Of a stretch of DNA of 64,000 nt, positions 1-64,000 are shown piece after piece. Source of the DNA: Saccoglossus kowalevskii (lineage: Eukaryota > Hemichordata > Enteropneusta > Harrimaniidae). The position numbers and the translations under genes are program-made. The stretch spans positions 1 through 64,000 of the forward strand of contig NW_003107766.1 in assembly GCF_000003605.2 (NCBI RefSeq), read 5' to 3'. The stretch's first letter is position 1, and the number at the start of each line of letters is the position of its first letter. The notes below the pieces were generated by a model. It was not told the DNA's origin, made no database searches, and saw nothing but the letters and a program-made list of their open reading frames with translations.

Positions 1-207
1 TTTATTCAGTATCATTCAGAATAGACATTTTGACACTCTAGAGACTGATTCACGTATCATTCAGAATAGACATTTTGACACACAAGGGACTGATTCACGT
101 ATCATTCAGAATAGACATTTTGACACACAAAGGACTGATTCACGTATCATTCAGAATAGACATTTTGACACTCAAGGGACTGATTCATGTATCATTCAGA
201 ATATACA

Positions 208-214
208 TTTTTTT
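208..214 (+). repeat. T7-expanded 48-bp monomer class (first of 16)
   Basis: The T4 run is T7 here and at about 6,949, 7,796, 10,095, 10,414, 12,378, 17,273, 17,682, 21,618, 31,322, 33,203, 35,231, 37,441, 47,449, 48,037 and 62,541. Most copies follow a TCATGTATC unit (a CpG-loss variant), so the expansion is linked to that background. T7 adds 3 bp and keeps the open frames. A smaller T6 class (about 16,382, 53,605, 55,812, 56,534, 62,223 and 63,488) does not. Confidence 0.88.
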
Positions 215-1263
215 GACACTCAACGGACTGATTCACGTATCATTCAGAATATACATTTTGACACTCAGGTGATTGGTTCACGTATCATTCAGAATAGACA
301 TTTTGACACTCAAGGGACTGATTCACGTATCATTCAGAATAGACATTTTGACACTCAAGGGACTGATTCACGTATCATTCAGAATAGACATTTTGACACT
401 CAAGAGTTTGGTTCACGTATCATTCAGAATAGACATTTTGACACTCAAGGGATTGATTCACGTATCATTCAGAATAGACATTTTGACACTCAAGGGATTG
501 GTTCACGTATCATTCAGAATAGACATTTTGACACTCAGGTGATTGGTTCACGTATCATTCAGAATAGACATTTTGACACTCAAGGGACTGATTCACGTAT
601 CATTCAGAATAGACATTTTGACACTCAAGGGACTGATTCACGTATCATTCAGAATAGACATTTTGACACTCAAGAGTTTGGTTCACGTATCATTCACAAT
701 AGACATTTTGACATTCAAGGGATTGGTTCACATATCATTCAGAATAGACATTTTGACACTCAAGGGACTGATTCACGTATCATTCAGAATAGACATTTTG
801 ACACTCAGGTGATTGGTTCACGTATCATTCAGAATAGACATTTTGACACTCTAGGGACTGATTCACGTATCATTCAGAATAGACATTTTGACACTCAAGG
901 GACTGATTCACGTATCATTCAGAATAGACATTTTGACACTTAATAGATTGGTTCACGTATCATTCAGAATAGACATTTTGACACTCAAGGGATTGGTTCA
1001 CGTATCATTCAGAATAGACATTTTGACACTCAAGGGACTGATTCACGTATAATTCAGAATAGACATTTTGACACTCAATTGACTGATTCACGTATCATTC
1101 AGAATAGACATTTTGACACTCAAGAGATTGGTTCACGTATCATTCACAATAGACATTTTGACACTCAAGGGACTGATTCACGTATCATTCAGAATAGACA
1201 TTTTGACACTCAAGGGACTGATTCACGTATCATTCAGAATAGACATTTTGACACTCTAGGGAC

Positions 1264-1283
1264 TGATTCACGAAAATTCAGAA
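1264..1283 (+). repeat. 44-bp monomer class with CGAAAATTCAG junction (first of 17)
   Basis: CACGTATCATTCAG is replaced by CACGAAAATTCAG, one base shorter. The CG lies at about 1,270, 2,260, 3,609, 4,868, 23,444, 26,277, 27,086, 27,850, 31,935, 35,934, 38,413, 40,254, 40,388, 49,909, 50,898, 51,615 and 55,388, with a CGAACATTCAG relative at 38,905. Most follow a CTCTAGGGACTG half-unit, and many precede GACATTCAAGGG, so a linked haplotype of two or three monomers is being copied. Confidence 0.9.
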
Positions 1284-1314
1284 TAGACATTTTGACATTT
1301 AAGGGATTGGTTCA

Positions 1315-2035
1315 CGTATCATTCAGAATACACATTTTGACACTCAAGGGATTGGTTCACGTATCATTCAGAATAGACATTTTGACACTCAAGGGATTGG
1401 TTCACGTATCATTCAGAATAGACATTTTGACACTAAAGGGACTGATTCACGTATCATTCAGAATAGACATTTTGACACTCAATGGACTGATTCACGTATC
1501 ATTCAGAATATACATTTTGACACTCAAGGGATTGATTCAAGTATCATTCAGAATAGACATTTTGACACTCAAAGGATTGGTTCACGTATCATTCAGAATA
1601 GACATTTTGACACTCAAGGGACTGATTCACGTATCATTCAGAATATACATTTTGACACTCAAGGGACTGATTCACGTATCATTCAGAATAGACATTTTGA
1701 CACTCAAGGGATTGATTCACGTATCATTCAGAATAGATATTTTGAAACTCAGGGGATTGATTCGCGCAGCATTCAGAATAGACATTTTGACACTCAAGGG
1801 ATTGATTCACGTATCATTCAGAATACACATTTTGACACTCAAGGGATTAATTCACGTATCATTCAGAATAGACATTTTGACACTCAAGGGATTGGTTCAC
1901 GTATCATTCAGAATAGACATTTTGACACTAAAGGGACTGATTCACGTATCATTCAGAATAGACATTTAGACACTCAATGGACTGATTCACGTATCATTCA
2001 GAATATACATTTTGACACTCAAGGGATTGATTCAA
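1315..2035 (+). repeat. 0.72-kb duplicate whose partner lies 57 kb away (58,542-59,262)
   Basis: The offset is 57,227 bp at two independent rare markers: GAAACTCAGGGG after a GATATTTT unit (1,744 and 58,971) and GACATTTAGACACTC (1,961 and 59,188). GGGATTAATTCACG and CACTAAAGGG also match in order. The derived monomer order is identical across the block in the open frame. The spacing shows that copies at nearly opposite ends of the window share a recent common source. Confidence 0.87.
1741..1775 (+). repeat. CGCGCAGC monomer class (first of about 14)
   Basis: A cluster of linked changes, GAAACTCAGGGG then GATTCGCGCAGCATTC, marks a subfamily with two or three CpGs in place of one. GAAACTC begins at about 1,744, 10,601, 11,447, 12,745, 14,265, 21,532, 21,760, 23,158, 34,110, 45,302, 46,067, 57,168, 58,476 and 58,971. 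A relative with GACACTCAGGGG lies near 32,228. The state is stable across copies, apart from CGCGCTGC at about 46,087. Confidence 0.87.
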
Positions 2036-3861
2036 GTATCATTCAAAATAGACATTTTGACACTCAAGGGATTGGTTCACGTATCATTCAGAATAGACAT
2101 TTTGACACTCAAGGGATTGGTTCACGTATCATTCAGAATAGACATTTTGACACTCAAGGGACTGATTCACGTATCATTCAGAATAGACATTTTGACACTC
2201 AAGGGACTGATTCACGTATCATTCAGAATAGACATTTTGACACTCTAGGGACTGATTCACGAAAATTCAGAATAGACATTTTGACACTCAAGGGATTGGT
2301 TCACGTATCATTCAGAATAGACATTTTGACACTCAAGGGATTGATTCAAGTATCATTCAGAATAGACATTTTGACACTCAAGGGATTGGTTCACGTATCA
2401 TTCAGAATAGACATTTTGACACTCAAGGAATTGATTCACATATCAATCAGAATAGACATTTTGACACTCAAGGGATTGGTTCACGTATCATTCAGAATAG
2501 ACATTTTGACACTCAAGTGATTGGTTCACGTATCATTCAGAATAGACATTTTGACACTCAAGGGACTGATTCACGTATCATTCAGAATAGACATTTTGAC
2601 ACTCAAGGGACTGATTCACGTATCATTCAGAATAGACATTTTGACACTCAAGAGATTGGTTCACGTATCATTCACAATAGACATTTTGACATTCAAAGGA
2701 TTGGTTCACATATCATTCAGAATAGACATTTTGACACTCAAGGGACTGATTCACGTATCATTCAGAATATACATTTTGACACTCAAGGAATTGGTTCACG
2801 TATCATTCAGAATATACATTTTGACACTCAAGGGATTGATTCACGTATCATTCAGAATATACATTTTGACACTCAAGGGATTGATTCAAGTATCATTCAG
2901 AAAAGACATTTTGACACTCAAGCGATTGGTTCACGTATCATTCAGAATAGACATTTTGACACTCAAGGGATTGATTCACGTATCATTCAGAATACACATT
3001 TTGACACTCAAGGGATTGGTTCATGTATCATTCAGAATAGACATTTTGACACTCAAGGGACTGATTCACGTATCATTCAGAATAGACATTTTGACACTCA
3101 AGGGGTTGGTTCACGTATCATTCAGAATCTACATTTTGACCCTCAAGGGATTGATTCAAGTGTCATTCAGAATAGACATTTTGACACTCAAGGGATTGGT
3201 TCACGTATCATTCAGAATAGACATTTTGACACTCAAGGGATTGATTCACGTATCATTCAGAATAGACATTTTGACACTCGAGGGATTGGTTCACGTATCA
3301 TTCAGAATAGACATTTTGACACTCAAGGGATTGGTTCACGTATCATTCAGAATAGACATTTTGACACTCAAGGGACTGATTCACGTATCATTCAGAATAG
3401 GCATTTTGACACTCAAGGGACTGATTCACGTATCATTCAGAATAGACATTTTGACACTCAAGAGATTGGTTCACGTATCATTCACAATAGACATTTTGAC
3501 ACTCAAGGGACTGATTCACGTATCATTCACAATAGACATTTTGACACTCAAGGGACTGATTCACGTGTCATTCAGAATAGACATTTTGACACTCTAGGGA
3601 CTGATTCACGAAAATTCAGAATAGACATTTTGACATTCAAGGGATTGGTTCACGTATCATTCAGAATAGACATTTTGACACTCAAGGGACTGATTCACGT
3701 ATCATTCAGAATATACATTTTGACACTCAAGGGACTGATTCACGTATCATTCAGTATAGACATTTTGACACTCAGGGGATTTATTCACGTATCATTCAGA
3801 ATAGACATTTTGACACTCAAGGGACTGATTCACGTATTATTCAGAATAGACATTTTGACAC

Positions 3862-4761
3862 TCAAGGGACTGATTCGCGTATCATTCAGAATAGACATTT
3901 TGACACTCAACGGACTGATTCGCGTATCATTTAGAATAGACATTTTGACACTCAAGGGATTGGTTCACGTATCATTCAGAATAGACATTTTGACACTCAA
4001 GGGACTGATTCACGTATCATTCAGAATAGACATTTTGACACTCAAGGGATTGGTTCACGTATCATTCAGAATAATCATTTTGACACTCAAGGGACTGATT
4101 CGCGTATCATTCAGAAAAGACATTTTGACACTCAAGGGACTGATTAACGTATCATTCAGAATAGACATTTTGACACTCAAGCGACTGATTCACGTATCAT
4201 TCAAAATAGACATTTTGACACTCAAGGGATTGGTTCACGTATCATTCAGAATAGACTTTTTGACACTCAAGGGATTGGTTCACGTATCATTCAGAATAGA
4301 CATTTTGACACTCAAGGGACTGATTCGCGTATCATTCAGAATAGACATTTTGACACTCAACGGACTGATTCGCGTATCATTTAGAATAGACATTTTGACA
4401 CTCAAGGGATTGGTTCACGTATCATTCAGAATAGACATTTTGACACTCAAGGGACTGATTCACGTATCATTCAGAATAGACATTTTGACACTCAAGGGAT
4501 TGGTTCACGTATCATTCAGAATAATCATTTTGACACTCAAAGGACTGATTCGCGTATCATTCAGAAAAGACATTTTGACACTCAAGGGACTGATTAACGT
4601 ATCATTCAGAATAGACATTTTGACACTCAAGCGACTGATTCACGTATCATTCAAAATAGACATTTTGACACTCAAGGGATTGGTTCACGTATCATTCAGA
4701 ATAGACATTTTGACACTCAAGGGATTGGTTCACGTATCATTCAGAATAGACATTTTGACAC
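3862..4761 (+). repeat. Tandem duplication of a 10-monomer (450-bp) unit
   Basis: Rare markers recur at exactly 450 bp: TGATTCGCGT at 3,871 and 4,321, ATAATCATTT at 4,071 and 4,521, and TGATTAACGT at 4,141 and 4,591. CAACGGACTG, the following ATCATTTAG and ATCATTCAAAATAG also recur. The two copies differ at only a few bases (for example ACTTTTTG in the first, near 4,256). A related single block lies at 26,540-27,030 and at 50,160-50,620. This is a clean two-copy higher-order repeat made by unequal exchange. Confidence 0.88.
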
Positions 4762-5082
4762 TCAAGGGACTGATTCACGTATCATTCAGAATAGACATTT
4801 TGACACTCAAGTGACTGATTCACGTATCATTCAGAATAGACATTTTGACACTCTAGGGACTGATTCACGAAAATTCAGAATAGACATTTTGACACTCAAG
4901 GGATTGGTTCACGTATCATTCAGAATAGACATTTTGACACTCAATGGACTGATTCACGTATCATTCAGAATAGACACTTTGGCACTCAAGGAATTGGTTC
5001 ACGTATCATTCAGAATAGACATTTTGACACTCAATGGACTGATTCACGTATCATTCAGAATATACATTTTGACACTCAAGGG

Positions 5083-5098
5083 ACTTCATTCAGAATAT
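5083..5098 (+). repeat. 35-bp deleted monomer class (first of 15)
   Basis: Ten bases (GATTCACGTA) are missing, which joins GGGACT directly to TCATTCAG. The same junction occurs at about 7,461, 10,881, 12,041, 13,024, 16,981, 18,283, 20,517, 30,267, 32,866, 41,185, 47,156, 52,367, 61,087 and 61,886. All are followed by an AATATACATT unit, so they descend from one deletion spread by amplification. Five copies (7,461, 12,041, 30,267, 32,866, 61,087) share a further ACTTCAATCAG change. Each deletion shifts the open frame. Confidence 0.9.
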
Positions 5099-6274
5099 AC
5101 ATTTTGACACTCAAGGGATTGGTTCAAGTATCATTCAGAATAGACATTTTGACACTCAAGGGATTGGTTCACGTATCATTCAGAATAGACATTTTGACAC
5201 TCAAGGGATTGATTCACGTATCATTCAGAATAGACATTTTGACACTCAAGCGATTGGTTCACGTATCATTCAGAATAGACATTTTGACACTCAAGGGATT
5301 GATTCAAGTATCATTCAGAATAGACATTTTGACACTCAAGGGATTGGTTCACGTATCATTCAGAATAGACATTTTGACACTCAAGGGATTGGTTCACGCA
5401 TCATTCAGAATAGACATTTTGACACTCAAGGGATTGATTCAAGTATCATTCAGAATAGACATTTTGACACTCAGGGGATTTATTCAAGTATCATTCAGAA
5501 TTGACATTTTGACACTCTAGAGACTGATTCACGTATCATTCAGAATAGACATTTTGACACTCAAGTGATTGGTTCACGTATCATTCAGAATAGACATTTT
5601 GACACTCAAGGGACTGATTCACGTATCATTCAGAATAGACATTTTGACACTCAAGGGACTGATTCACGTATCATTCAGAATAGACATTTTGACACTCAAG
5701 AGATTGGTTCACGTATCATTCACAATAGACATTTTGACATTCAAAGGATTGGTTCACATATCATTCAGAATAGACATTTTGACACTCAAGGGACTGATTC
5801 ACGTATCATTCAGAATATACATTTTGACACTCAAGGGACTGATTCACGTATCATTCAGAATAGACATTTTGACACTCAGGGGATTTATTCAAGTATCAAT
5901 CAGAATAGACATTTTGACACTCTAGGGACTGATTCACGTATCATTCAGAATAGACATTTTGACACTCAAGGGACTGATTCACGTATCATTCAGAATAGAC
6001 ATTTTGACACTCAAGGGATTGGTTCACGTATCATTCAGTATAGACATTTTGACACTCAAGGGATTGATTCACGTATCATTCAGAATAGACATTTTGACAC
6101 TCTAGGGATTGATTCACGTATCATTCAGAATAGACATTTTGACACTCAAGGGATTGGTTCACGTATCATTCAGAATAGACATTTTGACACTCAAGGGACT
6201 GATTCACGTATCATTCAGAATAGACATTTTGACACTCAAGGGATTGATTCAAGTATCATTCAGAATAGACATTT

Positions 6275-6289
6275 GTATGGTGTGATAGG
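6275..6289 (+). other. 15-bp non-satellite patch inside one monomer
   Basis: After GAATAGACATTT the expected 13 bases TGACACTCAAGGG are replaced by GTATGGTGTGATAGG, and normal sequence resumes at ATTGGTTCATG. The change adds 2 bp net and shifts the open frame. The replacement shares little with the unit and I saw it nowhere else in the window. It could be filler DNA from a repaired break or a local assembly error. Confidence 0.85.
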
Positions 6290-8536
6290 ATTGGTTCATG
6301 TATCATTCAGAATAGACATTTTGACACTCAAGGGATTCATTCACGTATCATTCAGAATAGACATTTTGACACTCTAGGGATTGGTTCACGTATCATTCAG
6401 AATAGACATTTTGACACTCAAGGGGTTGGTTCACGTATCATTCAGAATACACATTTTGACACTCAAGGGATTGGTTCACGTATCATTCAGAATAGACATT
6501 TTGACACTCAATGGACTGATTCACGTATCATTCAGAATAGACACTTTGGCACTCAAGGAATTGGTTCACGTATCATTCAGAATAGACATTTTGACACTCA
6601 AGGGATTGGTTCACGTATCATTCAGAATAGACATTTTGACACTCAATGGACTGATTCACGTATCATTCAGAATAGACATTTTGACACTCAAGGGATTGGT
6701 TCACGTATCATTCAGAATAGACATTTTGACACCCAAGGGACTGATTCACGTATCATTCAGAATAGACATTTTGACACTCAAGGGATTGGTTCACGTATCA
6801 TTCAGAATAGACATTTTGACACTCAAGGGATTGGTTCACGTATCATTCAGAATAGACATTTTGACACTAAAGGGACTGATTCACGTATCATTCAGAATAG
6901 ACATTTTGACACTCAAGGGACTGATTCATGTATCATTCAGAATAGACATTTTTTTGACACTCAAGGGACTGATTCACGTTTCATTCAGAATAGACATTTT
7001 GACACTCAAGGGATTGGTTCACGTATCATTCAGAATAGACATTTTGACACTCAAGGGATTGATTCGCGCATCATTCAGAATAGACATTTTGACACTCAAG
7101 GGATTGGTTCACGTATCATTCAGAATAGACATTTTGACTCTCAAGGGATTGGTTCACGTATCATTCAGAATAGACATTTTGACACTCAGGGATTGGTTCA
7201 CGTATCATTCAGAATACACATTTTGACACTCAAGGGATTGGTTCACGTATCATTCAGAATAGACATTTTGACACTCAATGGACTGATTCACGTATCATTC
7301 AGAATAGACACTTTGGCACTCAAGGAATTGGTTCACGTATCATTCAGAATAGACATTTTGACACTCAAGGGATTGGTTCACGTATCATTCAGAATAGACA
7401 TTTTGACACTCAATGGACTGATTCACGTATCATTCAGAATAGACATTTTGACACTCAAGGGACTTCAATCAGAATATACATTTTGACACTCAAGGGATTG
7501 ATTCAAGTATCATTCAGAATAGACATTTTGACACTCAAGGGTTTGGTTCACGTATCATTCAGAATATACATTTTCACACTCAAGGGACTGATTCACGTAT
7601 CATTCAGAATAGACATTTTGACACTCAAGGGATTGGTTCACGTATCATTCAGAATAGACATTTTGACACTCAAGGGATTGGTTCACGTATCATTCAGAAT
7701 AGACATTTTGACACTAAAGGGACTGATTCACGTATCATTCAGAATAGACATTTTGACACTCCAGGGACTGATTCATGTATCATTCTGAATAGACATTTTT
7801 TTGACACTCAAGGGACTGATTCACGTATCATTCAGAATAGACATTTTGACACTCAAGGGATTGGTTCACGTATCATTCAGAATAGACATTTTGACACTCA
7901 TGGGATTGATTCAAGTATCATTCAGAATAGACATTTTGACACTCAAGGGAATTGGTTCACGTATCATTCAGAATAGACATTTTGACACTCAAGGGACTGA
8001 TTCACGTATCATTCAGAATATACATTTTGACACTCAAGGGATTGATTCAAGTATCATTCAGAATAGACATTTTGACACTCAAGGGATTGGTTCACGTATC
8101 ATTCAGAATAGACATTTTGACACTCAAGGGATTGATTCAAGTATCATTCAGAATAGACATTTTGACACTCAAGGGATTGGTTCACGTATCATTCAGAATA
8201 GACATTTTGACACTCAAGGGATTGATTCACGTATCATTCAGAATAGACATTTTGACACTCTAGGGATTGGTTCACGTATCATTCAGAATAGACATTTTGA
8301 CACTCAAGGGGTTGGTTCACGTATCATTCAGAACAGACATTTTGACACTCAATGGACTGATTCACGTATCATTCAGAATATTCATTTTGACACTCAATGG
8401 ACTGATTCACGTATCATTCAGAATATTCATTTTGACACTCAAGGGATTGATTCACGTATCATTCAGAATAGACATTTTGACACTCAAGGGATTGGTTCAC
8501 GTATCATTCAGAATAGACATTTTGACACTCTAGGGA

Positions 8537-9200
8537 TTGGTTCACGTATCATTCAGAATAGACATTTTGACACTCAAGGGGTTGGTTCACGTATCATTCA
8601 GAACAGACATTTTGACACTCAATGGACTGATTCACGTATCATTCAGAATATTCATTTTGACACTCAAGGGATTGATTCAAGTATCATTCAGAATAGACAT
8701 TTTGACACTCAAGGGATTGGTTCACGTATCATTCAGAATAGACATTTTGACACTCAAGGGATTGATTCACGTATCATTCAGAATAGACATTTTGACACTC
8801 AAGGGATTGGTTCACGTATCATTCAGAATAGACATTTTGACACTCAGGTGATTGGTTCACGTATCATTCAGAATAGACATTTTGACACTCAAGGGACTGA
8901 TTCACGTATCATTCAGAATAGACATTTTGACACTCAAGGGGTTGGTTCACGTATCATTCACAATAGACATTTTGACACTCTAGGGATTGGTTCACGTATC
9001 ATTCAGAATAGACATTTTGACACTCAAGGGGTTGGTTCACGTATCATTCAGAATAGACATTTTGACACTCTAGGGATTGGTTCACGTATCATTCAGAATA
9101 GACATTTTGACACTCAAGGGGTTGGTTCACGTATCATTCAGAACAGACATTTTGACACTCAATGGACTGATTCACGTATCATTCAGAATATTCATTTTGA
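8537..9200 (+). repeat. 0.66-kb block with copies at 52.7 and 60.1 kb
   Basis: The first 315 bp read identically in the open frame at 8,537, 52,677 and 60,146 (offsets 44,140 and 51,609). The order of markers continues alike: CTCAGGTGATTGG, GGGGTTGG with ATTCACAATAG, alternating CTCTAGGGATTGG and CAAGGGGTTGG units, then AACAGACAT and AATATTCAT. The copies part after the AATATTCAT monomer near 9,200, 53,340 and 60,808. A doubled AATATTCAT unit occurs both at 8,380-8,435 and at 60,795-60,850. Confidence 0.86.
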
Positions 9201-12200
9201 CACTCAAGGGATTGATTCAAGTATCATTCAGAATAGACATTTTGACACTCAGGTGATTGGTTCACGTATCATTCAGAATAGACATTTTGACACTAAAGGG
9301 ACTGATTCACGTATCATTCAGAATAGACATTTTGACACTCAAGGGACTGATTCACGTATCATTCAGAATAGACATTTTGACACTCAAGGGATTGGTTCAC
9401 GTATCATTCAGAATAGACATTTTGACACTCAAGGGATTGGTTCACGTATCATTCAAAATAGACATTTTGACACTCAAGGGATTGATTCACGTATCATTCA
9501 GAATAGACATTTTGACACTCAAGTGATTGGTTCACGTATCATTCAGAATAGACATTTTGACACTCAAGGGACTGATTCACGTATCATTCAGAATAGACAT
9601 TTTGACACTCAAGGGACTGATTCACGTATCATTCAGAATAGACATTTTGACACTCAAGAGATTGGTTCACGTATCATACACAATAGACATTTTGACATTC
9701 AAAGGATTGGTTCACATATCATTCAGAATAGACATTTTGACACTCAAGGGACTGATGCACGTATCATTCAGAATATACATTTTGACACTCAATGGACTGA
9801 TTCACGTATCATTCAGAATAGACATTTTGACACTCAGGGGAATTATTCAAGTATCATTCAGAATAGACATTTTGACACTCTAGAGACTGATTCACGTATC
9901 ATTCAGAATAGACATTTTGACACTCAAGGGACTGATTCACGTATCATTCAGAATAGACATTTTGACACTCAAGGGATTGGTTCACGTATCATTCAGAATA
10001 ATCATTTTGACACTCAAGGGACTGATTCACGTATCATTCAGAATAGACATTTTGACACTCAAGGGACTGATTCATGTATCATTCAGAATAGACATTTTTT
10101 TGACACTCAAGGGACTGATTCACGTATCATTCAGAATAGACATTTTTGACACTCAAGGGATTGGTTCACGTATCATTCAGAATAGACATTTTGACACTCA
10201 AGGGACTGATTCACGTATCATTCAGAATAGACATTTTGACACTCAAGGGATTGGTTCACGTATCATTCAGAATAGACATTTTGACACTCAAGGGATTGGT
10301 TCACGTGTCATTCAGACTAGACATTTTGACACTAAAGGGACTGATTCACGTATCATTCAGAATAGACATTTTGACACTCAAGGGACTGATTCACGTATCA
10401 TTCAGAATAGACATTTTTTTGACACTCAAGGGACTGATTCACGTATCATTCAGAATAGACATTTTGACACTAAAGGGACTGATTCACGTATCATTCAGAA
10501 TAGACATTTTGACACTCAAGGGACTGATTCACGTATCGTTCAGAATAGACATTTTGACACTCAAGCGACTGATTCACGTATCATTCAGAATAGACATTTT
10601 GAAACTCAGGGGATTGATTCGCGCAGCATTCAGAATAGACATTTTGACACTCAATGGACTGATTCACGTATCATTCAGAATATACATTTTGACACTCAAG
10701 GGATTGATTCAAGTATCATTCAGAATAGACGTTTTGACACTCAAGGGATTGGTTCACGTATCATTCAGAATAGACATTTTGACACTCAAAGGGATTGATT
10801 CAAGTATCATTCAGAATAGACATTTTGACACTCAATGGACTGATTCACGTATCATTCAGAATATTCATTTTGACACTCAAGGGACTTCATTCAGAATATA
10901 CATTTTGACACTCAAGGGATTGATTCAAGTATCATTCAGAATAGACATTTTGACACTCAAGGGATTGGTTCACGTATCATTCAGAATAGACATTTTGACA
11001 CTCTAGGGATTGGTTCACGTATCATTCAGAATAGACATTTTGACACTCAAGGGGTTGGTTCACGTATCATTCAGAACAGACATTTTGACACTCAATGGAC
11101 TGATTCACGTATCATTCAGAATATTCATTTTGACACTCAAGGGATTGATTCAAGTATCATTCAGAATAGACATTTTGACACTCAAGGGATTGGTTCACGT
11201 ATCATTCAGAATAGACATTTTGACACTCAAGTGATTGATTCACGTATCATTCAGAATAGACACTTTGGCACTCAAAGAATTGGTTCATGTATGATTCAGA
11301 ATAGACATTTTGACACTCAAGGGATTGATTCGTGTATCATTCAGAATAAACATTTTGACACTCAAGGGACTGATTCACGTATCATTCAGAATAGACATTT
11401 TGACACTCAAGGGATTGGTTCACGTATCATTCAGAATAGACATTTTGAAACTCAGGGGATTGATTCGCGCAGCATTCAGAATAGACATTTTGACACTCAA
11501 GGGACTGATTCACGTATCATTCAGAATTGACATTTTGACAATCAATGGACTGATTCACGTATCATTCAGAATATACATTTTGACACTCAAGGGATTGATT
11601 CAAGTATCATTCAGAATAGACATTTTGACACTCAATGGACTGATTCACGTATCATTCAGAATATACATTTTGACACTCAAGGGATTGATTCAAGTATCAT
11701 TCAGAATAGACATTTTGACACTCAAGAGATTGGTTCACGTATCATTCTGAATAGACATTTTGACACTCAAGTGATTGATTCACGTATCATTCAAAATAGA
11801 CATTTTGACACTCAAGGGGATGGTTCACGTATCATTCAGAATACACATTTTGACACTCAAGGGATTGGTTCACGTATCATTCAGAATAGACATTTTGACA
11901 CTCAATGGACTGATTCACGTATCATTCAGAATAGACACTTTGGCACTCAAGGAATTGGTTCACGTATCATTCAGAATAGACATTTTGACACTCAAGGGAT
12001 TGATTCGTGTATCATTCAGAATAAACATTTTGACACTCAAGGGACTTCAATCAGAATATACATTTTGACACTCAAAGGATTGATTCAAGTATCATTCAGA
12101 ATAGACATTTTGACACTCAAGGGATTGGTTCACGTATCATTCAGAATAGACATTTTGACACTCAAGGGACTGATTCACGTATCATTCAGAATAGACATTT

Positions 12201-14090
12201 TGACACTCAAGGGATTGGTTCACGTATCATTCAGAATAGACATTTTGACACTCAAGGGATTGGTTCACGTGTCATTCAGACTAGACATTTTGACACTAAA
12301 GGGACTGATTCACGTATCATTCAGAATAGACATTTTGACACTCAAGGGACTGATTCACGTATCATTCAGAATAGACATTTTTTTGACACTCAAGGGACTG
12401 ATTCACGTATCATTCAGAATAGACATTTTGACACTCAAGGGATTGGTTCACGTATCATTCAGAATAGACATTTTGACACTCAAGGGACTGATTCACGTAT
12501 CATTCAGAATAGACATTTTGACACTCAAGGGATTGGTTCACGTATCATTCAGAATAGACATTTTGACACTCAAGGGATTGGTTCACGTATCATTCAGAAT
12601 AGACATTTTGACACTAAAGGGACTGATTCACGTATCATTCAGAATAGACATTTTGACACTCAAGGGACTGATTCACGTATCATTCAGAATAGACATTTTG
12701 ACACTCAAGCGACTGATTCACGTATCATTCAGAATAGACATTTTGAAACTCAGGGGATTGATTCGCGCAGCATTCAGAATAGACATTTTGACACTCAATG
12801 GACTGATTCACGTATCATTCAGAATATACATTTTGACACTCAAGGGATTGATTCAAGTATCATTCAGAATAGACGTTTTGACACTCAAGGGATTGGTTCA
12901 CGTATCATTCAGAATAGACATTTTGACACTCAAGGGATTGATTCAAGTATCATTCAGAATATACATTTTGACACTCAATGGACTGATTCACGTATCATTC
13001 AGAATATTCATTTTGACACTCAAGGGACTTCATTCAGAATATACATTTTGACACTCAAGGGATTGATTCAAGTATCATTCAGAATAGACATTTTGACACT
13101 CAAGGGATTGGTTCACGTATCATTCAGAATAGACATTTTGACACTCAAGGGATTGATTCAAGTATCATTCAGAATAGACATTTTGACACTCAAGGGATTG
13201 GTTCACGTATCATTCAGAAAAGACATTTTGACACTCAAGGGATTGATTCACGTATCATTCAGAATAGACATTTTGACACTCAAGGGATTGGTTCACGTAT
13301 CATTCAGAATAGACATTTTGACACTCTAGGGATTGGTTCACGTATCATTCAGAATAGACATTTTGACACTCAAGGGGTTGGTTCACGTATCATTCAGAAC
13401 AGACATTTTGACACTCAATGGACTGATTCACGTATCATTCAGAATAGACATTTTGACACTCAAGGGACTGATTCAAGTATCATTCAGAATAGACATTTTG
13501 ACACTCAAGGGATTGGTTCACGTATCATTCACAATAGACATTTTGACATTCAAGGGATTGGTTCACATATCATTCAGAATAGACATTTTGACACTCAAGG
13601 GACTGATTCACGTATCATTCAGAATATACATTTTGACACTCAAGGGACTGATTCACGTATCATTCAGAATAGACATTTTGACACTCAGGGGATTTATTCA
13701 AGTATCATTCAGAATAGACATTTTGACACTCTAGAGACTGATTCACGTATCATTCAGAATAGACATTTTGACACACAAGGGACTGATTCACGTATCATTC
13801 AGAATAGACATTTTGAAACACAAGGGACTGATTCACGTATCATTCAGAATAGACATTTTGACACTCAAGGGATTGGTTCACGTATCATTCAGAATAGACA
13901 TTTTGACACTCAAGGGATTGATTCACGTATCATTCAGAATAGACATTTTGACACTCAAGGGGTTGGTTCACGTATCATTCAGAACAGACATTTTGACACT
14001 CAATGGACTGATTCACGTATCATTCAGAATATTCATTTTGACACTCAAGGGATTGATTCAAGTATCATTCAGAATAGACATTTTTACACT

Positions 14091-14655
14091 CAAGGATTGG
14101 TTTCACGTATCATTCAGAATAGACATTTTGACACTCAAGGGATTGGTTCACGTATCATTCAGAATAGACATTTTGACACTCAAGGGATTGGTTCACGTAT
14201 CATTCAGAATAGACATTTTGACACTCAAGGGATTGGTTCACGTATCATTCAGAATAGACATTTTGAAACTCAGGGGATTGATTCGCGCAGCATTCAGAAT
14301 AGACATTTTGACACTCAAGGGACTGATTCACGTATCATTCAGAATAGACATTTTGACAATCAAGGGAATGATTCACGTATCATTCAGAATATACATTTTG
14401 ACACTCAAGGGATTGATTTCACGTATCAATTCAGAATTAGACATTTGACACTCAAAGGGATTGGTTCACGTATCATTCAGAATAGACATTTTGACACTTT
14501 AGGGATTGGGTTCAAGTATCATTCAGAATAGACATTTTGACACTCAAAGGGGTTGGTTCACGTATCATCAGAACAGACATTTTGACACTCAATGGACTGA
14601 TTCACGTATCATTCAGAATATTCATTTTGACACTCAAAGGGATTGATTTCAAGTA
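14091..14655 (+). repeat. Segment with about ten single-base indels
   Basis: Extra or missing single bases cluster here: CAAGGATTGG, GGTTTCACG, GATTTCACG, ATCAATTCAG, GAATTAGAC, CATTTGACAC, CTCAAAGGG, ATTGGGTTC, CTCAAAGGGG and ATCATCAG. Most change a homopolymer or short run by one base. The flanking array is nearly free of such changes over kilobases, so this is either a poorly polished stretch or an old junction. Confidence 0.85.
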
Positions 14656-16539
14656 TCATTCAGAATAGACATTTTGACACTCAAGGGATTGGTTCACGTA
14701 TCATTCAGAATAGACATTTTGACACTCAAGGGATTGATTCACGTATCATTCAGAATAGACATTTTGACACTCAAGGGATTGGTTCACGTATCATTCAGAA
14801 TAGACATTTTGACACTCAGGTGATTGGTTCACGTATCATTCAGAATAGACATTTTGACACTCAAGGGACTGATTCACGTATCATTCAGAATAGACATTTT
14901 GACACTCAAGGGACTGATTCACGTTTCATTCAGAATAGACATTTTGACACTCAAGAGGTTGGTTCACGTATCATTCACAATAGACATTTTGACATTCAAG
15001 GGATTGGTTCACATATCATTCAGAATAGACATTTTGACACTCAAGGGACTGATTCACGTATCATTCAGAATATACATTTTGACACTCAAGGGACTGATTC
15101 ACGTATCATTCAGAATAGACATTTTGACACTCAGGGGATTTATTCAAGTATCATTCAGAATAGACATTTTGACACTCTAGAGACTGATTCACGTATCATT
15201 CAGAATAGACATTTTGACACACAAGGGACTGATTCACGTATCATTCAGAATAGACATTTTGAAACACAAGGGACTGATTCACGTATCATTCAGAATAGAC
15301 ATTTTGACACTCAAGGGATTGGTTCACGTATCATTCAGAATAGACATTTTGACACTCAAGGGATTGATTCACGTATCATTCAGAATAGACATTTTGACAC
15401 TCAAGGGGTTGGTTCACGTATCATTCAGAACAGACATTTTGACACTCAATGGACTGATTCACGTATCATTCAGAATATTCATTTTGACACTCAAGGGATT
15501 GATTCAAGTATCATTCAGAATAGACATTTTGACACTCAAGGGATTGGTTCACGTATCATTCAGAATAGACATTTTGACACTCAAGGGATTGATTCACGTA
15601 TCAATCAGAATAGACATTTTGACACTCAATGGACTGATTCACGTATCATTCAGAATATTCATTTTGACACTCAAGGGATTGATTCAAGTATCATTCAGAA
15701 TAGACATTTTGACACTCAAGGGATTGGTTCACGTATCATTCAGAATAGACATTTTGACACTCAAGGGATTGATTCACGTATCATTCAGAATAGACATTTT
15801 GACACTCAAGTGATTGGTTCACGTATCATTCAGAATAGACATTTTGACACTCAAGGGACTGATTCACGTATCATTCAGAATAGACATTTTGACACTCAAG
15901 GGACTGATTCACGTATCATTCAGAATAGACATTTTGACACTCAAGAGATTGGTTCACGTATCATACACAATAGACATTTTGACATTCAAAGGATTGGTTC
16001 ACATATCATTCAGAATAGACATTTTGACACTCAAGGGACTGATTCACGTATCATTCAGAATATACATTTTGACACTCAATGGACTGATTCACGTATCATT
16101 CAGAATAGACATTTTGACACTCAGGGGATTTATTCAAGTATCATTCAGAATAGACATTTTGACACTCTAGAGACTGATTCACGTATCATTCAGAATAGAC
16201 ATTTTGACACTCAAGGGACTGATTCACGTATCATTCAGAATAGACATTTTGACACTCAAGGGATTGGTTCACGTATCATTCAGAATAATCATTTTGACAC
16301 TCAAGGGACTGATTCACGTGTCATTCAGAATAGACATTTTGACACTCAAGGGACTGATTCATGTATCATTCAGAATAGACATTTTTTGACACTCAACGGA
16401 CTGATTCACGTATCATTCAGAATAGACATTTTGACACTCAAGGGATTGATTCACGTATCATTCAGAATAAACATTTTGACACTCAAGGGATTGGTTCACG
16501 TATCATTTAGAATAGACATTTGACACTCAAGGGATTGGT

Positions 16540-17370
16540 TCACGTATCATTCAGAATAGACATTTTGACACTCAAGGGATTGGTTCACGTATCATTCAGA
16601 ATAGACATTTTGACACTCAAGGGATTGATTCACGTATCATTCAGAATAGACATTTTGACACTCTAGGGATTGGTTCACGTATCATTCAGAATAGACATTT
16701 TGACACTCAAGGGGTTGGTTCACGTATCATTCAGAATACACATTTTGACACTCAAGGGATTGGTTCACGTATCATTCAGAATAGACATTTTGACACTCAA
16801 TGGACTGATTCACGTATCATTCAGAATAGACACTTTGGCACTCAAGGAATTGGTTCACGTATCATTCAGAATAGACATTTTGACACTCAAGGGATTGGTT
16901 CACGTATCATTCAGAATAGACATTTTGACACTCAATGGACTGATTCACGTATCATTCAGAATAGACATTTTGACTCTCAAGGGACTTCATTCAGAATATA
17001 CATTTTGACACTCAAGGGATTGATTCAAGTATCATTCAGAATAGACATTTTGACACTCAAGGGATTGGTTCACGTATCATTCAGAATAGACATTTTGACA
17101 CTCAAGGGACTGATTCACGTATCATTCAGAATAGACATTTTGACACTCAAGGGATTGGTTCACGTATCATTCAGAATAGACATTTTGACACTAAAGGGAC
17201 TGATTCACGTATCATTCAGAATAGACATTTTGACACTCAAGGGACTGATTCATGTATCATTCAGAATAGACATTTTTTTGACACTCAAGGGATTGGTTCA
17301 CGTATCATTCAGAATAGACATTTTGACACTCAAGGGATTGGTTCACGTATCATTCAGAATAGACATTTTG
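16540..17370 (+). repeat. 0.8-kb duplicate (partner about 46,715-47,546)
   Basis: It matches at an offset of 30,175 bp, rising to 30,176 after an extra A at about 47,325. Shared order: CTCTAGGGATTGG, CAAGGGGTTGG with AATACACAT, CACTTTGGCACTCAAGG, CAATGGACTG, the rare TTGACTCTCAAGGGACTTC 35-bp unit, CACTAAAGGG, TCATGTATC and a T7 unit. A similar core without the CTCTC change recurs near 6.4, 7.2, 32.6, 40.9 and 61.6 kb. Confidence 0.84.
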
Positions 17371-19800
17371 ACACTCAAGGGATTGATTCACGTATCATTT
17401 AGAATAGACATTTTGACACTCAAGGGATTGGTTCACGTATCATTCAGAATAGACATTTTGACACTCAATGGGACTGATTCACGTATCATTCAGAATAGAC
17501 ATTTTGACACTCAAGGGATTGGTTCACGTATCATTCAGAATAGACATTTTGACACTCAAGGGATTGGTTCACGTATTATTCAGAATAGACATTTTGACAC
17601 TAAAGGGACTGATTCACGTATCATTCAGAATAGACATTTTGACACTCAAGGGACTGATTCATGTATCATTCAGAATAGACATTTTTTTGACACTAAAGGG
17701 ACTGATTCACGTATCATTCAGAATAGACATTTTGACACTCAAGGGATTGGTTCACGTATCATTCAGAATAGACATTTTGACACTCAAGGGATTGATTCAA
17801 GTATCATTCAGAATAGACATTTTGACACTCAAGGGATTGGTTCACGTATCATTCAGAATAGACATTTTGACACTCAAGGGACTGATTCACGTATCATTCA
17901 GAATATACATTTTGACACTCAAGGGATTGATTCAAGTATCATTCAGAATATACATTTTGACACTCAAGGGATTGGTTCACGTATCATTCAGAATCGACAT
18001 TTTGACACTCAAGGGATTGATTCAAGTATCATTCAGAATAGACATTTTGACACTCAAGGGATTGGTTCACGTATCATTCAGAATAGACATTTTGACACTC
18101 AAGGGATTGATTCACGTATCATTCAGAATAGACATTTTGACACTCTAGGGATTGGTTCACGTATCATTCAGAATAGACATTTTGACACTCAAGGGGTTGG
18201 TTCACGTATCATTCAGAACAGACATTTTGACACTCAATGGACTGATTCACGTATCATTCAGAATATTCATTTTGACACTCAAGGGACTTCATTCAGAATA
18301 TACATTTTGACACTCAAGGGATTGATTCAAGTATCATTCAGAATAGACATTTTGACACTCAAGGGATTGGTTCACGTATCATTCAGAATAGACATTTTGA
18401 CACTCAAGGGATTGATTCAAGTATCATTCAGAATAGACATTTTGACACTCAAGGGATTGGTTCACGTATCATTCAGAATAGACATTTTGACACTCAAGGG
18501 ATTGATTCACGTATCATTCAGAATAGACATTTTGACACTCAAGGGATTGGTTCACGTATCATTCAGAATAGACATTTTGACACTCTAGGGATTGGTTCAC
18601 GTATCATTCAGAATAGAAATTTTGACACTCAAGGGATTGGTTCACGTATCATTCAGAATAGACATTTTGACACTCAAGGGATTGATTCAAGTATCATTCA
18701 GAATAGACATTTTGACACTCAAGGGGTTGGTTCACGTATCATTCAGAACAGACATTTTGACACTCAATGGACTGATTCACGTATCATTCAGAATATTCAT
18801 TTTGACACTCAAGGGATTGATTCAAGTATCATTCAGAATAGACATTTTGACACTCAAGGGATTGGTTCACGTATCATTCAGAATAGACATTTTGACACTC
18901 AAGGGATTGATTCACGTATCATTCAGAATAGACATTTTGACACTCAAGGGATTGGTTCACGTATCATTCAGAATAGACATTTTGACACTAAAGGGACTGA
19001 TTCACGTATCATTCAGAATAGACATTTGACACTCAAGGGATTGATTCACGTATCATTCAGAATATACATTTTGACACTCAAGGGATTGGTTCACGTATCA
19101 TTCAGAATAGACATTTGACACTCTAGGGAATGATTCACGTATCATTCAGAATAGACATTTGACACTCAAGGGATTGGTTCACGTATCATTCAGAATAGAC
19201 ATTTTGACACTCTAGGGACTGATTCACGTATCATTCAGAATAGACATTTTTGACACTCAAGGGATTGATTCACGTATCATTCAGAATATACATTTTGACA
19301 CTCAAGGGATTGGTTCACGTATCATTCAGAATAGACATTTTGACACTCAAGGGATTGATTCACGTATCATTCAGAATAGACATTTTGACACTCAAGGGAA
19401 TGATTCACGTATCATTCAGAATGGACATTTTGACACTCAAGGGATTGATTCACGTATCATTCAGAATAGACATTTTGACACTCCAGGGACTGATTCACGT
19501 ATCATTCAGAATAGACATTTTGACACTCAAGGGATTGGTTCACGTATCATTCAGAATAGACATTTTGACACTCAAGGGATTGATTCACGTATCATTCAGA
19601 ATAGACATTTTGACACTCAAGGGACTGATTCACGTATCATTCAGAATAGACATTTTGACACTCTAGGGACTGATTCACATATCATTCAGAATAGACATTT
19701 TGACACTCAAGGGATTGGTTCACGTATCATTCAGAATAGACATTTTGACACTCAAGGGATTGGTTCACGTATCATTCAGAATAGACATTTTGACACTCAA

Positions 19801-20115
19801 GGGACTGTTCACGAATCATTCCAAAAAAACATTTTGACACTCAAGGGACTGATTCACATGTCATTCATAATAGACCTTTTGACTTGCCGGGACTGATTCC
19901 GTATCATTCAAAAGGACTTTTTGACACTCCCGAGATTGGGTCACATATCATTCAAAGTAGACTTTTTTACACTCCCGATATTGGTTCGGATATCATGCCG
20001 AGTCGACTTTTTGACAGTCCCGATATTGGGTCACATGACTCGCGGAGGCCACTTGTTGACTCGCCCGGGATTGGTTCAAGTGACTCTCAGAACACACATT
20101 TTGACTGCCAAGGGA
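19801..20115 (+). repeat. Island of strongly diverged 45-bp units
   Basis: About seven units depart sharply from the array consensus. Four central ones (19,916-19,960, 19,961-20,005, 20,006-20,050 and 20,051-20,095) are each exactly 45 bp, so divergence is by substitution. They share features absent elsewhere: ACTTTTT or ACTTG in place of ACATTTT, and CTCCCGA, GTCCCGA or CGCCCGG in place of CTCAAGG. They are GC- and CpG-richer and include GTCGAC at 20,002 and CCCGGG at 20,064. The left flank decays over two units (a run of seven A at 19,823-19,829, then a shortened unit near 19,900). The right flank returns to normal from about 20,111. Likely readings are a relic of an older or sister satellite, or a former array edge now internal. 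Confidence 0.9.
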
Positions 20116-20535
20116 TTTATTCAAGTATCATTCAGAATAGACATTTTGACACTCTAGAGACTGATTCACGTATCATTCAGAATAGACATTTTGACTCACA
20201 AGGGACTGATTCACCTATCATTCAGAATAGACATTTTGACACACAAGGGACTGATTCACGTATCATTCAGAATAGACATTTTGACACTCAAGGGATTGGT
20301 TCACGTATCATTCAGAATAGACATTTTGACACTCAAGGGATTGATTCACGTATCATTCAGAATAGACATTTTGACACTCTAGGGATTGGTTCACGTATCA
20401 TTCAGAATAGACATTTTGACACTCAAGGGGTTGGTTCACGTATCATTCAGAACAGACATTTTGACACTCAATGGACTGATTCACGTATCATTCAGAATAT
20501 TCATTTTGACACTCAAGGGACTTCATTCAGAATAT

Positions 20536-21148
20536 ACATTTTGACACTCAAGGGATTGGTTCACGTATCATTCAGAATAGACATTTTGACACTCAAGGGA
20601 TTGATTCACGTATCATTCAGAATAGACATTTTGACACTCAAGGGATTGGTTCACGTATCATTCAGAATAGACATTTTGACACTCAGGTGATTGGTTCACG
20701 TATCATTCAGAATAGACATTTTGACACTCAAGGGACTGATTCACGTATCATTCAGAATAGACATTTTGACACTCAAGGGACTGATTCACGTATCATTCAG
20801 AATATACATTTTGACACTCAAGAGGTTGGTTCACGTATCATTCACAATAGACATTTTGACAATCAAGGGATTGGTTCACATATCATTCAGAATAGACATT
20901 TTGACACTCAAGGGACTGATTCACGTGTCATTCAGAATATACATTTTGACACTCAAGGGATTTATTCAAGTATCATTCAGAATAGACATTTTGACACTCT
21001 AGAGACTGATTCACGTATCATTCAGAATAGACATTTTGACTCACAAGGGACTGATTCACCTATCATTCAGAATAGACATTTTGACACACAAGGGACTGAT
21101 TCACGTATCATTCAGAATAGACATTTTGACACTCAAGGGACTGATTCA
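20536..21148 (+). repeat. 0.6-kb duplicate (partner 62,856-63,468)
   Basis: It matches 62,856-63,468 at an offset of 42,320 bp, including the rare GACAATCAAGGGATTGG with CACATATC, CACGTGTC before AATATACAT, and GACTCACAAGGG with CACCTATC. It begins just after the 35-bp monomer at 20,517 and lies immediately downstream of the diverged island. Confidence 0.85.
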
Positions 21149-21719
21149 CGTATCATTCAGAATATACATTTTGACACTCAAGGGATTGATTCACGTATCA
21201 TTCAGAATACACAATTTGACACTCAAGGGATTGGTTCACGTATCATTCAGAATAGACATTTTGACACTCAATGAACTGATTCACATATCATTCAGAATAG
21301 ACACTTTGGCACTCAAGGAATTAGTTCACGTATCACTCAGAATAGACATTTTGACACTCAGGGATTGGTTCACGTATCATTCAGAATAGACATTTTGAAA
21401 CTCAAGGGATTGATTCACGTATCATTCAGAATAAACATTTTGACACTTAAGGGATTGATTCGCGTATCATTCAGAAAAAACATTTTGACACTCAAGGGAT
21501 TGATTCAAGTATCATTCAGAATAGACATTTTGAAACTCAGGGGATTGATTCGCGCAGCATTCAGAATAGACATGTTGATGCTTAAGGGACTGATTCACGT
21601 ATCATTCAGAATAGACATTTTTTTGACACTCAATGGACTGATTCACGTATCATTCAGAATAGACATTTTGACACTCAATGGACTGGTTCACGTATCATTC
21701 AGAATAGACATTTTGACAC

Positions 21720-22920
21720 TCAAGGGATTGATTCACGTATCATTCAGAATAGACATTTTGAAACTCAGGGGATTGATTCGCGCAGCATTCAGAATAGACA
21801 TTTTGACACTCAAGGGATTGATTCACGTATCATTCAGAATACACATTTTGACACTCAAGGGATTGGTTCACGTATCATTCAGAATAGACATTTTGACACT
21901 CAAGGGATTGGTTCACGTATCATTCAGAATAGACATTTTGACACTAAAGGGACTGATTCACGTATCATTCAGAATAGACATTTTGACACTCAATGGACTG
22001 ATTCACGTATCATTCAGAATATACATTTTGACACTCAAGGGATTGATTCAAGTATCATTCAGAATAGACATTTTGACACTCAAGGGATTGGTTCACGTAT
22101 CATTCAGAATAGACATTTTGACACTCAAGGGATTGATTCAAGTATCATTCAGAATAGACATTTTGACACTCAAGGGATTGGTTCACGTATCATTCAGAAT
22201 AGACATTTTGACACTCAAGGGATTGATTCACGTATCATTCAGAATACACATTTTGACACTCAAGGGATTGGTTCACGTATCATTCAGAGTAGACATTTTG
22301 ACACTCAATGAACTGATTCACATATCATTCAGAATAGACACTTTGGCACTCAAGGAATTGGTTCACGTATCACTCAGAATAGACATTTTGACACTCAGGG
22401 ATTGGTTCACGTATCATTCAGAATAGACATTTTGAAACTCAAGGGATTGATTCACGTATCATTCAGAATAAACATTTTGACACTCAAGGGACTGATTCAC
22501 GTATCATAAAGAATAGACACTTTGGCACTCAAGGAATTGGTACACGTATCATTCAGAATAGACATTTTGACACTCAAGGGACTGATTCACGTATCATTCA
22601 GAATAGACACTTTGACACTCAAGGGATTGGTTCACGTATCATTCAGAATAGACACTTTGACACTCAAGGGATTGATTCGCGTATCATTCAGAATAAATAT
22701 TTTGACACTCAAGGAATGTGTTCACGTATCATTCAGAATAGACATTTTGACACTGAAGGGATTGATTGATTCGCGTATCATTCAGAATAAACATTTTGAC
22801 ACTCAAGGGACTGATTCACGTATCATTCAGAATAGACATTTTGACACTCAAGGGACTGATTCACGTATCATTCAGAATAGACATATTGACACTCAAGGGA
22901 TTGGTTCACGTATCATTCAG
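21720..22920 (+). repeat. 1.2-kb segmental duplicate (partner about 57,128-58,328)
   Basis: Order and identity of variants match 57,128-58,328 at a constant offset of 35,408 bp. Shared rare states are the CGCGCAGC monomer, ATTCAGAGTAGAC, CAATGAACTGATTCACATAT, a shortened CTCAGGGATTGG unit, AATAAATATT, CAAGGAATGTG, and a 4-bp GATT insertion giving GATTGATTGATTCGCG at about 22,760 and 58,169. Only scattered differences are seen, for example ATCATAAAG at about 22,504 in this copy only. Edges were judged by eye. Confidence 0.88.
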
Positions 22921-23280
22921 AATAAACATTTTGACACTCAAGGGACTGATTCACGTATCATTCATAATAGACATTTTGACACTCGAGGGATTGGTTCACG
23001 TATCATTCAGAATAGACATTTTGACACTCAAGGGGCTGATTCACGTATCATTCAGAATAGACATTTTGACACTCAAGGGACTGATTCACGTATCATTCAG
23101 AATAGACATTTTGACACTTAAGGGATTGATTCACGTATCATTCAGAATAGACATTTTGAAACTCAGGGGATTGATTCGCGCAGCATTCAGAATAGACATT
23201 TTGACACTCAAGGGAATGATTAACGTATCATTCAGAATACACATTTTGACACTCAAGGGATTGGTTCACGTATCATTCAG

Positions 23281-23470
23281 ATAGACATTTTGACACTCAA
23301 GAGATTGGTCACGTATCATTCAGAATAGACATTTGACACTAAAGGGACTGATTCACGTATCATCAGAATAGACATTTTGACACTCAATGGACTGATTCAC
23401 GTATCATTCAGAATAGACATTTGACACTCTAGAGACTGATTCACGAAAATTCAGAATAGACATTTGACAC
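23281..23470 (+). repeat. Short indel cluster at the left edge of the 23.4-kb block
   Basis: Six single-base losses lie within 190 bp: TCAGATAGAC, ATTGGTCACG, CATTTGACAC (three times) and ATCATCAG. The cluster ends where the duplicate block at 23,464 begins. Confidence 0.83.
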
Positions 23471-24200
23471 TCAAGGGATTGGTTCACGTATCATTCAGAA
23501 TAGACATTTTGACACTCAAGGGATTGATTCAAGTATCATTCAGAATAGACATTTTGACACTCAAGGGATTGGTTCACGTATCATTCAGAATAGACATTTT
23601 GACACTCAAGGAATTGATTCACATATCAATCAGAATAGACATTTTGACACTCAAGGGATTGGTTCACGTATCATTCAGAATAGACATTTTGACACTCAAG
23701 TGATTGGTTCACGTATCATTCAGAATAGACATTTTGACACTCAAGGGACTGATTCACGTATCATTCAGAATAGACATTTTGACACTCAAGGGACTGATTC
23801 ACGTATCATTCAGAATAGACATTTTGACACTCAAGGGATTGGTTCACGTATCATTCAGAATAATCATTTTGACACTCAAGGGACTGATTCGCGTATCATT
23901 CAGAAAAGACATTTTGACACTCAAGGGACTGATTCACGTATCATTCAGAATAGACATTTTGACACTCAAGCGACTGATTCACGTATCATTCAAAATAGAC
24001 ATTTTGACACTCAAGGGATTGGTTCACGTATCATTCAGAATAGACATTTTGACACTCAAGGGATTGGTTCACGTATCATTCAGAATAGACATTTTGACAC
24101 TCAAGGGACTGATTCACGTATCATTCAGAATAGACATTTTGACACTCAAGGGACTGATTCACGTATCATTCAGAATAGACATTTTGACACTCTAGGGACT
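23464..24200 (+). repeat. Duplicate block, copy 1 (partner 27,107-27,843)
   Basis: About 735 bp match 27,107-27,843 with no difference I can see in either open reading frame, at an offset of 3,643 bp. That offset is 81 monomers less 2 bp, and two 44-bp monomers lie between, which accounts for the 2 bp. The first 240 bp also match 2,281-2,520, including the rare GGAATTGATTCACATATCAA variant. The copies part at the 3' side: copy 1 continues with CACGTATC, copy 2 with CACGAAAATTC. Confidence 0.88.
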
Positions 24201-27074
24201 GATTCACGTATCATTCAGAATAGACATTTTGACACTCAAGGGGTTGGTTCACGTATCATTCAGAACAGACATTTTGACACTCAATGGACTGATTCACGTA
24301 TCATTCAGAATATTCATTTTGACACTCAAGGGATTGATTCAAGTATCATTCAGAATAGACATTTTGACACTCAAGGGATTGGTTCACGTATCATTCAGAA
24401 TATACATTTTGACACTCAAGGGATTGATTCACGTATCATTCAGAATAGACATTTTGACACTCTAGAGACTGATTCACGTATCATTCAGAATAGACATTTT
24501 GACTCACAAGGGACTGATTCACCTATCATTCAGAATAGACATTTTGACACACAAGGGACTGATTCACGTATCATTCAGAATAGACATTTTGACACTCAAG
24601 GGATTGGTTCACGTATCATTCAGAATAGACATTTTGACACTCAAGGAATTGATTCACATATCAATCAGAATAGACATTTTGACACTCAAGGGATTGGTTC
24701 ACGTATCATTCAGAATAGACATTTTGACACTCAAGTGATTGGTTCACGTATCATTCAGAATAGACATTTTGACACTCAAGGGACTGATTCACGTATCATT
24801 CAGAATAGACATTTTGACACTCAAGGGACTGATTCACGTATCATTCAGAATAGACATTTTGACACTCAAGAGATTGGTTCACGTATCATTCACAATAGAC
24901 ATTTTGACATTCAAAGGATTGGTTCACATATCATTCAGAATAGACATTTTGACACTCAAGGGACTGATTCACGTATCATTCAGAATATACATTTTGACAC
25001 TCAAGGAATTGGTTCACGTATCATTCAGAATATACATTTTGACACTCAAGGGATTGATTCACGTATCATTCAGAATATACATTTTGACACTCAAGGGATT
25101 GATTCAAGTATCATTCAGAAAAGACATTTTGACACTCAAGGGATTGGTTCACGTATCATTCAGAATATACATTTTGACACTCAAGGGATTGATTCACGTA
25201 TCATTCAGAATACACATTTTGACACTCAAGGGATTGGTTCATGTATCATTCAGAATAGACATTTTGACACTCAAGGGACTGATTCACGTATCATTCAGAA
25301 TAGACATTTTGACACTCAAGGGACTGATTCACGTATCATTCAGAATAGACATTTTGACACTCAAGAGATTGGTTCACGTATCATTCACAATAGACATTTT
25401 GACACTCAAGGGACTGATTCACGTATCATTCAGAATAGACATTTTGACACTCAAGAGACTGATTCTCGTATCATTCAGAATAGACATTTTGACACTCTAG
25501 GGACTGATTCACGTATCATTCAGAATAGACATTATGACATTCAAGGGATTGGTTCACGTAATATTCAGAATAGACATTTTGACACTCAAGGGACTGATTC
25601 ACGTATCATTCAGAATATACATTTTGACACTCAAGGGACTGATTCACGTATCATTCAGAATAGACATTTTGACACTCAGTCGATTTATTCAAGTATCATT
25701 CAGAATAGACATTTTGACAATCTGGAGACTGATTCACGTATCATTCAGAATAGACATTTTGACACTCAAGGGGTTGGTTCACGTATCATTCAGAATCTAC
25801 ATTTTGACCCTCAAGGGATTGATTCAAGTGTCATTCAGAATAGACATTTTGACACTCAAGGGATTGGTTCACGTATCATTCAGAATAGACATTTTGACAC
25901 TCAAGGGATTGATTCACGTATCATTCAGAATAGACATTTTGACACTCGAGGGATTGGTTCACGTATCATTCAGAATAGACATTTTGACACTCAAGGGATT
26001 GGTTCACGTATCATTCAGAATAGACATTTTGACACTCAAGGGACTGAATCACGTATCATTCAGAATAGGCATTTTGACACTCAAGGGACTGATTCACGTA
26101 TCATTCAGAATAGACATTTTGACACTCAAGAGATTGGTTCACGTATCATTCACAATAGACATTTTGACACTCAAGGGACTGATTCACGTATCATTCAGAA
26201 TAGACATTTTGACACTCAAGGGACTGATTCACGTGTCATTCAGAATAGACATTTTGACACTCTAGGGACTGATTCACGAAAATTCAGAATAGACATTTTG
26301 ACATTCAAGGGATTGGTTCACGTATCATTCAGAATAGACATTTTGACACTCAAGGGACTGATTCACGTATCATTCAGAATATACATTTTGACACTCAAGG
26401 GACTGATTCACGTATCATTCAGTATAGACATTTTGACACTCAGGGGATTTATTCACGTATCATTCAGAATAGACATTTTGACACTCAAGGGACTGATTCA
26501 CGTATTATTCAGAATAGACATTTTGACACTCAAGGGACTGATTCGCGTATCATTCAGAATAGACATTTTGACACTCAAGGGACTGATTCGCGTATCATTT
26601 AGAATAGACATTTTGACACTCAAGGGATTGGTTCACGTATCATTCAGAATAGACATTTTGACACTCAAGGGACTGATTCACGTATCATTCAGAATAGACA
26701 TTTTGACACTCAAGGGATTGGTTCACGTATCATTCAGAATAATCATTTTGACACTCAAGGGACTGATTCGCGTATCATTCAGAAAAGACATTTTGACACT
26801 CAAGGGACTGATTCACGTATCATTCAGAATAGACATTTTGACACTCAAGCGACTGATTCACGTATCATTCAAAATAGACATTTTGACACTCAAGGGATTG
26901 GTTCACGTATCATTCAGAATAGACATTTTGACACTCAAGGGATTGGTTCACGTATCATTCAGAATAGACATTTTGACACTCAAGGGACTGATTCACGTAT
27001 CATTCAGAATAGACATTTTGACACTCAAGGGACTGATTCACGTATCATTCAGAATAGACATTTTGACACTCTAG
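23700..27074 (+). other. Longest stop-free stretch (1,124 codons); satellite artefact, not a gene
   Basis: This is the longest of many forward open stretches; others lie at 2,517-4,814 and 7,801-10,149. It reads as a 15-residue repeat, IQNRHFDTQGTDSRI, then switches at about 26,277 to FRIDILTLKGLIHVS, where a 44-bp monomer shifts the frame. Both readings come from the same unit: 45 bp is a multiple of 3 and two forward frames lack stops, while the third carries TAG, TGA and TGA. Frequent variants are non-synonymous in the first frame (Thr to Ile at C32T, Asp to Gly at A35G, Arg to Ser at C40A, Arg to Ile at G11T). Start codons here are chance TTG or ATG codons created by variants such as AGTGATTGG. 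No signal peptide, splice pattern or codon bias supports translation. A transcribed satellite RNA cannot be excluded. Confidence 0.93.
25534..26265 (+). repeat. 0.7-kb block with copies near 3.0, 49.2 and 54.7 kb
   Basis: Marker AATCTACATTTTGACCCTC occurs at 3,126, 25,794, 49,426 and 54,949. Between 25,534, 49,166 and 54,689 the offset is constant (23,632 and 29,155 bp). The rare states CACGTAATATTC, CTCAGTCGATTTATTC and GACAATCTGGAGACTG also match in order. The copy near 3.1 kb shares only the right part. The four copies differ by single substitutions, for example CACATATC before the marker in the 49-kb copy only. Confidence 0.87.
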
Positions 27075-27106
27075 GGACTGATTCACGAAAATTCAGAATA
27101 GACATT

Positions 27107-27843
27107 TTGACACTCAAGGGATTGGTTCACGTATCATTCAGAATAGACATTTTGACACTCAAGGGATTGATTCAAGTATCATTCAGAATAGACATTTTGA
27201 CACTCAAGGGATTGGTTCACGTATCATTCAGAATAGACATTTTGACACTCAAGGAATTGATTCACATATCAATCAGAATAGACATTTTGACACTCAAGGG
27301 ATTGGTTCACGTATCATTCAGAATAGACATTTTGACACTCAAGTGATTGGTTCACGTATCATTCAGAATAGACATTTTGACACTCAAGGGACTGATTCAC
27401 GTATCATTCAGAATAGACATTTTGACACTCAAGGGACTGATTCACGTATCATTCAGAATAGACATTTTGACACTCAAGGGATTGGTTCACGTATCATTCA
27501 GAATAATCATTTTGACACTCAAGGGACTGATTCGCGTATCATTCAGAAAAGACATTTTGACACTCAAGGGACTGATTCACGTATCATTCAGAATAGACAT
27601 TTTGACACTCAAGCGACTGATTCACGTATCATTCAAAATAGACATTTTGACACTCAAGGGATTGGTTCACGTATCATTCAGAATAGACATTTTGACACTC
27701 AAGGGATTGGTTCACGTATCATTCAGAATAGACATTTTGACACTCAAGGGACTGATTCACGTATCATTCAGAATAGACATTTTGACACTCAAGGGACTGA
27801 TTCACGTATCATTCAGAATAGACATTTTGACACTCTAGGGACT
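27107..27843 (+). repeat. Duplicate block, copy 2 (partner 23,464-24,200)
   Basis: This is the second copy of the roughly 735-bp block. It is followed by a CGAAAATTC monomer at 27,850 and then by another partial copy starting with the same CAAGGAATTGATTCACATAT marker near 28,014. Three partial copies within 5 kb point to recent local amplification. Confidence 0.86.
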
Positions 27844-28320
27844 GATTCACGAAAATTCAGAATAGACATTTTGACACTCAAGGGATTGGTTCACGTATCA
27901 TTCAGAATAGACATTTTGACACTCAAGGGATTGATTCAAGTATCATTCAGAATAGACATTTTGACACTCAAGGGATTGGTTCACGTATCATTCAGAATAG
28001 ACATTTTGACACTCAAGGAATTGATTCACATATCAATCAGAATAGACATTTTGACACTCAAGGGACTGATTCACGTATCATTCAGAATATTCATTTTGAC
28101 ACTCAAGGGATTGATTCAAGTATCATTCAGAATAGACATTTTGACACTCAAGGGATTGGTTCACGTATCATTCAGAATAGACATTTTGACACTCAAGGGA
28201 TTGATTCACGTATCATTCAGAATAGACATTTTGACACTCAAGTGATTGGTTCACGTATCATTCAGAATAGACATTTTGACACTCAAGGGACTGATTCACG
28301 TATCATTCAGAATAGACATT

Positions 28321-29430
28321 TTGACACTCAAGGGATTGGTTCACGTATCATTCAGAATAGACATTTTGACACTCAAGGGATTGGTTCACGTATCATTTAG
28401 AATAGACATTTTGACACTCAAGGGATTGGTTCACGTATCATTCAGAATAGACATTTTGACACTCAAGGGATTGATTCACGTATCATTTAGAATAGACATT
28501 TTGACACTCAAGGGATTGGTTCACGTATCATTCAGAATAGACATTTTGACACTCAAGGGATTGGTTCACGTATCATTTAGAATAGACATTTTGACACTCA
28601 AGGGATTGGTTCACGTATCATTCAGAATAGACATTTTGACACTCAAGGGATTGGTTCACGTATCATTCAGAATACACATTTTGACACTTAAGGGATTGGT
28701 TCACGTATCATTCAGAATAGACACTTTGGTACTCAAAGAATTGGTTCATGTATGATTCAGAATAGACATTTTGACACTCAAGGGATTGATTCACGTATCA
28801 TTCAGAATAAACATTTTGACACTCAAGGGATTGATTCACGTATCATTCAGAATAGACATTTTGACACTCAAGGGGATGGTTCACGTATCATTCAGAATAC
28901 ACATTTTGACACTCAAGGGATTGGTTCACGTATCATTCAGAATAGACATTTTGACACTCAATGGACTGATTCACGTATCATTCAGAATAGACATTTTGAC
29001 ACTCAAGGGATTGGTTCACGTATCATTCAGAATAGACATTTTGACACTCAAGGGATTGGTTCACGTATCATTTAGAATAGACATTTTGACACTCAAGGGA
29101 TTGGTTCACGTATCATTCAGAATAGACATTTTGACACTCAAGGGATTGATTCACGTATCATTTAGAATAGACATTTTGACACTCAAGGGATTGGTTCACG
29201 TATCATTCAGAATAGACATTTTGACACTCAAGGGATTGGTTCACGTATCATTTAGAATAGACATTTTGACACTCAAGGGATTGGTTCACGTATCATTCAG
29301 AATAGACATTTTGACACTCAAGGGATTGGTTCACGTATCATTCAGAATACACATTTTGACACTTAAGGGATTGGTTCACGTATCATTCAGAATAGACACT
29401 TTGGTACTCAAAGAATTGGTTCATGTATGA
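28321..29430 (+). repeat. 675-bp (15-monomer) higher-order repeat with GTATGATTCAG end marker
   Basis: Segment 28,321-28,755 recurs at 28,996-29,430, an offset of 675 bp, with no difference noticed. It ends in a distinctive run: AATACACAT, CACTTAAGGG, GACACTTTGGTACTCAAAG, then TTCATGTATGATTCAG. The same end marker is found near 11,286, 33,813, 43,838, 43,928, 44,376, 45,005 and 46,490. In most of these GGCACTC replaces GGTACTC. The ATCATTTAG variant, which puts a stop in the first open frame, is enriched in this family. Confidence 0.87.
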
Positions 29431-32400
29431 TTCAGAATAGACATTTTGACACTCAAGGGATTGATTCGCGTATCATTCAGAATAAACATTTTGACACTCA
29501 AGGGACTGATTCACGTATCATTCAGAATAGACACTTTGGCACTCAAGGAATTGGTTCACGTATCATTCAGAAAAGACATTTTGACACTCAAGGGATTGAT
29601 TCGTGTATCATTCAGAATAAACATTTTGACACTCAAGGGACTGATTCACGTATCATTCAGAATAGACATTTTGACACTCAAGGGATTGGTTCACGTATCA
29701 TTCAGAATAGACATTTTGACACTCAAGTGATTGATTCACGTATCATTCAGAATAGACATTTTGACACTCAAGGGGATGGTTCACGTATCATTCAGAATAG
29801 ACATTTTGACACTCAAGAGATTGGTTCACGTATCATACACAATAGACATTTTGACATTCAAAGGATTGGTTCACATATCATTCAGAATAGACATTTTGAC
29901 ACTCAAGGGACTGATTCACGTATCATTCAGAATATACATTTTGACACTCAATGGACTGATTCACGTATCATTCAGAATAGACATTTTGACACTCAAGGGA
30001 CTGATTCACGTATCATTCAGAATAGACATTTTGACACTCAATGGACTGATTCACGTATCATTCAGAATATACATTTTGACACTCAAGGGATTGATTCAAG
30101 TATCATTCAGAATAGACATTTTGACACTCAATGGACTGATTCACGTATCATTCAGAATATACATTTTGACACTCAAGGGATTGGTTCACGTATCATTCAG
30201 AATAGACATTTTGACACTCAATGGACTGATTCACGTATCATTCAGAACAGACATTTTGACACTCAAGGGACTTCAATCAGAATATACATTTTGACACTCA
30301 AGGGATTGATTCACGTATCATTCAGAACAAACATTTTGACACTCAATGGACTGATTCACGTATCATTCAGAATATTCATTTTGACACTCAAGGGATTGAT
30401 TCAAGTATCATTCAGAATAGACATTTTGACACTCAAGGGATTGGTTCACGTATCATTCAGAATAGACATTTTGACACTCAAGGGATTGATTCACGTATCA
30501 TTCAGAATAGACATTTTGACACTCAAGGGATTGGTTCACGTATCATTCAGAATAGACATTTTGACACTCAGGTGATTGGTTCACGTATCATTCAGAATAG
30601 ACATTTTGACACTCAAGGGACTGATTCACGTATCATTCAGAATAGACATTTTGACACTCAAGGGATTGATTCAAGTATCATTCAGAATAGACATTTTGAC
30701 ACTCAAGGGGTTGGTTCACGTATCATTCAGAACAGATATTTTGACACTCAATGGATTGATTCACGTATCATTCAGAATATTCATTTTGACACTCAAGGGA
30801 AGATTCAAGTATCATTCAGAATAGACATTTGACACTCAAGGGAGTGATTCACGTATCATTCAGAATAGACATTTTGACACTCTAGAGACTGATTCACGTA
30901 TCATTCAGAATAGACATTTTGACACTCAAGGGACTGATTCACGTATCATTCAGAATAGACATTTTGACACTCAAGGGACTGATTCACGTATCATTCAGAA
31001 TAGACATTTTGACACTCTAGGGACTGATTCACGTATCATTCAGAATAGACATTTTGACACTCAAGGGACTGATTCACGTATCATTCAGAATAGACATTTT
31101 GACACTTAATAGATTGGTTCACGTATCATTCAGAATAGACATTTTGACACTCAAGGGATTGGTTCACGTATCATTCAGAATAGACATTTTGACACTCAAG
31201 GGATTGGTTCACGTATCATTCAGAATAGACATTTTGACACTAAAGGGACTGATTCACGTATCATTCAGAATAGACATTTTGACACTCAAGGGACTGATTC
31301 ATGTATCATTCAGAATAGACATTTTTTTGACACTCAAGAGACTGTTTCACGTATCATTCAGAATAGACATTTTGACACTCAGGGGATTTATTCACGTATC
31401 ATTCAGAATAGACATTTTGACACTCAAGGGACTGATTCACGTATTATTCAGAATAGACATTTTGACACTCAAGGGACTGATTCGCGTATCATTCAGAATA
31501 AACATTTTGACACTCAAGGGACTGATTCGCGTATCATTTAGAATAGACATTTTGACACTCAAGGGATTGGTTCACGTATCATTCAGAATAGACATTTTGA
31601 CACTCAAGGGACTGATTCACGTATCATTCAGAATAGACATTTTGACACTCAAGGGATTGGTTCACGTATCATTCAGAATAATCATTTTGACACTCAAGGG
31701 ACTGATTCGCGTATCATTCAGAAAAGACATTTTGACACTCAAGCGACTGATTCACGTATTATTAAAAATAGACATTTTGACACTCAAGGGATTGGTTCAC
31801 GTATCATTCAGAATAGACATTTTGACACTCAAGGGATTGGTTCACGTATCATTCAGAATAGACATTTTGACACTCAAGGGACTGATTCACGTATCATTCA
31901 GAATAGACATTTTGACACTCAAGGGACTGATTCACGAAAATTCAGAATAGACATTTTGACATTCAAGGGATTGGTTCACGTATCATTCAGAATAGTCATT
32001 TTGACACTCAAGGGACTGATTCACGTATCATTCACAATAGACATTTTGACACTCAAGAGGTTGGTTCACGTATCATTCACAATAGACATTTTGACATTCA
32101 AGGGACTGATTCACATATCATTCAGAATAGACATTTTGACACTCAAGGGACTGATTCACGTATCATTCAGAATAGACATTTTGACACTCAAGAGATTGGT
32201 TCACATATCATTCAGAATAGACATTTGACACTCAGGGGATTGGATTCGCGCAGCATTCAGAATAGACATTTTGACACTCAAGGGAGTGATTCACGTATCA
32301 TTCAGAATAGACATTTTGACAATCAATGGATGATTCACGTATCATTCAGAATATACATTTTGACACTCAAGGGATTGATTCAAGTATCATTCAGAATAGA

Positions 32401-33837
32401 CATTTTGACACTCAATGGACTGATTCACGTATCATTCAGAATATACATTTTGACACTCAAGGGATTGATTCAAGTATCATTCAGAATAGACATTTTGACA
32501 CTCAAGGGATTGGTTCACGTATCATTCTGAATAGACATTTTGACACTCAAGTGATTGATTCACGTATCATTCAGAATAGACATTTTGACACTCAAGGGGA
32601 TGGTTCACGTATCATTCAGAATACACATTTTGACACTCAAGGGATTGGTTCACGTATCATTCAGAATAGACATTTTGACACTCAATGGACTGATTCACGT
32701 ATCATTCAGAATAGACACTTTGGCACTCAAGGAATTGGTTCACGTATCATTCAGAATAGACATTTTGACACTCAAGGGATTGGTTCACGTATCATTCAGA
32801 ATAGACATTTTGACACTCAATGGACTGATTCACGTATCATTCAGAATAGACATTTTGACACTCAAGGGACTTCAATCAGAATATACATTTTGACACTCAA
32901 GGGATTGATTCAAGTATCATTCAGAATAGACATTTTGACACTCAAGGGATTGGTTCACGTATCATTCAGAATAGACATTTTGACACTCAAGGGACTGATT
33001 CACGTATCATTCAGAATAGACATTTTGACACTCAAGGGATTGGTTCACGTATCATTCAGAATAGACATTTTGACACTCAAGGGATTGGTTCACGTGTCAT
33101 TCAGACTAGACATTTTGACACTAAAGGGACTGATTCACGTATCATTCAGAATAGACATTTTGACACTCAAGGGACTGATTCACGTATCATTCAGAATAGA
33201 CATTTTTTTGACACTCAAGGGACTGATTCACGTATCATTCAGAATAGACATTTTGACACTCAAGGGATTGGTTCACGTATCATTCAGAATAGACATTTTG
33301 ACACTCAAGGGACTGATTCACGTATCATTCAGAATAGACATTTTGACACTCAAGGGATTGATTCAAGTATCATTCAGAATAGACATTTTGACACTCAAGG
33401 GATTGGTTCACGTATCATTCAGAATAGACATTTTGACACTCAAGGGATTGGTTCACGTATCATTCAGAATAGACATTTTGACACTCAAGGGATTGGTTCA
33501 CGTATCATTCAGAATAGACATTTTGACACTCAAGGGATTGATTCACGTATCATTTAGAATAGACATTTTGACACTCAAGGGATTGGTTCACGTATCATTC
33601 AGAATAGACATTTTGACACTCAAGGGATTGGTTCACGTATCATTTAGAATAGACATTTTGACACTCAAGGGATTGGTTCACGTATCATTCAGAATAGACA
33701 TTTTGACACTCAAGGGATTGGTTCACGTATCATTCAGAATACACATTTTGACACTTAAGGGATTGGTTCACGTATCATTCAGAATAGACACTTTGGCACT
33801 CAAAGAATTGGTTCATGTATGATTCAGAATAGACATT

Positions 33838-34605
33838 TTGACACTCAAGGGATTGATTCGCGTATCATTCAGAATAAACATTTTGACACTCAAGGGACTG
33901 ATTCACGTATCATTCAGAATAGACACTTTGGCACTCAAGGAATTGGTTCACGTATCATTCAGAAAAGACATTTTGACACTCAAGGGATTGATTCGTGTAT
34001 CATTCAGAATAAACATTTTGACACTCAAGGGACTGATTCACGTATCATTCAGAATAGACATTTTGACACTCAAGGGATTGGTTCACGTATCATTCAGAAT
34101 AGACATTTTGAAACTCAGGGGATTGATTCGCGCAGCATTCAGAATAGACATTTTGACACTCAAGGGACTGATTCACGTATCATTCAGAATAGACATTTTG
34201 ACAATCAATGGACTGATTCACGTATCATTCAGAATATACATTTTGACACTCAAGGGATTGATTCAAGTATCATTCAGAATAGACATTTTGACACTCAATG
34301 GACTGATTCACGTATCATTCAGAATATACATTTTGACACTCAAGGGATTGATTCAAGTATCATTCAGAATAGACATTTTGACACTCAAGGGATTGGTTCA
34401 CGTATCATTCTGAATAGACATTTTGACACTCAAGTGATTGATTCACGTATCATTCAGAATAGACATTTTGACACTCAAGGGGATGGTTCACGTATCATTC
34501 AGAATACACATTTTGACACTCAAGGGATTGGTTCACGTATCATTCAGAATAGACATTTTGACACTCAATGGACTGATTCACGTATCATTCAGAATAGACA
34601 CTTTG
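33838..34605 (+). repeat. 0.77-kb duplicate (partner 45,030-45,797)
   Basis: Translation in the open frame is identical over the first 570 bp, at an offset of 11,192 bp. Shared states include GATTCGTGTATC, AATAAACAT, AGAAAAGAC, the CGCGCAGC monomer, GACAATCAATGG and CAAGGGGATGG. One visible difference is ATTCTGAATAG near 34,407, absent from the partner. The copies part after CACTTTGGCACTCAAGG, where this copy loses several monomers. Confidence 0.86.
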
Positions 34606-37600
34606 GCACTCAAGGGATTGATTCGTGTATCATTCAGAATAAACATTTTGACACTCAAGGGATTGATTCACGTATCATTCAGAATAGACATTTTGACACT
34701 CAAGGGATTGGTTCACGTATCATTCAGAATAGACATTTTGACACTCTAGGGATTGGTTCACGTATCATTCAGAATAGAAATTTTGACACTCAAGGGATTG
34801 GTTCACGTATCATTCAGAATAGACATTTTGACACTCAAGGGATTGATTCAAGTATCATTCAGAATAGACATTTTGACACTCAAGGGGTTGGTTCACGTAT
34901 CATTCAGAACAGATATTTTGACACTCAATGGACTGATTCACGTATCATTCAGAATATTCATTTTGACACTCAAGGGATTGATTCAAGTATCATTCAGAAT
35001 AGACATTTTGACACTCAAGGGATTGGTTCACGTATCATTCAGAATAGACATTTTGACACTCAAGGGATTGATTCACGTATCATTCAGAATAGACATTTTG
35101 ACACTCAAGGGATTGGTTCACGTATCATTCAGAATAGACATTTTGACACTAAAGGGACTGATTCACGTATCATTCAGAATAGACATTTTGACACTCAAGG
35201 GACTGATTCATGTATCATTCAGAATAGACATTTTTTTGACACTCAAGAGACTGTTTCACGTATCATTCAGAATAGACATTTTGACACTCAGGGGATTTAT
35301 TCACGTATCATTCAGAATAGACATTTTGACACTCAAGGGACTGATTCACGTATTATTCAGAATAGACATTTTGACACTCAAGGGACTGATTCGCGTATCA
35401 TTCAGAATAAACATTTTGACACTCAAGGGACTGATTCGCGTATCATTTAGAATAGACATTTTGACACTAAAGGGATTGGTTCACGTATCATTCAGAATAG
35501 ACATTTTGACACTCAAGGGACTGATTCACGTATCATTCAGAATAGACATTTTGACACTCAAGGGATTGGTTCACGTATCATTCAGAATAATCATTTTGAC
35601 ACTCAAGGGACTGATTCGAGTATCATTCAGAAAAGACATTTTGACACTCAAGGGACTGATTCACGTATCATTCAGAATAGACATTTTGACACTCAAGCGA
35701 CTGATTCACGTATCATTAAAAATAGACATTTTGACACTCAAGGGATTGGTTCACGTATCATTCAGAATAGACATTTTGACACTCAAGGGATTGGTTCACG
35801 TATCATTCAGAATAGACATTTTGACACTCAAGGGACTGATTCACGTATCATTCAGAATAGACATTTTGACACTCAAGGGACTGATTCACGTATCATTCAG
35901 AATAGACATTTTGACACTCTAGGGACTGATTCACGAAAATTCAGAATAGACATTTTGACATTCAAGGGATTGGTTCACGTATCATTCAGAATAGACATTT
36001 TGACACTCAAGGGACTGATTCACGTATCATTCAGAATAGACATTTTGACACTCAAGAGGTTGGTTCACGTATCATTCACAATAGACATTTTGACATTCAA
36101 GGGACTGATTCACATATCATTCAGAATAGACATTTTGACACTCAAGGGACTGATTCACGTATCATTCAGAATAGACATTTTGACACTCAAGAGATTGGTT
36201 CACATATCATTCAGAATAGACATTTTGACACTCAAGAGATTGGTTCACATATCATTCAGAATAGACATTTTGACACTCAAGAGATTGGTTCACATATCAT
36301 TCAGAATTAGACAATTTGACACTCAAGGGAATGATTCACGTATCATTCAGAATAGACATTTTGACAATCAAGGGATTGGTTCACGTATCATTCAGAATAG
36401 ACATTTTGACATTCAGGTGATTGGTTCACGTATCATTCAGAAATAGACATTTTGACACTCAAGGGATGATTCACGTATCATTCAGAATAGACATTTTTGA
36501 CACTCAAGGGACTGATTCACGTATCATTCAGAATAGACATTTTGACACTCAAGAGTTTGGTTCACGTATCATTCACAATAGACATTTTGACATTCAAGGG
36601 ATTGGTTTCACATATCATTCAGAATAGACATTTTGACACTCAAGGGACTGATTCACGTATCATTCAGAATAGACATTTTGACACTCAGGTGATTGGTTCA
36701 CGTATCATTCAGAATAGACATTTTGACACTCAAGGGACTGATTCACGTATCATTCAGAATAGACATTTTAACACTCAAGGGACTGATTCACGTATCATTC
36801 AGAATAGACATTTTGACACTCAAGAGTTTGGTTCACGTATCATTCACAATAGACATTTTGACATTCAAGGGATTGGTTCACATATCATTCAGAATAGACA
36901 TTTTGACACTCAAGGGATTGGTTCACGTATCATTCAGAATAGACATTTTGACACTCAGGTGATTGGTTCACGTATCATTCAGAATAGACATTTTGACACT
37001 CAAGGGACTGATTCACGTATCATTCAGAATAGACATTTTGACACTCAAGGGACTGATTCACGTATCATTCAGAATAGACATTTTGACACTCAAGAGGTTG
37101 GTTCACGTACCATTCACAATAGACATTTTGACATTCAAGGGATTGGTTCACATATCATTCAGAATAGACATTTTGACACTCAAGGGACTGATTCACGTAT
37201 CATTCAGAATATACATTTTGACACTCAAGGGATTTATTCAAGTATCATTCAGAATAAACATTTTGACACTCTAGAGACTGATTCACGTATCATTCAGAAT
37301 AGACATTTTGACACACAAGGAACTGATTCACGTATCATTCAGAATAGACATTTTGACACACAAGGGACTGATTCACGTATCATTCAGAATAGACATTTTG
37401 ACACTCAAGGGACTGATTCATGTATCATTCAGAATAGACATTTTTTTGACACTCAACGGACTGATTCACGTATCATTCAGAATAGATATTTTGACACTCA
37501 AGGGACTGATTCATGTGTCATTCAGAATAGACATTTTGACACTCAAGGGATTGATTCAAGTATCATTCAGAATAGACATTTTGACACTCAAGGGATTGGT

Positions 37601-38459
37601 TCACGTATCATTCAGAATATTCATTTTGACACTCAAGGGATTGATTCAAGTATCATTCAGAATAGACATTTTGACACTCAAGGGATTGGTTCACGTATCA
37701 TTCAGAATAGACATTTTGACACTCAAGGGATTGATTCACGTATCATTCAGAATAGACATTTTGACACTCAAGGGATTGGTTCACGTATAATTCAGAATAG
37801 ACATTTTGACACTCAGGTGATTGGTTCACGTATCATTCAGAATAGACATTTTGACACTCAAGGGACTGATTCACGTATCATTCAGAATAGATATTTTGAC
37901 ACTCAAGGGACTGATTCACGTATCATTCAGAATAGACATTTTGACACTCAAGAGTTTGGTTCACGTATCATTCACAATAGACATTTTGACATTCAAGGGA
38001 TTGGTTCACATATCATTCAGAATAGACATTTTGACACTCAAGGGATTGGTTCACGTATCATTCAGAATAGACATTTTGACACTCAGGTGATTGGTTCACG
38101 TATCATTCAGAATAGACATTTTGACACTCAAGGGACTGATTCACGTATCATTCAGAATAGACATTTTGACACTCAAGGGACTGATTCACGTATCATTCAG
38201 AATAGACATTTTGACACTCAAGAGGTTGGTTCACGTATCATTCAGAATAGACATTTTGACACTCAGAGATTGATTCACGTATCATTCACAATAGACATTT
38301 TGACACTCAAGGGATTGATTCACGTATCATTCAGAATAGACATTTTGACACTCAAGGGACTGATTCACGTATCATTCAGAATAGACATTTTGACACTCTA
38401 GGGACTGATTCACGAAAATTCAGAATAGACATTTTGACATTCAAGGGATTGGTTCACGT

Positions 38460-38985
38460 ATCATTCAGAATAAACATTTTGACACTCAAGGGACTGATTC
38501 AAGTATCTTTCAGAATAGACATTTTGACACTCTAAGGACTGATTCACGTATCATTCAGAATACACATTTGACACTCAAGGGATTGGTTCACGTATCATTC
38601 AGAATAGACATTTTGACACTCAAGGGATTGGTTCACATATCATTCAGAATAGACATTTTGACACTCAAGGGAATGATTCACGTATAATTCAGAATAGACA
38701 TTTTGACACTCAAGGGACTGATTCACGTATCATTCACAATAGACATTTTGACACTCAAGAGATTGGTTCACGTAACATTCACAATAGACATTCTGACACT
38801 CAAGGGATTGATTCACGTATCATTCAGAATAGCGATTTTGACACCAAGGGATTGATTCACGTATCATTCAGAATAGACATTTTGACACTATAGGGACTGA
38901 TTCACGAACATTCAGAATAGACATTTTGACATTCAAGGGATTGGTTCACGTATCATTCAGAATAGCCATTTTGACACTCAAGGGA
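38460..38985 (+). repeat. Mildly degenerate segment
   Basis: About 11 units carry private changes rarely seen elsewhere: GTATCTTTCAG, CTCTAAGGACTG, AATACACATTTGAC, CGTAACATTCAC, CATTCTGACAC, AATAGCGATTTTG, GACACCAAGGG, CACTATAGGG, CGAACATTCAG and AATAGCCATT. There is no long stop-free frame across it. It separates the 36-38 kb units from the 39-40 kb 630-bp repeat. Confidence 0.78.
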
Positions 38986-39060
38986 ATGATTCACGTATCA
39001 TTCAGAATATACATTTTGACACTCAAGGGACTGATTCACGTATCATTCAGAATAGACATT

Positions 39061-40220
39061 TTGACACTCTAGAGACTGATTCACGTATCATTCAGAATAG
39101 ACATTTTGACACTCAAGGGACTGATTCACGTATCATTCAGAATAGACATTTTGACACTCAAGGGACTGATTCACGTATCATTCAGAATAGACATTTTGAC
39201 ACTCTAGGGACTGATTCACGTATCATTCAGAATAGACATTTTGACACTCAAGGGACTGATTCACGTATCATTCAGAATAGACATTTTGACACTTAATAGA
39301 TTGGTTCACGTATCATTCAGAATAGACATTTTGACACTCAAGGGATTGGTTCACGTATCATTCAGAATAGACATTTTGACACTCAAGGGACTGATTCACG
39401 TATAATTCAGAATAGACATTTTGACACTCAATTGACTGATTCACGTATCATTCTGAATAGACATTTTGACACTCAAGAGATTGGTTCACGTATCATTCAC
39501 AATAGACATTTTGACACTCAAGGGACTGATTCACGTATCATTCAGAATAGACATTTTGACACTCAAGGGACTGATTCACGTATCATTCAGAATAGACATT
39601 TTGACACTCAAGGGACTGATTCACGTATCATTCAGAATATACATTTTGACACTCAAGGGATTTATTCAAGTATCATTCAGAATAGACATTTTGACACTCT
39701 AGAGACTGATTCACGTATCATTCAGAATAGACATTTTGACACTCAAGGGACTGATTCACGTATCATTCAAAATAGACATTTTGACACTCAAGGGACTGAT
39801 TCACGTATCATTCAGAATAGACATTTTGACACTCTAGGGACTGATTCACGTATCATTCAGAATAGACATTTTGACACTCAAGGGACTGATTCACGTATCA
39901 TTCAGAATAGACATTTTGACACTTAAGGGACTGGTTCACGTATCATTCAGAATAGACATTTTGACACTCAAGGGATTGGTTCACGTATCATTCAGAATAG
40001 ACATTTTGACACTCAAGGGACTGATTCACGTATAATTCAGAATAGACATTTTGACACTCAATTGACTGATTCACGTATCATTCAGAATAGACATTTTGAC
40101 ACTCAAGAGATTGGTTCACGTATCATTCACAATAGACATTTTGACACTCAAGGGACTGATTCACGTATCATTCAGAATAGACATTTTGACACTCAAGGGA
40201 CTGATTCACGTATCATTCAG
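39061..40220 (+). repeat. 630-bp (14-monomer) tandem duplication
   Basis: CTCTAGAGACTG at 39,067 and 39,697, CGTATAATTCAG at 39,401 and 40,031, and CAATTGACTG near 39,429 and 40,059 are all 630 bp apart. Related single copies lie near 820-1,260 (offset 38,353 bp) and near 30,870-31,130, sharing CACTTAATAGATTGG. In the second copy here that state has changed to CACTTAAGGGACTGG. Confidence 0.86.
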
Positions 40221-42689
40221 AATAGACATTTTGACACTCTAGGGACTGATTCACGAAAATTCAGAATAGACATTTTGACATTCAAGGGATTGGTTCACGT
40301 ATCATTCAGAATAGACATTTTGACACTCAAGGGACTGATTCACGTATCATTCAGAATAGACATTTTGACACTCTAGGGACTGATTCACGAAAATTCAGAA
40401 TAGACATTTTGACATTCAAGGGATTGGGTCACGTATCATTCAGAATAGACATTTTGACACTCAAGGGACTGATTCACGTATCATTCAGAATATACATTTT
40501 GACACTCAAGGGACTGATTCACATATCATTCAGAATAGACATTTTGACACTCAGGGATTTATTCAAGTATCATTCAGAATAGACATTTTGACACTCAAGG
40601 GATTGATTCAAGTATCATTCAGAATAGACATTTTGACACTCAAGGGATTGGTTCACGTATCATTCAGAATAGACATTTTGACACTCAAGGGATTGATTCA
40701 CGTATCATTCAGAATAGACATTTTGACACTCAAGGGATTGATTCAAGTATCATTCAGAATAGACATTTTGACACTCAAGGGATTGGTTCACGTATCATTC
40801 AGAATAGACATTTTGACACTCAAGGGATTGATTCACGTATCATTCAGAATAGACATTTTGACACTCTAGGGATTGGTTCACGTATCATTCAGAATAGACA
40901 TTTTGACACTCAAGGGGTTGGTTCACGTATCATTCAGAATACACATTTTGACACTCAAGGGATTGGTTCACGTATCATTCAGAATAGACATTTTGACACT
41001 CAATGGACTGATTCACGTATCATTCAGAATAGACACTTTGGCACTCAAGGAATTGGTTCACGTATCATTCAGAATAGACATTTTGACACTCAAGGGATTG
41101 GTTTCACGTATCATTCAGAATAGACATTTTGACACTCAATGGACTGATTCACGTATCATTCAGAATAGACATTTTGACACACAAGGGACTTCATTCAGAA
41201 TATACATTTCGACACTCAAGGGATTGATTCAAGTATCATTCAGAAAAGACATTTTGACACTCAAGGGATTGGTTCACGTATCATTCAGAATAGACATTTT
41301 GACACTCAAGGGATTGATTCAAGTATCATTCAGAAAAGACATTTTGACACTCAAGGGATTGGTTCACGTATCATTCAGAATAGACATTTTGACACTCAAG
41401 GGATTGATTCACGTATCATTCAGAATAGACATTTTGACACTCAAGGGGTTGGTTCACGTATCATTCAGAACAGATATTTTGACACTCAATGGACTGATTC
41501 ACGTATCATTCAGAATAGACATTTTGACACTCAAGGGACTGATTCACGTATCATTCAGAATAGACATTTTGACACTCAATGAACTGATTCACATATCATT
41601 CAGAATAGACACTTTGGAACTCAAGGAATTGGTTCACGTATCACTCAGAATAGACATTTTGACTCTCAGGGATTGGTTCACGTATCATTCAGAATAGACA
41701 TTTTGAAACTCAAGGGATTGATTCACGTATCATTCAGAATAAACATTTTGACACTCAAGGGATTGATTCACGTATCATTCAGAATAGACATTTTGACACT
41801 CAAGGGATTGATTCAAGTATCATTCAGAATAGACATTTTGACACTCAAGGGATTGGTTCACGTATCATTCAGAATAGACATTTTGACACTCAAGGGATTG
41901 ATTCACGTATCATTCAGAATAGACATTTTGACACTCAATGGACTGATTCACGTATCATTCAGAATATACATTTTGACACTCAAGGGATTGATTCACGTAT
42001 CATTCAGAATACACATTTTGACACTCAAGGGATTGGTTCACGTATCATTCAGAATAGACATTTTGACACTCAATGAACTGATTCACATATCATTCAGAAT
42101 TGACACTTTGGCACTCAAGGAATTGGTTCACGTATCACTCAGAATAGACATTTTGACACTCAGGGATTGGTTCACGTATCATTCAGAATAGACTTTTTGA
42201 AACTCAAGGGATTGATTCACGTATCATTCAGAATAAACATTTTGACACTCAAGGGATTGATTCACGTATCATTCAGAATAGACATTTTGACACTCAAGGG
42301 ACTGATTCACGTATCATTCAGAATAGACATTTTGACACTCAAGGGATTGATTCACGTATCATTCAGAATAGACATTTTGACACTCAAGGGATTGATTCAC
42401 GTATCATTCAGAATAGACATTTTGACACTCAAGGGATTGATTCAAGTATCATTCAGAATAAACATTTTGACACTCAAGGGATTGATTCACGTATCATTCA
42501 GAATAGACATTTTGACAGTCAAGGGACTGATTCACGTATCATTCAGAATAGACATTTTGACACTCAGGGATTGGTTCACGTATCATTCAGAATAGACATT
42601 TTGAAACTCAAGGGATTGATTCACGTATCATTCAGAATAAACATTTTGACACTCAAGGGATTGATACACGTATCATTCAGAATAGACAT

Positions 42690-42860
42690 TTTGACACTCA
42701 AAGGGACTGATTCACGTATCATTCAGAATAGACATTTTGAAACTCAAGGGATTGATTCACGTATCATTCAGAAATAGACATTTTAAACTCAAGGATTGAT
42801 TCACGTATCATTCAGATAGACATTTTGACACTCAAGGGATTGATTCACGTATCATTCACG
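42690..42860 (+). repeat. Short indel cluster
   Basis: CTCAAAGGG, CAGAAATAGAC, CATTTTAAACTCAAGGATTG, TTCAGATAGAC and ATTCACGAATAG lie within 170 bp. On both sides the units are regular 45-mers. Confidence 0.82.
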
Positions 42861-43185
42861 AATAGACATTTTGACACTCAAGGGACTGATTCACGTATCA
42901 TTCAGAATGGACATTTTGACACTCAAGGGATTGATTCACGTATCATTCAGAATAGACATTTTGACACTCCAGGGACTGATTCACGTATCATTCAGAATAG
43001 ACATTTTGACACTCAAGGGATTGGTTCACGTATCATTCAGAATAGACATTTTGACACTCAAGGGATTGATTCACGTATCATTGAGAATAGACATTTTGAC
43101 ACTCAAGGGACTGATTCACGTATCATTCAGAATAGACATTTTGACACTCTAGGGACTGATTCACGTATCATTCAGAATAGACATT

Positions 43186-46100
43186 TTGACACTCAAGGGA
43201 TTGGTTCACGTATCATTCAGAATAGACATTTTGACACTCAAGGGATTGGTTCACGTATCATTCAGAATAGACATTTTGACACTCAAGGGATTGGTTCACG
43301 TATCATTCAGAATAGACATTTTGACACTCAAGGGATTGGTTCACGTATCATTCAGAATAGACATTGTGACACTCAAGGGGTTGGTTCACGTATCATTCAG
43401 AATACACATTTTGACACTCAAGGGATTGGTTCACGTATCATTCAGAATAGACATTTTGACACTCAAGGGACTGATTCATGTATCATTCAGAATAGACATT
43501 TTGACACTCAAGGGATTGGTTCACGTATCATTCAGAATACACATTTTGACACTTAAGGGATTGGTTCACGTATCATTTAGAATAGACATTTTGACACTCA
43601 AGGGACTGATTCATGTATCATTCAGAATAGACATTTTGACACTCAAGGGATTGATTCACGTATCATTTAGAATAGACATTTTGACACTCAAGGGACTGAT
43701 TCATGTATCATTCAGAATAGACATTTTGACACTCAAGGGATTGGTTCACGTATCATTCAGAATACACATTTTGACACTTAAGGGATTGGTTCACGTATCA
43801 TTCAGAATAGACACTTTGGCACTCAAAGAATTGGTTCATGTATGATTCAGAATAGACATTTTGACACTTAAGGGATTGGTTCACGTATCATTCAGAATAG
43901 ACACTTTGGCACTCAAAGAATTGGTTCATGTATGATTCAGAATAGACATTTTGACACTCAAGGGATTGATTCGCGTATCATTCAGAATAAACATTTTGAC
44001 ACTCAAGGGATTGGTTCACGTATCATTTAGAATAGACATTTTGACACTCAAGGGATTGGTTCACGTATCATTCAGAATAGACATTTTGACACTCAAGGGA
44101 TTGGTTCACGTATCATTTAGAATAGTCATTTTGACACTCAAGGGATTGGTTCACGTATCATTCAGAATAGACATTTTGACACTCAAGGGATTGATTCACG
44201 TATCATTTAGAATAGACATTTTGACACTCAAGGGATTGGTTCACGTATCATTCAGAATAGACATTTTGACACTCAAGGGATTGGTTCACGTATCATTCAG
44301 AATACACATTTTGACACTTAAGGGATTGGTTCACGTATCATTCAGAATAGACACTTTGGCACTCAAAGAATTGGTTCATGTATGATTCAGAATAGACATT
44401 TTGACACTCAAGGGATTGATTCGCGTATCATTCAGAATAAACATTTTGACACTCAAGGGACTGATTCACGTATCATTCAGAATAGACACTTTGGCACTCA
44501 AGGAATTGGTTCACGTATCATTCAGAAAAGACATTTTGACACTCAAGGGATTGATTCGTGTATCATTCAGAATAAACATTTTGACACTCAAGGGACTGAT
44601 TCACGTATCATTCAGAATAGACATTTTGACACTCAAGGGATTGGTTCACGTATCATTCAGAATAGACATTTTGACACTCAAGGGATTGGTTCACGTATCA
44701 TTCAGAATAGACATTTTGACACTCAAGGGATTGATTCACGTATCATTTAGAATAGACATTTTGACACTCAAGGGATTGGTTCACGTATCATTCAGAATAG
44801 ACATTTTGACACTCAAGGGATTGTTCACGTATCATTTAGAATAGACATTTTGACACTCAAGGGATTGGTTCACGTATCATTCAGAATAGACATTTTGACA
44901 CTCAAGGGATTGGTTCACGTATCATTCAGAATACACATTTTGACACTTAAGGGATTGGTTCACGTATCATTCAGAATAGACACTTTGGTACTCAAAGAAT
45001 TGGTTCATGTATGATTCAGAATAGACATTTTGACACTCAAGGGATTGATTCGCGTATCATTCAGAATAAACATTTTGACACTCAAGGGACTGATTCACGT
45101 ATCATTCAGAATAGACACTTTGGCACTCAAGGAATTGGTTCACGTATCATTCAGAAAAGACATTTTGACACTCAAGGGATTGATTCGTGTATCATTCAGA
45201 ATAAACATTTTGACACTGAAGGGACTGATTCACGTATCATTCAGAATAGACATTTTGACACTCAAGGGATTGGTTCACGTATCATTCAGAATAGACATTT
45301 TGAAACTCAGGGGATTGATTCGCGCAGCATTCAGAATAGACATTTTGACACTCAAGGGACTGATTCACGTATCATTCAGAATAGACATTTTGACAATCAA
45401 TGGACTGATTCACGTATCATTCAGAATATACATTTTGACACTCAAGGGATTGATTCAAGTATCATTCAGAATAGACATTTTGACACTCAATGGACTGATT
45501 CACGTATCATTCAGAATATACATTTTGACACTCAAGGGATTGATTCAAGTATCATTCAGAATAGACATTTTGACACTCAAGGGATTGGTTCACGTATCAT
45601 TCAGAATAGACATTTTGACACTCAAGTGATTGATTCACGTATCATTCAGAATAGACATTTTGACACTCAAGGGGATGGTTCACGTATCATTCAGAATACA
45701 CATTTTGACACTCAAGGGATTGGTTCACGTATCATTCAGAATAGACATTTTGACACTCAATGGACTGATTCACGTATCATTCAGAATAGACACTTTGGCA
45801 CTCAAGGAATTGGTTCACGTATCATTCAGAATAAACATTTTGACACTCAAGGGACTGATTCACGTATCATTCAGAATAGACACTTTGGCACTCAAGGAAT
45901 TGGTTCACGTATCATTCAGAAAAGACATTTTGACACTCAAGGGATTGATTCGTGTATCATTCAGAATAAACATTTTGACACTCAAGGGACTGATTCACGT
46001 ATCATTCAGAATAGACATGTTGACACTCAAGGGATTGGTTCACGTATCATTCAGAATAGACATTTTGAAACTCAGGGGATTGATTCGCGCTGCATTCAGA

Positions 46101-46499
46101 ATAGACATTTTGACACTCAAGGGACTGATTCACGTATCATTCAGAATAGACATTTTGACAATCAATGGACTGATTCACGTATCATTCAGAATACACATTT
46201 TGACACTTAAGGGATTGGTTCACGTATCTTTTAGAATAGACATTTTGACACTCAAGGGACTGATTCATGTATCATTCAGAATAGACATTTTGACACTCAA
46301 GGGATTGATTCACGTATCATTTAGAATAGACATTTTGACACTCAAGGGACTGATTCATGTATCATTCAGAATAGACATTTTGACACTCAAGGGATTGGTT
46401 CACGTATCATTCAGAATACACATTTTGACACTTAAGGGATTGGTTCACGTATCATTCAGAATAGACACTTTGGCACTCAAAGAATTGGTTCATGTATGA
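43186..46499 (+). repeat. Region dense in GTATGATTCAG-family higher-order units
   Basis: The end marker occurs five times here, spaced about 90, 450, 629 and 1,485 bp. The 629-bp gap is 14 monomers less 1 bp, explained by a G lost in GGGATTGTTCACG near 44,821. The 90-bp spacing is a two-monomer duplication of CACTTAAGGG plus GACACTTTGGCACTC. Variable multiples of 45 show that the higher-order length is not fixed, as expected where unequal exchange is still acting. Confidence 0.82.
45030..45797 (+). repeat. 0.77-kb duplicate (partner 33,838-34,605)
   Basis: This is the partner of the 33.8-kb block. A partial third copy follows immediately (about 45,830-46,190). It repeats AATAAACAT, CACTTTGGCACTC, AGAAAAGAC, GATTCGTGTATC and GACAATCAATGG, with CGCGCTGC in place of CGCGCAGC near 46,087. 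Confidence 0.84.
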
Positions 46500-49165
46500 T
46501 TCAGAATAGACATTTTGACACTCAAGGGATTGATTCGCGTATCATTCAGAATAAACATTTTGACACTCAAGGGACTGATTCACGTATCATTCAGAATAGA
46601 CATTTTGACACTCAAGGGATTGATTCACGTATCATTCAGAATAAACATTTTGACACTCAAGGGATTGGTTCACGTATCATTTAGAATAGACATTTTGACA
46701 CTCAAGGGATTGGTTCACGTATCATTCAGAATAGACATTTTGACACTCAAGGGATTGGTTCACGTATCATTCAGAATAGACATTTTGACACTCAAGGGAT
46801 TGATTCACGTATCATTCAGAATAGACATTTTGACACTCTAGGGATTGGTTCACGTATCATTCAGAATAGACATTTTGACACTCAAGGGGTTGGTTCACGT
46901 ATCATTCAGAATACACATTTTGACACTCAAGGGATTGGTTCACGTATCATTCAGAATAGACATTTTGACACTCAATGGACTGATTCACGTATCATTCAGA
47001 ATAGACACTTTGGCACTCAAGGAATTGGTTCACGTATCATTCAGAATAGACATTTTGACACTCAAGGGATTGGTTCACGTATCATTCAGAATAGACATTT
47101 TGACACTCAATGGACTGATTCACGTATCATTCAGAATAGACATTTTGACTCTCAAGGGACTTCATTCAGAATATACATTTTGACACTCAAGGGATTGATT
47201 CAAGTATCATTCAGAATAGACATTTTGACACTCAAGGGATTGGTTCACGTATCATTCAGAATAGACATTTTGACACTCAAGGGACTGATTCACGTATCAT
47301 TCACAATAGACATTTTGACACTCAAAGGGATTGGTTCACGTATCATTCAGAATAGACATTTTGACACTAAAGGGACTGATTCACGTATCATTCAGAATAG
47401 ACATTTTGACACTCAAGGGACTGATTCATGTATCATTCAGAATAGACATTTTTTTGACACTCAAGGGATTGGTTCACGTATCATTCAGAATAGACATTTT
47501 GACACTCAAGGGATTGGTTCACGTATCATTCAGAATAGACATTTTGACACTCAACGGACTGATTCGCGTATCATTTAGAATAGACATTTTGACACTCAAG
47601 GGATTGGTTCACGTATCATTCAGAATAGACATTTTGACACTCAAGGGATTGATTCACGTATCATTCAGAATAGACATTTTGACACTCAAGGGATTGGTTC
47701 ACGTATCATTCAGAATAATCATTTTGACACTCATGGGACTGATTCGCGTATCATTCAGAAAAGACATTTTGACACTCAAGGGACTGATTCACGTATCATT
47801 CAGAATAGACATTTTGACACTCAAGCGTTTGAGTCACGTATCATTCAAAATAGACATTTTGACACTCAAGGGATTGGTTCACGTATCATTCAGAATAGGC
47901 ATTTTGACACTCAAGGGATTGGTTCACGTATCATTCAGAATAGACATTTTGACACTAAAGGGACTGATTCACGTATCATTCAGAATACACATTTTGACAC
48001 TCAAGGGACTGATTCATGTATCATTCAGAATAGACATTTTTTTGACACTCAAGGGATTGATTCACGTATCATTCAGAATAGACATTTTGACACTCAAGGG
48101 ATTGGTTCACGTATCATTCAGAATAGACATTTTGACACTCAAGGGATTGATTCAAGTATCATTCAGAATAGACATTTTGACACTCAGGGGATTTATTCAA
48201 GTATCATTCAGAATAGACATTTTGACACTCTAGAGACTGATTCACGTATCATTCAGAATAGACATTTTGACACTCAGGGGATTGATTCACGTATCATTCA
48301 GAATATACATTTTGACACTCAAGGGACTGATTCGCGTATCATTCAGAATAGACATTTTGACACTCAAGGGATTGGTTCACGTATCATTCAGAATAGACAT
48401 TTTGACACTCAGGGGATTGATTCACGTATCATTCAGAATATACATTTTGACACTCAAGGGATTGGTTCACGTATCATTCAGAATAATCATTTTGACACTC
48501 AAGGGACTGATTCGCGTATCATTCAGAAAAGACATTTTGACACTCAAGGGACTGATTCACGTATCATTCAGAATAGACATTTTGACACTCAAGCGTTTGA
48601 GTCACGTATCATTCAAAATAGACATTTTGACACTCAAGGGATTGGTTCACGTATCATTCAGAATAGACACTTGACACTCAAAGAATTGATTCATGTATCA
48701 TTCAGAATAAACATTTTGACACTCAAGGGACTGATTCGCGTATCATTCAGAATACACATTTTGACACTCAAGGGATTGGTTCATGTATCATTCAGAATAG
48801 ACATTTTGACACTCAAGGGACTGATTCACGTATCATTCAGAATAGACATTTTGACACTCAAGGGACTGATTCATGTATCATTCACAATAGACATTTTGAC
48901 ACTCAAGGGACTGATTCACGTATCATTCAGAATAGACATTTTGACACTCAAGGGACTGATTCACGTATCATTCAGAATAGACATTTTGACACTCAAGAGA
49001 TTGGTTCACGTATCATTCACAATAGACATTTTGACACTCAAGGGACTGATTCACGTATCATTCAGAATAGACATTTTGACACTCAAGGGACTGATTCTCG
49101 TATCATTCAGAATAGACATTTTGACACTCTAGGGACTGATTCACGTATCATTCAGAATAGACATT

Positions 49166-49897
49166 TTGACATTCAAGGGATTGGTTCACGTAATATTCAG
49201 AATAGACATTTTGACACTCAAGGGACTGATTCACGTATCATTCAGAATATACATTTTGACACTCAAGGGACTGATTCACGTATCATTCAGAATAGACATT
49301 TTGACACTCAGTCGATTTATTCAAGTATCATTCAGAATAGACATTTTGACAATCTGGAGACTGATTCACGTATCATTCAGAATAGACATTTTGACACTCA
49401 AGGGGTTGGTTCACATATCATTCAGAATCTACATTTTGACCCTCAAGGGATTGATTCAAGTATCATTCAGAATAGACATTTTGACACTCAAGGGATTGGT
49501 TCACGTATCATTCAGAATAGACATTTTGACACTCAAGGGATTGATTCACGTATCATTCAGAATAGACATTTTGACACTCAAGGGATTGGTTCACGTATCA
49601 TTCAGAATAGACATTTTGACACTCAAGGGATTGGTTCACGTATCATTCAGAATAGACATTTTGACACTCAAGGGACTGATTCACGTATCATTCAGAATAG
49701 ACATTTTGACACTCAAGGGACTGATTCACGTATCATTCAGAATAGACATTTTGACACTCAAGAGATTGGTTCACGTATCATTCACAATAGACATTTTGAC
49801 ACTCAAGGGACTGATTCACGTATCATTCACAATAGACATTTTGACACTCAAGGGACTGATTCACGTGTCATTCAGAATAGACATTTTGACACTCTAG
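49166..49897 (+). repeat. 0.7-kb block, copy at 49 kb
   Basis: This copy has a CACATATC monomer just before AATCTACAT, and CAAGTATC where two sister copies have CAAGTGTC. It is followed at 49,909 by a CGAAAATTC monomer, as in the 3-kb and 26-kb copies, so the block extends as a larger module through about 50.6 kb. Confidence 0.84.
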
Positions 49898-52676
49898 GGA
49901 CTGATTCACGAAAATTCAGAATAGACATTTTGACATTCAAGGGATTGGTTCACGTATCATTCAGAATAGACATTTTGACACTCAAGGGACTGATTCACGT
50001 ATCATTCAGAATATACATTTTGACACTCAAGGGACTGATTCACGTATCATTCAGTATAGACATTTTGACACTCAGGGGATTTATTCACGTATCATTCAGA
50101 ATAGACATTTTGACACTCAAGGGACTGATTCACGTATTATTCAGAATAGACATTTTGACACTCAAGGGACTGATTCGCGTATCATTCAGAATAGACATTT
50201 TGACACTCAACGGACTGATTCGCGTATCATTTAGAATATACATTTTGACACTCAAGGGATTGGTTCACGTATCATTCAGAATAGACATTTTGACACTCAA
50301 GGGACTGATTCACGTATCATTCAGAATAGACATTTTGACACTCAAAGGATTGGTTCACGTATCATTCAGAATAATCATTTTGACACTCAAGGGACTGATT
50401 CGCGTATCATTCAGAAAAGACATTTTGACACTCAAGGGACTGATTCACGTATCATTCAGAATAGACATTTTGACACTCAAGCGACTGATTCACGTATCAT
50501 TCAAAATAGACATTTTGACACTCAAGGGATTGGTTCACGTATCATTCAGAATAGACATTTTGACACTCAAGGGATTGGTTCACGTATCATTCAGAATAGA
50601 CATTTTGACACTCAAGGGACTGATTCACGTATCATTCAGAATAGACATTTTGACACTCAAGCGACTGATTCACGTATCATTCAAAATAGACATTTTGACA
50701 CTCAAGGGATTGGTTCACGTATCATTCAGAATAGACATTTTGACACTCAAGGGATTGGTTCACGTATCATTCAGAATAGACATTTTGACACTCAAGGGAC
50801 TGATTCACGTATCATTCAGAATAGACATTTTGACACTCAGGGGACTGATTCACGTATCATTCAGAATAGACATTTTGACACTCTAGGGACTGATTCACGA
50901 AAATTCAGAATAGACATTTTGACATTCAAGGGATTGGTTCACGTATCATTCAGAATAGACATTTTGACACTCAAGGGACTGATTCACGTATCATTCAGAA
51001 TATACATTTTGACACTCAAGGGAGTGATTCACGTATCATTTAAAATAGACATTTTGACACTCAAGGGACTGATTCACGTATCATTCAGTATAGACATTTT
51101 GACACTCAGGGGATTATTCACGTATCATTCAGAATAGACATTTTGACACTCAAGGGACTGATTCACGTATTATTCAGAATAGACATTTGACACTCAAGGG
51201 ACTGATTCGCGTATCATTCAGAATAAACATTTTGACACTCAAGGGACTGATTCGCGTATCATTTAGAATAGACATTTTGACACTCAAGGGATTGGTTCAC
51301 GTATCATTCAGAATAGACATTTTGACACTCAAGGGACTGATTCACGTATCATTCAGAATAGACATTTTGACACTCAAGGGATTGGTTCACGTATCATTCA
51401 GAAAAGACATTTTGACACTCAAGCGACTGATTCACGTATTATTAAAAATAGACATTTTGACACTCAAGGGATTGGTTCACGTATCATTCAGAATAGACAT
51501 TTTGACACTCAAGGGATTGGTTCACGTATCATTCAGAATAGACATTTTGACACTCAAGGGACTGATTCACGTATCATTCAGAATAGACATTTTGACACTC
51601 AAGGGACTGATTCACGAAAATTCAGAATAGACATTTTGACATTCAAGGGATTGGTTCACGTATCATTCAGAATAGTCATTTTGACACTCAAGGGACTGAT
51701 TCACGTATCATTCAGAATAGACATTTTGACACTCAAGAGGTTGGTTCACGTATCATTCACAATAGACATTTTGACATTCAAGGGACTGATTCACGTATCA
51801 TTCAGAATAGACATTTTGACACTCAAGTGATTGATTCACGTATCATTCAGAATAGACATTTTGACACTCAAGGGACTGATTCACGTATCATTCAGAATAG
51901 ACATTTTGACACTCAAGAGATTGGTTCACGTATCATACACAATAGACATTTTGACATTCAAAGGATTGGTTCACATATCATTCAGAATAGACATTTTGAC
52001 ACTCAAGGGACTGATTCACGTATCATTCAGAATATACATTTTGACACTCAATGGACTGATTCACGTATCATTCAGAATAGACATTTTGACACTCAGGGGA
52101 TTTATTCAAGTATCATTCAGAATAGACATTTTGACACTCTAGAGACTGATTCACGTATCATTCAGAATAGACATTTTGACACTCAAGGGACTGATTCACG
52201 TATCATTCAGAATAGACATTTTGACACTCAAGGGATTGGTTCACGTATCATTCAGAATAATCATTTTGACACTCAAGGGACTGATTCACGTATCATTCAG
52301 AATAGACATTTTGACACTCAATGGACTGATTCACGTATCATTCAGAATATTCATTTTGACACTCAAGGGACTTCATTCAGAATATACATTTTGACACTCA
52401 AGGGATTGATTCAAGTATCATTCAGAATAGACATTTTGACACTCAAGGGATTGGTTCACGTATCATTCAGAATAGACATTTTGACACTCAAGGGATTGAT
52501 TCAAGTATCATTCAGAATAGACATTTTGACACTCAAGGGATTGGTTCACGTATCATTCAGAAAAAGACATTTTGACACTCAAGGGATTGATTCACGTATC
52601 ATTCAGAATAGACATTTTGACACTCAAGGGATTGGTTCACGTATCATTCAGAATAGACATTTTGACACTCTAGGGA

Positions 52677-53370
52677 TTGGTTCACGTATCATTCAGAATA
52701 GACATTTTGACACTCAAGGGGTTGGTTCACGTATCATTCAGAACAGACATTTTGACACTCAATGGACTGATTCACGTATCATTCAGAATATTCATTTTGA
52801 CACTCAAGGGATTGATTCAAGTATCATTCAGAATAGACATTTTGACACTCAAGGGATTGGTTCACGTATCATTCAGAATAGACATTTTGACACTCAAGGG
52901 ATTGATTCACGTATCATTCAGAATAGACATTTTGACACTCAAGGGATTGGTTCACGTATCATTCAGAATAGACATTTTGACACTCAGGTGATTGGTTCAC
53001 GTATCATTCAGAATAGACATTTTGACACTCAAGGGACTGATTCACGTATCATTCAGAATAGACATTTTGACACTCAAGGGGTTGGTTCACGTATCATTCA
53101 CAATAGACATTTTGACACTCTAGGGATTGGTTCACGTATCATTCAGAATAGACATTTTGACACTCAAGGGGTTGGTTCACGTATCATTCAGAATAGACAT
53201 TTTGACACTCTAGGGATTGGTTCACGTATCATTCAGAATAGACATTTTGACACTCAAGGGGTTGGTTCACGTATCATTCAGAACAGACATTTTGACACTC
53301 AATGGACTGATTCACGTATCATTCAGAATATTCATTTTGACACTCAAGGGATTGATTCAAGTATCATTCA
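52677..53370 (+). repeat. 0.7-kb block, copy at 52.7 kb
   Basis: This is the middle copy of the 8.5, 52.7 and 60.1 kb set. It runs about one unit further than the 60-kb copy before diverging at AATATACATT near 53,370. It sits directly upstream of a CTCTAGAGACTG unit that opens a partial copy of the 722-bp higher-order repeat. Confidence 0.83.
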
Positions 53371-54688
53371 GAATATACATTTTGACACTCAAGGGATTGA
53401 TTCACGTATCATTCAGAATAGACATTTTGACACTCTAGAGACTGATTCACGTATCATTCAGAATAGACATTTTGACTCACAAGGGACTGATTCACCTATC
53501 ATTCAGAATAGACATTTTGACACACAAGGGACTGATTCACGTATCATTCAGAATAGACATTTTAACACTCAAGGGACTGATTCATGTATCATTCAGAATA
53601 GACATTTTTTGACACTCAACGGACTGATTCACGTATCATTCAGAATAGATATTTTGACACTCAAGGGACTGATTCACGTGTCATTCAGAATAGACATTTT
53701 GACACTCAAGGGATTGATTCAAGTATCATTCAGAATAGACATTTTGACACTCAAGGGATTGGTTCACGTATCATTCAGAATAGACATTTTGACACTCAAG
53801 GGATTGATTCAAGTATCATTCAGAATAGACATTTTGACACTCAAGGGATTGGTTCACGTATCATTCAGAATAGACATTTTGACACTCAAGGGATTGATTC
53901 ACGTATCATTCAGAATAGACATTTTGACACTCAAGTGATTGGTTCACGTATCATTCTGAATAGACATTTTGACACTCAAGGGACTGATTCACGTATCATT
54001 CAGAATAGACATTTTGACACTCAAGGGACTGATTCACGTATCATTCAGAATAGACATTTTGACACTCAAGAGATTGGTTCACGTATCATTCACAATAGAC
54101 ATTTTGACATTCAAAGGATTGGTTCACATATCATTCAGAATAGACATTTTGACACTCAAGGGACTGATTCACGTATCATTCAGAATATACATTTTGACAC
54201 TCAAGGAATTGGTTCACGTATCATTCAGAATATACATTTTGACACTCAAGGGATTGATTCACGTATCATTCAGAATATACATTTTGACACTCAAGGGATT
54301 GGTTCACGTATCATTCAGAATAGACATTTTGACACTCAAGGGATTGATTCACGTATCATTCAGAATACACATTTTGACACTCAAGGGATTGGTTCATGTA
54401 TCATTCACAATAGACATTTTGACACTCAAGGGACTGATTCACGTATCATTCAGAATAGACATTTTGACACTCAAGGGACTGATTCACGTATCATTCAGAA
54501 TAGACATTTTGACACTCAAGAGATTGGTTCACGTATCATTCACAATAGACATTTTGACACTCAAGGGACTGATTCACGTATCATTCAGAATAGACATTTT
54601 GACACTCAAGGGACTGATTCTCGTATCATTCAGAATAGACATTTTGACACTCTAGGGACTGATTCACGTATCATTCAGAATAGACATT

Positions 54689-55195
54689 TTGACATTCAAG
54701 GGATTGGTTCACGTAATATTCAGAATAGACATTTTGACACTCAAGGGACTGATTCACGTATCATTCAGAATATACATTTTGACACTCAAGGGACTTATTC
54801 ACGTATCATTCAGAATAGACATTTTGACACTCAGTCGATTTATTCAAGTATCATTCAGAATAGACATTTTGACAATCTGGAGACTGATTCACGTATCATT
54901 CAGAATAGACATTTTGACACTCAAGGGGTTGGTTCACGTATCATTCAGAATCTACATTTTGACCCTCAAGGGATTGATTCAAGTGTCATTCAGAATAGAC
55001 ATTTTGACACTCAAGGGATTGGTTCACGTATCATTCAGAATAGACATTTTGACACTCAATGGATTGATTCACGTATCATTCAGAATAGACATTTTGACAC
55101 TCAAGGGATTGGTTCACGTATCATTGAGAATAGACATTTTGACACTCAAGGGATTGGTTCACGTATCATTCAGAATAGACATTTTGACACTCAAA
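54689..55195 (+). repeat. 0.5-kb block, copy at 55 kb
   Basis: This copy shares the CACGTAATATTC, TCAGTCGATTTATTC and AATCTACAT markers. It diverges with CAATGGATTGATTC at about 55,060, ATCATTGAGAATAG near 55,124 and an extra A in CTCAAAGGGACTG at about 55,193. It is shorter than its sisters and ends close to a CGAAAATTC monomer at 55,388. Confidence 0.82.
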
Positions 55196-55644
55196 GGGAC
55201 TGATTCACGTATCATTCAGAATAGGCATTTTGACACTCAAGGGACTGATTCACGTATCATTCAGAATAGACATTTTGACACTCAAGAGATTGGTTCACGT
55301 ATCATTCACAATAGACATTTTGACACTCAAGGGACTGATTCACGTATCATTCAGAATAGACATTTTGACACTCAAGGGACTGATTCACGAAAATTCAGAA
55401 TAGACATTTTGACATTCAAGGGATTGGTTCACGTATCATTCAGAATAGACATTTTGACACTCAAGAGGTTGGTTCACGTATCATTCACAATAGACATTTT
55501 GACATTCAAGGGATTGGTTCACATATCATTCAGAATAGACATTTTGACACTCAAGGGACTGATTCACGTATCATTCAGAATATACATTTTGACACTCAAG
55601 GGATTTATTCAAGTATCATTCAGAATAGACATTTTGACACTCTA

Positions 55645-56990
55645 GAGACTGATTCACGTATCATTCAGAATAGACATTTTGACTCACAAGGGACTGATTC
55701 ACCTAACATTCAGAATAGACATTTTGACACACAAGGGACTGATTCACGTATCATTCAGAATAGACATTTTGACACTCAAGGGACTGATTCATGTATCATT
55801 CAGAATAGACATTTTTTGACACTCAACGGACTGATTCACGTATCATTCAGAATAGATATTTTGACACTCAAGGGACTGATTCACGTGTCTTTCAGAATAG
55901 ACATTTTGACACTCAAGGGATTGATTCAAGTATCATTCAGAATAGACATTTTGACACTCAAGGGATTGGTTCACGTATCATTCAGAATAGACATTTTGAC
56001 ACTCAAGGGATTGATTCAAGTATCATTCAGAATAGACATTTTGACACTCAAGGGATTGGTTCACGTATCATTCAGAATAGACATTTTGACACTCAAGGGA
56101 TTGATTCACGTATCATTCAGAATAGACATTTTGACACTCAAGGGGTTGGTTCACGTATCATTCAGAACAGACATTTTGACACTCAATGGACTGATTCACG
56201 TATCATTCAGAATATTCATTTTGACACTCAAGGGATTGATTCAAGTATCATTCAGAATAGACATTTTGACACTCAAGGGATTGGTTCACGTATCATTCAG
56301 AATATACATTTTGACACTCAAGGGATTGATTCACGTATCATTCAGAATAGACATTTTGACACTCTAGAGACTGATTCACGTATCATTCAGAATAGACATT
56401 TTGACTCACAAGGGACTGATTCACCTATCATTCAGAATAGACATTTTGACACACAAGGGACTGATTCACGTATCATTCAGAATAGACATTTTGACACTCA
56501 AGGGACTGATTCATGTATCATTCAGAATAGACATTTTTTGACACTCAACGGACTGATTCACGTATCATTCAGAATAGATATTTTGACACTCAAGGGACTG
56601 ATTCACGTGTCATTCAGAATAGACATTTTGACACTCAAGGGATTGATTCAAGTATCATTCAGAATAGACATTTTGACACTCAAGGGATTGGTTCACGTAT
56701 CATTCAGAATAGACATTTTGACACTCAAGGGATTGATTCAAGTATCATTCAGAACAGACATTTTGACACTCAAGGGATTGGTTCACGTATCATTCAGAAT
56801 AGACATTTTGACACTCAAGGGATTGATTCACGTATCATTCAGAATAGACATTTTGACACTCAAGGGGTTGGTTCACGTATCATTCAGAACAGACATTTTG
56901 ACACTCAATGGACTGATTCACGTATCATTCAGAATATTCATTTTGACACTCAAGGGATTGATTCAAGTATCATTCAGAATAGACATTTGA
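55645..56990 (+). repeat. Two tandem copies of a 722-bp higher-order repeat
   Basis: GACTCACAAGGG recurs at 55,681 and 56,403 (722 bp, that is 16 monomers plus 2 bp). The 2 bp come from one T6 monomer (CATTTTTTGACACTC followed by AACGG) present in each copy, near 55,812 and 56,534. Shared order: CTCTAGAGACTG, GACTCACAAGG with CACCTA, CACACAAGG, TCATGTATC, the T6 unit, GATATTTTG, CACGTGTC, then CAAGTATC and CACGTATC alternation, AACAGACAT, AATATTCAT. A partial copy lies at 53,420-53,934 and another starts at about 63,320. Confidence 0.89.
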
Positions 56991-57127
56991 CACTCAAGGG
57001 ATTAGTTCACGTATCATTCAGAATAGATATTTGACACTCAAGGGATTGATTCACGTATCATTCAGAATAGACATTTTGACACTCAAGGGGTTGGTTCACG
57101 TATCATTCAGAACAGACATTTTGACAC

Positions 57128-58328
57128 TCAAGGGATTGATTCACGTATCATTCAGAATAGACATTTTGAAACTCAGGGGATTGATTCGCGCAGCATTCAG
57201 AATAGACATTTTGACACTCAAGGGATTGATTCACGTATCATTCAGAATACACATTTTGACACTCAAGGGATTGGTTCACGTATCATTCAGAATAGACATT
57301 TTGACACTCAAGGGATTGGTTCACGTATCATTCAGAATAGACATTTTGACACTAAAGGGACTGATTCACGTATCATTCAGAATAGACATTTTGACACTCA
57401 ATGGACTGATTCACGTATCATTCAGAATATACATTTTGACACTCAAGGGATTGATTCAAGTATCATTCAGAATAGACATTTTGACACTCAAGGGATTGGT
57501 TCACGTATCATTCAGAATAGACATTTTGACACTCAAGGGATTGATTCAAGTATCATTCAGAATAGACATTTTGACACTCAAGGGATTGGTTCACGTATCA
57601 TTCAGAATAGACATTTTGACACACAAGGGATTGATTCACGTATCATTCAGAATACACATTTTGACACTCAAGGGATTGGTTCACGTATCATTCAGAGTAG
57701 ACATTTTGACACTCAATGAACTGATTCACATATCATTCAGAATAGACACTTTGGCACTCAAGGAATTGGTTCACGTATCATTCAGAATAGACATTTTGAC
57801 ACTCAGGGATTGGTTCACGTATCATTCAGAATAGACATTTTGAAACTCAAGGGATTGATTCACGTATCATTCAGAATAAACATTTTGACACTCAAGGGAC
57901 TGATTCACGTATCATTCAGAATAGACACTTTGGCACTCAAAGAATTGGTTCACGTATCATTCAGAATAAACATTTTGACACTCAAGGGACTGATTCACGT
58001 ATCATTCAGAATTGACACTTTGACACTCAAGGGATTGGTTCACGTATCATTCAGAATAGACACTTTGACACTCAAGGGATTGATTCGCGTATCATTCAGA
58101 ATAAATATTTTGACACTCAAGGAATGTGTTCACGTATCATTCAGAATAGACATTTCGACACTGAAGGGATTGATTGATTCGCGTATCATTCAGAATAAAC
58201 ATTTTGACACTCAAGGGACTGATTCACGTATCATTCAGAATAGACATTTTGACACTCAAGGGACTGATTCACGTATCATTCAGAATAGACATATTGACAC
58301 TCAAGGGATTGGTTCACGTATCATTCAG
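57128..58328 (+). repeat. 1.2-kb segmental duplicate (partner about 21,720-22,920)
   Basis: This is the distal copy of the 35,408-bp-offset pair. It carries the same GATT insertion and the same order of marker monomers. It differs by CACACAAGG near 57,622, by CATTCAG in place of CACTCAG near 57,780, and by GACATTTCGACAC near 58,155. Upstream the sequence differs (AACAGACAT near 57,114), which sets the left edge. Confidence 0.87.
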
Positions 58329-58541
58329 AATAGACATTTTGACACTCAAGGGACTGATTCACGTATCATTCAGAATAGACATTTTGACACTCAAGGGACT
58401 GATTCACGTATCATTCAGAATAGACATTTTGACACTCAAGGGATTGATTCACGTATCATTCAGAATAGACATTTTGAAACTCAGGGGATTGATTCGCGCA
58501 GCATTCAGAATAGACATTTTGACACTCAAGGGATTGATTCA

Positions 58542-59262
58542 CGTATCATTCAGAATACACATTTTGACACTCAAGGGATTGGTTCACGTATCATTCAGAA
58601 TAGACATTTTGACACTCAAGGGATTGGTTCACGTATCATTCAGAATAGACATTTTGACACTAAAGGGACTGATTCACGTATCATTCAGAATAGACATTTT
58701 GACACTCAATGGACTGATTCACGTATCATTCAGAATATACATTTTGACACTCAAGGGATTGATTCAAGTATCATTCAGAATAGACATTTTGACACTCAAA
58801 GGATTGGTTCACGTATCATTCAGAATAGACATTTTGACACTCAAGGGACTGATTCACGTATCATTCAGAATATACATTTTGACACTCAAGGGACTGATTC
58901 ACGTATCATTCAGAATAGACATTTTGACACTCAAGGGATTGATTCACGTATCATTCAGAATAGATATTTTGAAACTCAGGGGATTGATTCGCGCAGCATT
59001 CAGAATAGACATTTTGACACTCAAGGGATTGATTCACGTATCATTCAGAATACACATTTTGACACTCAAGGGATTAATTCACGTATCATTCAGAATAGAC
59101 ATTTTGACACTCAAGGGATTGGTTCACGTATCATTCAGAATAGACATTTTGACACTAAAGGGACTGATTCACGTATCATTCAGAATAGACATTTAGACAC
59201 TCAATGGACTGATTCACGTATCATTCAGAATATACATTTTGACACTCAAGGGATTGATTCAA
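58542..59262 (+). repeat. 0.72-kb duplicate (partner 1,315-2,035)
   Basis: This is the distal partner of the 57,227-bp-offset pair, with matching GATATTTTGAAACTC, CGCGCAGC, TTAATTCACG and GACATTTAGACAC states. It directly follows the 57.1-58.3 kb duplicate, so this part of the array is assembled from pieces found separately elsewhere. Confidence 0.86.
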
Positions 59263-59869
59263 GTATCATTCAGAATAGACATTTTGACACTCAAAGGATT
59301 GGTTCACGTATCTTTTAGAATAGACATTTTGACACTCAAGGGATTGATTCAAGTATCATTCAGAATAGACATTTTGACACTCAAGAGATTGGTTCACGTA
59401 TCATTCAGAATAGATATTTTGACACTCAAGGGATTGATTCACGTATCATTCAGAATAGACATTTTGACACTCAAGGGGTTGGTTCACGTATCATTCAGAA
59501 CAGACATTTTGACACTCAATGAACTGATTCACGTATCATTCAGAATACACATTTTGACACTCAAGGGATTGATTCAAGTATCATTCAGAATAGACATTTT
59601 GACACTCAAGGGATTGGTTCACGTATCATTCAGAATAGACATTTTGACACTCAAGGGATTGTTTCACGTATCATTCAGAATACACATTTTGACACTCAAG
59701 GGATTGGTTCACGTATCATTCAGAATAGACATTTTGACACTCAATGAACTGATTCACGTATCATTCAGAATAGACACTTTGGCACTGAAGGAATTGGTTC
59801 ACGTATCACTCAGAATAGACATTTTGACACTCAGGGATTGGTTCACGTATCATTCAGAATAGACATTTT

Positions 59870-60100
59870 GACACTCAAGGATTGATTCACGTATCATTCA
59901 GAATAAACATTTTGACACTCAAGGACTGATTCACGTATCATTCAGAATAGACACTTTGGCACTCAAGGAATTGGTTCACGTATCATTCAGAATAGACATT
60001 TGACACTCAAGGGATTGATTCGCGTATCATCAGAAAAGACATTTGACACTCAAGGGATTGATCACGTATCATTCAGAATAGACATTTGACACTCAAGGGA
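59870..60100 (+). repeat. Short indel cluster before the 60.1-kb block
   Basis: CTCAAGGATTG, CTCAAGGACTG, CATTTGACAC (three times), ATCATCAG and GATTGATCACG all lack one base. The cluster stops just before the 60,146 copy of the 0.66-kb block. Confidence 0.83.
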
Positions 60101-60145
60101 TTGGTTCACGTATCATTCAGAATAGACATTTTGACACTCTAGGGA

Positions 60146-60808
60146 TTGGTTCACGTATCATTCAGAATAGACATTTTGACACTCAAGGGGTTGGTTCACG
60201 TATCATTCAGAACAGACATTTTGACACTCAATGGACTGATTCACGTATCATTCAGAATATTCATTTTGACACTCAAGGGATTGATTCAAGTATCATTCAG
60301 AATAGACATTTTGACACTCAAGGGATTGGTTCACGTATCATTCAGAATAGACATTTTGACACTCAAGGGATTGATTCACGTATCATTCAGAATAGACATT
60401 TTGACACTCAAGGGATTGGTTCACGTATCATTCAGAATAGACATTTTGACACTCAGGTGATTGGTTCACGTATCATTCAGAATAGACATTTTGACACTCA
60501 AGGGACTGATTCACGTATCATTCAGAATAGACATTTTGACACTCAAGGGGTTGGTTCACGTATCATTCACAATAGACATTTTGACACTCTAGGGATTGGT
60601 TCACGTATCATTCAGAATAGACATTTTGACACTCAAGGGGTTGGTTCACGTATCATTCAGAATAGACATTTTGACACTCTAGGGATTGGTTCACGTATCA
60701 TTCAGAATAGACATTTTGACACTCAAGGGGTTGGTTCACGTATCATTCAGAACAGACATTTTGACACTCAATGGACTGATTCACGTATCATTCAGAATAT
60801 TCATTTTG
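60146..60808 (+). repeat. 0.66-kb block, copy at 60.1 kb
   Basis: This is the third copy of the set. It follows directly on a cluster of single-base deletions (59,870-60,100), so its left edge may be a junction between two array segments. Confidence 0.83.
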
Positions 60809-63319
60809 ACACTCAATGGACTGATTCACGTATCATTCAGAATATTCATTTTGACACTCAAGGGATTGATTCACGTATCATTCAGAATAGACATTTTGAC
60901 ACTCAATGGATTGGTTCACGTATCATTCAGAATAGACATTTTGACACTCAAGGGATTGGTTCACGTATCATTCAGAATAGACATTTTGACACTCAAGGGG
61001 TTGGTTCACGTATCATTCAGAATAGACATTTTGACACTCAATGGACTGATTCACGTATCATTCAGAATAGACATTTTGACACTCAAGGGACTTCAATCAG
61101 AATATACATTTTGACACTCAAGGGATTGATTCAAGTATCATTCAGAATAGACATTTTGACACTCAAGGGATTGGTTCACGTATCATTCAGAATAGACATT
61201 TTCACACTCAAGGGACTGATTCACGTATCATTCAGAATAGACATTTTGACACTCAAGGGATTGGTTCACGTATCATTCAGAATAGACATTTTGACACTCA
61301 AGGGATTGGTTCACGTATAATTCAGAATAGACATTTTGACACTAAAGGGATTGGTTCACGTATCATTCAGAATAGACATTTTGACACTCAAGGGATTGGT
61401 TCACGTATCATTCAGAATAGACATTTTGACACTCAGGGATTGGTTCACGTATCATTCAGAATACACATTTTGACACTTAAGGGATTGGTTCACGTATCAT
61501 TCAGAATAGACATTTTGACACTCAAGGGATTGGTTCACGTATCATTCAGAATAGACATTTTGACACTCAAGGGATTGGTTCACGTATCATTCAGAATAGA
61601 CATTTTGACACTCAAGGGGTTGGTTCACGTATCATTCAGAATACACATTTTGACACTCAAGGGATTGGTTCACGTATCATTCAGAATAGACATTTTGACA
61701 CTCAATGGACTGATTCACGTATCATTCAGAATAGACACTTTGGCACTCAAGGAATTGGTTCACGTATCATTCAGAATAGACATTTTGACACTCAAGGGAT
61801 TGGTTCACGTATCATTCAGAATAGACATTTTGACACTCAATGGACTGATTCACGTATCATTCAGAATAGACATTTTGACACTCAAGGGACTTCATTCAGA
61901 ATATACATTTTGACACTCAAGGGATTGATTCAAGTATCATTCAGAATAGACATTTTGACACTCAAGGGATTGGTTCACGTATCATTCAGAATAGACATTT
62001 TGACACTCAAGGGACTGATTCACGTATCATTCAGAATAGACATTTTGACACTCAAGGGATTGGTTCACGTATCATTCAGAATAGACATTTTGACACTCAA
62101 GGGATTGGTTCACGTATCATTCAGAATAGACATTTTGACACTAAAGGGACTGATTCACGTATCATTCAGAATAGACATTTTGACACTCAAGGGACTGATT
62201 CATGTATCATTCTGAATAGACATTTTTTGGACACTCAAGGGACTGATTCACGTATCATTCAGAATAGACATTTTGACACTCAAGGGATTGGTTCACGTAT
62301 CATTCAGAAGAGACATTTTGACACTCAAGGGATTGGTTCACGTATCATTCAGAATAGACATTTTCACACTCAAGGGACTGATTCACGTATCATTCAGAAT
62401 AGACATTTTGACACTCAAGGGATTGGTTCACGTATCATTCAGAATAGACATTTTGACACTAAAGGGACTGATTCACGTATCATTCAGAATAGACATTTTG
62501 ACACTCAAGGGACTGATTCATGTATCATTCTGAATTGACATTTTTTTGACACTCAAGGGACTGATTCACGTATCATTCAGAATAGACATTTTGACACTCA
62601 AGGGATTGGTTCACGTATCATTCAGAATAGACATTTTGACACTCAAGGGATTGATTCAAGTATCATTCAGAATAGACATTTTGACACTCAAAGGACTGAT
62701 TCACGTATCATTCAGAATATACATTTTGACACTCAAGGGATTGATTCAAGTATCATTCAGAATAGACATTTTGACACTCAATGGATTGGTTCACGTGTCA
62801 TTCAGAATAGACATTTTGACACTCAAGGGATTGATTCAAGTATCATTCAGAATAGACATTTTGACACTCAAGGGATTGGTTCACGTATCATTCAGAATAG
62901 ACATTTTGACACTCAAGGGATTGATTCACGTATCATTCAGAATAGACATTTTGACACTCAAGGGATTGGTTCACGTATCATTCAGAATAGACATTTTGAC
63001 ACTCAGGTGATTGGTTCACGTATCATTCAGAATAGACATTTTGACACTCAAGGGACTGATTCACGTATCATTCAGAATAGACATTTTGACACTCAAGGGA
63101 CTGATTCACGTATCATTCAGAATATACATTTTGACACTCAAGAGGTTGGTTCACGTATCATTCACAATAGACATTTTGACAATCAAGGGATTGGTTCACA
63201 TATCATTCAGAATAGACATTTTGACACTCAAGGGACTGATTCACGTGTCATTCAGAATATACATTTTGACACTCAAGGGATTTATTCAAGTATCATTCAG
63301 AATAGACATTTTGACACTC

Positions 63320-64000
63320 TAGAGACTGATTCACGTATCATTCAGAATAGACATTTTGACTCACAAGGGACTGATTCACCTATCATTCAGAATAGACATT
63401 TTGACACACAAGGGACTGATTCACGTATCATTCAGAATAGACATTTTGACACTCAAGGGACTGATTCATGTATCATTCAGAATAGACATTTTTTGACACT
63501 CAACGGACTGATTCACGTATCATTCAGAATAGATATTTTGACACTCAAGGGACTGATTCACGTGTCATTCAGAATAGACATTTTGACACTCAAGGGATTG
63601 ATTCAAGTATCATTCAGAATAGACATTTTGACACTCAAGGGATTGGTTCACGTATCATTCAGAATAGACATTTTGACACTCAAGGGATTGATTCAAGTAT
63701 CATTCAGAACAGACATTTTGACACTCAAGGGATTGGTTCACGTATCATTCAGAATAGACATTTTGACACTCAAGGGATTGATTCACGTATCATTCAGAAT
63801 AGACATTTTGACACTCAAGGGGTTGGTTCACGTATCATTCAGAACAGACATTTTGACACTCAATGGACTGATTCACGTATCATTCAGAATATTCATTTTG
63901 ACACTCAAGGGATTGATTCAAGTATCATTCAGAATAGACATTTTGACACTCAAGGGATTGGTTCACGTATCATTCAGAATAGACATTTTGACACTCAAGG
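63320..64000 (+). repeat. 722-bp higher-order repeat, copy cut by the window end
   Basis: It matches 56,365-57,000 at an offset of 6,955 bp. It shares AGAACAGACAT near 63,710, which matches the second copy (56,755) and not the first, so it is closest to that copy. The pattern is still intact at base 64,000, so the higher-order array continues beyond the window. Confidence 0.87.

Follow-up and report, generated by a model that had tools for sequence, protein, structure and literature searches.

The satellite array analysed here contains a divergent island of about 300 bp, which is real as a feature of this sequence; we favour, with evenly balanced confidence, the reading that it consists of monomers of the array itself which escaped homogenisation and, on one copy, diverged rapidly, the bases of the island being taken as genuine. 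The island is unique in the window (the whole stretch analysed, 64,000 bp of contig NW_003107766.1 of Saccoglossus kowalevskii), keeps the register of the array, shares same-base changes among its units, is bordered by exactly copied segments, has no assembled sister array, and has changed one-sidedly with respect to an ordinary block at 36.1 kb.

The island within its host array

19808..20108, + strand: divergent tract (island), in register, within 7 units, no exact 45-bp copy in the window
19808..19895, + strand: left shoulder units (indices 441 and 442), carrying 6 and 9 substitutions respectively, plus a single deletion apiece
19896..20073, + strand: four-unit core subfamily of the ACTTTTT..CTCCCGA type, branch support 96/95
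20074..20118, + strand: right shoulder unit (index 447), inside which the exact copy restarts at 20109
19680..19807, + strand: left flank, with exact copies of 128 bp at 49551 and of 125 bp at 43211 and 44606
20109..20295, + strand: right flank, with 187-bp exact matches at 20954 and 63274
36108..36333, + strand: ordinary block that is probably the island's nearest relative, its G6A and G39A variants following the island's order unit by unit
15 copies, including 5042-5121, 7421-7500, 10843-10922 and 20479-20558: paired short unit, 41 + 39 bp (10-bp deletion across the unit junction)

The window consists of a single head-to-tail 45-bp satellite in 1425 units, 1288 of which are exactly 45 bp long. 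The contig (79,914 bp) carries the same satellite from its first to its last bases, in 1780 units including a one-base remnant, and because it is all array, end to end, both of its ends are breaks within the array. The genome search covered an assembly of 572,110,611 bases in 4830 contigs. A 29-base consensus word matched 1685 times, forward only, when 3 mismatches were allowed, and the contig alone also gave 1685; an exact 32-base word occurred in 622 copies genome-wide and 622 on the contig. By these two words the assembled satellite is confined to this contig.

The array is homogenised, exact 45-bp repeats covering 97.6% of the window and exact copies reaching 808 bp. Counting the island, the 1425 units comprise 356 distinct monomers, of which 207 occur a single time. 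Multi-unit blocks, marked among others by the 15 copies of the paired short unit, recur across it in a mosaic pattern. These recurrent blocks and long exact copies resemble ordinary higher-order or segmental satellite structure, from which the array differs in that no strong fixed higher-order period stood out among lags of 1 to 699 units. The 45-bp unit is free of stops in two forward frames, giving open reading frames of up to 1124 codons with 15-residue repeats; no convincing sign of coding was found in these frames, which are often broken elsewhere by stops or shifts, and the island substitutions, distributed 33/22/16 by column modulo 3, gave no convincing codon-position signal.

The preliminary description placed the island inside an otherwise homogenised array, and this was borne out: seven consecutive units, 19,808-20,118, form the only divergent run among the 1425 units of the window. 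Their substitutions number 6, 9, 6, 11, 14, 19 and 12 (unit starts 19808, 19852, 19896, 19939, 19984, 20029 and 20074), and elsewhere in the window 8 or more substitutions are reached only by two isolated units, at 6247 and 21548. No exact 45-bp copy covers 19,808-20,108 (301 bp), the longest such gap in the window, the runner-up measuring 159 bp. When each 300-bp window of the whole contig (531 windows, step 150) was compared by megablast, over 250 bp or more, with its best-matching copy elsewhere, the mismatches had a median of 2 and a 99th percentile of 14; the island reached 69 mismatches per 300 bp, far outside the normal divergence of its host array, and the highest non-overlapping window reached 15.

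The island units align in register to the array monomer over the full unit. Leaving out the common variants A0G and T42C, the changes amount to 71 substitutions, 4 one-base deletions and no insertions, and the last four units lack indels despite 10-18 substitutions each. Among the 38 distinct island variants, 24 occur no more than 5 times in the other 1418 units of the window, including 9 that occur in none of them; A36C together with A37C was found in 5 of the 1780 contig units, all in the island (the four core units and unit 19852). The share of transitions (13 of 38) is near the array's own (38 of 103). The CpG enrichment claimed earlier was likewise recovered, the island holding 13 CpG in 303 bp (19,806-20,108), where 4207 other windows averaged 6.1 and had at most 12. 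CpG content is no clock here, because at the monomer's one CpG C-to-A changes (124 in the array) outnumber C-to-T (48) and G-to-A (42), and strong CpG decay is not evident.

Exact copies 120 bp or longer stop at 19,807 on the left and restart at 20,109 on the right. Exactly copied segments thus adjoin both edges, and recent within-array copying therefore stopped at the tract. The gradient of divergence that had been described on both sides holds on the left; on the right there is none, the exact copy being back at 20,109. It had also been proposed that the island is a former array edge trapped when two arrays fused, as a divergent stretch flanked on both sides by homogeneous array might suggest. 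Such a fusion is extremely improbable: exact-repeat links across 20 kb stand at or above expectation (1.06, 1.16 and 1.03 times, for three length cut-offs), the difference in monomer make-up across the island (0.57) lies within the 0.44-0.68 of the other split points tested, and strand and register are identical on both sides. The flank types of the island recur in differing contexts in the array, and a search for an empty site by way of the 15 short-unit pairs, 24 G44T units and the flank types showed no locus matching both flanks.

The DNA folding of the tract was unexceptional (z -0.84), Rfam returned nothing at gathering score for 19,500-20,500, and a tRNA search of the window found none. 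Exact patterns had no match in collections of genome contigs and viral contigs, blastn of 19,700-20,300 had none among plasmids or phages, and six 19- or 20-base words had none in literature text. As to the host group, a search for PF00504 gave no match, where 1 of 14 control genomes gave one, and PF00379 matched in no control.

Changes shared among the island units

The seven island units share the same altered base in 54 pairs, against 18.6 +/- 4.2 expected (0 of 20,000 simulations), while different-base changes at one column show no excess (21 against 28.2 expected). Repeated 7-mers private to the island number 14 (null mean 2.1; 0 of 1000), and for private repeated 6-, 8- and 9-mers the observed value was reached in 3, 1 and 4 of 1000 simulations. 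Neighbouring units share more, 46 of the 5040 unit orders being equally good. Since the same altered bases are shared far beyond chance, independent read noise is rejected; the random error profile of long reads, rich in indels and with errors unshared between units, is not that of the island. An excess of same-base changes without one of different-base changes looks like shared descent. Such sharing is produced by common descent, and a context-dependent miscall would produce it too; independent errors or mutations would not produce it. At base-phasing offsets of +2 and -2, 28 of the 71 changes match in each case (mean 16.8, sd 5.3), a figure inflated by the repeated shared changes.

The same result bears on localised hypermutation, that is, independent mutations in place in one burst of error-prone synthesis. 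A hypermutable phase has been proposed for divergent alpha-satellite arrays (PMC9549924; PMC2729386), and the one-sidedness of the change (48:1, see below) would suit it; independent changes at favoured columns would also yield different bases, and the excess is confined to same-base changes, so that we consider this explanation very unlikely.

A tree of 94 rows, 78 of them different, combined the island with the 60 most frequent monomers, 20 divergent monomers and 7 taken from the 36-kb block. A 96/95 branch separates units 19896, 19939, 19984 and 20029 from the rest of the island (three units) and from all 87 rows outside it, in a tree of 45 columns and low resolution whose bootstrap is not yet settled. 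The core is thus not nested as singletons among common monomers, in agreement with the preliminary description, whose four units with a shared alternative consensus are also right in substance: ACTTTTT is present in three and the fourth has ACTTGTT, whilst CTCCCGA is exact in two core units and the next two carry GTCCCGA and CGCCCGG. The three shoulder units are placed among ordinary monomers, and to take all seven as one group requires 4 label changes on the tree, not 1. The tree is unrooted and therefore silent on which monomer type is older.

The separation of the core from all 87 non-island rows, together with the high CpG of the island, would fit the introduction into the array of a sister-satellite fragment or of a relic ancestral monomer, two origins that had been suggested. 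A 23-base core word of the CCCGATATTGGG type, searched with up to 3 mismatches in 572 Mb, was found in three places, all in the island. No sister array is therefore assembled, and the suggestion of a sister satellite, which called for arrays of the CCCGATATTGGG-type unit elsewhere in the genome, finds no match outside the island. The consensus word likewise gave as many matches genome-wide (1685, up to 3 mismatches) as on this contig alone, half-unit (22-bp) periodicity, a sign of relic origin, was not in excess, and the island bears unit variants of the 36.1-kb block. Either form of this explanation appears unlikely.

The probable relative at 36.1 kb

The best collinear match of the island lies at 36,063-36,378, with 67 mismatches (next best 72, mean 80.6). 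BLAST against the window gave 36,046-36,383 as best (77%), and against the whole genome 36,148-36,295 (82%, the next at 81%); megablast, restricted to alignments of 250 bases or more, placed the best copies of two windows, those beginning at 19,801 and 19,951, at 43,062 and 20,796, not at 36.1 kb. Units 442-445 match all nine of the variants of the 36.1-kb block, three of these matches being to very common variants (A0G twice, T42C once), and the outer units 441, 446 and 447 match 1/4, 2/4 and 0/1. G6A occurs with G39A in just four units of the contig, two in the island and two in the 36-kb block.

When the labels were permuted in 1000 trials, the observed score was reached 2 times for units 442-445, equally often for 443-445, and 13 times for units 442-446; with all seven units included it was reached 370 times, and site 42,799 then scores best. 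Permutation of the unit order returned 4 of 2000 when seven units were used and 2 of 120 when the five-unit core was. The unit stretch for these tests was picked after looking at the data. Judged from the pattern of variants, kinship of the island with the 36.1-kb block is likely, not certain. At 36308-36466, overlapping the end of this block, lies the window's longest stretch, after the island, that no exact 45-bp copy covers.

The nine shared variants of units 442-445 point to descent from the array's own monomers. Over five units the island carries 48 private substitutions and the 36-kb block 1, counted against the consensus with two common variable columns left out, and among 352 control pairs the asymmetry was at most 9 against 0. 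Elapsed time alone would not give 48:1, unless homogenisation from off-contig copies keeps the 36-kb type clean. The changes, being so one-sided, are therefore no measure of age, and the ancestral relic loses ground on both counts; "old-looking", as the units had been called, is doubtful for a tract whose probable closest relative is an ordinary block and whose changes fall 48:1 on its own side.

If the unit order of the 36.1-kb block has been kept, A36C, A37C and A24T, present in all or most of the island units, did not arise by simple local duplication. In that case the conflict between unit order and shared changes needs very short conversions or a systematic process, technical ones included.

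Proposed escape from homogenisation or systematic error

The reading as an escaped tract competes with a serious alternative, a systematic artefact of base-calling or consensus, to which we assign a real though minority probability. Such an artefact would consist of a badly called stretch, in one or a few long reads, over an ordinary block of the 36.1-kb type, with the same context miscalled alike in every unit. It settles the conflict between the unit order and the shared changes, and accounts for the 48 changes against 1, for the abruptness of the edges and for the tract being found just once in 572 Mb. Nothing but array makes up the contig, whose two ends lie within it, and a second patch, of indel type, occurs at 14.4 kb. 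There, at 14,416-14,691, ten one-base indels, mostly insertions, fall within 275 bp with almost no substitutions (10 gaps and 2 mismatches in 300 bp against the copies at 60046, 8435 and 52575), which looks like an unpolished long-read patch, with a signature that differs from that of the island. The run-length indels of that patch are thus unlike the island, whose last four units carry their many substitutions in register and without indels; the sets of shared changes are moreover specific to neighbours, and these changes are absent from ordinary units that have the same context at other places on the contig.

For nanopore data, callers are described as swapping telomere repeats for false repeats, some of the same period (PMC9414165). 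The likeness to the island lies in the substitution of the same base in successive units, TTAGGG to TTAAAA keeping the period, and such period-keeping miscalls speak for an artefact. Those artefacts are described for short telomere-type repeats, whereas the island unit is 45 bp long. The exact 45-bp spacing of the central units, which had been held against random assembly noise, does argue against random noise; it does not argue against systematic miscalling of this period-keeping kind (PMC9414165).

For the tract of the array's own monomers speaks the nature of the changes, in-register substitutions unlike the indel patch of the contig. Against it count the conflict between unit order and shared changes, the 48:1 asymmetry, the sharp edges and the lack of a second copy, which fit an artefact as well, and the match to the 36.1-kb block, which is not robust (for instance 370/1000 when all seven units are included). 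In this mechanism the tract would be a piece of the array's own satellite, in register, whose units have a common history, and the mismatches, through poor pairing with the neighbours, may have barred it from further copying while changes accrued.

Divergent tracts beside homogeneous arrays are already known, the present case being small and internal. Tracts more than 10% apart occur beside homogeneous alpha-satellite arrays, and a hypermutable phase was proposed for them (PMC9549924; PMC2729386). The island resembles these "dead" tracts in that it belongs to the same satellite as the homogeneous array it adjoins, and at 77% identity to its best relative over 340 bp it is also over 10% divergent, the value used for a relic tract and well above the 1-2% of homogeneous arrays. 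It may also show, like them, more change than age predicts (PMC9549924; PMC2729386). The alpha-satellite tracts are described at array scale and as lying mostly at edges or flanks, whereas the island is about 300 bp long, is not alpha satellite and, in place of the flank position expected of a relic satellite tract, has homogeneous array on both sides in the contig.

It is tempting to speculate, though we hold it improbable, that the array is alive and homogenising and that the tract has been caught just after a burst of change, its sister block surviving unmutated 16 kb away; in such a case the hypermutable phase, so far proposed from dead alpha-satellite layers, could be viewed directly through relative rates. 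Should the bases be real, a few units can evade homogenisation even where the array is being actively copied, and comparison with the probable sister block lets change be measured on either side. If the island is an artefact, it cleanly illustrates how an error that keeps the period would be mistaken, by a reader or in a monomer tree, for an ancient relic.

Smaller private or divergent spots, of one or a few units each, were seen in the window at 6262-6301, 21548-21592 and 38762-38986, and another lies beyond it, at 75861-75905 of the contig.
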